The position numbers and the translations under genes were made by a program. Shown piece after piece: positions 1-41,176 of a stretch of 41,176 nt of DNA. Source of the stretch: a virus; IMG/VR virus record IMGVR_UViG_3300036770_003412, positions 1 through 41,176 of that record. One strand, given 5' to 3'. Numbering within the stretch: position 1 is the first letter of the stretch; every line of letters begins with the position of its first letter. Under the pieces are notes generated by a model, which saw only the letters and a program-made list of their open reading frames with translations, did not search any database and was not told where the DNA came from.

Positions 1-181
1 TGTCGGCGAACTGCTTGCCTAGCTCCTCTTGGAACTTCTTGTTGTCCGCAGCGCCGATCTCATCTTGAAGCTTCTGCTGGTCGCCCGCACGCCGACGCGC
101 ATCGGCCTCGATCTCGCGATTGCGCGCCAAGATGTCCTTCTGGACCTCGAGGCTGAGAGCGTCCGTCTGCCGATCGCGCTG
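1..181. repeat. Left copy of imperfect terminal direct repeat
   Basis: Bases 1-181 recur at 40996-41176 in the same orientation with only four differences (positions 128, 130, 156 and 157 of this copy). Both copies lie inside the lytic transglycosylase reading frame, which is open through the junction. This is what an assembler produces from a circular or terminally redundant genome. The differences indicate that the two ends derive from slightly different variants of the phage. Confidence 0.93.
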
Positions 182-1243
182 CGCTGCCTGCGTGATCTGG
201 TACTGGTTGGCGAGGCGGTAATAGGACTGCACCGTCCGCATGGGATCGCCACCACCCTCGGCATAGGCCTGCATGAGAAACATGCGATGAAGGTCGGGGG
301 AGATGGGCTGGAGACCGGAGGGGAAGGATGGCGTCTGCGCAGGTGCGGCCTGCTGTCCCGAAGGGGAGCTTTGCGGCATTGGCTGCGGGGCCTGCGGAGC
401 CTGCCCGCCAGATTGTGGAGCCTCCTCACCGTCCCAGCCGGCGAGATTGAGGACCGTGCGCGCGTAACGCTGACCAGCCGGATTGCCGGGCGAGGCGTTG
501 TAGCGGTGGAGAGCGTCGCGCCAGTTGCCCGTGCGGCGCTTGAGGTCGCTCATAAAGCGCGCCTGGGCGTTGAAGGACGCCTCCGGATCATTGCGCCGAT
601 CGCCCCTGTCGTCGATCAGTCCGTACTCCCGCGCCGTCGCCGGCATGAACTGAGGGATGCCGATCTCGCCCGAGGTCCCCTTCACGTTGGGGTCCCACGT
701 GTTGGCGCTCTCGTGCTGGGCCTGCGCCGCGAGCAGATCATAGGGGACGCCGTACATCTCGGCGGCGCGGCGGATCATCGGCTCGTACTGGGAGGGGACG
801 CGAAAGCCGGGTGCACGGCCTTGGCGCGGCGCGATCATGTCGGCGACGGGCGGCGGCGTCATGGGCGCGGCTGGCGTGGGCGGGGCCATCATGGCCGCTG
901 GAGGTGCGCCCATGGGAGGGCCGCCTTGCTGTCCCGTGGGCAAGCTTTGCGGTCCCATGATGCCCTGAAGCATCTGCCCGCCCATCTGCTGCATGTTTTG
1001 CATGCGCGCGAGTTCGGCGCGGCGCTGCTGGCGCATCTCGTCGCGATCTTCCTGGTCCTGAACGGAGGCGACGGCGCGAGAGATGTGCTGTCCCGTCGTT
1101 CCGGACCCGCCGCCCTGCTCCAGCATCGCCATGCCGAAGCGGAACCACGGATCTTTCATGACCTTGCTGAGAAAGCCGTCGTCCTTCGGCTCTTCAGCCT
1201 TGGGCGGGACGGCGGGAAGGGAGAGGGCGGAAAAAGGGTTCAT
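1..1243 (-). CDS. Virion-associated lytic transglycosylase, N-terminal part (gene crosses the contig junction)
   Basis: This is the first 414 codons of a gene that leaves the window at base 1 and resumes at 40995, ending at 40367. Joined, the product is 623 residues. ATG at 1243 follows the TGA of the upstream gene (stop ends at 1245) by one base. Residues about 25-75 are a module shared with that neighbour. Residues about 90-140 are rich in Met, Pro, Gly and Gln. Residues about 155-265 are a soluble-lytic-transglycosylase (SLT/goose-lysozyme type) domain, with catalytic Glu about 178 in AQHES, then GEIGIPQFMPATA and the RYNAS motif. Such domains in virion proteins open peptidoglycan locally during DNA injection, and position among the ejection-protein genes fits. 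Because the frame is open at the window edge, simple ORF calling misses it. The long open frame on the opposite strand here is a shadow. Confidence 0.9.
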   Translation of the reverse strand, partial: MNPFSALSLPAVPPKAEEPKDDGFLSKVMKDPWFRFGMAMLEQGGGSGTTGQHISRAVASVQDQEDRDEMRQQRRAELARMQNMQQMGGQMLQGIMGPQSLPTGQQGGPPMGAPPAAMMAPPTPAAPMTPPPVADMIAPRQGRAPGFRVPSQYEPMIRRAAEMYGVPYDLLAAQAQHESANTWDPNVKGTSGEIGIPQFMPATAREYGLIDDRGDRRNDPEASFNAQARFMSDLKRRTGNWRDALHRYNASPGNPAGQRYARTVLNLAGWDGEEAPQSGGQAPQAPQPMPQSSPSGQQAAPAQTPSFPSGLQPISPDLHRMFLMQAYAEGGGDPMRTVQSYYRLANQYQITQAAQRDRQTDALSLEVQKDILARNREIEADARRRAGDQQKLQDEIGAADNKKFQEELGKQFAD

Positions 1244-1244
1244 G

Positions 1245-1670
1245 TCAGTAGCGCGGTCCCTGCCGGAAACGAGATTGAGGCATCATGACCTGGGGGCCAC
1301 CACCCGGCGCCATCGGCGGGGGCTGCATGGCGCCTTGTCCCATGCCGCCGTTGTAAAAGCCGTTCGGGTCCTGAAAGCTCTTGAGCTGGCTCATCGCCCA
1401 CTCGTTCTGCCGCTTCATCGCGTCGAGTTGCTGCTGGCGATAGGCGCGCATCTCGTCGTTGTCGGCCTGATCCTGAACGGAGCCGAGGGCGCCAGCGACG
1501 TGCTGGAGCGTGGAGCCCTTGCCGCCGCCGCGCTCGAGCATGCCGAGGCCAAAGCGCATGAGGGGGCTCTCCATGAGGCCCTTGAAGGCCCACGGGTTCT
1601 TGGGGTCCTTCATGGTGGCTTGCCCCATGAAGCTGTCGAATAGAGGTTTTCCGGCGCTGAAGTTGAACAT
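1245..1670 (-). CDS. Small virion protein sharing the N-terminal module of the transglycosylase
   Basis: This 141-residue protein is not assigned to a named family. Residues about 32-80 closely match residues about 27-80 of the transglycosylase encoded next: both have an RFG-M-LE-GGG-GT/ST-QH core, then SVQDQ-D-DEMR and a Gln/Arg-rich helix. The C-terminus is rich in Gly, Pro, Met and Gln and is probably disordered. It lies two bases from the S74-type gene's stop and one base from the next start, inside the virion-protein run. A structural or ejection-apparatus role is inferred; the shared module may be a docking or packaging segment. Confidence 0.8.
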   Translation of the reverse strand: MFNFSAGKPLFDSFMGQATMKDPKNPWAFKGLMESPLMRFGLGMLERGGGKGSTLQHVAGALGSVQDQADNDEMRAYRQQQLDAMKRQNEWAMSQLKSFQDPNGFYNGGMGQGAMQPPPMAPGGGPQVMMPQSRFRQGPRY

Positions 1671-1671
1671 C

Positions 1672-2688
1672 TTACTCTCCGTTCTCGAGCTGACGAATAC
1701 GACGCGCCATGGCGCTCATCGTTGACCACATGACGCCCAGCATCACGGGCATCGGGATCATTTTGTCGCTGCCGCCGTATTGCGCAGCGAACTCATCCGC
1801 CATCGGACCGATCCTGTCCCCGTCGATCGTCTTGTAGGTGTAGGCGTATCCGGGGACGGCGCTCGCCGCGGCGATCAGGTCGTCATCATTGGTTGGCACG
1901 ATGTCCGTCTTGGCGTCTCTGTCCGACCAGATCGGCAGGCTCGCGATCGACGCGGCAGTGCCGATGATGTTGGACAGGGCGCTTCCCCCGCCCTCCTTCG
2001 AGGTGCTGCTCTGCGTCCCGTAGGGCGAAGCCGTCGGGTTGAGGACGCCGAAATAGTTCTGGAGGCGTTGATAGGGCGCGTTCTGGTAGAAATTCCAGCG
2101 GTCGAGGGCCTCCTTCGTGTAGTTGCCCGCCTGCTGCTGGTAGGCGTCGCCAACAGCCGCCAACTGGCTCGCGTCGAAATAGTCCTGCTGCGCGAGGTTG
2201 GGCGCAAAAAGCGTCGCCTGGATCTGGCGATTGCGCTCGGCGTCGTACTGCCCGCCGTACATCTTCGTCGCGAGGTCGCCCATCTGCTCGGTCATCGCGC
2301 CCTGATGAAGCGACGAGCCGTAGGAGCCGGATTGGTTGAATTGGCTGTCGAGCGCGCCGCGCACCTTGCCGGCGGCGAGGTCGAAGCTCTTCGAGAGAAA
2401 CGGGTTGCTCTCGGGGTTGAGATAATCCCCGCGCTGCGTTGCGATGTTCTGCGCCTGCGCGGCCTGCGTCAACGGAGAGCCGGAGATGGCGCGGTTCGCG
2501 ACCATGCCGAGGCTCTGCTCGGTCAGGGGATGGAAAGGGACGACCGTTGAGCCTGGGAAGGGATTACGCCCGTACGGGCTTGAATACCACGAGGCGAGGT
2601 CGCTCATGCCCTGCTTCAGGAAGGGCTGCGCCTCCTTCCACGGATCGTTTGATTGTACCGTCGTCGTCTTGCCGCCGCCCTTGCTCAT
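1672..2688 (-). CDS. Virion protein with C-terminal peptidase S74-like (intramolecular chaperone) domain
   Basis: This 338-residue product has a Gln/Ala/Tyr-rich N-terminal two thirds with no recognised fold. Its C-terminus begins at about residue 253 with WSDRDAKTDIV, the hallmark start of S74 chaperone domains (family consensus SD-R-LK-DI). In that family the Ser of the SD pair (Ser255 here) makes the self-cleavage after trimer folding, and the domain ends in a helix, as here (ARRIRQLENGE). The domain is short, like the truncated versions in many phage virion proteins, so actual autoproteolysis is uncertain. ATG at 2688 overlaps the upstream TGA as ATGA. Tail or ejection structural role is inferred from its neighbours. 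Confidence 0.82.
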   Translation of the reverse strand: MSKGGGKTTTVQSNDPWKEAQPFLKQGMSDLASWYSSPYGRNPFPGSTVVPFHPLTEQSLGMVANRAISGSPLTQAAQAQNIATQRGDYLNPESNPFLSKSFDLAAGKVRGALDSQFNQSGSYGSSLHQGAMTEQMGDLATKMYGGQYDAERNRQIQATLFAPNLAQQDYFDASQLAAVGDAYQQQAGNYTKEALDRWNFYQNAPYQRLQNYFGVLNPTASPYGTQSSTSKEGGGSALSNIIGTAASIASLPIWSDRDAKTDIVPTNDDDLIAAASAVPGYAYTYKTIDGDRIGPMADEFAAQYGGSDKMIPMPVMLGVMWSTMSAMARRIRQLENGE

Positions 2689-3164
2689 TGCTCAATTCCC
2701 TGCTCGAAAAGACAGCCGCTCTCGCGGAAACCGTACCCCCTTAGCCAGCCCCTTCGACCGGCGCCGGCAAGAAGTGTCGCGCCGCTGCGCGCGCCCCACG
2801 CCTTGAGCGTGTCGATCATGTCATGAAGCCAGTCCCGACCCTCGCCCGGCTCGCCACCGGCCCAGCGCACCGTCACGACACGCTGCTGCGGGTAGTCGTC
2901 CATGCTCGAGATCGTCATGCCGATGAGGCGCTCATCGCGCACGGCCACGAAGAGGACGAACTCCGTGCGCATGATGCAGGCGAGGATGTCCTCGGTCGAA
3001 TAGAGGCGCGAACCATGCTCCATCGACCTCTCAAGCCACGGCGCGACGCGGTCCCAGATGAGGTTGACCTTGTCGGGGTGGACGGGGACGATCTCGACGA
3101 TCGGCGCCTGTCCAGCGTGAGCGTCATCCGTGTCTGCGGAGGCGATCGGTTGCTCGTTGAGCAT
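2685..3164 (-). CDS. GNAT-like virion-associated protein
   Basis: This 159-residue protein has the spacing of a GNAT acetyltransferase fold: an N-terminal helix region, a strand segment around EFVLFVAVRDERLIGMTISSM, a second strand VVTVRWAGGE, then a helix and a C-terminal AGRRGWLRGYGFRES motif seen in acetyltransferase-like phage proteins. Podoviruses of the T7 group carry a comparable GNAT-like protein (gp13 type) among internal virion proteins. The canonical acetyl-CoA pyrophosphate loop (Q/RxxGxG/A) is weak, so catalysis is doubtful and a structural role is as likely. It overlaps the next gene by four bases. Confidence 0.75.
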   Translation of the reverse strand: MLNEQPIASADTDDAHAGQAPIVEIVPVHPDKVNLIWDRVAPWLERSMEHGSRLYSTEDILACIMRTEFVLFVAVRDERLIGMTISSMDDYPQQRVVTVRWAGGEPGEGRDWLHDMIDTLKAWGARSGATLLAGAGRRGWLRGYGFRESGCLFEQGIEQ

Positions 3165-3167
3165 GGG

Positions 3168-3503
3168 CTAGCCTTTCATCTGAAGGAGGCGCGAGAGCTG
3201 GCTCGTCGGTCTTTGCTCGCCATCACGCTCCGGCCCGCGCAGGATCTCCGCGAGGGCGCCGACACGCGACGGGATGCGGACGCCACTGTCTGGAGGGCTG
3301 CGCATCTCAATGAAGGGCGCGAGCGCGGGGCTGCGCTGCATGAGGTTCGAGGTCATCATGGGAGACTGGCTCACGCCAGGCATCATGAAGTTGCCGCCCT
3401 CCCAGTAATTCTGGGGCGGGACGATGTCGAAGCCCTGAGCGGGATAGGGCGTGAAGCCGCTCTTCGGTCCGCCCGTTGTCGGGGCACCGGCGCTCTTGCT
3501 CAT
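3168..3503 (-). CDS. Hypothetical small virion protein, Pro/Gly-rich
   Basis: This 111-residue product begins MSKSAGAP and is rich in Pro, Gly, Ser and Met, with little predicted secondary structure except the C-terminal SQLSRLLQMKG. No family is recognised. It sits between a tail-associated gene and the GNAT-like gene in a compact late operon, so it is probably a minor virion component. Upstream bases on the minus strand (AGGAGACATTTTC before ATG) give a convincing ribosome-binding site. Confidence 0.7.
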   Translation of the reverse strand: MSKSAGAPTTGGPKSGFTPYPAQGFDIVPPQNYWEGGNFMMPGVSQSPMMTSNLMQRSPALAPFIEMRSPPDSGVRIPSRVGALAEILRGPERDGEQRPTSQLSRLLQMKG

Positions 3504-3514
3504 GAAAATGTCTC

Positions 3515-3847
3515 CTAGCCGATAATGGCGTATCTGTAGGTGCGATCCGTCTGCGCGTTGTTGGCGTGCGAGATGACAACGGACCCGTTCACGCGGCCCG
3601 TCTCACTTACGTAGAGCGTCCCCGCCCCGATCTCAGCCGCGGCGTTGGCCGTCGCGGGGATGAGGACGACGGCGCTGTCAGCGGCGATGCGCGCATCGGT
3701 CAGCGTCGTCGAGGCCGCATTCGCCGCAAGGGTCAGCGTGCCGCTCGCATTCGATCGACCGCGCTGCATGGCCGTGATGATGTCGGCGGTATCCTTAACC
3801 CACTCGTTCATGTTGCCGGCGGTCTGCCGGGGTGCGCGGATCGCCAT
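3515..3847 (-). CDS. Small virion protein, possible tail component
   Basis: This 110-residue protein starts MAIRAPRQTAGNMNEWV. An in-frame extension upstream is open, but the start at 3847 overlaps the stop of the tail nozzle gene by one base (TGATG), matching local gene spacing. The second half is a Thr/Ala/Asn-rich beta-type sequence (TLTLAANAASTTLTDARI, VVLIPATANAAAEIG, GTLYVSETGRVNGS) ending in a Tyr-rich strand, like small beta-sandwich virion proteins. No named family is claimed. Its place next to the nozzle suggests tail assembly. Confidence 0.78.
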   Translation of the reverse strand: MAIRAPRQTAGNMNEWVKDTADIITAMQRGRSNASGTLTLAANAASTTLTDARIAADSAVVLIPATANAAAEIGAGTLYVSETGRVNGSVVISHANNAQTDRTYRYAIIG

Positions 3848-5343
3848 CACATATTTCCAGTCGCGACTTGGTCGAACTCGAAACCTTGCAACTGTTGCCA
3901 TGTGCCACCCTGCGCAACCCGGATCGAGGCGCGCGCGTATCGGCTGTTGACGCGGATGGGCGCGACGCCGTGGCGATTGCGCGCGACGAAGGGCGTATAG
4001 ACAACAGGCTGGCCCTTGCAGTCGCGATACCCGACCCGACACGTCATGTCGCACGTGCCGTTGGCAACGGGCCGGATGCCTCGCGAGAGGAACCTCTGCC
4101 CGTTGCCGTCAACGTCGCCCGTCTCAATCTCGGCTTCCGTGTTCTCACCAGTGAAATAGCCAAGGGCGTGTGAGGTATTGAAAGCGGAAAGGACGGGCTT
4201 CCCTTCGCCGCCCCAAACGCGGCTGTCCAATGATGCGGGGAGGCTATCGAGCGTCCCGAAGGCGTCAAGCTGCTCGAGCGTATAACCCACAGAACCGAGC
4301 TTCGTGAGGTTCGTGATGCTCACCTCCCAGGGCGGCGCCCAGCGACGTGTCACCGTGTTGAAGGCAATGACGCGGTCGATGTCGCCGCTCTGGCTGGAGT
4401 TCGACGGGTAGCCGACCAGCCACAAATGGTTGAAGGCGTCGTAGACGCCATTGACGCGGTTGAGGTACGTCTGGTTGACGTCGCCCCAGAAGGTCTTGTC
4501 CACCTTGCCGGCGCCGATCGGGATCGACTGCGAGCCGTCGCAGGCATAGAAGCCGTCCTCGCCGAGGTAGTAGAGGAGGCCACCGAAGGGCGTGATGCTC
4601 TGAGGCGCCGGACAGCCACGACCGCCTTCCAAAGGCTGGAGGGCGAAGACGTCGGGCAAGCCGATATACTGGCAGCGGATGAGGCCGCGCTCGAGGACGA
4701 TAATGGCGTCAAGCGATCCGACGCGCGGGGCGATGCCCTGCACCCAGCCCGCATTGCCGAAGAGGGTCTGAAAGCCGCTCTGGACCGCAGCCGCAGCCGA
4801 CGTCGCCGGCGTGGGCCAGCTCGTCGGGTCATCGATCGCCGACCACCACAGGCGCTGCGGCTGGTTGCCGTCTACGGCGTCGTAGGTGTTGCCGGCCATC
4901 AGGAAGCGGTTGACGACGGCAATATGGCGCGCACGCGGCGCGTCCGCGGAGAGGTCCGCGAACTGCGTCGAGACGCCGAGCGTATAGGTCTGGATCGGGT
5001 TCGAGAAGTTGCTCGCAATCAGCCGCTTGCCGAATTGCGTGAACTCCCAGTGGTCAGACGCATCCGTCGCGTAGCCCGTCGCCTTGGAGACGTCCGACCA
5101 CGACGCAGATCCACCGCCGAGGCGATAGAGCTTCGTGGCGTTGCCCGCGAAGGCAGACACATTGGCGTCATTGTCGATCGCGAAGGTCGCCCCCTGGCAG
5201 CGCGCGTTGATGGTGGCGATCGTCGGCGAGAAGGCCGCGACAGGGCCGTAGGTCCCGTCCGCGCGCGGGATGAGGTTTTTTCCCCCCACAACCGCCGTCT
5301 CGTTGGCGGGGCTGTCGGGGATGTACTCACCGAAGGGCATCAT
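3847..5343 (-). CDS. Tail nozzle / tail stabilisation protein (P22 gp10-like)
   Basis: This 498-residue product is a repetitive beta-strand protein. A region near residues 240-300 reads roughly as strand, QYIGLPDVFALQPLEGGRGC, then a Gly-rich GGLLYYLGEDGFYACDG stretch and SIPIGAGKVDKTF. This resembles the WD/propeller-like core of P22 gp10-type stabilisation or nozzle proteins. Such proteins form the hexameric tube below the portal adaptor of podoviruses. Its order after the capsid and adaptor genes in the late operon agrees. It starts at ATG 5343, ten bases beyond the adaptor stop. Confidence 0.8.
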   Translation of the reverse strand: MMPFGEYIPDSPANETAVVGGKNLIPRADGTYGPVAAFSPTIATINARCQGATFAIDNDANVSAFAGNATKLYRLGGGSASWSDVSKATGYATDASDHWEFTQFGKRLIASNFSNPIQTYTLGVSTQFADLSADAPRARHIAVVNRFLMAGNTYDAVDGNQPQRLWWSAIDDPTSWPTPATSAAAAVQSGFQTLFGNAGWVQGIAPRVGSLDAIIVLERGLIRCQYIGLPDVFALQPLEGGRGCPAPQSITPFGGLLYYLGEDGFYACDGSQSIPIGAGKVDKTFWGDVNQTYLNRVNGVYDAFNHLWLVGYPSNSSQSGDIDRVIAFNTVTRRWAPPWEVSITNLTKLGSVGYTLEQLDAFGTLDSLPASLDSRVWGGEGKPVLSAFNTSHALGYFTGENTEAEIETGDVDGNGQRFLSRGIRPVANGTCDMTCRVGYRDCKGQPVVYTPFVARNRHGVAPIRVNSRYARASIRVAQGGTWQQLQGFEFDQVATGNM

Positions 5344-5353
5344 GGGCGCAACC

Positions 5354-6019
5354 TCACGTCATCGTCATGCCGATGGAGCGAACGCCCAGGGACGTCCCGC
5401 TATACGATCCACGCTCCTCCGAGCGCGTCAGGCCGGCAATGGCGGCGACATAGGCCGACTGCCATACGCCAAGCATCTCCATCGCGCCGATATAGGGCGC
5501 GAGGTGGCGCAGGGAGCCGTAGAGGTAGACATTCGGGTAGGCCGTCAGGAGCCAGTTCGTGTTGTTCGCAACGAGGCCTGGCACCTTCGCGTAATAGATC
5601 AAGGCGAGGATGTCGCTCGCCGAGGCGCCGGGGCCGACGCGGATCTCGCTCCCGACCACGCTCCAGCTCGTCGCCGGGCCGGAATCGCCCGCCGAGTAGA
5701 TGCTGTCGAAGGCCTCCGGCGAGACCCACTTGAGGGGCGGCTTGCCCGTCTGGTTCGACCACCTTACCTCACGCATCTCGAGGTAGTCCGAAGGCAGGGC
5801 CGTAAACTCGCCCGTCAGGGTCAGGTTGAGGCGCGTCTCCATCGAGCGCACGCGCAGGGGGCGCACAACCTGGGCACCCGCCTGGTCAAAGGACCCGTTC
5901 TGGATGTCGCTCTCGGCGAGCGTGATGAAGGTGTTGATGACACTCGTCGTGAGGTCCGTGCGACCCGTGCCGAAGTCGGCGATTGCGGCCTGAAGGTCGG
6001 CAAGGTTCGCCAGGGACAT
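5354..6019 (-). CDS. Head-tail adaptor protein (SU10/P22 gp4-like)
   Basis: This 221-residue protein starts with a helical segment (LADLQAAIADFG, VINTFITLAESDIQNG) and continues with LALIYYAKVPGL followed by NWLLTAYPNVYLYGSLRHLAPYIG. That last pattern (NWLL-YP-YLYGSL-AP) is characteristic of the SU10-type adaptor family, whose members form the dodecameric ring joining portal to tail. Gene order capsid, small proteins, adaptor, nozzle is the usual one. The C-terminal GVRSIGMTMT resembles other members. It lies three bases downstream of a conserved small late gene. Confidence 0.85.
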   Translation of the reverse strand: MSLANLADLQAAIADFGTGRTDLTTSVINTFITLAESDIQNGSFDQAGAQVVRPLRVRSMETRLNLTLTGEFTALPSDYLEMREVRWSNQTGKPPLKWVSPEAFDSIYSAGDSGPATSWSVVGSEIRVGPGASASDILALIYYAKVPGLVANNTNWLLTAYPNVYLYGSLRHLAPYIGAMEMLGVWQSAYVAAIAGLTRSEERGSYSGTSLGVRSIGMTMT

Positions 6020-6022
6020 CGC

Positions 6023-6382
6023 TTACTCCACGAATTTGAGATGACCGCGACCCGTGCGCAGCCACTGCCACTCAGGGTCGTTGAGAAGGCGCGCGAGGAG
6101 GTGCTCGTTGCCCTTCTGCGTCGGGTCCACGCCGTATTTCTGCGTCCAAAGCACGACCACGCTCATCGGGATGCTCGCGACGTGCTGCATGTCCCGCGAG
6201 GGCGTGTAGCCGTCGTGAGAATTCTGGAAGGCGCGGTTCTGGTCGAGGATGTCCCACGTGCCAGAGGACGGCAGAAAGGTCGTGCGCTGCGTCGCCGTGC
6301 CGTCAAGCCAGTCGAACTTGATCTCCTCGCGGATGCCAGTCTCGGCGCCGTCGTCGAGCGTGAGGAACTTGTTGTCCGACAT
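6023..6382 (-). CDS. Conserved phage protein between capsid and adaptor genes
   Basis: This 119-residue protein has a recognisable pattern seen in equivalent proteins of other short-tailed phages: a central stretch MQHVASIPMSVVVLW, a helix with Lys/Asp residues, and the C-terminal LLNDPEWQWLRTGRG. The function of that group is not established; position suggests a head-completion or accessory virion protein. It begins at ATG 6382, sharing a base with the stop of the preceding gene. No membrane segment or catalytic motif is seen. Confidence 0.78.
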   Translation of the reverse strand: MSDNKFLTLDDGAETGIREEIKFDWLDGTATQRTTFLPSSGTWDILDQNRAFQNSHDGYTPSRDMQHVASIPMSVVVLWTQKYGVDPTQKGNEHLLARLLNDPEWQWLRTGRGHLKFVE

Positions 6383-6921
6383 CAGCCCACCTCCAAGGCC
6401 GTGATGTTGACTTTCGCGCCGGCAGTCTCCTGCAAGTAGGCGATATGCGTGTTGCCGCCCGTGAAGAGGACAACCGCCTCGTTCGCGGCCAGCATGAAAT
6501 CATTCGCCGTCGCCGCGACCGACGCACCGCCCAGCTTGACGTAGACGTTGCCGGGCGAAACGACCCGCACGTATTTCGCCGGCTTGTCTGCCGCCGTCGC
6601 CGTGATCGTCGTCGAAGACGCCGTCTGGCTCTCCGAGACGAGGTAGGTCCCGGTCCCGCCCAAGGCGCCCGTGATCTGGGAGACGATCGTCGTCCCCACC
6701 GTCACGCCAGATCCGGACAGGACGAGGCCGGGGGCGAGGGAGCCGCTGCCGATCGCCGTGACCGTGAGCGTTCCGCCGCCCGTTGTCGCAATCGATCCCG
6801 TGACGCTCGCAGGGGCCGGGACGCTTGAATCGTTCGGAAGCGTTGTGTTCGCTGTCGTGCCCGCGGATGTGACCTGCTTGCTGTACGTCCCCGGCACCAT
6901 GTATTCCAAATTCGACTTCAT
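6382..6921 (-). CDS. Decoration-like virion protein with Gly/Thr-rich beta domain
   Basis: This 179-residue product starts [13 protein letters not shown]. The ATG at 6921 has a GGAGA sequence eight bases upstream, whereas the longer open frame back to 6963 does not. Residues about 40-120 are Gly/Thr/Ser/Val-rich with the pattern [30 protein letters not shown], a beta-sandwich repeat common in phage capsid decoration and fibre proteins. The C-terminus ([21 protein letters not shown]) looks like a second small beta domain. Next to the capsid gene, a capsid-surface or neck role is the best inference. Confidence 0.75.
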
Positions 6922-6984
6922 GAGGTCGTTCTCCGATGGGTGATGGGCCGCGCGGCTGATCAAGACCGCGCGACCCTTTTCTGC

Positions 6985-7413
6985 TTAGAGGGGGCACATG
7001 GCGACGGTCACGACACCCGTCGCGTCCGTCAGCGTGCCCGTAAAGTCGAGCGCGAGCGCGTTGCCCTTCGCGAGGCTCAGCGCACCAGCCGTCGTGGACA
7101 AGGTCCCCGTCTGGTTGGTGTTGGCTGTGCCCTTGAGGTTCAGCGTGCCCGTCATGAGGTCCGTGCCCGAGCCGATCGCGGTCCCCGAGGGGACCTTCTC
7201 GACCATGACCGTGACCGCAGACCCGTTCGTGCCGGCGACCGTCACCCGAAGGGTGATGCCGACGACGCGCACGGCGCGCGGAGCCACGAAGAAGGCCTTG
7301 TCCACGCTGTTTGGGTCGTACTCTGCGCTCGCAAAGATGAAGGCGCCATCGTCCTGGTCTGTACCACGCAGGCCCATGTAGCCGTCATCATCCTGATTGA
7401 TATGAACACCCAT
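6985..7413 (-). CDS. Small capsid-associated (decoration-like) protein
   Basis: This 142-residue protein is dominated by alternating beta-type sequence (VVGITLRVTVAG, SAVTVMVEKV, NALALDFTGTL). It lies immediately downstream of the major capsid gene, where decoration or cement proteins are normally encoded. An AGGAG sits eight bases before ATG 7413. No named family is assigned. The acidic N-terminus (NQDDDGYMGLRGTDQDDG) is unusual for a small late protein. It may be a second decoration protein alongside the product of 6382-6921. Confidence 0.75.
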   Translation of the reverse strand: MGVHINQDDDGYMGLRGTDQDDGAFIFASAEYDPNSVDKAFFVAPRAVRVVGITLRVTVAGTNGSAVTVMVEKVPSGTAIGSGTDLMTGTLNLKGTANTNQTGTLSTTAGALSLAKGNALALDFTGTLTDATGVVTVAMCPL

Positions 7414-7427
7414 GTGTTGTGCTCCTA

Positions 7428-8366
7428 TCAGGTCAGCGAGCGGATGACGCCGCTTGACGCCTGGTTCTTGCCGAGTAGGCCGTACTCAACCGTGAGCAGC
7501 TTCTTCATGGCGTCACCGGTCTTGGCGAGGTCATGCACTTCGATGGGACGCAAATACGCGATCTGCCACATGTCCATCTGAAGCAGGAAGGCCGTGCGGT
7601 TGCGCTGGAAGCGGTTCGGGATGACCTTGAACTCCCCAAAATCGCTGACGTAGACGTCGATTGCCGTGTAGAGCTTCTGATCTTCCGACTTGTCCATGCG
7701 CGTGGCGTTGCCGGTGAAGCCGCTGACAACCTGCTTCTGCGCAGGCCCAACCATCAGCACGTCCGGATCACCGCCAGAGGTGAACACCTTCTGGCAGACA
7801 TCCTTCAGCAGGCTCTCTGTGAAGGGACGCTGCGTGCCGTCCGAGATCGCGACCCAGTTCGAGGCAGAATAGCCGCCGCCCGTGTCACCGTTGATGCTCG
7901 TGTTGGTCGTGATCTGCGCCTCGAGCGAGCCCGTGGTGCGGGCCGTTGTCGAGTTGCCGGTCGCCGACGCCTGGTTCTGCGTGACAATGAACTCCATGTC
8001 GCGCTTCAGCTCCATGGTCTTCTTGGCGAGCTGATACGCCATTTCGGTGTTGCGGCCCGCCTTGTTGACGACGTCGGCGGTTCCCGAAATGGTGAAGGCC
8101 TTCGACGAGATCTGGCAGCGATTGCCAAGGCGCGTGGGCTGCGCAATGGCGGTCGCCGCGTAGTCGTCGCCTTCAAGCTGCGCATTTGCAGCCGCATCGA
8201 CAAGGCTATCCGTCAGCCACTCGAAGAAGGTGTTCGAGGCCTTGGTCTTGCCGGCGCGGTTGGTGAAGGGCGTGTCCTTCGGCGAGATGTTGGCGATGAA
8301 GTCTTTGAGGTCTTCCCTGACCCCGATTGTGGAGTAGGAGACAAGTGAATCGGTAGGTATTGTCAT
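7428..8366 (-). CDS. Major capsid protein (SU10-like / DUF5309 HK97-fold family)
   Basis: This 312-residue product starts with an N-arm ending in REDLKDFIANISPKDTPFTNRAG, followed by FFEWLTDSL and a helix ending KKTMELKRDMEFIVTQNQ. It has the P-domain/A-domain pattern of SU10-type capsid proteins (PDVLMVGPAQKQVVSGF, FGEFKVIPNRFQ, LLQMDMWQIAYLRP, and GLLGKNQASSGVI at the end). Capsid proteins of this group have the HK97 fold. It is preceded by a scaffold-like gene, as expected. An AAAGGAA ribosome-binding site lies eight bases before ATG 8366. Confidence 0.9.
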   Translation of the reverse strand: MTIPTDSLVSYSTIGVREDLKDFIANISPKDTPFTNRAGKTKASNTFFEWLTDSLVDAAANAQLEGDDYAATAIAQPTRLGNRCQISSKAFTISGTADVVNKAGRNTEMAYQLAKKTMELKRDMEFIVTQNQASATGNSTTARTTGSLEAQITTNTSINGDTGGGYSASNWVAISDGTQRPFTESLLKDVCQKVFTSGGDPDVLMVGPAQKQVVSGFTGNATRMDKSEDQKLYTAIDVYVSDFGEFKVIPNRFQRNRTAFLLQMDMWQIAYLRPIEVHDLAKTGDAMKKLLTVEYGLLGKNQASSGVIRSLT

Positions 8367-8378
8367 GATGTAATTCCT

Positions 8379-9371
8379 TTACGAAGAAAGCATGCGTTCA
8401 AGGGATCGCGTGATCTGCGAGAGATCTCCGCTTCGCGCTGCACGCCGCGCCTGCTGCCGATCGACACCGACCTTGCCAGCCTCCACGCCAGATCCGGGCC
8501 TTACGACCTTGGGCAATGGTTTCGCGGCCACCTTCTGCTTTGCCGTTTGCGCAGCCTGCGCCGATCGTCTGCCGGCGAGGGCGTCTCTCAGGACAAGAAC
8601 AAGGCGATGGTCCGCGAGGCTGGAGATCTCGTCGTCCGAGAAGCCAAGCTCACGCGCATACGCAGTAATCTCTGACCTGATCTCCTTGCCCTTCACATCG
8701 TCCGCGAACTCGGGCCACTTCTGGGAAATGGCGGTGAATTCGCTTTGCAGGATGGAAGCGCGGTTACGGGCCTGCTCCTGGGCCTTCTCATGTTCAAGTC
8801 GCAGAGCTTCCTCATTGATCCGTCCCAGTTGCGCGCGCCAAGCGTTGAACTTGGTGACGAGGGCCGGATTGGTATCTGCAAGCCTGACAAGATCGGCCTC
8901 GGACGTAATGCCCTTGAACTCCTCGGGGATCGTCGTCTCGAGATGTCGCACAAGAGTATGGAGCCTCTGCTCGTACTCGTTGCGCATTTGAGCCGCGATG
9001 GCGTGTTCCTGCTCGATGACAGATCGCGCCTGCGCGAACTCCTGAAGGCGCGTGTTCGTGACCCGCTCCCGTTCCTGCTCGCGTGTGGAGATATACTCCT
9101 GCAAATCAGGCGGAAGGGCCTTGAAACGCTCCTTCGCTGTACTGTCCCATGAACTGGGCGCGTCGATGGCCGGGGTCTCCGGTTCGGCTTCGCCTTCGTT
9201 CTCTTCGCTGGCCCCGTCTTGGGGTGCGTCATCCTCAGAGGGGACATCCTCCGAGGAAATCTCTTCGCTCTCCTCGACGTCGTCGCCCTCGGGCGTCGCC
9301 ATCAGGTTGGAAAGCTTCGACGTCACGGACGTCAGGTCTTCGCCCGTTTCGGGCATGTTCGGATTGCTCAT
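8379..9371 (-). CDS. Capsid scaffolding protein
   Basis: This 330-residue protein starts with a long acidic, Glu/Asp/Ser-rich disordered region (about residues 25-70). A long charged helix or coiled coil follows (about 75-235, with many Glu, Arg, Gln and Ala), then a basic Lys/Arg-rich tail (RQQARRAARSGDLSQITRSLERML). Acidic N-terminus, central coiled coil and basic capsid-binding C-terminus are the normal layout of scaffolds. The gene lies directly upstream of the capsid gene, also normal. ATG 9371 overlaps the previous stop as ATGA, with GGAGG just upstream. Confidence 0.88.
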   Translation of the reverse strand: MSNPNMPETGEDLTSVTSKLSNLMATPEGDDVEESEEISSEDVPSEDDAPQDGASEENEGEAEPETPAIDAPSSWDSTAKERFKALPPDLQEYISTREQERERVTNTRLQEFAQARSVIEQEHAIAAQMRNEYEQRLHTLVRHLETTIPEEFKGITSEADLVRLADTNPALVTKFNAWRAQLGRINEEALRLEHEKAQEQARNRASILQSEFTAISQKWPEFADDVKGKEIRSEITAYARELGFSDDEISSLADHRLVLVLRDALAGRRSAQAAQTAKQKVAAKPLPKVVRPGSGVEAGKVGVDRQQARRAARSGDLSQITRSLERMLSS

Positions 9372-9649
9372 TCATAACCTCCAAAGATAGTGCGGCGACG
9401 CTCCTCCTCGAGCATGCGCCCTGCCAGTTCCCCCGTTTCCGCGACCGAGCGCACATGCGCCTCGATGCGATCGACAAGCTTCAGCATGAGCCAAAGCTTC
9501 TCCCTCCCCTCAGCGTCGCGCGCCGGCGATCGCTCCCATTCCGTGCGGATGCCGCTCCTCACGCTAGAGAAGGCCTCCTGAAAGATCGGATGATCCAAGA
9601 GGTATTGCGCGTCCCGGCCCGCGCGGACCTCGTCGTCTCTTGTCGTCAA
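9368..9649 (-). CDS. Conserved small phage head-module protein, TTG start
   Basis: This 93-residue, mostly helical protein contains DHPIFQEAFSSVRSG, then EWERSPARDAEGREKLWLMLKLVDRIEAHVRS. The SPARDAEGRE-LWLMLK pattern is common in small proteins encoded near the scaffold and portal in many phages; their role is not established. The only usable start is TTG at 9649, overlapping the upstream stop (TTGA) with a GGAG about nine bases before it. It probably acts in head assembly. Confidence 0.78.
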   Translation of the reverse strand: MTTRDDEVRAGRDAQYLLDHPIFQEAFSSVRSGIRTEWERSPARDAEGREKLWLMLKLVDRIEAHVRSVAETGELAGRMLEEERRRTIFGGYE

Positions 9650-10779
9650 TCGAGCAACTCCATTGCCGCCATCATCAGTAACTTCTCCTCCTCACGCTCA
9701 CGCTCCTGGCGCGCTTTGTGGAAGGCCTCAAAGAGCTTCTCGGCTTTCGGCACGATCTCGTCAGCCCGATCGCGCGCGACACGCTGCACGGCCTCGATCA
9801 GCCACTCCTCCGCCTCGCGTCGCGCCCGCTCCTCGCGCTCGCGCGCCTCTTGCAGGGCCTCGAGTTCACGCTGCCGCTCATAGGACGCGGCGAGGGCCTC
9901 GTTGACGCGCGAGATCTGATCCCACCAGGCCGTGTTCTGGACGGGCGCCTCACGCAGGAAGCCCGTTAGGCCCGGCAGGGGCTGCTTCGCACCCTCGCGC
10001 AGAGCCTTCGCGATCTGGTCGGCGGGGAGCCTGGCCGGAGGCGCAGCCCGCTCACCCGCCGCACCCGCGAGGCCGGACCGGGGAGACCGTTTCCTGCGGG
10101 CGTCCCTTGGTTCAAGGTAAGGGATGATCTTCTTCTTGCGACGCTTGCCCTCGTCGCCGTAGAACCCGCCCGCCCCGCGCGGCCCGAAGCCCGTCGCCGT
10201 GGACGAGCCGGAGGACGTCGCGACGCTCTCGAGCGTAACCGACGCCACACCAGACGCGGCGCCCGAGCCGATGGACAGGCCCGCAGCATCCGCTAGAGGG
10301 GCAGAGACGGCAGCGGCAGTCGAGAGGCCCTGAGACACACCGACAGAGGACGAGACGGCCTGCGTGACGCCCAGGGCGGCGCCAACGCCGGCAGATGCGC
10401 CGACACCATCCGCGTCCGTGAGATAGGATGCCAGGGCCGTCGCGATGCCCGCAGCCGACGCGACGGAATCAAAGGTCGAGGCGCCTACGCCGCTTGCGGT
10501 GGCCGTGCCAGCCGAGAGACCGACCCCCTCGCCATCGGCGGCATACGTCGCCGCGGCAGATGCCGTGCCGGCGCTAGTCGCGACACTGTCCGCGGTAGAA
10601 TTGCCGACGGCAGATGCCGCGCCCAAGCCGATGGATGTCGCGACACCAGAGGCGTCAGCCAGGGACGACGCAGATGCCGACGCGGATCCGGTAGACGTAA
10701 AGACGGCCTCGATCGCGCCATCCTTCTCGTCGGAAAGCGTCGCAATCGCGTGCTGGCCGAGGGAATAGAAGCCGAGCAT
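9646..10779 (-). CDS. Virion protein with tandem 40-residue Ala/Gly/Ser/Val repeats and C-terminal coiled coil
   Basis: This 377-residue protein begins MLGFYSLGQHAIATL, an N-terminal motif also met in other phage tail proteins. Residues 39-198 are four tandem imperfect repeats of exactly 40 residues, each made of two 20-residue halves of the type SVATSAGTASAAAT and GVGLSAGTATASGVG. Residues about 205-245 are basic (GDEGKRRKKKII, RDARRKRS). Residues about 280-377 are a highly charged coiled coil (Glu/Arg-rich). It overlaps the small downstream gene. The repeats may form a beta-solenoid or flexible linker. A structural function is inferred; no family name is claimed. Confidence 0.8.
   Translation of the reverse strand: MLGFYSLGQHAIATLSDEKDGAIEAVFTSTGSASASASSLADASGVATSIGLGAASAVGNSTADSVATSAGTASAAATYAADGEGVGLSAGTATASGVGASTFDSVASAAGIATALASYLTDADGVGASAGVGAALGVTQAVSSSVGVSQGLSTAAAVSAPLADAAGLSIGSGAASGVASVTLESVATSSGSSTATGFGPRGAGGFYGDEGKRRKKKIIPYLEPRDARRKRSPRSGLAGAAGERAAPPARLPADQIAKALREGAKQPLPGLTGFLREAPVQNTAWWDQISRVNEALAASYERQRELEALQEAREREERARREAEEWLIEAVQRVARDRADEIVPKAEKLFEAFHKARQEREREEEKLLMMAAMELLD
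10186..10665 (-). repeat. Four tandem 120-bp coding repeats (40 residues each)
   Basis: Within the gene at 9646-10779, residues 39-78, 79-118, 119-158 and 159-198 align end to end without gaps. Conserved Gly-Val/Ser-Val pairs recur every 20 residues. A partial unit (VFTSTGSASASAS) precedes the first. DNA copies are diverged, so this is an old duplication rather than a recent slippage tract. Confidence 0.8.
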
Positions 10780-10827
10780 GATCGTCCCTCCCCCTTCAGC
10801 CTGTCAGCACTAAATGATTCAACTACG

Positions 10828-10995
10828 CTAGTCCGTCACCCGCTCCACCTCACCCCGTGCGACGACAATGCGGGTGCCGTCGTCTGCCCGAAGCCACACC
10901 TGGCTTGAGCCGGGGACGGGGTTCCAGTGTTCGACGGTGGCAGTTGTGTTGAAGGTGTGCCAGTCGTCGGAGAGGATGCGGACGATGTCATGCAT
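10828..10995 (-). CDS. Hypothetical 55-residue protein
   Basis: This small gene lies between the second fibre-associated gene and the repeat protein. The product starts MHDIVRILSDDWHTF and ends VARGEVERVTD; it has several Trp, His and Asp residues and alternating strand-like segments (SQVWLRADDGTRIVVARG). GGAGG lies ten bases before ATG 10995, and the upstream gene's stop ends five bases away. Function unknown. It is probably translated given its spacing and ribosome-binding site. Confidence 0.65.
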   Translation of the reverse strand: MHDIVRILSDDWHTFNTTATVEHWNPVPGSSQVWLRADDGTRIVVARGEVERVTD

Positions 10996-11000
10996 CGCGC

Positions 11001-11426
11001 TCAATCCTCCGTGATTGCCGTTGCCGTTGTCAGGCGCGGTGTAAGTCCTGTGTTTGCGACAATGTTCGGGCTGATTGCGCCGTAATATAAAATTGTCGCG
11101 CCTCCGCTCGACGCGGTACTAACGCTAAAATGCGTCAGCGTCTGGCTTGAGCCTGAGTTCGCCGGGAAGTCGATATTTGCGGCGGGCGATACGCTGTTTC
11201 CTGACACTGTCCACCCGGCCCCGCGCGCAACTGCGACCCTTGCATATCCGTTATACGTCGCCTCGCTGGTGGTTTGCGTTCCCGCCTCGCCCGGGTCAGC
11301 CGTGTGAAGTGCGACCCACAAATTCGTCGCAGGACTGCTGGCTGCATTGTCCGCAAGGCTTGTGATGGCCGTGCCCTTGAATATCAGGTTTAAAATTGAC
11401 GTTTCAAAAGTGTTGCCTTTTGACAT
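11001..11426 (-). CDS. Fibre-associated phage protein, copy 2
   Basis: This 141-residue protein is a clear paralogue of the one encoded at 15972-16409. Both begin MSKG-TF-LL/ILN-LIFKG-AI--(L/I)ADNAASSP, continue with TSEATYNGYARVAVARGAGWTV, and end TPRLTTATAITED or a close variant. This family is commonly annotated as phage tail fibre-associated protein. The open frame extends back to 11528, but ATG 11426 has AAGGA nine bases upstream and aligns exactly with the paralogue's start. The two copies bracket the giant fibre gene. It probably helps attach or fold the fibre (inference). Confidence 0.82.
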   Translation of the reverse strand: MSKGNTFETSILNLIFKGTAITSLADNAASSPATNLWVALHTADPGEAGTQTTSEATYNGYARVAVARGAGWTVSGNSVSPAANIDFPANSGSSQTLTHFSVSTASSGGATILYYGAISPNIVANTGLTPRLTTATAITED

Positions 11427-11443
11427 GACGTGCAGTCCTTCGA

Positions 11444-14400
11444 TTATATCGTTGTCCCCACTGCGCTGCTTGTCGCGGACGCAGTTGATGCTCCGGCCCC
11501 CTCTTGAAACGGGCCTGTAATGATGCATTTCGCGGGAGAATTGGTTGCTGTGTTCATGAACGTGCAGCCGTAATTGTAGACAGAACCGCGCCGATTTTGA
11601 ATGTAAAGCCTGTTTGTTGCCGTATCTGCCTGAATGTTCAAGTCGCCGTCAGTGCCGTCTGTTGTTCCGGGGACATATTTGCCTGTTGACGAACTCACGT
11701 TGACGTTTGCAGCATCAGTGACGGCCATTGATTTTGTGAACGCGCTTGACCCGACGCGAAAAGCGGCAATCAGACCTTCGCCTGTGGACGAGTTCGGGCT
11801 GATGGAAATGGTGCCCCGGCTGCCAGAACCGTCAAATTCAAAATAAGTCGCCTGGTCGTCGTTTAGTGTGAACACAGTGGCCGACACAAATCCGCTCTGT
11901 ATCCCTGGCGCGGCCACATTGTAGGGAGCCGAAACCCACCGCTTCCCAAACAGATTCTCTTGCCACGACACACCCGCTGGCCTTGTAGACAGCGCCTTTA
12001 TCTGACTGCCCTCAAACGGCCCAGGGCTTCCAATATCGACAGAATATGACGCCGTATTTGCCACATCGACCAGCGGATTAAAATAATTTGCCCCTTGCCA
12101 ACTGTTGACGGCGTACAACTGGACGAAATTGATGTTGTCTGATGTGCGAGTCTCGCCACCGAAAGTGCCTCGCACCCACACGGCTGGAGAGGTGCACTGG
12201 ACGAGCCGCTGGTTGAAAAACTGTATATTGGTACCGGCAACATAAATTGCTGCATGCGTCGGGGTCACAGACGGATATTCGGTGCGACCGTCGAAGGCAC
12301 AATTCATAAACGTGTGATTGTATCCGCTGACGTACGCATTCGCCAGGTTGGTTGAGTTGTAAAGGCAGTTAGCCGGGATGATGCAGTTATAAAACGCCTC
12401 AAAGTTGATGTTGACAACGCGGTAAGGAATGTCGCCGCTATCCACCTCAGAAGTTCCGCCGCCAACCCGGAAACTGTGAGCGCCCGTCCAGCACGCGACA
12501 CAGTCTGTGAACGTAACCTGTCCCGGTTGCGTAATCGGATTTGTCAGGGATATATATTGACCACTAGCAACAACGAACCCGCTACCCTTTACGCATTGCA
12601 CCTCGCATGCATTGACCTGACTAGAAACGACATCATTGACCATTAAGATGCCGTCGCCGGGCTGGTTCATGACCCGCAAGTTTACAAGTTTCGTCTGGCG
12701 GGCTGGCGCGTATCCACCAGTGTTCGGCCCGGCCACGAGAACGCCCGGCTTGGTTGCGTCGAACGATTCACCGTAGCGGTTGTTCAAAGTGGTGCTGCCG
12801 CTGATGCACATATCCGACAACGTGCAGCCCTGCGCCGAAATGCGAACGACCTCACCCGTCGTGAAGTTCCCGACAATAGTCGTTGCTGAATTGCTGACGC
12901 CAGTGTGCATGCCGCCACCAGTATCAGCCGCGCGCGAATTGCCGCCAGCGCCTGCGCCGTAAAGCTTCGTGCCCGTAATTCCAAGGGTGATTTTGGAATC
13001 AAGGCGATAAGTGCCTGGCGGCATAAACACGTTTTTGGATGCATTTACTGCGGCCTGTACGGCGTCTCTGACATCGACCGATAAATCGCCCGCTTTGACG
13101 GACGCAATTTCTGCTTCTGTCATAAAATCAAAAACACTGACGTGGTCGCGCAGTTTACTGTTGACCACCCGCTCAACGGCTCCGGTGCCATCCTGCAAAA
13201 ATGCTAGGCGCAATTCGGGGCGCGCGAACAAAGCATTATTGCCAACCCCCGCGCGCCGCGTGAACAGCAGCCGCGCACGCCGTGCCGTCGATGTCGTGGT
13301 GAACACCGCAGTCGCCCGCGTGGCGTGAGTGACATCAGCAGCCACGCGATTCGACACTAAGGATATTGTCGGGGTTAGAGCCGTAATTGACCCGTTATTT
13401 AGCGACCCCTCTTCTAGGTCAACGTCCACGGCAGTGGAATCCAGCGTGCCTTGCTGCGTCGCCAGTACGCTAAACTCGTAGGACGTGGAGGGTGTCACGA
13501 CAAACCATTCCGTCGCAACAGTCCGGTCAGCGGCGTTGCTGTCAATGCGCAGCCTGCGTGTGCCAGCGCCCGTGTTGGCGCTGCTGTTTAGTTCCAGCAC
13601 CGCGCCAACGGTGGACAATGCCCCGCCACCTGACGCCGTGTAGAACGCATCGACAGACATGTCAGGGTCGGGATAGATATTGCTGCTGTCGCGATACGTC
13701 AGGCCTAGGTTCGCTCGCGCTGTCGCTGCGTCACTTGCCCCCGTGCCGCCATCAGCGACTGCAAGGTCGGTGATGCCTGTAAGCGTCCCGCCCGTGATAG
13801 TCTTGCCGGTGAAGGTCAGCGCCGCCGGCAGGCTTAGGGTCGGATTGCCACTGACGCCATCGCCATTGGTGACGGTAATCTCGTTGGCCGTCCCCGCAAT
13901 GGTGCGGCCAGCAAACGTATCGGCAGCCGTCTGAGTAAGGATGCCGTTGGTGTTGTAAGCCGCCAAGGCCGTGAGCGTTGCGTCCGATGCCTGAAGGCCC
14001 GTCGTCGCGATCGTGATGCTGTCCGCGCCCGCGTCCGTCGTAATGGCAATGTTCGCGCCGGCGACAAGGGTCAGCGTGTCGCCCGCCTGGTCGGCAACGA
14101 CATTGCTCTGCGTGGCGACGGCAATCGTCGAGAACTGGCTCTGGTCGCCCGTATTGGTGCCGGAGACCGTCGCGGCACCGCTCACCGTCAAATTGCCCGA
14201 CATCTCGAGCGTGCGGTCTTGGTTGTTGACGTTGACCGAGAGCGTTCGGTCTGCGCTCAGGTCATTGGCGTTGGTCACGCGCAAATAGTGAGATTGGTTG
14301 GTATCGTCGCGCAAATAGACGTCGCCGAAATAGCCGTCCTGGACGCTGGTCGTCGAGGCCGACAGGGCGCCGGAGGCAATCCGGGCGAAGTCGATCGTAC

Positions 14401-15967
14401 TCGTGCCGGTGTTGATGACGGAGATGACGGAGTTCGCGCCCAAGGCCGCAGGCGCCCCGCCCGTCGTCGAGCCGAGGATCGTGTTGCCGGAAATGTTCGC
14501 GAGCTTACCGAGCGTCACGTTGCTGTCGGCGATCTTGTCCGTCGTGACGGCACTCGTCGCCAGCTCCGTCGCACCGACAGCGCCCGCGTCTATCTCCCAG
14601 ACGGTCCCCGACCCTGAGACTGTGATGTCGCCCTTATCACCGTCCGAGATCGGATTGGACGATGTCGCCGAGGCCGTGAAGTTGCGGACCGACCGCCAGT
14701 CAATGTAGGACGCGCCCGTATCAGTCGGCTGCGCGCGGCTCTTGACGGCGTTGCCGTAGGAGTTGCTGGTCTGGAAGATGGCCGTGCCGATCGGGACAAA
14801 TTCCGGCGTGAGCGTCGCAATGCCGTCGAGGACGAGCGTGGTCAGCTCCGTCTTCGCTGCGGACTGAGCAGCGGCAAGCGTGGCATGCTGCGCCTGCCCG
14901 ACGATGCCGATAATGGGCGCACTGATGGAGCCGGTCGCGAAGTAGTGCATGAGGGCGTACTTCGTCGAATCGACCTCAGCGAGGCTCCACGTGCCGGCGG
15001 TGTTGAGGTTGTAGGCCGCGCGTCCCGTCCCCGTGGTCGTGAGCGGATAGGCCGTGGCCGCGATGCGCCGCCACAGGCTGGCGCCGGAGCGGTAATAGAG
15101 GGGGATCTGCGCCGGCTCGGCGAGCGTCTGGGGAGAGCCGGGCGTGATCGTGTGCTCGATGTCCTCGTCCCAGAACGATCCGGACTGGACGCCGAATTGA
15201 ACGTGAGAATCGGCACTGCCGTTGCCGCTCGTATCAAGGCCCTGGATGGCAAGGCCGGAGGCGTAGCGCGCGCCGTAGGTCAAATGGTTGTAGGCGTGCG
15301 TGGTCGAGTCCATGACGTTGCCATGGCGCTCGTCACAGACAATGATCCCGACGTTGTTGTCGGCGTCCCAGTAGATGGCGGCGACAAAGGCAAACGTCGT
15401 GATGATGGAGATGCTGAACGTCGTCGTGGCCGTCAGGGTCGCGCCATCATAGTAGATGTAGTGCATGCCCTCCGTGTCGGAGATGGCGACACTGTCCTGC
15501 GCCTCCTTCACGTAGCGCGTGGAATTGTGGAAGTAGGTAAAGCTCGCGCCCGTTGGCGTGATGGTCAGCGTCCGCGTTCCGTCCGTGAAGGCGAGCGTGC
15601 TCTCGGAGCGATCGACGAAGCCGTTCTCCGCCGGCGCGCGCGCATCCATGTCCTGCTTGGCGACCGTGATGAACACGTGCTGGCGACCGGAGCAGTTGAT
15701 CTTCGTCGTGCCGCCAGCCGTCGAGTTGTAGACCGTCGTGCGCGAGAGCGTCGTCCCTGACGCCGTATAGGTCCCGGTGCCGACCTCGCGCCCCGTGATC
15801 GCCCCGCCGACATCGTAGTCCTCGATGCAGTACGTGACGACTTGGCCGTTCGTGATGCCCGAATCCGCGAAGGACAGGCACCCGGTCACGGCGGCGCCAA
15901 GCGTGAGCGTGCCCGTGCCAGTCGTGGCACTGGTCATGCGCGCGAGGTTGGCGAGGGCGTTGGGCAT
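11444..15967 (-). CDS. Tail fibre / tailspike with pectate-lyase-like beta-helix region
   Basis: This 1507-residue protein has several parts. Residues about 1-110 are a conserved virion-attachment type domain (SFADSGITNGQVVTYCIED, GTGTYTASGTTLSRTTVYNST). Residues about 110-420 continue the fibre shaft, with YFHNSTRYVKEAQDSV. Residues about 420-760 contain Thr/Ala/Gly-rich collar repeats ending IADLAVADGGTGA. From about 950 the text reads DHVSVFDFMTEAE, then DVRDAVQAAVNAS-NVFMPPGTYRL. That pattern opens the right-handed beta-helix of many phage depolymerase tailspikes, and tandem Val/Ile/Asn/Gly strands follow to about 1350. Beta-helix spikes commonly bind or cleave capsular or O-antigen polysaccharide; catalytic residues cannot be assigned by eye. 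The C-terminal half is visibly more AT-rich than the N-terminal half. Confidence 0.88.
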   Translation of the reverse strand: MPNALANLARMTSATTGTGTLTLGAAVTGCLSFADSGITNGQVVTYCIEDYDVGGAITGREVGTGTYTASGTTLSRTTVYNSTAGGTTKINCSGRQHVFITVAKQDMDARAPAENGFVDRSESTLAFTDGTRTLTITPTGASFTYFHNSTRYVKEAQDSVAISDTEGMHYIYYDGATLTATTTFSISIITTFAFVAAIYWDADNNVGIIVCDERHGNVMDSTTHAYNHLTYGARYASGLAIQGLDTSGNGSADSHVQFGVQSGSFWDEDIEHTITPGSPQTLAEPAQIPLYYRSGASLWRRIAATAYPLTTTGTGRAAYNLNTAGTWSLAEVDSTKYALMHYFATGSISAPIIGIVGQAQHATLAAAQSAAKTELTTLVLDGIATLTPEFVPIGTAIFQTSNSYGNAVKSRAQPTDTGASYIDWRSVRNFTASATSSNPISDGDKGDITVSGSGTVWEIDAGAVGATELATSAVTTDKIADSNVTLGKLANISGNTILGSTTGGAPAALGANSVISVINTGTSTIDFARIASGALSASTTSVQDGYFGDVYLRDDTNQSHYLRVTNANDLSADRTLSVNVNNQDRTLEMSGNLTVSGAATVSGTNTGDQSQFSTIAVATQSNVVADQAGDTLTLVAGANIAITTDAGADSITIATTGLQASDATLTALAAYNTNGILTQTAADTFAGRTIAGTANEITVTNGDGVSGNPTLSLPAALTFTGKTITGGTLTGITDLAVADGGTGASDAATARANLGLTYRDSSNIYPDPDMSVDAFYTASGGGALSTVGAVLELNSSANTGAGTRRLRIDSNAADRTVATEWFVVTPSTSYEFSVLATQQGTLDSTAVDVDLEEGSLNNGSITALTPTISLVSNRVAADVTHATRATAVFTTTSTARRARLLFTRRAGVGNNALFARPELRLAFLQDGTGAVERVVNSKLRDHVSVFDFMTEAEIASVKAGDLSVDVRDAVQAAVNASKNVFMPPGTYRLDSKITLGITGTKLYGAGAGGNSRAADTGGGMHTGVSNSATTIVGNFTTGEVVRISAQGCTLSDMCISGSTTLNNRYGESFDATKPGVLVAGPNTGGYAPARQTKLVNLRVMNQPGDGILMVNDVVSSQVNACEVQCVKGSGFVVASGQYISLTNPITQPGQVTFTDCVACWTGAHSFRVGGGTSEVDSGDIPYRVVNINFEAFYNCIIPANCLYNSTNLANAYVSGYNHTFMNCAFDGRTEYPSVTPTHAAIYVAGTNIQFFNQRLVQCTSPAVWVRGTFGGETRTSDNINFVQLYAVNSWQGANYFNPLVDVANTASYSVDIGSPGPFEGSQIKALSTRPAGVSWQENLFGKRWVSAPYNVAAPGIQSGFVSATVFTLNDDQATYFEFDGSGSRGTISISPNSSTGEGLIAAFRVGSSAFTKSMAVTDAANVNVSSSTGKYVPGTTDGTDGDLNIQADTATNRLYIQNRRGSVYNYGCTFMNTATNSPAKCIITGPFQEGAGASTASATSSAVGTTI

Positions 15968-15971
15968 GGGC

Positions 15972-16409
15972 TTAGTCTTCCGTGATCGTGGAGGCCGTGG
16001 TCAGGCGTGGCGTGACGCCGCTCGAGATGACGATGTCGGGATCGATCTCGCCGTAGTAGAGGACCTTGCCGGTGCTTGATGCCGCCGTGCCGACCGCAAA
16101 ATGCGTCGCCGTCGCCGATCCGCCCGTGCAGGCCGGAAACTCGATCGCAGCCGCCGGGACAACCTTGATCGTGCCGGCGTCGTTCGAGACGGTCCAGCCG
16201 GCGCCGCGGGTTACGGCAACGCGCGCATAGCTCGTATACGCGACCTCGTTCGTGGTCTGGCTCCCCGTCTCGCCGGGGCTCGACGAGTGCAGGGAGACGT
16301 AAAGGCTGGTCAGCGGGCTTGAGGCCGCATTGTCGGCGATGTTGGCGATCGCATCGCCCTTGAAGATCAGCTTGAGGAGGTCCTCGCTGAACGTGTCTCC
16401 CTTGGACAT
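15972..16409 (-). CDS. Fibre-associated phage protein, copy 1
   Basis: This 145-residue protein starts MSKGDTFSEDLLKLIFKGDA and shares motif after motif with the product of 11001-11426, including ADNAASSP, a SYARVAVTRGAGWTV segment, THFAVGTA and the C-terminal TPRLTTASTITED. It lies between the portal gene (two bases beyond its stop) and the fibre gene (four bases). In related phages this family sits next to tail-fibre genes. A structural part in fibre attachment is inferred. Its relation to the second copy is most simply an old duplication that now flanks the fibre gene. Confidence 0.85.
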   Translation of the reverse strand: MSKGDTFSEDLLKLIFKGDAIANIADNAASSPLTSLYVSLHSSSPGETGSQTTNEVAYTSYARVAVTRGAGWTVSNDAGTIKVVPAAAIEFPACTGGSATATHFAVGTAASSTGKVLYYGEIDPDIVISSGVTPRLTTASTITED

Positions 16410-16412
16410 GTC

Positions 16413-18755
16413 TTACTCCTGGTTCATTGGGGGTGTGGCCGGCATTGGACCCGGCAGAATCTCATTCGGCGGCTCGTCCACGACGGGAACGATCTCGTCG
16501 ATCTCGCGCGTCGTCGGATTGCGCTTGATGACGATCCTCTTCCCGCCACCGAGGCGGTCCATCGCCTCCTCGTAGACGGGAATAAGCTCCTCGATCTCCT
16601 GCGTGACCGGATTGCGCTTGACGCTGATGCGCTTGGCCTTGCCGCCCTTGCCCGACGCGACGCTGGTCGTGGTCGTGCCGCTCGAGGCCGTTGCCGTCTT
16701 GGAAATAAAGCCGAGCATGTCGGAGGCCGCGTTCTGGCTTGCGATCCGCTCCCGGCTCTCGATGTCCATTTTCTTGGCGGCGAGGTCGAGGACCGAGTTC
16801 TTCGTGGCCTGCTCGGCGCGGAAGGCCTCAAGCTCCTTCTCATGCGCGAGCTGCATCTGCGTCTTCTCGATCTCAGCCTTCGCCTTGATCTCTTCCGGGG
16901 ACGGACCCTTGGGCGCCTGGTTGGCGGTCTCCGGATTGTCGAAATACGTCTCGACGCTCTTGAGCCCCGCCGCCTCGATCAGCTTGGCGAGCGTGTTGTA
17001 CATCTTGGGCCACGACGCGATCGGCGCCCCGCCCAGGATTGCCTCCTTCTGGACCGCGAGGATCTGAGAGAGGATCGACATCTGCTCCATGCGGTTCGAG
17101 GTCCCGAGCGCCACGTCAACCGTGACGGCCATGTCCGCGTTCCACTTGGAGGGGTCCATCATGACCCACTTGCCGCGCAGCTTGATGGCGCGTGGCTTGT
17201 CCTGATTGCGCACGAGAAGGCGAAGGATCTGGCTGAAGAGGCCCTTCACGCCGGTCTCGGCGAAGATGCGCGCGACAAGGAGCATGCGCTCCTGCGCGGC
17301 ATTGTTGATGAGGTTGATGCCCGTCGCCGTCTTGTTCAGCGAATTCGCGTCGAGCCCCTGGTTGTAGGCCGTGACGCCCGTGCGCTTCTCATTGACGCTG
17401 TCGAGGTATTCCATCGCCGGGATCACGACCGCGCCCAGAGGCTGCGGCTGGAGCGGCATGGCAACCGTCGATGGCGACGCGCTCGTCCGGACAATGCCGC
17501 CCGGTCGGTTGGTCAGAAGGTCGTCGAAATTGACCAGACCCTCCTGAACCAGCATGCGGTTGTTGTTGAGCTGGTAGAGGTTGTCCAAGAACTGCCGCGT
17601 CAGGGTTGACTTGATGCGCTGGATGTCGCGCACCAGGTCGTGGATGCTGAGGCCAAAGAACTTGTGAGACATCGGGATCGGCGTGATGCTCTCGAAGGGC
17701 CAGTCGCCCTCCCACCGCTCCTTCATCAGCATCTTGTCGTTCGCGCCGGCGAGGAGGAACTTCCACCGCTCGGCAATGCCGTCGCCGTCCGTATCGACGA
17801 GGTAATAACATTCACTTACCCAGACCTTGCGCAGAGCGTGCTGGACGTTCTCGCTGTCGGGCAGATTGCCGCCGTCGTACTGGAAGCGGACATAACGCTC
17901 GTCCGTGACGTCACCATCCGTCGTCTCGCCGCCGAGGTCCCAGACCGCGTCCTTCGGGATGCCCATCTCGATCAGCTCGGAGATGGTGCGCAAAGTCTTG
18001 TGCGCGACGAAGCGCGCCTTCTTGATGTTCGCCGCCTTCAGGCTGATGAGGAATTCCTCGGGAGGCACGCACTCGACACGCACGCGACCATTGCGCTTCG
18101 TGCGGCGCACCTCGACGTCGTAAAGGGGCACGGGCTGAGGCGGCTGTCCGGGCGCCTGCGCCGGCATCTCGATCTGCTCGCTCGGCGAGTAGGCGACGGG
18201 CTCCACCTCACGGTCCTGAAGAAGGGCGAGAAGCTCCTCCTCGAGCAGGCCCGTATAGATCTCGTTGCAGACATCGACCTGGTCGTCCCACCAGACCTTG
18301 ACGATGCCGTTCTTCTGGAGAAGCGCGTCCTTGAACCACGTGTAGAACAGCATGAAGCCGTCATTGTCGGAGTGAATGACGTGGTTAGCGAGGTCCGTCG
18401 CCTGGTCGGCACCCTCCTCCTCGGCGACCGTCTGCGCCTCGTAGCGGACGACGCGATCGGAGGAGAGGAACAGCTTCACGATCTGCGGCAGGAGGCTCTC
18501 GATCGTATCGCGGACCTCGGTCGTCACGACCTTGGACCGTTCGGCCTGCTCGTCCCCGTAGGGCTCGGCCATATAATAATTCAGGGCCTCGGAGCGTTGC
18601 TTCGTGATCGTTGTATTCTGGTAGCTTGACGCTTGGGACTTCTCGATCCGGATCAGGGCGACGATGTCGTCGTCCGAGAGCGCATCGGGACGTGCCAGGT
18701 CCATCGCGTCCTCGTCGTCCAGGGGCATCGTCTGGCCGACTGCTGTGTCAACCAT
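16413..18755 (-). CDS. Portal protein (P22-like)
   Basis: This 780-residue product has the P22-type portal layout. An N-terminal acidic arm is followed by YYMAEPYGDE, SKVVTTEVRDTIESLLPQIVKLF, then WFKDALLQKNGIVKVWWDD, a VPPEEFLISLKAANIKKARF segment and DIQRIKSTLTRQFLDNLY. The helical stem region is NLINNAAQERMLLVARIFAETGVKGLF. A coiled coil follows (about 630-690). The portal forms the dodecameric DNA entry ring. The C-terminal 73 residues carry a tandem repeat (708-729 and 739-761) and end in a Pro-rich tail. ATG 18755 overlaps the stop of the small upstream gene. Confidence 0.92.
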   Translation of the reverse strand: MVDTAVGQTMPLDDEDAMDLARPDALSDDDIVALIRIEKSQASSYQNTTITKQRSEALNYYMAEPYGDEQAERSKVVTTEVRDTIESLLPQIVKLFLSSDRVVRYEAQTVAEEEGADQATDLANHVIHSDNDGFMLFYTWFKDALLQKNGIVKVWWDDQVDVCNEIYTGLLEEELLALLQDREVEPVAYSPSEQIEMPAQAPGQPPQPVPLYDVEVRRTKRNGRVRVECVPPEEFLISLKAANIKKARFVAHKTLRTISELIEMGIPKDAVWDLGGETTDGDVTDERYVRFQYDGGNLPDSENVQHALRKVWVSECYYLVDTDGDGIAERWKFLLAGANDKMLMKERWEGDWPFESITPIPMSHKFFGLSIHDLVRDIQRIKSTLTRQFLDNLYQLNNNRMLVQEGLVNFDDLLTNRPGGIVRTSASPSTVAMPLQPQPLGAVVIPAMEYLDSVNEKRTGVTAYNQGLDANSLNKTATGINLINNAAQERMLLVARIFAETGVKGLFSQILRLLVRNQDKPRAIKLRGKWVMMDPSKWNADMAVTVDVALGTSNRMEQMSILSQILAVQKEAILGGAPIASWPKMYNTLAKLIEAAGLKSVETYFDNPETANQAPKGPSPEEIKAKAEIEKTQMQLAHEKELEAFRAEQATKNSVLDLAAKKMDIESRERIASQNAASDMLGFISKTATASSGTTTTSVASGKGGKAKRISVKRNPVTQEIEELIPVYEEAMDRLGGGKRIVIKRNPTTREIDEIVPVVDEPPNEILPGPMPATPPMNQE
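16473..16634 (-). repeat. Tandem repeat at the portal C-terminus
   Basis: Portal residues 708-729 (KRISVKRNP-TQEIEELIPVYE) and 739-761 (KRIVIKRNP-TREIDEIVPVVDE) align directly, separated by nine residues. The repeat lies after the coiled-coil barrel region, so it is a terminal appendage rather than part of the core ring. Both units would form a basic strand followed by an acidic turn. Confidence 0.8.
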
Positions 18756-18969
18756 TCAGGGTGGCCTTCGCCGGCAACTTGCTGCCCGGAACGGAAGCTT
18801 TGCGGCCACCATTGACGCCAAGGACGGGACGATCGGCGCGGGCCTTCAGAGCGTCCACGTCGGCGCGCAAAGCCTCGACCTCAGCGCGCAAAGCGTCCGT
18901 TTCGGAACGCAGGCGTGCGGCGTCCTGTATTGCGACCTGAATGGCCGCAATTTCGTTGCGTGAAAACAT
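18748..18969 (-). CDS. Small coiled-coil protein upstream of portal
   Basis: This 73-residue product starts MFSRNEIAAIQVAIQDAARL. ATG 18969 has AGGTG six bases upstream, while a longer open frame back to 19041 lacks a good site. Residues about 15-45 show heptad-like repeats of Leu/Ala with Arg/Glu/Asp (LRSETDALRAEVEALRADVDALKARAD), a two-stranded coiled coil. The Gly/Lys-rich tail follows. It overlaps the portal start by eight bases. Function is unknown; its start is only 37 bases from the oppositely oriented gene at 19007. Confidence 0.72.
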   Translation of the reverse strand: MFSRNEIAAIQVAIQDAARLRSETDALRAEVEALRADVDALKARADRPVLGVNGGRKASVPGSKLPAKATLNG

Positions 18970-19006
18970 GGGTTCACCTATTCTGGGGACCTCAGAGGAG
19001 GCCAAT

Positions 19007-19240
19007 ATGTCGTCGAGGCGATACTGCGTGACGGTGTTCAACGAGCTGAACGACTGCGTCAGCGACCTGGAGTTGACGGTCTACTTCCGCGGTGACGCGG
19101 TTATTGGTGGCAAAATGGGCGACGCAATGCTCCCGAAGCACGTCGTGCACGCCCTTATTGCTGGCGAGGGTCTTCCTCTTGAGGAAGGGCAAGAAGACCC
19201 GCAGGCGCCACGCCATACATCGGCCCCTCACCTCGGATAA
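19007..19240 (+). CDS. Lone plus-strand gene inside the late minus-strand cluster
   Basis: This 77-residue product starts MSSRRYCVTVFNELNDCV. ATG 19007 has a strong GAGGAG site six bases upstream. Third codon positions are mostly G or C. The protein has two Cys and a mixed alpha/beta composition (DLELTVYFRGDAVIGG, HVVHALIAGEGLPLEEG); no family is recognised. It is the only plus-strand gene between the early region and the window start, and it overlaps the 3' end of the polyvalent-protein gene on the other strand by 86 bp. It could be an independently expressed accessory (moron) gene. The alternative is a non-coding gap, since the minus strand here also has a shorter open frame. Confidence 0.55.
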   Translation: MSSRRYCVTVFNELNDCVSDLELTVYFRGDAVIGGKMGDAMLPKHVVHALIAGEGLPLEEGQEDPQAPRHTSAPHLG

Positions 19241-21752
19241 ACCGCCGCAATACTTGATCAGCCGTCTCGCCAGTCAACCGGCGCGTCCGCTCGATCATCT
19301 CATTGACGTAGGAAATCATGGGCCTCGGCCTGAACTTGCCGCCCGTGTCCGTGTACTTCTTGCCAGCCCACGCAACCTCTTGGAACCATCTCGGCTCCAC
19401 CCCTCGACTTGCGGCCATATCATCAACGGAGCCCTGCCAGTGGCCGTAAGTGCCCGGCGGTGGCACCGTAAGCTTTGGATCGAACAGCCCCATCCCCTGC
19501 TCGTCGATCGTCGCGGCGCCACGGTTCCCAAGAAAATTGCCGCTGAAATTATACCGCTTTGGATTGTCAGGCGTGACGCCAGCGCCACCGCTACCCAGCA
19601 TCTTCCTGTGCTGCTCCATGTTGCCGGTCGCGAACCTCCCGCCGATCGGATACGGCATCTCGTACGCGCCCTCGGGCCACTTGGCGCCCGACGTCTTCAA
19701 CTGGTTCCCGTAGTGGGTCATGAGCAGGTTCGAAGTCGGATCAGCCCCGCCGGTTGTCGCGGCCATGCCGTCTGCAAAACGCTCCTTGAAAGCGCGCGCG
19801 CCTTCTACAGGGCCCAGCTCTTTTATGAATGCGTCCTGAAGCTGCCCCATATGATACCAGTTGCCGGCATCATCCGCGAATTGCATGCCCGTATCGTAGG
19901 CGCGCATCCACCGATCCACGGCCTCCGGGCTCCTCGCCATAGCATCGTACTTGGCGACAGTGTCCGCCTTCTTCATTCGCTGCCCGACCGTTGACTGATG
20001 CGGCGCATACAAAGACGCATCTGCGTCATACCGCTTCGCCGGGTCAAACATCGGCGTATAGCCATTCTTTTCCATATCTCGCACGACGAGGTCGCGGGAT
20101 CTTTTGAACCTCTCAGCCTCGCCAGACATGGCCTTGGCAAGAAAGGTCTTCCCCTTGGCCTCGTCGAACATCTCGACTGGCGGCGCGGTCTCCGGGTAAC
20201 GCTTTGACAGCTCGGGGAACACCTCAGCGGACTTCGACGCCTTCGCCGGCTTCGGGACAGACATGGACCGCCACGGCAAAGCGCGATCCGGCGGCAGGAA
20301 CTGCTCCGCGTCCGGAATGTCCTGCGTCAGCCACGGCGCCGCGCGCGGATATTCCGGCGTCGGCAACAAACCCAAGCGATGCTGCACATTGCGCGCCTCG
20401 ACTTCGCCAGCGATACGCCGATACGTTTCAAAGTCGTTTCGCCTGGTTGCCTTCAGCGCCTCGTCCATTGCGCGCTTGATGCTCTCGAACTCCGGGTCCT
20501 TTGAAAGCACGTAGGCGCGGGCGATATGCTCGCGGTACGGCGGAGACCCTGGCTCAAAGAAGGTAAAAGGCCGCGATCTTTCATCAAGCCCCTCAAACCA
20601 CGCCTCCGCAGCCTTCAAGAACTTCTCATCCTCACCAAGCAAAGCCCGCGAGGCGACATTGCCGGCCTGCCGAAGCTTCTCCATCTTCAGGTCCTCGCCA
20701 ACTGACTGCAAAAGACCACTTTGCCGCCATTGACCGGCCAGTCCTTGGTTCGCCCCCGGCGCAAAGCCCTCAATGTCCTGCACGGCGTGCTGGATCTCGT
20801 GGGCGATAGATGACAGCCGACGGGAGCCAGTCGTGGCCGGCCCGACCCAAATGCCCTTCCCGTTCCACGAACCCGTGTTGGGCTGCCCATATCCGTCCAA
20901 GTGAACGCCGGCCTGCCGCAGTTGGGGGTAGGCCTCAAACAGCTTGTCATGACGGACAACGTCCTCGAGGAGCCCGGCCCTGTTTGCGCGTCCCACCTCA
21001 ATACCTTCCGGCACTTTGAAATTGAACGCCATGCCGCTGTCGTCGATCTCGAAGCGCCATTTGCCGTCTACGCCCTTAAACCATCCCGTCTGCGCCCAGA
21101 TTTCGTCGCGAGACAGCCCGGCCTCAGCCAGTTCCTGGGCCAGCTTCAACTTCGCCTTGTCAGCCGTCAGCGCCATCGGGCCGGCAAACATGCCTATCGT
21201 CGCCGGATCGCGCCGGAACGTGTACCCGTAACGTCTCGCCAGATCCTCGGCCCCGTCCGCAATCTTGCCGGCACCGCGCGCCATCGCCGGCGTCGCCGCC
21301 ATCAGGCCCGTCAGCATGGCTTCCGAGGCGTAGTCCTTCGGATAGCCCGTCGCATCCGAGACCGCGCCCGTGGCCGTATCCCAGGCGCCAAGGATGCCCG
21401 TCGCGCGCTTTTCAATCTCACGGCCCGGAGCCGTATCCCTCACGGCACCCCACGCGCCTGTCGCTGCCGGCATGGCCGTCGAGATCGCCGACGTGATGGG
21501 GGCACCAGCAGCCTGCGCAGCGCCTCCTAAGAAGTCCTGGGAGGCCATGAGACCCATTCGAAGGGCTTCGAACTGGTCTCCAGTGCGAGCCTTCTTCGAA
21601 AGCTTCGATCGGTACGACGCCTCGGCATCCTTGCGGAAGGGCTGACCCGCGCGAAGCAGGCCATCGCGGATCTGCTGCTCGAGCACGGTCGGCCTGACCG
21701 GGGCGTAGACCCTGGGATCTTCCTCCTCGACCAGTAGACCGCGCGGTGGCAT
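19155..21752 (-). CDS. Large polyvalent protein with zincin-like HEIQH motif
   Basis: This 865-residue protein lies between the terminase and portal genes. Residues about 65-160 are Ala/Gly-rich helical. Residues about 205-240 (LSRDEIWAQTGWFKG-DGKWRFEIDD) and 313-335 (RLSSIAHEIQHAVQDIEGF) match the large polyvalent-protein-associated domain often called LPD23. The second segment contains HEIQH (His318, Glu319, His322), the metal-binding and catalytic triad of gluzincin/zincin-like peptidases. A C-terminal region (about 640-720, WYHMGQLQDAFIKELG) resembles the domain at the ends of similar phage proteins. Polyvalent proteins are typically injected with phage DNA and act in the host early in infection (known for the class). 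The substrate here is unknown. Confidence 0.82.
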   Translation of the reverse strand: MPPRGLLVEEEDPRVYAPVRPTVLEQQIRDGLLRAGQPFRKDAEASYRSKLSKKARTGDQFEALRMGLMASQDFLGGAAQAAGAPITSAISTAMPAATGAWGAVRDTAPGREIEKRATGILGAWDTATGAVSDATGYPKDYASEAMLTGLMAATPAMARGAGKIADGAEDLARRYGYTFRRDPATIGMFAGPMALTADKAKLKLAQELAEAGLSRDEIWAQTGWFKGVDGKWRFEIDDSGMAFNFKVPEGIEVGRANRAGLLEDVVRHDKLFEAYPQLRQAGVHLDGYGQPNTGSWNGKGIWVGPATTGSRRLSSIAHEIQHAVQDIEGFAPGANQGLAGQWRQSGLLQSVGEDLKMEKLRQAGNVASRALLGEDEKFLKAAEAWFEGLDERSRPFTFFEPGSPPYREHIARAYVLSKDPEFESIKRAMDEALKATRRNDFETYRRIAGEVEARNVQHRLGLLPTPEYPRAAPWLTQDIPDAEQFLPPDRALPWRSMSVPKPAKASKSAEVFPELSKRYPETAPPVEMFDEAKGKTFLAKAMSGEAERFKRSRDLVVRDMEKNGYTPMFDPAKRYDADASLYAPHQSTVGQRMKKADTVAKYDAMARSPEAVDRWMRAYDTGMQFADDAGNWYHMGQLQDAFIKELGPVEGARAFKERFADGMAATTGGADPTSNLLMTHYGNQLKTSGAKWPEGAYEMPYPIGGRFATGNMEQHRKMLGSGGAGVTPDNPKRYNFSGNFLGNRGAATIDEQGMGLFDPKLTVPPPGTYGHWQGSVDDMAASRGVEPRWFQEVAWAGKKYTDTGGKFRPRPMISYVNEMIERTRRLTGETADQVLRRFIRGEGPMYGVAPAGLLALPQEEDPRQQ

Positions 21753-21931
21753 CAGCGCGGCTTTCCGAAGGCCTTGCCGGACTTCTTGGGCTGGATCTTT
21801 TGCTCAGCGGCGTCAAAGGACGGCGCGGCCTTGGGGCGCGCGGCATCGGCGTTGGGCTTCTTCTTTGCTGAGAACTTGCCGCCCTTGCGGGAGACGAACT
21901 CGAAGCGTCCATTCTTGATGTGCCAATCCAT
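21752..21931 (-). CDS. Small basic protein
   Basis: This 59-residue product starts MDWHIKNGRFEFVSRKGGKF and is rich in Lys, Ala and Pro (KKKPNADAARPKAAPSF, KKSGKAFGKPR). ATG 21931 has AAGGGA about ten bases upstream. The open frame back to 21958 lacks one and would overlap terL. Its stop shares a base with the start of the polyvalent gene. It may bind nucleic acid given its charge, but there is no recognised domain. Confidence 0.68.
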   Translation of the reverse strand: MDWHIKNGRFEFVSRKGGKFSAKKKPNADAARPKAAPSFDAAEQKIQPKKSGKAFGKPR

Positions 21932-21945
21932 GACGCGGTGATCCC

Positions 21946-23214
21946 TTAAACGATCCATGCAGTTTCGTATTTGAGCGGCTTGTGCTTCACGCTCACACGC
22001 TCAATGCCCATGGCGAGGTACCTGAAAGCGTCGCTCCCGTGGCTCGCCCAATCATGAAGGGGCGCATCACGAAACGTCTTGCGCTTCGGGTCCATCTCGC
22101 GGCGGTAGTTCTTCAATGCGGCTAGTCCGGCTGCGGCACGCTTTTCGTCGAACCAGCAGCGCGGGAGCATCAGCCTCGCGGCGTTGATGCCGTCATCAAC
22201 CTGATGGCGCGGCACGACGATCGTATTGATCCCGAGGCTCTGAAGCGTCTCCTGCCGGGTCTTGCCCGTCCCCAGCTCGCGCGCCTGCGCGTCGTGCGGG
22301 ACGAGGTGCATGCCGTAAACGTGACCGCGGTCGGTCAACTGCTTGGCGTACCAGTCAAGGCCGACGCCGGCGTTCTCGATGTAGTCGATCAGGTGGACCT
22401 CGCGGCCCACGGTCTGGAAGAGCCAGATGGCCGTACTATCGCCAATACCAAGATCCCAAGCCGTATGTACCTGGTGCCCGCGCTCGATCGGCACGTTGCA
22501 GATGCGACCGTCTCGAGCGGCCTCCTCGATCAATTCACCGTAGTAGGAACCAACCACGGGCGCATCGAAGCTGCACTCGTACTCGGCGGCGTACTGCGCC
22601 GGGCTCATCGCGCGGCGTGCGTCGCTCAATTCCTCTTCAGGCAAGAGGCCCGTCTGGCTCGCCGGCAGCCTGATCGCCGTCCACGCCGGGTCGCTGGTGG
22701 CTGTAGCCCAAAGATCTCCAAAGTGGTTCTGCCCGCGAGGGGTGCCGATAAAGACGGCCCAACCCTGCCGATCGGACAGAGATGGCCGGATCACCTCGGA
22801 CCAGGCGCGAGGATCAATATCGCCGAATTCGTCCAGCACGACGCCGTCGAGATATAAACCGCGCATGCGATCGTAATTGTCAGCGCCGTACAGGCGTATG
22901 CGGGCGCCGTTGGGAAGGTCTACGCGGAGTTCGCTTTCGCTTGCGATCGTGCCGGGGATTGGCGCCGTAAATCTCTTGAGGTAGGCCCAGGCGACGTCCT
23001 TGGCCTGAGCGTACGTTGGCGCGACATACGCAAAGCGAGGCTCCGGCTTCTGGCACATCCACGCGGCGCGGATCAGGTCATTCAAGGTTGCGACCGTCTT
23101 GCCAGCGCGACGATGGGCCACGCAGACAGACCAGCGCGTCTTTCGATCGTGAAGGGGTAGAAACTGATGGCGCGGCGTGTACGGTATAATAACCCGCACA
23201 ACCTCCTCGGTCAT
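21946..23214 (-). CDS. terL: Terminase large subunit
   Basis: This 422-residue product is a DNA-packaging motor. The ATPase domain has Walker A AHRRAGKT (about 33-40), an adenine-binding Q-like region before it, and Walker B VVLDEF (Asp128, Glu129) followed by the coupling motif FIGTPRG (about 155-161). The RNase-H-like nuclease domain begins TAWDLGIGDST (Asp254) and has a C-terminal metal-binding acidic cluster near HDWASHGSDAFRY. The gene overlaps the HNH gene by four bases (ATGA at 23211-23214) and follows the small subunit after that insertion. The length is typical of P22/Sf6-type terminases. Confidence 0.95.
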   Translation of the reverse strand: MTEEVVRVIIPYTPRHQFLPLHDRKTRWSVCVAHRRAGKTVATLNDLIRAAWMCQKPEPRFAYVAPTYAQAKDVAWAYLKRFTAPIPGTIASESELRVDLPNGARIRLYGADNYDRMRGLYLDGVVLDEFGDIDPRAWSEVIRPSLSDRQGWAVFIGTPRGQNHFGDLWATATSDPAWTAIRLPASQTGLLPEEELSDARRAMSPAQYAAEYECSFDAPVVGSYYGELIEEAARDGRICNVPIERGHQVHTAWDLGIGDSTAIWLFQTVGREVHLIDYIENAGVGLDWYAKQLTDRGHVYGMHLVPHDAQARELGTGKTRQETLQSLGINTIVVPRHQVDDGINAARLMLPRCWFDEKRAAAGLAALKNYRREMDPKRKTFRDAPLHDWASHGSDAFRYLAMGIERVSVKHKPLKYETAWIV

Positions 23215-23687
23215 GCAGCGGCCTTCGAGAGGTGGGCCCAGCTCTTTCCATGCTGGATGGAGTGAATTGCCTGCGGTGAAACACCGTAAAGGCGCGCGAA
23301 AGCCACTTGCGACATCCGCCTCGTTCGGATGTCAAGGACGGCATCCTCTGTTAGCTTCGCGCTTCCGTGCTTTTCGCCTTTGGGGGTGCGACCCTTCTCA
23401 TCCTTATCGCGCATGTTATCAGCGTTTGTCCCGAGGAACAGGTGAGCAGGGTTCACACAGACAGGGTTATCGCATTTGTGAAGGACGTGGAGGTCATCAG
23501 GTATCGGGCCGTTGTACAGCTTCCAAGCCACGCGGTGAGCACTACGCAATTTCCCCTCTACGCAGAACTTGCCGTAGCCCTTTCTGTACACGGCACCGCC
23601 CCAGAGAAAGCAACCACTATTCGGGTCCGCGTAAACTTTTTCCTCGAACCGCTCCTTCAAGGACAGCTCTTGCCTCTTCGCCATCAT
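23211..23687 (-). CDS. HNH homing-type endonuclease between terminase subunits
   Basis: This 158-residue protein has the HNH_3-type pattern: GCFLWGGAVYRKGYGKF, HRVAWKLYNGPIPDDLHVLHKCDNPVCVNPAHLFLGT, with the first His, the LHKCDN core and the NPAHL motif in order. The C-terminus has an AP2/HTH-like DNA-recognition segment (AVLDIRTRRMSQVAFARLYGVSPQAIHSI). HNH genes near terminases are common in phages, either as freestanding homing genes or as factors needed for packaging cleavage. It uses ATG 23687 overlapping the previous stop (TGATG). The GGGG before ATG is only a weak ribosome-binding site. Confidence 0.88.
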   Translation of the reverse strand: MMAKRQELSLKERFEEKVYADPNSGCFLWGGAVYRKGYGKFCVEGKLRSAHRVAWKLYNGPIPDDLHVLHKCDNPVCVNPAHLFLGTNADNMRDKDEKGRTPKGEKHGSAKLTEDAVLDIRTRRMSQVAFARLYGVSPQAIHSIQHGKSWAHLSKAAA

Positions 23688-24016
23688 CAAGCCCCATCGT
23701 CCTCTGAAATCATCAAGGGGCCGGGATCAACTGGCGGCGGGCGGTCAGGATCTGACACCGCACCCCAGACGGCCACAATGCGGATCGGCTCGTCGCCACC
23801 CTCATGGACCAATTGCTGCGCCGGCTTGCCGTCGAGGCGGTTCGCAATTTCCTGAATAGCCTGAAGGTCACCCTCCTCGGCCTTGTCGATGAGACGGTTC
23901 GCGAGATTGACGAGTGCCTTGCCCTTGTCGGTGTCGCGACGCGTCAGGGCGAGCCGGAGCGCGTCCCGAAATGGGCTCTCAGCCCTGCGTCCGGACCGTC
24001 CAGCAACTCCAGCCAT
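23687..24016 (-). CDS. Probable small terminase subunit
   Basis: This 109-residue protein starts MAGVAGRSGRRAESPFRDALRLALTRRDTDKGKALVNLANRLIDKAEEGDLQAIQEIANRLDGKP. That pattern (helical DNA-binding segment ending IQEIANRLDGKP-Q) is common to a group of phage small terminase-type proteins. Its place upstream of the large subunit, with an HNH gene between, supports the call. ATG 24016 is chosen; a TTG at 24031 in frame is possible, but neither has a strong ribosome-binding site. A transcription terminator ends 25 bases upstream of ATG. Confidence 0.75.
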   Translation of the reverse strand: MAGVAGRSGRRAESPFRDALRLALTRRDTDKGKALVNLANRLIDKAEEGDLQAIQEIANRLDGKPAQQLVHEGGDEPIRIVAVWGAVSDPDRPPPVDPGPLMISEDDGA

Positions 24017-24020
24017 TTTC

Positions 24021-24129
24021 AAATCACTCAAATCGTTGACAAAAAAAGCCCGGAGTTTCCGCCGGGCCTAAGGTGGCTTCAGTGATTTAGGCGTGGGCCA
24101 AGGGTGGAGAAGCCGTCCAAATCACTGAA
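24021..24129 (-). promoter_or_regulatory. Alternative dyads around the terminator upstream of terminase genes
   Basis: Three related 11-mers flank the terminator: AAATCACTCAA at 24021-24031, TTCAGTGATTT at 24078-24088 and AAATCACTGAA at 24119-24129. The second is a perfect inverse of the third (30-base loop) and a 10/11 inverse of the first. In the leftward transcript the middle copy could therefore pair with the upstream copy, or with the downstream copy around the terminator. This resembles an antitermination or attenuation layout, or operator sites; function is inference. Confidence 0.5.
24041..24067 (-). terminator. Rho-independent terminator between early and late leftward units
   Basis: On the minus strand a six-base GC stem (GCCCGG with CCGGGC, 24048-24067, eight-base loop) is followed directly by seven T (A run at 24041-24047). 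It ends leftward transcription from the replication genes shortly before the terminase genes. No separate promoter is seen between it and the terminase start, so late expression may require antitermination or readthrough. Confidence 0.8.
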
Positions 24130-24158
24130 ACAGGAGGAAACCCACAGTGCGCGGAACA

Positions 24159-24704
24159 CTACCTCCGACCCCGCTGAGTGTCCAGTTGAGTGTTCGCCTG
24201 TCTTGGGGATAACCTGATAATTCCAAAATGGACCGCGAGGGCGGTGAGAGCCTTCCGCAGGCGCCGGGTGCAGTTTACGCCCTCATCGAACACACACACG
24301 GAAATCAGCAGATCTGCGTAGGGCCTCACAGAAGCCTCTAGGAGGGCCGTACGCAGGCGAAGCGCGTCGCCGCTACCCTGATACCCCTCGACCCCTTTTC
24401 GCCCGTCTACGCGCTCCAGAGAGGCTCCAGAGGCCCTTGCAAAGCCACGGGACCCAAAAGCGCGGTCCCAGAGCGTCCGAAGCAGGTCGCCAGCCTGGTG
24501 CTGCTCCGGCGTGATGGAGCGCAGGCGGAGGTACTTCGCGAGGCGGTCAGGGGTGCGGACCCGGACCCGCTTCGCGCGGAGGTTGTTGGGATCGAGGCGC
24601 TCAACCTCGAATTCGTCGTGCGTGGCGCGGTAGGTGTTCACGGTCTCGAACACCTCGGGTGTGCGCTTGGGTCGCTTGGTCGTAGACCTCGGTCGTGAAG
24701 GCAT
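24159..24704 (-). CDS. Hypothetical protein, last gene of the early leftward unit
   Basis: This 181-residue product starts MPSRPRSTTKRPKRTPEVFETVNTY. ATG 24704 has AAGGA ten bases upstream. A longer open frame reaches 24917 but translates poly-A as Lys runs and is probably not used. The N-terminus is basic. The middle and C-terminus are helical (EQHQAGDLLRTLWDRAFG, LRLRTALLEASVRPYADLLISVCVFDEG, RLRKALTALAVHFGI), resembling DUF6456-like regulator folds, though not firmly. It lies between the candidate origin and the terminator. A regulatory role is possible. Confidence 0.65.
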   Translation of the reverse strand: MPSRPRSTTKRPKRTPEVFETVNTYRATHDEFEVERLDPNNLRAKRVRVRTPDRLAKYLRLRSITPEQHQAGDLLRTLWDRAFGSRGFARASGASLERVDGRKGVEGYQGSGDALRLRTALLEASVRPYADLLISVCVFDEGVNCTRRLRKALTALAVHFGIIRLSPRQANTQLDTQRGRR

Positions 24705-24871
24705 GGGTGACTGATCCTTTTTCTTAATCCACGTACTTGAACCGGAGAACTCGAAGGTAAGGCTCCAGAACCTCCCAAAATCTTTTTTTGTTTTTTTTGT
24801 TTTTTTTTTTTTTGGAAGGGGGGTTCTAGGGGGGAAACCAAAATTGGGGGGGGCAGAGCGGGGTTGTCGGG

Positions 24872-24914
24872 GGGTTGGCGCAGGGTTGGCGCAGGGTTGG
24901 CGCACCTTGGCGCA
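24872..24914. repeat. Iteron-like tandem 11-mers, cluster 1
   Basis: Three perfect consecutive copies of GGGTTGGCGCA (24872-24882, 24883-24893, 24894-24904) are followed by a partial copy CCTTGGCGCA (24905-24914). The period is 11 bp, one helical turn. Confidence 0.85.
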
Positions 24915-24999
24915 CACGTCGTTTTTTTGGCGGTTTTTCGGGGGGCCTTCGACGGGCTTCCCGACGGGTCTCTGAGGGGGTCTCGGAGAGGGGCTGGAG

Positions 25000-25032
25000 G
25001 GGTTGGCGCGGGGTTGACGCGGGGTTGGCGCA
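25000..25032. repeat. Iteron-like tandem 11-mers, cluster 2
   Basis: Copies GGGTTGGCGCG, GGGTTGACGCG and GGGTTGGCGCA run consecutively at 25000-25032 and share the unit of cluster 1, about 95 bp away. The last copy ends two bases before the helicase stop. Confidence 0.8.
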
Positions 25033-25034
25033 CC

Positions 25035-26183
25035 TCATGACCCGACCCCATTTTCCTGCTCGTAGCGCAGCCAGTTCGGCCTGATGCAGAGGCGCGTCTT
25101 GCGGTCCGCGGTCCTGACCGAGACGACCTCGAACTGTCCCGCATCGACCAGCGACTGGCACATGTCGATCAGCCTACCACTCGGTAGAGCCTTCCACATG
25201 GCGTCGTGGGCACGCAACTGGTGGGCCAGGTGCGTCTTGGCCTGTGGGTCCTTGGAGAGGGTAAAGCCGCGGCGGATGAGCGTGCATGCCGCGTCGATCA
25301 TCCTCTCCCTCAGCTCCTCGTCCGACATGACGCTGCCCGGCGCCTCGCTCGCCGGCTTGAAGACGCCCTCGTCCCAGACAATGCGCAGTTTTTCCCCCTT
25401 GGGGCCGTAGTTCGACTTCATGAACTTGAGGGACCGCTCATTCGTGGGCATCTCGTCGCCCTCCTCGTCGTATTTTTTGACTGAGGTGAGGTACATGCGC
25501 GAGCGGACGGAGTTGTTCCAGGCCGTTGACCCGGACAGGCCGGTCCCCGACTTCATCCCCTCGACGGATGGGTGCTGCGTGATGATGACGTTGCCGCGCG
25601 TGGGCTCCATCAGGGCGCGCAACCTTTGGACAAAGGTCCGCACCTGCTCACGATCGATCTCCAGGCCCGAGAACGTGTCTGCTGCCGTGTCGATGATGAG
25701 GACCTCGATCTGCTCTGCCTCGACGATCTGCTCGATCTGGCGATAGAGGTCGGTCACGGCCCCGATGCTGGTCTTGCGGTCAAAGCGCATGAGGGTGTTG
25801 TTGCCCCCGACCCGGCTGAGGATGGTCATGCTGTCCTTCAAGTGACTATAGGTGCAGCCGTAGTAGTTACAAATAGCCCTCAAGCGGCGATTGATCTCCT
25901 CCGGGTCGTCCTCGCAATACAATCCGAGCGACCTCACGGATCGGTTGGTTGTATCGACACCGATCCACGGCTGGCCGAGCGCCAGGGCGACCTGGAGCTG
26001 GAGCATGAGGAGGCTCTTGCCGAGGCCTCCGTCGCCAGCGAAGATGGTGGAGGAGTTCCTTGTCAGGACGCCGGGGACAATCCAGTCTCGCGGCGTCTCC
26101 TTGCCGTCGAAGGCGTCAAAGTCGAACTTGTCATCCCCGATCGGCGTGATCCTGTCCCCTCCCATTGTGTAGACGTTGCTCAT
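25035..26183 (-). CDS. RepA-like replicative helicase (AAA ATPase)
   Basis: This 382-residue protein starts MSNVYTMGGDRITPIGDDKF. Walker A is FAGDGGLGKS (Lys56, Ser57) and Walker B is VLIIDTAADTF. A sensor region NVIITQHPS and a GTGLSGSTAWNNSVRSRMYL segment follow, all typical of AAA_25 RSF1010 RepA-type hexameric helicases. The C-terminal 100 residues (SDEELRERMIDAACTLI, HDAMWKALPSGRLI) look like a winged-helix accessory domain. ATG 26183 overlaps the primase stop as ATGA. The frame is open upstream to 26780, but that part is a shadow of the primase gene. It probably unwinds phage DNA at the adjacent origin. Confidence 0.9.
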   Translation of the reverse strand: MSNVYTMGGDRITPIGDDKFDFDAFDGKETPRDWIVPGVLTRNSSTIFAGDGGLGKSLLMLQLQVALALGQPWIGVDTTNRSVRSLGLYCEDDPEEINRRLRAICNYYGCTYSHLKDSMTILSRVGGNNTLMRFDRKTSIGAVTDLYRQIEQIVEAEQIEVLIIDTAADTFSGLEIDREQVRTFVQRLRALMEPTRGNVIITQHPSVEGMKSGTGLSGSTAWNNSVRSRMYLTSVKKYDEEGDEMPTNERSLKFMKSNYGPKGEKLRIVWDEGVFKPASEAPGSVMSDEELRERMIDAACTLIRRGFTLSKDPQAKTHLAHQLRAHDAMWKALPSGRLIDMCQSLVDAGQFEVVSVRTADRKTRLCIRPNWLRYEQENGVGS

Positions 26184-27088
26184 GCGCGTTGCCTCTCTTG
26201 GATGACGTCGTTGAAGTCGCTGTATTGCCCCTTGTGGTGCACGTTGGGTGGCATGACATCGACCCTGAGGCCGGGCCGCTCGTAGGTGTCGGCGGCATCG
26301 AAAGCGGCCTCCATCCCGACCTCGCCGGCATCCGCAAAAATAATGAGGCTCTCGACGCTTTTCGGGATGTGCAGCTTTCCAAGGCGATTGGCAGCGAGCG
26401 TCGCCCAGACGGGGATGTGGTAGAGCTGGGACGCGGAGAGGGCCGTCTCGACGCCCTCGGCGATGCCCATCATTGACCGCGGCTGGCGACCAAGGCGCAC
26501 GGCGCCATTGCCCATCGGGCCGATCGTCATCTTCGCGGGCTTGACGTCGGCCTTCTTTTCGCCGCCATGGTCGAGGTAGGTCCTCTGGATGGCGGTGACG
26601 GTCCCTGCCCCGTCCGTCACGGCGGCGATCATGGCCGGCAAGACGGACTTGGAAGGGGCGTGCAGGATCGCCGGCGCGAAGCGAAGGGCATCTGGCCATC
26701 CAATGATGGGCCTCTTGATCGCGCGGCTCAGTAGGTAGGCCTCGCCGAGCGTCCCGCCGATCGGATGGGCAGCGTTCCAAATGGAACGCGCCATCTCCAT
26801 TCTCACGCGGTCGTCAGACTGGACGATGCCGTCGTGCGGTAACGTTACCCGACCCGGATAGCTCGGGTCTGGACGCGCCTCTCCCGTCCAGAGGTTGCGC
26901 GCGCGCAGGGCGTCGATGACGTCCCGCTGCGAGCATCCTGCGTGGCAAAAGACGAGCGGCCTGCCGTCGCGCGTCTGCGAGACCGACAGGCTCGGCGAGC
27001 GGTCTTCGTGGGCCGGGCAGCGGACGGTTCCGCCCGACCTGACCCAGCGACCGCCGAGGCCAATGACAATCTCCCTAGCTGACGTCAT
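26180..27088 (-). CDS. DNA primase, CHC2-type zinc finger plus TOPRIM
   Basis: This 302-residue product carries an N-terminal zinc-binding pattern (Cys24, His27, Cys48, Cys52) within RCPAHEDRSPSLSV and VFCHAGCSQRDVIDAL, as in CHC2-type primases. A central HPIGGTLGEAYLLSRAI segment and AAVTDGAGTVTAIQRTYLD follow. The C-terminal TOPRIM domain has GIAEGVETALSA (Glu211) and LIIFADAGEVG (Asp253). Primases of this layout work with RepA-like helicases in plasmids and phages, and the helicase gene overlaps the primase 3' end by four bases. Its start overlaps the stop of a 58-residue gene. Confidence 0.9.
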   Translation of the reverse strand: MTSAREIVIGLGGRWVRSGGTVRCPAHEDRSPSLSVSQTRDGRPLVFCHAGCSQRDVIDALRARNLWTGEARPDPSYPGRVTLPHDGIVQSDDRVRMEMARSIWNAAHPIGGTLGEAYLLSRAIKRPIIGWPDALRFAPAILHAPSKSVLPAMIAAVTDGAGTVTAIQRTYLDHGGEKKADVKPAKMTIGPMGNGAVRLGRQPRSMMGIAEGVETALSASQLYHIPVWATLAANRLGKLHIPKSVESLIIFADAGEVGMEAAFDAADTYERPGLRVDVMPPNVHHKGQYSDFNDVIQERQRA

Positions 27089-27251
27089 CGGTCGCCTCCG
27101 TTTCCAGCATGAGGCCCTTGAGCATGTTTTGGATGTTTATGGAGAGCAGGGCCTTCTCGCGCTCATGCGCGTGCTCACCGATGACCAACTGAACGCAAGA
27201 AGCGTCCTGTCTTGCGTCCAACTCGCGGCGCATGGCGTCCCACTGGCTCAT
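27075..27251 (-). CDS. Hypothetical 58-residue protein upstream of primase
   Basis: The product starts MSQWDAMRRELDARQDA and ends GLMLETEATDDVS; it is predominantly helical and charged. ATG 27251 follows a GGAGG seven bases away and overlaps the upstream gene's TGA as ATGA. The 3' end overlaps the primase start by 14 bases. No family is recognised. Coupling in the replication operon suggests an accessory replication role. Confidence 0.65.
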   Translation of the reverse strand: MSQWDAMRRELDARQDASCVQLVIGEHAHEREKALLSINIQNMLKGLMLETEATDDVS

Positions 27252-27724
27252 GCCACGCCCTCCGCACCGACGGCCACGGCCTCGGCATCGCGGATGCCGG
27301 CACCGAGGCCTGTGTTGAGGATGACGCTGACGCCGTCCACGACGATGGCGCTTCGCTCGTCCATGCCGGCCTGGGCCGTGGCGAGGATGGCGAGGGCCTG
27401 CTCGACGGCAAGCTCCAGGCGGTTGATACGATTGAGGTAGCTCATGGGGGTTCTCCCTGACGGTTGGATGGCACCGTCAGGGGAACACCCCGCTGGCGGC
27501 GGGGGCTCAAAAGGCACAAACAGATGCCCGGGCTTATTCGCGGTCTCGCGACCCTTATCTCGCCGCACCCCCGCCATCGCGGGTAACTCGTTATCTTCCT
27601 GCGCTCTGGGCGCAAAAATAGCCGCATTGCTTTCGGGGCGGCGTCCGCTGTTTGTGGGCTTTTGAGACCCGACGCCAACGCTTTCAGAGATCGCCTCGCC
27701 CGTCAAGCTGTTTATTTTCATCAT
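27248..27724 (-). CDS. Hypothetical protein of replication operon with a possible internal start
   Basis: The 158-residue product starts MMKINSLTGEAISESVG. ATG 27724 is preceded by a near-perfect AAGGAGGT. The first 93 residues are low-complexity and polar. The last 65 residues (from Met at 27445, MSYLNRINRLELAVEQALAI) form a helix followed by a compact Val/Gly/Ala-rich domain. That internal ATG has its own GGGAG site, partly within a hairpin stem at 27465-27492. Either start may be used, giving 158- and 65-residue forms. The function is unknown. Confidence 0.6.
   Translation of the reverse strand: MMKINSLTGEAISESVGVGSQKPTNSGRRPESNAAIFAPRAQEDNELPAMAGVRRDKGRETANKPGHLFVPFEPPPPAGCSPDGAIQPSGRTPMSYLNRINRLELAVEQALAILATAQAGMDERSAIVVDGVSVILNTGLGAGIRDAEAVAVGAEGVA
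27465..27492 (-). promoter_or_regulatory. Hairpin overlapping the internal ribosome-binding site
   Basis: CCCTGACGG (27465-27473) and CCGTCAGGG (27484-27492) form a perfect nine-base stem with a ten-base loop. In the leftward mRNA its 3' arm contains the GGG of the GGGAG preceding the internal ATG at 27445. There is no U tract, so it is not a classical terminator; translational control is possible. Confidence 0.5.
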
Positions 27725-27795
27725 GGTGCACCTCCTTAAACATCTGTTTGAAACATTCGATTGATTCCCGTCATCGCCACTAATGGCAACCCCTG

Positions 27796-28107
27796 TCAGG
27801 TCTGACGGACGTGGATATTCAGCATTGCGCGGAGGATTTTTTTCTTGAGGCGCCAGACGGGCGTCTCGAAACCCTTCACGTCCTCGTAAATGCGCTTGCC
27901 ATTTTCGAAATAAACGAAGTCGGCCTTCCACCAGAAAAGGAGGTGGCCGTCGTGCGTGACGTCCACGCGCACTTGACGCTCGAGGTTCTTGATGTGTCCC
28001 CGCTTCTCGAGCAGTTTCAGTTCGATGTAGCGCGCGGCCTCTTTCTTCGAGTCGAAGGTGATACCATCGACGATCGTCTTCTTCGCGTTGTACTTATTCC
28101 GCGGCAT
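27796..28107 (-). CDS. DUF1064-like nuclease (PD-(D/E)XK type)
   Basis: This 103-residue protein starts MPRNKYNAKKTIVDGITFDS and continues KKEAARYIELKLLEKRGHIKNLERQ, then KADFVYFENGKRIYEDVKG. This pattern, with Asp/Glu and Lys residues in a DxVYFENGK-EDVKG core, is the DUF1064 family, related to PD-(D/E)XK nucleases such as Holliday-junction resolvase-like enzymes. GGAGG lies six bases before ATG 28107. The gene overlaps the 3' end of the DnaA-like gene by 14 bases. A role in processing replication or recombination intermediates is inferred. Confidence 0.85.
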   Translation of the reverse strand: MPRNKYNAKKTIVDGITFDSKKEAARYIELKLLEKRGHIKNLERQVRVDVTHDGHLLFWWKADFVYFENGKRIYEDVKGFETPVWRLKKKILRAMLNIHVRQT

Positions 28108-28483
28108 GCTGCGCCTCCGGAGCGTGTCGCGAAGCGTTGCAGGTGCAAGGGATTTCGTTATGTCCCCGCTTCTTTCGGGGCGCATAGCTGGTCGCATTGA
28201 TCGGTCGCGTTGCGGCCTTGGCGAACGCATGATGCACCGCCGTCGTATGATCAATCTCGAAGGCGCGCGCGATTTTTAGGTATTCCCAGCCGCAGCGATA
28301 GCGCAGGGCGCGTATGATGTCCCCGCGAACGCGGCTGATGCGCGCGACGCGGCTCAGTCTGCCGTTTGGCCCCTTCTCGGTGACCTCGCGCCAGGAGACG
28401 GGATTGCCTGTCGCGGCGTGCCACCACAGCACGTCCTCGATCGCCTGCCTCGTTTCAGTCTTGCAGCACATGAGATTGAGCAA
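28094..28483 (-). CDS. DnaA domain IV-like DNA-binding protein, TTG start
   Basis: This 129-residue product contains GWEYLKIARAFEIDHTTAVHHAFAKA (about residues 65-90), close to the DnaA-box recognition helix-turn-helix with its DHTTVLHA signature. It lacks the AAA ATPase domains of DnaA. The TTG at 28483 is seven bases from a GGAGG, while an in-frame ATG at 28471 is 19 bases away, so TTG is preferred. It is the first gene of the leftward early unit. It may be a phage replication initiator or a sequestering competitor of host DnaA (inference). Confidence 0.75.
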   Translation of the reverse strand: MLNLMCCKTETRQAIEDVLWWHAATGNPVSWREVTEKGPNGRLSRVARISRVRGDIIRALRYRCGWEYLKIARAFEIDHTTAVHHAFAKAATRPINATSYAPRKKRGHNEIPCTCNASRHAPEAQHAAE

Positions 28484-28601
28484 TTTTTATCCTCCGGTCC
28501 GTGTTAACGATGAGAGACCAGAGTGTGTGCACACAGTGTGCGCGTCAAGGCGGTTGATTTGTTAAGGTGCTGGCGATTACGTTCTAACCCGAGAGGCTAG
28601 G
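28484..28601. promoter_or_regulatory. Divergent promoter-operator region beside the repressor
   Basis: This 118-bp gap separates the leftward DnaA-like gene from the rightward repressor. It contains the perfect palindrome TGTGTGCACACA (28524-28535) followed by AGTGTGC (28535-28541), matching GCACACT repeats beyond the repressor gene. A -35-like TTGACG for leftward transcription (complement of 28543-28548) sits just right of these sites with an indistinct -10. A rightward TTGATT (28554-28559) with TTACGT 17 bases on could serve the repressor. The repressor is expected to bind here. Confidence 0.65.
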
Positions 28602-29306
28602 ATGACGACGTCTAAAAGTAGCGCCGGGTTTAAACTTCGGGTTCTGATGCAGCGCGCGGATATGAGCCTGCGCGAGCTGGCGCGGCGCGTCGGGTACGCG
28701 CACGGATCGGGGGTGCAGAGACACCTTGCGCAGATCGCTGAGACACTGGATCTCGAGGTCGCGCTCAAGTTCGCGGAGGCCTTGCAGGGTCAGGGGCATC
28801 CACCCATCACGCACAGAGAGGTGATGATGGCCCTGACGGGCCGTGAGGTCTCGCCCAGCGATAAACGGCGCGCCCAGACGAGTATTCCGATCGTCGGATC
28901 TGTCCAGGCGGGCCACTGGCGCCCGGCCCAGCAGCGCGAGGCGGATGAGGCGCGATCGGTCCCGTATGTCGCCCCGCCGGCCTGGCGTTCAATGCCCGTC
29001 GTCGCCTTTGATCTGCACGGTCATAGCATGGACCGGGTCTATCCCGCCGGCAGCGTCCTCCTCGCCGTCTCTTACAACGACATCGGTCGGGACCCGAGGC
29101 CCGGCGAGCGTGTCATTGTCCAGCGTTATCGGCATGATGAGGTCGAGGCATCGTGCAAAGAGCTTCGATCCGGGCCGGGCGGTCTTGAGCTATGGCCCCT
29201 CTCGACGCGGCCCGAGCATCAGGATCCCCTACCCGTCTCCAAGAAAGGCGAGGAGGTGCGGATTACGCACCGCGTCGTCGGCGCGATCGTTTACGAACCC
29301 CTCTAA
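28602..29306 (+). CDS. CI/LexA-type prophage repressor (HTH plus S24 peptidase)
   Basis: This 234-residue protein has an N-terminal Cro/CI-type helix-turn-helix (about 12-62, MSLRELARRVGYAHGSGVQRHL). A linker follows, with an Ala-Gly cleavage site (VQAGHW, 103-104). The C-terminal S24 peptidase-like dimerisation domain has catalytic Ser142 in HGHSMDRVYPAGS and a candidate catalytic Lys186 in CKEL. This layout is that of self-cleaving repressors inactivated in SOS response, so UV or DNA-damage induction is expected. It lies between the leftward early genes and the rightward operon. It is the switch for lysogeny. Confidence 0.92.
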   Translation: MTTSKSSAGFKLRVLMQRADMSLRELARRVGYAHGSGVQRHLAQIAETLDLEVALKFAEALQGQGHPPITHREVMMALTGREVSPSDKRRAQTSIPIVGSVQAGHWRPAQQREADEARSVPYVAPPAWRSMPVVAFDLHGHSMDRVYPAGSVLLAVSYNDIGRDPRPGERVIVQRYRHDEVEASCKELRSGPGGLELWPLSTRPEHQDPLPVSKKGEEVRITHRVVGAIVYEPL

Positions 29307-29402
29307 AAAATAAATCTGCACACTCGACGCTGCACACTTGACAACGCCATAGTGTGAATCCATCTTGACCTCGGACTGGGTCATTTGATGGAGGCAATCG
29401 TC
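29307..29402 (+). promoter_or_regulatory. Promoter and repressor operators for the rightward operon
   Basis: Direct repeats CTGCACACTCGAC (29316-29328) and CTGCACACTTGAC (29330-29342) and an inverse AGTGTG (29351-29356) share the half-site seen left of the repressor. TTGACA (29338-29343) and CATCTT (29361-29366) are spaced 17 bp, a plausible promoter overlapped by the operators. A separate dyad TGACC-N8-GGTCA follows at 29366-29383. The repressor could control this unit too. Confidence 0.65.
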
Positions 29403-29609
29403 ATGCAGTTCGAGGTCTTTTACCGGGATTACGATTACGACGCACACATCGACGGCTGGGATGCAGCCGTGGTTGAGGCGCCGGATGCGCGCACGGCGTT
29501 CTATATGCGCTGGCCCTCATGGTACCCTTGGAACGATTACGCGCGCAGTCAGGTGCGCCTTATTGCGCCCATAGCGAACACCGGGAGTGAACACGATGTA
29601 CATTGCTGA
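29403..29609 (+). CDS. Hypothetical small early protein
   Basis: This 68-residue product starts MQFEVFYRDYDYDAHIDGWD. ATG 29403 has GGAGG eight bases upstream and is the first gene of the rightward operon. The protein is acidic and aromatic at the N-terminus and has a WPSWYPWNDYAR segment with four Trp/Tyr. It has no recognised domain. It might be an early host-takeover or anti-defence protein by position only, which is weak evidence. Confidence 0.7.
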   Translation: MQFEVFYRDYDYDAHIDGWDAAVVEAPDARTAFYMRWPSWYPWNDYARSQVRLIAPIANTGSEHDVHC

Positions 29610-29811
29610 TCTGGAGGCCCTCTCGCCGCGCGAGAGATTTGAGCACGATCTGTTCCGCGCACGCGCCGACATCTGGACGTTGAGCGAGGCGGTGCGGCGC
29701 ATGCCGCGATCGATCCCCGAGGGCGAGGCCGAGCGCCTGAAGCAGGAGGTCTTCGGCCTCATTCAAGACGCTTGGAAATTGTACGAACACGTGCAGGGGG
29801 CCGCAGAATGA
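29596..29811 (+). CDS. Hypothetical small helical protein
   Basis: This 71-residue product starts MYIADLEALSPRERFEHDL and is predicted fully helical with alternating charges (RARADIWTLSEAVRRMP, EGEAERLKQEVFGLIQDAWKLYEHVQG). ATG 29596 has GGGAG eight bases upstream. It overlaps the preceding gene by 14 bases and the next as ATGA. No family is recognised. Confidence 0.7.
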   Translation: MYIADLEALSPRERFEHDLFRARADIWTLSEAVRRMPRSIPEGEAERLKQEVFGLIQDAWKLYEHVQGAAE

Positions 29812-29972
29812 CCCTCAACGAGATGAGAGTGGTCGCGGCCTACTTGACCGCATTTGCGTGGATCGTGGGCGCGCACGGCGGCTGGCTGGACGGGCGCAAG
29901 CAGATCGAGCCACCGCCAGAGCGGACCATCTACGATCTGAAGAACGTCGTCTTTAAGGGAACCTTGCCATGA
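29808..29972 (+). CDS. Hypothetical 54-residue protein, possible membrane segment
   Basis: The product starts MTLNEMRVVAAYLTAFAWIV. Residues about 8-27 are hydrophobic and could span the membrane, followed by a charged tail (RKQIEPPPERTIYDL). ATG 29808 overlaps the preceding TGA (ATGA), and its own stop overlaps the next ATG likewise. Function unknown. Confidence 0.6.
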   Translation: MTLNEMRVVAAYLTAFAWIVGAHGGWLDGRKQIEPPPERTIYDLKNVVFKGTLP

Positions 29973-30151
29973 CGCTCAAAACGCTGGTTGACCGGCAAAA
30001 AAGTATTCAGAGTGTACTCGTTCAGTATACACGTGGCGACATCACGGACACGAACGCGCGCGACAAGCTTCGCGCGATGGGAATGCCGCACGACACGATC
30101 GACCGCCTCTTCCGGGCCGTCGCCGATAACATCTTGAGGGTGAAATCATGA
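29969..30151 (+). CDS. Hypothetical 60-residue helical protein
   Basis: The product starts MTLKTLVDRQKSIQSVLVQYTRGD and contains ARDKLRAMGMPHDTIDRLFRAVADNIL, a short helical protein whose middle resembles a small helix-turn-helix-like or UBA-like bundle, not firmly assignable. It overlaps both neighbours as ATGA. It directly precedes the exonuclease gene, so an accessory recombination role is possible. Confidence 0.65.
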   Translation: MTLKTLVDRQKSIQSVLVQYTRGDITDTNARDKLRAMGMPHDTIDRLFRAVADNILRVKS

Positions 30152-30873
30152 GGGGCGATCCATTCAAGTATCACGGGATCGGCCACCTGAGCCCGTCCTC
30201 GCTCAACCTCTTCGCCGCCGAGCCGGCCTTCTGGACGCTGAAATACCTCTGGAAGGTCCGCGACGACGTTGGCGATGCCGCCCATCGCGGGACTGCCGTT
30301 GAGGCTGGCGTTGAGCATCTTCTGGGCGGCCAGCCGCTGCCCGTCGCCGAGGCTGTCGCGCAGCAGAACTTCAGCTTAAACTACGGTGACGCCGACAGCG
30401 ACGAGCGCCGGGCGATCAGGCCGATGCTTGAGCAGGCCGCTGCCGCTGTCAGCCAGTTCGGCAAGCCGATCGCGCGACAGAAAAAGGTCGAGCATCGCGT
30501 GGACGGGATCGAGGTCCCGATCGTGGGCTATCTCGACTGGGAGTTCGAGGACGGCGTCATCGACCTCAAGACGACGCACCGCCTTCCGAGCGCACCGCGT
30601 CAGGATCATGTGCGCCAGGTCGCGCTCTACACGGCAGCGACGGGCAAGCCGTCGAGCCTCGTCTACGTCACGACGAAGAAGTTCGCGGTCTACCCGATTA
30701 GTCCCGCAGAGAGCGAGGCCGCGCTCCAGTCGCTCGTTCGCACGGCAAGGGCCGTCCGCAAGGTTCTCTACTACTCAGCGACACGGGAAGAGGTCGCGGA
30801 GTTCTTCTCACCCAACTTCGAAAGCTTCTACTGGAACGACGAAACTAAAAAGCACGCAATGGAGGTATTCTAA
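30148..30873 (+). CDS. PD-(D/E)XK exonuclease (RecB/Cas4-like)
   Basis: This 241-residue protein has LSPSSLNLFAAEPAFWTLKYLW at the start, as in RecB-family phage exonucleases. A GTAVEAGVEHLL motif follows (Gly/His/Glu region), then GYLDWEFEDGVIDLKTTHR carrying the metal-binding Asp and the catalytic DLK. A QVALYTAATG segment follows. These are the PDDEXK_1 features. Such enzymes digest DNA for phage recombination, normally paired with an annealing or ssDNA-binding protein, here the next gene. Confidence 0.88.
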   Translation: MRGDPFKYHGIGHLSPSSLNLFAAEPAFWTLKYLWKVRDDVGDAAHRGTAVEAGVEHLLGGQPLPVAEAVAQQNFSLNYGDADSDERRAIRPMLEQAAAAVSQFGKPIARQKKVEHRVDGIEVPIVGYLDWEFEDGVIDLKTTHRLPSAPRQDHVRQVALYTAATGKPSSLVYVTTKKFAVYPISPAESEAALQSLVRTARAVRKVLYYSATREEVAEFFSPNFESFYWNDETKKHAMEVF

Positions 30874-31458
30874 ATGTTTTTACCGAAAACAAACTCGACC
30901 GATTTTACGCCGGCGCCAGCCGGGACCCATATCGCGGTATGCGTCCGCGTCATCGACCTCGGGACACAGACCGTGGACTGGCAGGGGACGAGCAAGCTCC
31001 AGCGCAAGATCATGATTGTGTGGGAGTTGCCCGCCGAGGTCATGGACAACGGAAAGCCGTTCCTGCACTCGCAGCGGTACACGTTCTCGAGCAATGAGAA
31101 GAGCACGCTGCGCAAGCATTTGGAAGGCTGGCGCGGGAAGAAGTTCTCGGATGCAGAGCTGTCCACGTTCGACTTGAAGAGCGTCCTCGGGAAGGCCTGC
31201 TCGCTCATCGTCTCGCACTCGGCGCGCGGCGATAAGGTCTACGCCAACACGGACGGCATCGGCCCGATCCCGAAGGGCGTCCCGGCGCCGGAGCCCGTCA
31301 ATCCTACAACCTATTTCTCGCTCGAGGCCGACCGCTTCGACGTGGATACGTTCAACGCTCTCAGCGCCGGCATCAAGACCGTCATCATGCGCTCGCCCGA
31401 GTACGCGGAGCGCATCGGCGCCAGCCTCGCGCATCACGACGAGGAGGATGTGTTTTGA
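30874..31458 (+). CDS. Probable ssDNA-binding / replication accessory protein
   Basis: This 194-residue protein follows the exonuclease with no gap. It has an OB-fold-like N-terminus (GTHIAVCVRVIDLGTQTVDW, KLQRKIMIVWELP), a conserved RYTFSSNEKSTLRKHLEGWRGKKFSDAELSTFDLKSVLGKAC segment, and an acidic C-terminal tail (AHHDEEDVF). An acidic tail is typical of single-strand-binding proteins. The conserved segment matches phage proteins often annotated as replication initiation NGO0469-type. A recombination or replication partner of the exonuclease is inferred. Confidence 0.78.
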   Translation: MFLPKTNSTDFTPAPAGTHIAVCVRVIDLGTQTVDWQGTSKLQRKIMIVWELPAEVMDNGKPFLHSQRYTFSSNEKSTLRKHLEGWRGKKFSDAELSTFDLKSVLGKACSLIVSHSARGDKVYANTDGIGPIPKGVPAPEPVNPTTYFSLEADRFDVDTFNALSAGIKTVIMRSPEYAERIGASLAHHDEEDVF

Positions 31459-31823
31459 GGCTGGTCAATCGGGAGATCGGGCGCGTAGACCCGGACGAGA
31501 TCTACGCTGAGATGACGGCGGCGGCTGACCAGTATGCGTCGGACGCCTACGTCGCCGACCTGGCTGAGATCGCGGCGGACAACGCCATCGATCGTGCCAT
31601 GCTCGCTTTGCGCGATGGGCCCGGTCCGCTTGAGATGAAGCGGGCCGAGGCTCGATCCAGCAAGGACGCGCTTGAGGCCGCAGAGGCCCTCGCCGGCGCC
31701 AAGCGAACGGCGCTTGCCTCAAAACTGCGATGGCAGGCGCTCGTCACAAAGCTCGACTTTTTGCGCTCGCTGGAGAGTTCGCTGCGCGCGCAGGCCGTCC
31801 ACGTTGACCGGATGAGAGGGTGA
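31455..31823 (+). CDS. Hypothetical coiled-coil early protein, TTG start
   Basis: This 122-residue product starts with TTG at 31455, seven bases after GGAGG and overlapping the upstream TGA (TTGA). It is helical throughout, with Ala/Glu/Lys/Arg-rich segments (RAEARSSKDALEAAEALAGAKRTALASKLR, LRSLESSLRAQAVHVD), probably a coiled coil. No family is recognised. Genes at this spot in related cassettes are often unknown partners of the recombination proteins. Confidence 0.7.
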   Translation: MRLVNREIGRVDPDEIYAEMTAAADQYASDAYVADLAEIAADNAIDRAMLALRDGPGPLEMKRAEARSSKDALEAAEALAGAKRTALASKLRWQALVTKLDFLRSLESSLRAQAVHVDRMRG

Positions 31824-31825
31824 CC

Positions 31826-32170
31826 ATGAACAGCTTACCGATCCTCGACCTGATCGAGTCCAAGCGTCTGCGTGACGAGGGGATGGCGCTCGTCGATCGA
31901 CCGAAATGGAGCGATGCCGCCTTGGCGATGGCTATAAGCGTGCGCGACGGGTGGTCCGTTCGCGCGCAGCTCTTTGAGACGTTCGCGATGGAGGACCTTC
32001 GCCAGGTGCTTGTAGCGGCGGGTCTGCCGGAGCCGGCGCATCCCAATGCCTGGGGCGCCTTCGGCATGTCGCTGGCGAAGAGGGGCATCATTGTCCGCAC
32101 GGGCGAGTGGCGCAACGCGAAGTCCAAGAAGAGCCATGCGTGCATGGTGCCTTTGTACAGGTGGGGGTGA
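31826..32170 (+). CDS. Winged-helix-like early protein
   Basis: This 114-residue product starts MNSLPILDLIESKRLRDEGM. It has a two-helix N-terminus, then ARLFETFAMEDLRQVLVAAGLPEPAHPNAWGAFGMSLAKRGIIVRTGEW, and ends KSHACMVPLYRWG. The NAWGA-A---GII--G pattern, with a conserved C-terminal His/Trp, recurs in phage replication-module proteins predicted to be winged-helix DNA-binding. The GTG at 31820 is too close to the upstream AGAGGG, so ATG 31826 is chosen. It is probably a replication or transcription accessory. Confidence 0.68.
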   Translation: MNSLPILDLIESKRLRDEGMALVDRPKWSDAALAMAISVRDGWSVRAQLFETFAMEDLRQVLVAAGLPEPAHPNAWGAFGMSLAKRGIIVRTGEWRNAKSKKSHACMVPLYRWG

Positions 32171-32361
32171 TTTACAATGACGAAAACCCTCACCCTGTCG
32201 TCATCCGCTACCGCACGCGCGGCTGGTCGCACCCTTGGTACGACCGCTTCGAGGAGCGTGCCGCTATTATGGAGTACGACGGCGGCATGTCGCGCGAAGA
32301 CGCTGAGCGAGAGGCTTACAGGATTGTGTTGGCTGAGATGAAAGAGGCCCGAATGTCATGA
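32167..32361 (+). CDS. Hypothetical small protein, GTG start
   Basis: This 64-residue product starts at GTG 32167 (overlapping the previous TGA as GTGA) and contains IRYRTRGWSHPWYDRFEERAAIMEYDGGMSREDAEREAYRI. The RAAIMEYDGGM-R-DAE segment is met in other phage and mobile-element proteins of unknown function. Its stop overlaps the next ATG as ATGA. No catalytic motif is seen. Confidence 0.62.
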   Translation: MIYNDENPHPVVIRYRTRGWSHPWYDRFEERAAIMEYDGGMSREDAEREAYRIVLAEMKEARMS

Positions 32362-32912
32362 CCGACGCCATTGTCGTTTGGTTTTCCTGTGGCGCTGCGA
32401 GCGCCGTGGCGGCGAAGTTGACCGTAGAGAAGTACGGTTCTGAGCGCGTGCGCGTCGTCAATTCGCCGGTACTGGAGGAACACCCTGACAATCGACGGTT
32501 TTTGGCGGACGTACAGAAGTGGGTGGGCGTTGCAATAGAAACCGCAGTCAACCCGGAATACCCATCAACATCAGCGCGCGAGGTGTGGGACAAGCGTCGC
32601 TTTATGTCGTCGCCTTACGGCGCGCCGTGTACCGTTGAGCTGAAGAAAGAAGCTAGGCGGCATTGGGAAAAAAGCAATCCAGTGGCCTGGCACGTCTTGG
32701 GGTTCACGGTTGATGAGCGGCACCGTCATGAGCGGTTTGTGCAGACTGAGCGCAGCAATGTATTGCCAGTTTTAATTGATGCCGGATTGCGAAAGGCAGA
32801 CTGCCTTGCAGTGCTGCGGGAGGCTGGAATCAGGCCCCCCGCCATTTACAGCTTGGGCTACCCAAACGCGAATTGCATAGGCTGCGTGAAGGCTACAAGT
32901 CCCGCGTATTAG
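32358..32912 (+). pseudogene. PAPS reductase-like phage protein, amber-interrupted
   Basis: This frame starts ATG 32358 with an altered PP-loop (WFSCGAASAV) and a SSPYGAPCTVELKK segment, then LGYPNANCIGCVKATSPAY. It stops at TAG 32910-32912, where related proteins have Trp (YWN). The same frame stays open for 65 more codons to TGA 33108-33110 and encodes NLVRRTFPDVFTERAKQSRR, then a LDELPATEGGQ segment and ECGVFCEE, the usual C-terminus with the second Cys pair. Thus a single TGG to TAG change splits a 250-residue protein. These ATP-pyrophosphatase-family proteins bind Fe-S or adenylate chemistry in phages, and function is uncertain. The truncated 184-residue product probably is inactive unless the amber is suppressed. 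Confidence 0.85.
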
Positions 32913-33110
32913 AATCTTGTTAGGCGCACCTTCCCCGACGTGTTTACGGAGCGCGCGAAACAGTCGCGCCGCTTGGGTGCAATGCTGGCACGCCATAGAG
33001 GTGAGCGAATTTATTTGGACGAACTACCGGCAACGGAGGGCGGGCAGATGGAAATGAATTTCGAGTGCGGCGTCTTCTGCGAGGAACCAACAGAGGTCCG
33101 GATGTCATGA
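32913..33110 (+). pseudogene. C-terminal remainder of the PAPS reductase-like gene
   Basis: This continues the upstream frame past the amber codon at 32910-32912 and ends at TGA 33108-33110, overlapping the next ATG as ATGA. It encodes the conserved tail with LDELPATEGGQ and the Cys pair of ECGVFCEE. There is no start codon of its own with a ribosome-binding site. The intact ATGA coupling to the next gene suggests the stop is recent or readable. Confidence 0.8.
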
Positions 33111-33433
33111 GAATGCTCACCGTGAAGGACGTCGCGAGACGCTGGAAGTGTCCCGCGAGTACGGTGCGAGCGCACATTCGAAGCGGCTTGCGCGCGACGC
33201 GCACCGGGCGGAACTATCTCGTCTCGATCGACGAGGTGGTGAGATGGGAACGTTCAGACTTGGAACGCATCGCGGGCGCCCTTGCGTTATCTGGCGTGGC
33301 GCAGACGGCAAGCGCGTCCGGCACCCCCTCAAATCCCTTCGTGAGCCTGACCGTCACGTTGAAGCGGCGCGATGGGTCGCAAGTCAGGAGCGAGTGGATG
33401 CTGGACGCGGACAGCGCATCGGAGGGATCGTAA
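33107..33433 (+). CDS. Excisionase/AlpA-like helix-turn-helix protein
   Basis: This 108-residue product starts MRMLTVKDVARRWKCPASTV and continues RAHIRSGLRATRTGRNYLVSIDEVVRWE, a MerR/excisionase-type winged helix of the HTH_17 family. Such proteins regulate or direct excisive recombination. The last 63 residues are low in recognisable structure and are encoded in DNA that also codes the integrase N-terminus in another frame. ATG 33107 overlaps the upstream TGA. The order xis-like, int, attP is standard. Confidence 0.8.
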   Translation: MRMLTVKDVARRWKCPASTVRAHIRSGLRATRTGRNYLVSIDEVVRWERSDLERIAGALALSGVAQTASASGTPSNPFVSLTVTLKRRDGSQVRSEWMLDADSASEGS

Positions 33434-34224
33434 CGTCCTACATCCGCTGGCTCGAGGAGCAAGGGGCGCCTAGCGCCAGGACGGCCCGTCATCAGTGGGC
33501 GACCGCCAGCGGCTTCTTCGACGATCGGGAGGCAATCGACCAGCACGACGTGGACGTCTTCGTCTCGCGCCGTCGCGCTGCCGGGATCTCCGACGAGACG
33601 ATCCGCCGGCAGCTCGGCATCCTGCGCGCGGCATTGCGCCGGCATGAGCGATCGGGGGGATCTCGGGCGCCTCTCATTTCCCTGCCGCCGCCGGGCAGGC
33701 CGCGAGAGCGGAAATTGAGCCGCGAGGAGCTGTCGAGGCTGGTCGAGGCCTGCGAGGAGCCTCACGTACGCCTCGCGGTCGAGATCCTGGCCGGGACGGG
33801 CCTGCGCGTGGGGAGGGTCCTCGCCCTGAAATGGGCCGACGTGGACCTGAGACGCGGGGAGATTCGATTAGAGACTCGCAGGCGGGCGAAGGGGGCTCCT
33901 CGGGTACTACCCCTGCCCCGGACCCTGATCGAGTCTCTGCGGGCCTCTGAGAGGGTTTGCGACCACGTCGTGGCCTACGATGGGAGGCCGGTCGCGTCCA
34001 TCCGGAGGGGGTTCAGGACGGCGTGCGATCGTGCCGGGCTGGGACCGGACGTCGTCCCGCACACGATCCGTCATTCCGTGGCGACGATCCTGCTCGATGA
34101 GGGCGTGCCGCTCACGGTCGTGAGTCAGCTCCTGGGCCACTCGTCGTCGCTCGTGACGGAACGCGTCTATGCGCGTCACACGGCGCAGGCGCTGGCGCAG
34201 GCGACGAGACGTCTGGAGAGGTAG
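33244..34224 (+). CDS. int: Tyrosine integrase
   Basis: This 326-residue protein starts MGTFRLGTHRGRPCVIWRGA, an arm-binding domain followed by a core-binding domain (about 55-150) and a catalytic domain. Catalytic residues are Arg188 (GTGLRVG), His273 and Arg276 (PHTIRHSV), His299 (LLGHSS) and Tyr309 (ERVYARHT). All are present, so it should be active. ATG 33244 lies within the excisionase-like gene (190-bp overlap, other frame). A longer frame back to 33148 exists, but it would overlap even more and lacks a good ribosome-binding site. It recombines attP at 34331-34377 with a tRNA-Val gene. Confidence 0.93.
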   Translation: MGTFRLGTHRGRPCVIWRGADGKRVRHPLKSLREPDRHVEAARWVASQERVDAGRGQRIGGIVTSYIRWLEEQGAPSARTARHQWATASGFFDDREAIDQHDVDVFVSRRRAAGISDETIRRQLGILRAALRRHERSGGSRAPLISLPPPGRPRERKLSREELSRLVEACEEPHVRLAVEILAGTGLRVGRVLALKWADVDLRRGEIRLETRRRAKGAPRVLPLPRTLIESLRASERVCDHVVAYDGRPVASIRRGFRTACDRAGLGPDVVPHTIRHSVATILLDEGVPLTVVSQLLGHSSSLVTERVYARHTAQALAQATRRLER

Positions 34225-34231
34225 CGCGCGG

Positions 34232-34246
34232 TGGTACAATGTACCA
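34232..34246. repeat. 15-bp palindrome left of attP
   Basis: TGGTACAATGTACCA is a perfect palindrome around a central A/T. It recurs identically at 34418-34432, on the other side of the attP core. It is a candidate integrase arm or excisionase site. Confidence 0.8.
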
Positions 34247-34330
34247 GCAGCTGGGAACGGCACCAGAACGGTCGTGGACCGACGAGGCAACGATTGCGCC
34301 AAAAATTGGCGGAAAGCTTGATCGGGGCGT

Positions 34331-34377
34331 CCTTCACACGGTAGGGGTCGCTGGTTCAATCCCAGCAGCGCCCACCA
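34331..34377 (+). other. attP core: 3' half of a tRNA-Val(CAC)
   Basis: From CCTTCACACGG on, the sequence reads as a tRNA anticodon loop (TTCACAC, anticodon CAC), variable region, a T arm (GCTGG, loop TTCAATC, CCAGC at 34350-34366), acceptor strand AGCGCCC, discriminator A and CCA (34375-34377). No matching D arm or 5' acceptor strand lies upstream, so it is not a functional tRNA. Integration into a host tRNA-Val gene restores that gene's 3' end. Confidence 0.85.
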
Positions 34378-34417
34378 TATTTTCAGCGGTTTTTCGGCCT
34401 CAAAGGGTAGTGACCGC

Positions 34418-34432
34418 TGGTACAATGTACCA
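34418..34432. repeat. 15-bp palindrome right of attP
   Basis: This is an identical copy of TGGTACAATGTACCA at 34232-34246, 171 bases away. Both lie outside the core, 84 and 40 bases from it. Confidence 0.8.
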
Positions 34433-34480
34433 CCCGACCACGTCCTGCGTCACTTCGCGCAAATAATCTGCCGCCCCCTC

Positions 34481-34519
34481 TTGACCTTACTCGAGGTCAG
34501 ACATACCTTGGTGTACACC
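34481..34519 (+). promoter_or_regulatory. Promoter and dyads for post-att cassette
   Basis: TTGACC (34481-34486) and TACCTT (34504-34509) are spaced 17 bp. A TGACC-N8-GGTCA dyad (34482-34499) overlaps the -35 and matches one at 29366-29383. The perfect palindrome GGTGTACACC (34510-34519) covers the predicted start point. A regulated promoter is inferred. Confidence 0.55.
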
Positions 34520-34550
34520 GGCGGCGTGAGGCTCCGGCGAGGAGGCAAAG

Positions 34551-34901
34551 ATGAGTACGCAAAACAAATCGGCAGGCTACTATTTCGTGGTTCTGCACCA
34601 CAGCACAAAGATCGACCCGGAGGCTCGCATTCAGTGGGCCTTATCGAAGCCAGAGATGCTGGAGCGCATGCAGGACTGCTACCGCACCGAGATCGTCGAT
34701 GCCGTCCCCGGTCATTTCGGGGACTGCTACGCCAAGACAGTCGGCAAGCCTGACCTAGAGGCTTTGGCGCTCGACATTCCGCTCGGCGACGCAGACGATT
34801 TTATCGTGCGAGGGCCCGGCACGCACCCGGGGGGCAGGATGTACTGGATTGATTTTGCTCACACCGTTTACGTCCCAGTGGAGAAGGCCGATGAGGAATG
34901 A
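34551..34901 (+). CDS. Hypothetical post-att cassette protein 1
   Basis: This 116-residue product starts MSTQNKSAGYYFVVLHHSTK. ATG 34551 follows GGAGG. It has a mixed alpha/beta composition (ARIQWALSKPEMLERMQDCYRTEIVDAVPGH, DADDFIVRGPGTHPGGRMYWIDFAHTVYVP), with several Asp and His residues but no catalytic motif recognised. It is the first of three genes lying beyond attP, with its own promoter-like region. In the prophage these would lie at the opposite end from the integrase. Confidence 0.75.
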   Translation: MSTQNKSAGYYFVVLHHSTKIDPEARIQWALSKPEMLERMQDCYRTEIVDAVPGHFGDCYAKTVGKPDLEALALDIPLGDADDFIVRGPGTHPGGRMYWIDFAHTVYVPVEKADEE

Positions 34902-34902
34902 C

Positions 34903-35109
34903 ATGAACAACCAGCTCTCGGAGCTGGCTCAAGATTGGCGGGAGCGGTCGGAGATGATCCAAAGCTTCATTCAGTGGATGGAGGATCTGCGATTGAAGAG
35001 CGTTGACGTCCCGACCCTGCGGACAATGTCCCAGATGTATTCAGGGAGCGCGGCTGAGGTCGAGGCCCACATCAATCCCGCACCCGTAAACGAGCGAGAG
35101 CCGTTCTGA
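34903..35109 (+). CDS. Hypothetical post-att cassette protein 2
   Basis: This 68-residue product starts MNNQLSELAQDWRERSEMIQ. ATG 34903 has GAGGA six bases upstream, so it is preferred over an in-frame ATG at 34891. It is helical with a central WMEDLRLKSVDVPTLRTM segment. Its stop overlaps the next ATG as TGATG. No family is recognised. Confidence 0.72.
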   Translation: MNNQLSELAQDWRERSEMIQSFIQWMEDLRLKSVDVPTLRTMSQMYSGSAAEVEAHINPAPVNEREPF

Positions 35110-35372
35110 TGGATGACATCGAGATCCTGATTAAGGCCGGAAAGGCATGCTACGGCGTGACGTGGCAGACGCAGCTCGCGCACGCCGTAGACGTCCTGCC
35201 GCGTCAGATGCGGCGCTACATTGCCGGCGAGGCGCAGATCCCGCCGCAGGTCTGGGAGAGAATCGCCGACATCCTCGCCGCGCGTCTGGCCGTGCTTACG
35301 ACGGCGTCCGAGGCCGTCCGCACGAAAGTGCAGCGTCGGCCAGCATTGCGTGGCGCTCGCGCAACACGTTGA
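35109..35372 (+). CDS. Helix-turn-helix post-att cassette protein 3
   Basis: This 87-residue product has a Cro-like HTH pattern: LAHAVDVLPRQMRRYIAGEAQIPPQVWERIADIL, with RQMRRYIAGE in the recognition-helix position. Small proteins of this pattern are usually phage transcription regulators. The gene's final 77 bases overlap the convergent Rz1 gene. It may autoregulate its operon through the dyads at 34482-34519 (inference). Confidence 0.75.
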   Translation: MDDIEILIKAGKACYGVTWQTQLAHAVDVLPRQMRRYIAGEAQIPPQVWERIADILAARLAVLTTASEAVRTKVQRRPALRGARATR

Positions 35373-35565
35373 AGCGCCGGATGTCCTCCATCCACGCCAC
35401 GAATGCATCGCGCTGACTGAGCGGCGCCTTCAGGTCGTCCGGCCTCGCCAGCGGCGGCTCGGGGGCCGTGAGGGCGTCAGGGATCGCCGGGCAAGCCGGA
35501 TCGCGCGGCGTTGAGCACGCCGACAGGCTCGTCAGGCAGATCACAATCAACCATCTTCGGCACAT
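35296..35565 (-). CDS. Rz1: Outer-membrane spanin lipoprotein (Rz1-like)
   Basis: This 89-residue product starts MCRRWLIVICLTSLSACS. The basic start, hydrophobic stretch and lipobox LSAC (Cys17) identify a lipoprotein signal. The mature part is Pro-rich (PACPAIPDALTAPEPPLARP), as in Rz1 proteins that reach from the outer membrane to the inner-membrane spanin. The gene begins inside the Rz gene in another frame and extends beyond its end. GAGGG about ten bases upstream of ATG 35565 is a usable ribosome-binding site. Confidence 0.85.
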   Translation of the reverse strand: MCRRWLIVICLTSLSACSTPRDPACPAIPDALTAPEPPLARPDDLKAPLSQRDAFVAWMEDIRRFNVLRERHAMLADAALSCGRPRTPS

Positions 35566-35821
35566 ACTCGATTACCCTCTTGACCCGGTCGCGTGTCACC
35601 TCGCGGGAGCTGCTCTCCATCGCGTTGAGGCGGAGCGCGATGATCTCAGCCTTGGCAACGTCAACCCTAAGTTCCGCGTCCTTCCGGGCCATCGCCTCAG
35701 CTCTCAGGGTGGCAGAGAGGGCCGGGACCCTCTCAGCCTGTAGTCGCCAGCCGTTCGCGAGCCAGCCCACGTACGCGACGAGGGCGAGGCCGATCAGGGT
35801 GGCGGCAATCCTGAGCGACAT
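35477..35821 (-). CDS. Rz: Inner-membrane spanin (Rz-like)
   Basis: This 114-residue product has an N-terminal membrane segment (about 5-24, IAATLIGLALVAYVGWLANG) followed by a helical periplasmic part (ATLRAEAMARKDAELRVDVAKAEIIALRL). This is the usual i-spanin layout. Its 3' end overlaps the Rz1 gene by 89 bases in a different frame. Together with Rz1 it fuses inner and outer membranes at the end of lysis. It begins four bases after the upstream stop. Confidence 0.85.
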   Translation of the reverse strand: MSLRIAATLIGLALVAYVGWLANGWRLQAERVPALSATLRAEAMARKDAELRVDVAKAEIIALRLNAMESSSREVTRDRVKRVIEYVPKMVDCDLPDEPVGVLNAARSGLPGDP

Positions 35822-35825
35822 CTGC

Positions 35826-36074
35826 TTACGACGCCGGCGGCGTATTGCGTGGCTGATTTGCAGCCCCCGCAGCGGTTAGCGCGATCAACAGTGCGTTGAT
35901 CTCGTTGAGGTACGGGATCTCGAAGCCGGACCCGAACGCGCTCAATGCCGCCGATACGGCGACGATGAGGGCACTGATGGCGGCAGCGATTGCGGCGATC
36001 TTCGTCTTGAAGCCTGGGAATACGTTGAGCAGGCCGACGATGCCGTCGATGATGAGGGGGAAGTATTTAGTCAT
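35826..36074 (-). CDS. Holin-like membrane protein
   Basis: This 82-residue product starts MTKYFPLIIDGIVGLLNVFPG. It has two or three hydrophobic segments (about 6-16, 24-44 and 58-72), separated by short polar turns. An AAAGGAG site lies seven bases before ATG 36074, while the longer open frame back to 36170 overlaps the previous gene. A small multi-pass membrane protein directly between endolysin and spanin genes is the expected holin. Its class cannot be assigned. Confidence 0.75.
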   Translation of the reverse strand: MTKYFPLIIDGIVGLLNVFPGFKTKIAAIAAAISALIVAVSAALSAFGSGFEIPYLNEINALLIALTAAGAANQPRNTPPAS

Positions 36075-36091
36075 AAGCTCGCTCCTTTTCG

Positions 36092-36316
36092 TTACGACGC
36101 ACCAAAAACAATTCTGGCCCCGAGCGTCCCGAAGACGGCGACGAGGGAGCCGACAACGCTCGGCAACCAAAACAACACCGTGACCGTCCCCTTTGAGTGG
36201 GCGATGGCCTCGTTGAGAGACCGGACCTGGCGCGAGAGGTCCTCAACGTTTTCCGTGAGCAATTCAAAACGCCCCTTGAGTTCCCAAAACGCGCGCTGCA
36301 ATTCGTCTGCCGTCAC
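36092..36316 (-). CDS. Lysis-cassette protein with coiled coil and C-terminal membrane segment, GTG start
   Basis: This 74-residue product starts with GTG at 36316, seven bases after AGGAGGG and overlapping the endolysin TGA as GTGA. The N-terminal half is a coiled coil (about 5-45, LQRAFWELKGRFELLTENVED) and the end is a membrane segment (about 48-72, TVLFWLPSVVGSLVAVFGTLG). This layout resembles XhlA/haemolysin-type holin partners. It may be an anti-holin or holin partner (inference). Confidence 0.75.
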   Translation of the reverse strand: MTADELQRAFWELKGRFELLTENVEDLSRQVRSLNEAIAHSKGTVTVLFWLPSVVGSLVAVFGTLGARIVFGAS

Positions 36317-36687
36317 GGATACGCCCTCCTGTTCAGTTCAATGTGTGGCCCGTCTTTGAATGTCTTCCAATCGCCGCCCCAGACGATCGGAACCTTCAAC
36401 TCTTTTGAAGCGGCCTTGAACGCATCCGCCACCGGCTTGAACGCAGGCCACTTCCACGTGATCTTGCCGCCCACGACGGGAACGAAGTCGATGGCGTGGC
36501 CCGTCAGGTGGCGCGAGTTCATGGTCTTGGATGCGCCCTTGGCGACCAGTTCTTTCTGGCGCGCCAGCGTGCGCAGGCCCTCCGTGATGATGAAGGGCGT
36601 CGGGGACAGGGTGGCGGCGCGCTTGACGACCTTGACCAGATCCGGGTGAACGCCCTTGAGGGCGCGAAGGCTTCGATCGTTGAGCAT
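36313..36687 (-). CDS. Endolysin, M15-type L-alanyl-D-glutamate peptidase
   Basis: This 124-residue product contains SRHLTGHAIDF (His60, Asp67) and GPHIEL (His115 with Glu117), the metal-binding SxHxxGxAxD...HxE arrangement of M15/VanY-like carboxypeptidases such as the T5 endolysin. It cleaves peptide cross-bridges in peptidoglycan. No signal peptide is seen, so holin-dependent release is expected. GGAGG lies eight bases before ATG 36687. Confidence 0.93.
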   Translation of the reverse strand: MLNDRSLRALKGVHPDLVKVVKRAATLSPTPFIITEGLRTLARQKELVAKGASKTMNSRHLTGHAIDFVPVVGGKITWKWPAFKPVADAFKAASKELKVPIVWGGDWKTFKDGPHIELNRRAYP

Positions 36688-36690
36688 AAG

Positions 36691-37440
36691 CTAACCTCCC
36701 CTTATCGCGCGCAAGTGTGAAACTCTCCGAGGAACGGCGAGGCTCCGCACCATTGACGCCGGGGTTTGAGACGACGCGACTGCGCGGAGCATGCAGACTG
36801 AAATGCCGAGGCGATTGTTGCTCGTCGAAACGGTGTTGCGCTCAATCGTGTAGTCGTCTGGATACGAAATCGTGAACGCTGGCGTATTTGACGTCGGGTA
36901 GCCAGACAGCTCTGTCGTCGCGTCATACGCGAAGATGCTATAGAAAAGACTTGGCGCTGCGCTTCCCCAGTCCGGCGCCAACGTGCCAGGCGCAAGCGAT
37001 GTCCCTGACACGCTTGATGATGCGAGACCTGCCGCCGAGGAAAATGGCTGTGCGGCATCGACCCCAGAAACAACGGCCATGAACCCGACATATCTGACGG
37101 ATGAGCCCGGGATGTCGCCTGTAAGTGCGTTGCTGTCGCCAGTTTCACTGCCAGTCAAAGTGCGTCTGAAAACGGCCATCTTGAGTTGATTGAAGTCCCC
37201 AGCGGATTGGTTTGTGCGCCCGGTCACTGCGAACCCGCCAACGCTCAAAGTGCCAATATCTCCAGCGTTCCCTGTATCAATTGCGACGGCGCCGATTAAG
37301 TGTCGTCCAGCGACGATGCCGGATGGCAACTCAACAATGATGCCGTCAGCCCCAGATGACTCGAAAGTCTTGAAGCTTTCGATCTTCGGAACGGACAAAA
37401 GGCGGCTGGACCCGGCTATGGCTTGGTGGATGCCCGTCAT
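36691..37440 (-). CDS. Tail or receptor-binding protein, AT-richer
   Basis: This 249-residue product starts MTGIHQAIAGSSRLLSVPKI. ATG 37440 overlaps the fibre gene's stop (ATGA), so the longer frame to 37464 is not used. It is a beta-rich Gly/Ser/Thr protein (GIIVELPSGIVAGRHLIGAVAIDTG, FAVTGRTNQSAGDFNQLKMAVF, SSSVSGTSLAPGTLAPDWG) with no named family recognised. It directly follows a fibre gene and precedes the endolysin. A fibre-tip or adhesin is inferred. Confidence 0.75.
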   Translation of the reverse strand: MTGIHQAIAGSSRLLSVPKIESFKTFESSGADGIIVELPSGIVAGRHLIGAVAIDTGNAGDIGTLSVGGFAVTGRTNQSAGDFNQLKMAVFRRTLTGSETGDSNALTGDIPGSSVRYVGFMAVVSGVDAAQPFSSAAGLASSSVSGTSLAPGTLAPDWGSAAPSLFYSIFAYDATTELSGYPTSNTPAFTISYPDDYTIERNTVSTSNNRLGISVCMLRAVASSQTPASMVRSLAVPRRVSHLRAIRGG

Positions 37441-38534
37441 GTGTAGGCTCCCGATACCATCCACGTCGTCGCCGCCGTCTTGACGATCGTCACAAGGCTC
37501 GATGCAGCGATCGTGCGACTGCCCGTCCCCGCAATGCCGTCACCGCGATTGAGCGTGTCGGTCGTGATGGCGAGGGTGATGGCGCCCGCGCCCGGCTCGT
37601 TGATGACCGTGATGGCCGTGCCTACGGGGAAGGCGACGGTCCCATTTGCCGGGATCGTGTAGGTGTGCGTGGAGGCGCTCGCGTGGCGGATGATGCCGCC
37701 CTCGTCGCCGATCGCGAACGTGTAGTCCGCGTCTTGCGTGGCGACCGGAAGGCCGCGCGTTCCCGTCTCCCGAGCGGAGGGGAGGCCCGTGACGCGGCCA
37801 TTCGTGACCGCGCGATAGTTCGTGTTGTCGCTCTGGATGAGGGCCCACTCGCCCGTGCGCAGGACGAGGGCCGTACCGCCGGCGCCGTTGATGTTGCTCG
37901 TCGTGGGCGTAATCGTGACGGTCCCGGCGCCGATGTTCTCGTGCCAGGAATACCAGCCGGCGCCGAAGGTCGTGCTGTTCGCTTGCGGCAACGTGACGGC
38001 GACGGCGCTGCCGTTGGCGTACGTGATCCACTTGCCGCGGTCGCTCGTGAGGACGGTGTAGGTCGTGCCCGTCTGCGCGTTGCGCAGGATGCCCGACGCA
38101 GATCCGACATAGGACGTCGTGCCGACGAGCATCATGTTCGTGCCGTCGTAGGCGACGAGGACCATGTCGCCCGTGGCCCAGGCCGGGACGGGCAGTGCGC
38201 CGCCGCCCTGCGCGACGATCGTCTTCGTGCCGAGGCTGGAGACGTTGAGGGTCGGGTTCGAGACCGTGTTGGCCGCGCCCGCCTTGAAGAGGTAACGCTG
38301 GTTCGTCGCGTAGGCGCCGACCGTGGGCGTCGTGGTCAGTGTGACGGCGTCCGCCGTTCCGCCGACCGTGCCGGATATGGTGCCCGCCGTGATCTGGTCA
38401 TACCACTCCTTGACGTCCGCCATGAGGGCGCGCGCGGAATTGTTGACCGATGAGGGTGTCTGGCCCTCGGCAAAATTGATACTATCGACGCTGGCGTTGG
38501 AGCCCGCCGTCGTGGACCAGTTCTTGACGCTCAT
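37437..38534 (-). CDS. Tail fibre protein
   Basis: This 365-residue product starts MSVKNWSTTAGSNASVDSIN, then FAEGQTPSSVNNSARALMADVKEWYDQI, a virion-attachment-type N-terminus widely shared by phage fibre proteins. The rest is a Gly/Thr/Ala/Val beta-rich shaft (TVGAYATNQRYLFKAG, YLPQANST-like segments, GKWITYANGSAVAVTLPQ). There is no chaperone domain or beta-helix pattern. ATG 38534 overlaps the stop of a short upstream frame as ATGA and has no strong ribosome-binding site of its own. Confidence 0.85.
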   Translation of the reverse strand: MSVKNWSTTAGSNASVDSINFAEGQTPSSVNNSARALMADVKEWYDQITAGTISGTVGGTADAVTLTTTPTVGAYATNQRYLFKAGAANTVSNPTLNVSSLGTKTIVAQGGGALPVPAWATGDMVLVAYDGTNMMLVGTTSYVGSASGILRNAQTGTTYTVLTSDRGKWITYANGSAVAVTLPQANSTTFGAGWYSWHENIGAGTVTITPTTSNINGAGGTALVLRTGEWALIQSDNTNYRAVTNGRVTGLPSARETGTRGLPVATQDADYTFAIGDEGGIIRHASASTHTYTIPANGTVAFPVGTAITVINEPGAGAITLAITTDTLNRGDGIAGTGSRTIAASSLVTIVKTAATTWMVSGAYT

Positions 38535-38584
38535 GTTTTTTTTTCCGAGGTGTAGACCGTGACCGATGCCGTCGCCGCCGCCAT
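38531..38584 (-). CDS. Possible short leader ORF coupled to the tail fibre gene
   Basis: The 17-residue frame MAAATASVTVYTSEKKT ends with TGA overlapping the fibre start (ATGA, 38531-38534). The frame is open further upstream, with possible non-ATG starts, encoding SRIDLQTIIARLK before it. The fibre gene lacks a strong ribosome-binding site of its own, which would suit coupling. The true start is unknown and the frame could be fortuitous. Confidence 0.35.
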   Translation of the reverse strand: MAAATASVTVYTSEKKT

Positions 38585-38612
38585 CTTCAATCTTGCAATG
38601 ATGGTCTGGAGA

Positions 38613-40367
38613 TCAATACGCGAGAAGCCCAGGCTGGACGGGGATAGGAGGCCGCTGCATTGCGCCAACTGCCTGAATGCCAGCGCCGACAGGCGGTGCG
38701 AGGCCTGCCGGGGCAGGTCGTGCGCCCTGCATGGCGCGGGCTCTGTCGGCGGCTTTCTGGAGCATCATCCGCATGAGGGTCTGGCTCTCGAGCAGCCCCC
38801 TCGTCCCCATCGGGATTGACGCCGCCAAAGCCGCGCCTCCAGCCGCAGGAAGGCCGGCGGTGCCAGCAGCAAGACCAGCCATGGTTCCGCCGGCACTGCT
38901 CACAAGGCCGGCGCCAAGAAGACGTTCAGCCGTTCCCGACGATGGTACGGGCTTGAGGACGTTTTTGCCCGCCTTGCCGAGGGCCCCCAGTGTGCCGCGC
39001 ACGCCGCCCGTCTCGTTGACAACGCGATTGAGCAATCCGCCCGGAGAGATCTCGTCCGTGCCGCTGAGTTGGGCTGGACGCTTCAGGATCATCATATTCC
39101 GATACTGGCCCTTCGCCTGCGAGATCGCTGGCTGGATGCCGCTCGGCGAATTGCGCGAGAGACTATCCTCCATGGCGTCGCGCATGGCCCTGCCGAACGC
39201 AGCGACCTTTGGGTCCGTGCTGTCAAGGGCGTTGCTGAGAGCGCTCTTGGAGTTGCGCATGATCATGTTCCAGAACACGTCGCCAGGGACGCCATTCGGG
39301 TGCTTCGCGAGGACGTCAACGGCCTCGTTCAGAGCCGATTGAATGTATCCCCTCTGTGCCGGCTGGAGAGCCCTCGCCGCCTCGTCGTCGATGCCGGCCA
39401 AGGCGTTTATAAGCTCATCGTCTGCGGGGACGATGGCGTTCTTGTAGAGGCTCTCGAGCTTGCCGCCCAAACGGCGCTGCGTGCTGTCGAGAACACTCTG
39501 CGTAATGTCGTCGGTGTTGGCGCCCATCGTGCGAGCGGCTGCGCGCGTGAAGGCAGCAGCCTGCTTCTCTGCGGCCTGATTGCCGAAGAGGCTCGTTTTT
39601 CGCGACATGTCCCACAAGTTCTGAATGAACGGGTTGCTCGCGGCCTGACCCGGATAGACCGGCACGCCCTGGCTCATCAAGTAGCGCGTCTGCGCGGCGC
39701 GCTTCGGGTCGATGCGCGGCACCATTGCACTCGCGCCAGAGGCGATGCCCTGCACAAGAAGCGGGGCTCCGACAGCGGCGACGAGCGGGGCGACGCTGCT
39801 CTCAGGGAATGCATCGCGCGCGCCTTGGAAGGCGAGGCCACCAAGGACCGTCTGACCGGCGGTGGTGAGAGAACTCGCGCCCCCGGTCGGGATTGATCCG
39901 CCAAGGAACTCACCCGCCGTGCGCGCGTAGCGGCCAACATTCGTCTTCGGGGCGCTGGGATCGGCAAGATTGAGCTGGTTGCGATATAGGGAGCGGACGC
40001 TTTCTGAACCGATCGGGTTTTCGCGCATGGCGCGCGCAAGTTGCTCGTCTGACAAAGCTGTCGGAGCAGGAGCCGGGCGCCCCTTGTCCTCGGCATTCAG
40101 GCGCATGATCCGGTCGTAGCCCTTTCGACCGACATTGCCCAGCCACATCGGCAAGTCGCCCAAGATCGTGCCGGGGGACTTGATGAGGCCCTCCATCGTT
40201 CCGGTATAACCCTGCCAGGCTGCGTCCTTCAGCGTATCAATGACGCTGGGCGCTTGCGGCGTGTTGAGGTAAGGGTTCTTTGATGGCGCCGCGGGCTTTG
40301 CACCCTGCGCGCCTGCCGGCTGGTTCGGGATGACCCATTGGTCTTTGAGGTATGGGTTCTCGGCCAT
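38613..40367 (-). CDS. Large ejection / internal virion protein
   Basis: This 584-residue product starts MAENPYLKDQWVIPNQPAG and repeats NPYL at about 31-34. It is Ala/Gly/Pro-rich with long helical segments (AAFTRAAARTMGANTDDITQ, AQRGYIQSALNEAVDVLAKH). Its C-terminus has hydrophobic Ala/Gly/Leu-rich helices (LLGAGLVSSAGGTMAGLAAG, GGAALAASIPMG). That layout is common in podovirus ejection proteins that form the channel for DNA entry. It directly follows the transglycosylase gene, overlapping its stop by one base (TAATG). A named family is not claimed. Confidence 0.8.
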   Translation of the reverse strand: MAENPYLKDQWVIPNQPAGAQGAKPAAPSKNPYLNTPQAPSVIDTLKDAAWQGYTGTMEGLIKSPGTILGDLPMWLGNVGRKGYDRIMRLNAEDKGRPAPAPTALSDEQLARAMRENPIGSESVRSLYRNQLNLADPSAPKTNVGRYARTAGEFLGGSIPTGGASSLTTAGQTVLGGLAFQGARDAFPESSVAPLVAAVGAPLLVQGIASGASAMVPRIDPKRAAQTRYLMSQGVPVYPGQAASNPFIQNLWDMSRKTSLFGNQAAEKQAAAFTRAAARTMGANTDDITQSVLDSTQRRLGGKLESLYKNAIVPADDELINALAGIDDEAARALQPAQRGYIQSALNEAVDVLAKHPNGVPGDVFWNMIMRNSKSALSNALDSTDPKVAAFGRAMRDAMEDSLSRNSPSGIQPAISQAKGQYRNMMILKRPAQLSGTDEISPGGLLNRVVNETGGVRGTLGALGKAGKNVLKPVPSSGTAERLLGAGLVSSAGGTMAGLAAGTAGLPAAGGAALAASIPMGTRGLLESQTLMRMMLQKAADRARAMQGARPAPAGLAPPVGAGIQAVGAMQRPPIPVQPGLLAY

Positions 40368-41176
40368 TACTTGCCCTCCTTCAGCGCGCGATCGGCGGCA
40401 CCCTCGCCGAAGGCCGCGTCGAAGAGGGCCTTCTCTTCAGGCGTCGGGTTGGCCTTGAGCCTCTGGATGTGAGCCGGATTGATCTGGGCGCCGAGCATCT
40501 GCTGAAGCTCGCCCGGCTTGAAGAGGGGGTTGGCCTCGTACCATGAAGCCATCTCATCTTCGAAGCCGTCGTCGAAGAAGCCGCCCTTCTTGCCGCGATA
40601 GGCGCGCGCCATCTTGGCGACTTGCTGGTCGCGCTTGTAGGCGCGCTTGTAGAACTCAATAAGGACCTTGTTACCTCCCGGCGTCTTCTCGAAGCCGGGC
40701 GGCATGCTCATCAGGAACTGCCTGTCTGCGTCCGACATCGCGCCAGGCATGCCCTCGCCGCTTGCCGTTGAGCGGAAAGTCAGCGCCATCTGACTGATGA
40801 GGCTGTCCGCGACATCTGCGGCGGAGGCCTTCTCGTCGAGGCCCTCAATGCCGATCAGGGCGCCGATCTTGACGAGGTCCTTCGTAAGGTTGCCGCCCGC
40901 GCCCGTGTAGACGCGGCCAAGCATGTCCTGCATGACGTTGAGCCGGTCAATCTTGCGTTGCGCCTCGTTTCCAGCCTTCGTGATCTGCCCGTAATTGTCG
41001 GCGAACTGCTTGCCTAGCTCCTCTTGGAACTTCTTGTTGTCCGCAGCGCCGATCTCATCTTGAAGCTTCTGCTGGTCGCCCGCACGCCGACGCGCATCGG
41101 CCTCGATCTCGCGATTGCGCGCGAGGATGTCCTTCTGGACCTCGAGGCTGTAAGCGTCCGTCTGCCGATCGCGCTG
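40367..41176 (-). CDS. Virion-associated lytic transglycosylase, C-terminal part (continuation across the junction)
   Basis: This is the C-terminal part of the 623-residue protein begun at 1243. Bases 40996-41176 duplicate 1-181, so the true new sequence begins at 40995. This part encodes a long helical segment (KKFQEELGKQFADNYGQITKAG, then LNVMQDML), a domain containing GYGQI-type and DSLISQMALTF regions, and KKGGFFDDGFEDEMASWYEANPLF near the end. The stop is TAA at 40367-40369, overlapping the ejection protein's ATG. An ATG at 40933 inside this segment is internal and not the real start. Confidence 0.88.
   Translation of the reverse strand, partial: QRDRQTDAYSLEVQKDILARNREIEADARRRAGDQQKLQDEIGAADNKKFQEELGKQFADNYGQITKAGNEAQRKIDRLNVMQDMLGRVYTGAGGNLTKDLVKIGALIGIEGLDEKASAADVADSLISQMALTFRSTASGEGMPGAMSDADRQFLMSMPPGFEKTPGGNKVLIEFYKRAYKRDQQVAKMARAYRGKKGGFFDDGFEDEMASWYEANPLFKPGELQQMLGAQINPAHIQRLKANPTPEEKALFDAAFGEGAADRALKEGK
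40996..41176. repeat. Right copy of imperfect terminal direct repeat
   Basis: This repeats 1-181. Mismatches are C128/G41123, A130/G41125, A156/T41151 and G157/A41152. The first pair is synonymous (both Leu). The second pair changes residue 363 from Leu (left copy) to Tyr (right copy). Confidence 0.93.

Follow-up and report, generated by a model that had tools for sequence, protein, structure and literature searches.

A candidate replication origin with phased iterons directly downstream of a RepA-like helicase gene in a temperate phage and its relatives

Judging from sequence comparison, positions 24705-25034 of the window (the whole 41,176-base stretch analysed, a virus record) are very probably the start site of phage DNA copying. 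This candidate replication origin, proposed in the original prediction, was strongly supported: in dozens of phages and prophages, the corresponding position next to a homologous helicase gene is occupied by phased iterons that differ in sequence, and the global minimum of cumulative GC skew in the window lies beside the segment, at 24469. The segment is likely to be an oriV at which a RepA helicase that itself includes a winged helix would do the job of both RepA and RepC, binding the iterons downstream of its own gene before opening, loading and priming. We infer these four steps (binding, strand opening, helicase loading and priming) from the arrangement described below.

Structure of the origin segment and its operon

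The gene content of the record is that of a temperate phage: the head genes (portal, scaffold, major head and DNA-ejection proteins) are P22-like, and there is an integrase gene (33148-34224) as well as an S24-type repressor gene (28602-29306). A phosphoadenosine phosphosulfate reductase-like gene (32358-32912, plus strand; phrog_424, E 9e-37), which may be an auxiliary metabolic or a DNA-modification gene, is also present. The replication operon is on the minus strand and is ordered as follows: a DUF1064 resolvase-like gene, the primase gene, the helicase gene, the origin segment, a gene starting at 24704, an HNH nuclease gene and the terminase gene. As predicted, a primase gene is close by: it encodes a DnaG-like protein (DUF7146 and Toprim_3; 26180-27088, minus strand) and abuts the helicase gene, overlapping its start by 4 bp. 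A RepA-like helicase gene had rightly been placed beside the repeats, and only its extent was corrected, to 25035-26183 (minus strand), which encodes a RepA-type replicative helicase of 382 aa (AAA_25, RecA-fold, E 6e-32). A 581-aa open frame was rejected as the helicase. The homologue search with this frame was empty because the 200 residues at its N-terminus are translated out of frame. The origin region is closed downstream by a gene of unknown function (24159-24704, minus strand; 181-aa product) with its ATG at 24704. From this gene order, the 330-base segment is therefore directly 3' of the helicase stop codon.

Read along the coding strand, the stop is followed by array A, a C-rich spacer, array B, a C-run element, an A-tract and, in inverted orientation, a partner to part of the C-run element. 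Six 9-bp iteron cores and two degenerate copies were found at 11-bp spacing in two clusters 106 bp apart, which confirmed the predicted tandem iterons in two clusters as 3 + 3 units with an 11-bp period plus the two degenerate ones. The unit reads GCGCCAACCCC on the coding (minus) strand. Array A (24999-25031, minus strand) consists of three 11-bp units of this type and begins 3 bp past the helicase stop. The spacer (24916-24998) contains an A7/A5 patch. Array B (24861-24915, minus strand) has three exact 11-bp units (24872-24904) flanked by the degenerate ones (24861-24871 and 24905-24915). All iterons of the window are located between the helicase stop and the ATG of the following same-strand gene. 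The plus-strand core GGTTGGCGC occurs exactly five times in the 41-kb window, each time in the segment, together with one GGTTGACGC, and all are in a single orientation. When the window was scanned for copies of one 9-mer family per 330-bp stretch, the segment reached 7 and the maximum elsewhere was 5. The segment had no match in Rfam, and a distant blastn search against phage records returned a low-complexity hit only.

G-runs had also been predicted, five in number; six of at least 5 bases are present on the plus strand (starting at 24818, 24829, 24846, 24869, 24940 and 24976). The longest run of G or C anywhere in the window is the G8 at 24846. On the coding strand they are C-runs (CCCCCCTAGAACCCCCC). 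The C-run element CCCCCCTAGAACCCCCC at 24818-24834 (minus strand) is the likely counterpart of an element of the relatives described below, with a G that breaks the strict C4+[AT]3-7C4+ pattern and with all iterons of the window to one side. Two plus-strand matches to four runs of at least three G overlap the segment, at 24846 and 24990. Since the relatives conserve paired C-runs (a C-run/TATA/C-run element) and not the canonical four-run G4 motif, no quadruplex is claimed. The poly-T tracts of the prediction are present as a poly-A/T tract at 24783-24813, a candidate unwinding element that is the most AT-rich 30-mer of the window (28/30). This tract is in the loop of an inverted repeat, AGAACCTCCCAAAA / TTTGGAAGGGGGGTTCT (24767-24827), seen in the sequence and in the DNA fold.

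The region parts two genes of the same strand, and phased operators could look alike, so that it might be read as operators or a terminator controlling transcription of the downstream operon. This reading is highly improbable: no intrinsic-terminator-like U tract follows the folded hairpins, the repeats persist in relatives despite a widely varying distance to the terminase operon, and phased, partly inverted iterons with a C-run/TATA element suit an origin better. GC skew had been suggested as a check on the origin, and the minimum of the window does adjoin the segment. Across 13 phages, the agreement between skew minimum and origin site was weak (KS p 0.05, Fisher p 0.03), and as base-composition evidence in favour of an origin it is suggestive only.

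Repeats and paired C-runs at the helicase stops of relatives

A total of 121 homologous helicase loci were collected, 114 of them from scans of viral and genome collections, and clustered at 70% identity, giving 76 non-redundant clusters with sufficient sequence past the helicase gene. Around each helicase stop, 400 bases were taken as the target and scored for copies of one 9-mer family. Controls were 4615 windows of the same loci and, separately, 185 other 3' ends of long ORFs there. At least 7 copies were found in 27 of the 76 targets, compared with 0.2% of the control windows (Wilcoxon p 4e-11) and 0/185 other gene ends (Fisher p 7e-17). At least 6 copies were reached in 33/76 targets and at none of the 185 gene ends, and 32 of the 76 targets exceeded every control of their own locus. 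The 9-mer count is below 5 in about 33 of the 76 clusters, and some have no copies at all (L064, L019, L060).

The iteron motif is specific to the locus (TTCCAACCC, CTTCATCCC, CCTTCGAAC, ACTTCCGCA, TGCGGAACC, TGCGCTTAC, GGTGCAAC and others). A relative whose helicase is 47% identical (L003) likewise has 11-bp tandem repeats in this position, but of another sequence, ATGGACCCCCT, and seven copies of AAGTTGGCA are found at the RepA gene of Wolbachia phage WO (L009). Spacing between copies peaks at 10-12, 20-23, 32-35 and 43-46 bp, a pattern of helical phasing. In a search of plasmids, one 2-Mb Azospirillum record was found; the other matches were shorter and of the RepA family only.

The repeats of one subgroup (L004, L005, L007 and L008) are within the helicase ORF and are translated as a low-complexity Pro-rich tail. 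Coding repeats in related phages had been named in the original prediction as evidence against an origin; they do not refute it here because their position after the winged helix is kept. The in-ORF iterons (L004 2180-2400, L007 1680-1965, L005 360-730) encode a Pro/Ala-rich tail (APTPAPT) and are dual-use sequence. These translated repeats could also be taken to mean that the arrays are meaningless simple-sequence expansions, or sequence coding for protein tails, at the ends of genes. We give this next to no credence, as none of the other gene ends in the same loci reached 6 copies, and the 11-bp phasing, the conserved position and the changing sequence argue for selection on the repeats.

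The terminase gene is 1-3 kb downstream in the window and in several relatives, and an HNH endonuclease gene adjoins it, an arrangement in keeping with a cos or pac packaging site recognized by terminase. The repeats, however, track the helicase. Seven iterons are at the helicase in L014, where the terminase is about 11 kb upstream, twelve in L034, where it is 12.6 kb downstream, and eight in L029, where it is 5.4 kb downstream; in the Wolbachia WO record, the terminase is at the opposite end. Together with the P22-like head genes of the phage in the window, these positions make a packaging site quite improbable.

A second element is shared by the origin regions of the relatives and consists of two C-runs split by TATA, ATA or TTATA. 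Among exact 7-mers, CCCCCTA was shared by 30 loci (0.2 expected) and ATACCCC by 28 (0.7 expected). The pattern C4+[AT]3-7C4+ was present in 31/76 targets and in 0/185 control ends (p 1e-19). Iterons before this element were in the same orientation in 136 cases and in the opposite one in 10; after it, 8 had the same and 27 the opposite orientation. The element is in a hairpin loop in L073, L069 and L059, and is itself a long palindrome in L064 and L057. An AT-rich unwinding patch was not general across the relatives (weak, p 0.03). An AT-rich word like CATTGATTT or TTGAAAT recurs in several relatives in the spacer between the clusters (for example at +112 from the helicase stop in L037, +92 in L067, +123 in L029 and +197 in L114) and is possibly a third origin element.

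The helicase and the candidate iteron binder

When the helicase profile was compared with PDB sequences, the sole relative was RSF1010 RepA (E 7e-17). The predicted structure matched the same protein (1g8y) with a Z of 26.2 over residues 18-279, followed by DnaB at 20.6. The C-terminal 95 residues are predicted to form a winged helix, the candidate iteron binder (25077-25322, minus strand; model residues 289-370). In the AlphaFold model, residues 289-370 form three helices and a beta hairpin (H-H-H-beta-beta) with a pLDDT of about 95. When the domain was modelled alone, its top structural matches were almost all winged helices, many of them DNA-binding, with the SAMD1 WH as the best (Z 8.6). 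No sequence match was found between the profile of the fused tail and an IncQ RepC, and no gene is present between the helicase and the iterons in the window.

Seven RepA-type phage helicases with tails that do not match the winged-helix profile had no repeats at their stops. The tail of the Wolbachia WO RepA has no match to the tail profile, yet repeats follow the gene, and L004 shares the iteron core of the window and has a tail without detectable similarity to that of the window. In partial Mantel tests, iteron similarity was related to helicase core and winged helix alike (0.24 and 0.25, respectively), so the tail was not isolated as the determinant of specificity.

The original prediction had offered two iteron binders, the C-terminal domain of the helicase and a DnaA-like product. 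The former is favoured because it is a predicted winged helix, and the latter is disfavoured. The gene described as DnaA-domain-IV-like (28094-28483, minus strand) encodes a small HTH protein with a DHTTAVHHA motif that resembles DnaA domain IV by eye. Searching did not support the claim: no significant match to Bac_DnaA_C was obtained and the match to HTH_20 was weak (E 0.0075). The product is possibly a phage regulator. As a general iteron binder, a DnaA-like protein appears unlikely, since Bac_DnaA_C was found in just 2 of the 19 records searched, most of which bear iterons. An origin could also be bound by a separate small phage protein, in the manner of RepC or lambda O, for example the product of 28094-28483 or of 24159-24704. 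The occurrence of one iteron core with unrelated helicase tails and the correlation of iteron similarity with the core as well as the tail fit such a binder. We consider it unlikely given the rarity of Bac_DnaA_C, the anchoring of the repeats to the helicase stop across varied gene neighbourhoods and the predicted winged helix that the helicase has of its own.

Proposed mechanism and known systems

With the helicase as its own iteron binder, the following sequence of events is proposed. The RepA-type hexameric helicase would be made with a winged helix on its C-terminus, and this domain would bind the 11-bp phased iterons just 3' of the helicase gene. Binding would gather helicase subunits and strain the DNA, the strands would open at the nearby C-run/AT element, and the helicase would load, after which the co-encoded DnaG-like primase would prime synthesis. 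The functional equivalent would be RSF1010 RepA (helicase) and RepC (iteron binder) as a single polypeptide.

In IncQ plasmids, the iterons are bound by RepC, unwinding is carried out by RepA and priming by RepB at ssiA/ssiB (PMC6925257). The phage system resembles that of IncQ RSF1010 in that both sequence and fold identify the helicase core as RepA, the iterons directly follow the initiator gene, and helicase, iterons and C-run hairpin form one module. It differs in that the helicase polypeptide carries the putative iteron-binding winged helix and no gene separates the helicase gene from the iterons, the primase is of the DnaG/Toprim type (DUF7146/Toprim) instead of RepB', and the iteron length is about 11 bp, compared with 20-22 bp in the plasmid. 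The C-run element is like the IncQ ssiA/ssiB sites in appearance only. An IncQ plasmid in the collection (L133, NZ_CP055587.1) has 22-bp iterons immediately after repC, with a separate iteron-binder gene. About 300 bases past its repC stop (2721), the oriV hairpin CCCCCCCCCACTGCTGCGCAGTAGGGGG resembles the phage C-run elements, and from this similarity of sequence a shared origin of the ssi-like sites and the C-run elements is possible.

SaPI Rep and SCCmec Cch2 have C-terminal domains that bind iterons just downstream of their own genes (PMC7581432). The phage helicase shares with them a C-terminal DNA-binding domain (here predicted) and iterons directly 3' of the gene; those proteins are 3'-5' AAA+/MCM-like, whereas it is RecA-fold and DnaB/RepA-like. 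In pRN1, the origin sits just downstream of the rep gene, and replicons of this type and phage BIP-1 combine prim/pol, an SF3 helicase and a winged helix with a stem-loop origin 3' of the gene (PMC4234260). Common features are a winged helix in the helicase protein and an origin that is immediately 3' and variable in sequence; unlike the phage system, the pRN1/BIP-1 group has an SF3 helicase, an AEP primase and a single long stem-loop in place of iteron arrays. The alpha protein of phage P4, a primase/helicase, is similar in that its C-terminal winged helix binds the ori iterons; it differs in being of the SF3 type, and the P4 ori is not known to be defined by lying immediately behind the gene. 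Literature searches for the arrangement in phages gave IncQ, SaPI Rep/Cch2 and pRN1-type replicons as the only parallels.

The loci may represent a widespread and apparently undescribed class of origins, mainly of alphaproteobacterial phages and prophages, a proposal to which we give about even chances. Its members would have a RepA-fold helicase that is its own initiator by virtue of a fused winged helix, fast-changing private iterons directly 3' of the gene, and a conserved core of the C-run/TATA/C-run type, usually with opposed iterons on its two sides, as the opening or priming site. In the papers searched, no description was found of such a class or of the origins of these phages and prophages, Wolbachia phage WO among them. 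If the proposal is true, the replication origins of many phages and prophages, that of phage WO among them, would be defined by sequence alone, with a simple rule for finding them: inspect the DNA just past the stop of a RepA-like helicase gene. A RecA-fold (DnaB/RepA-like) helicase equipped with a domain to bind the origin itself would amount to a natural RSF1010 RepA-RepC fusion, in which one could study how loading of this kind of helicase proceeds when initiator and loader are not separate proteins. Iterons private to each lineage could explain how co-resident prophages escape cross-replication.
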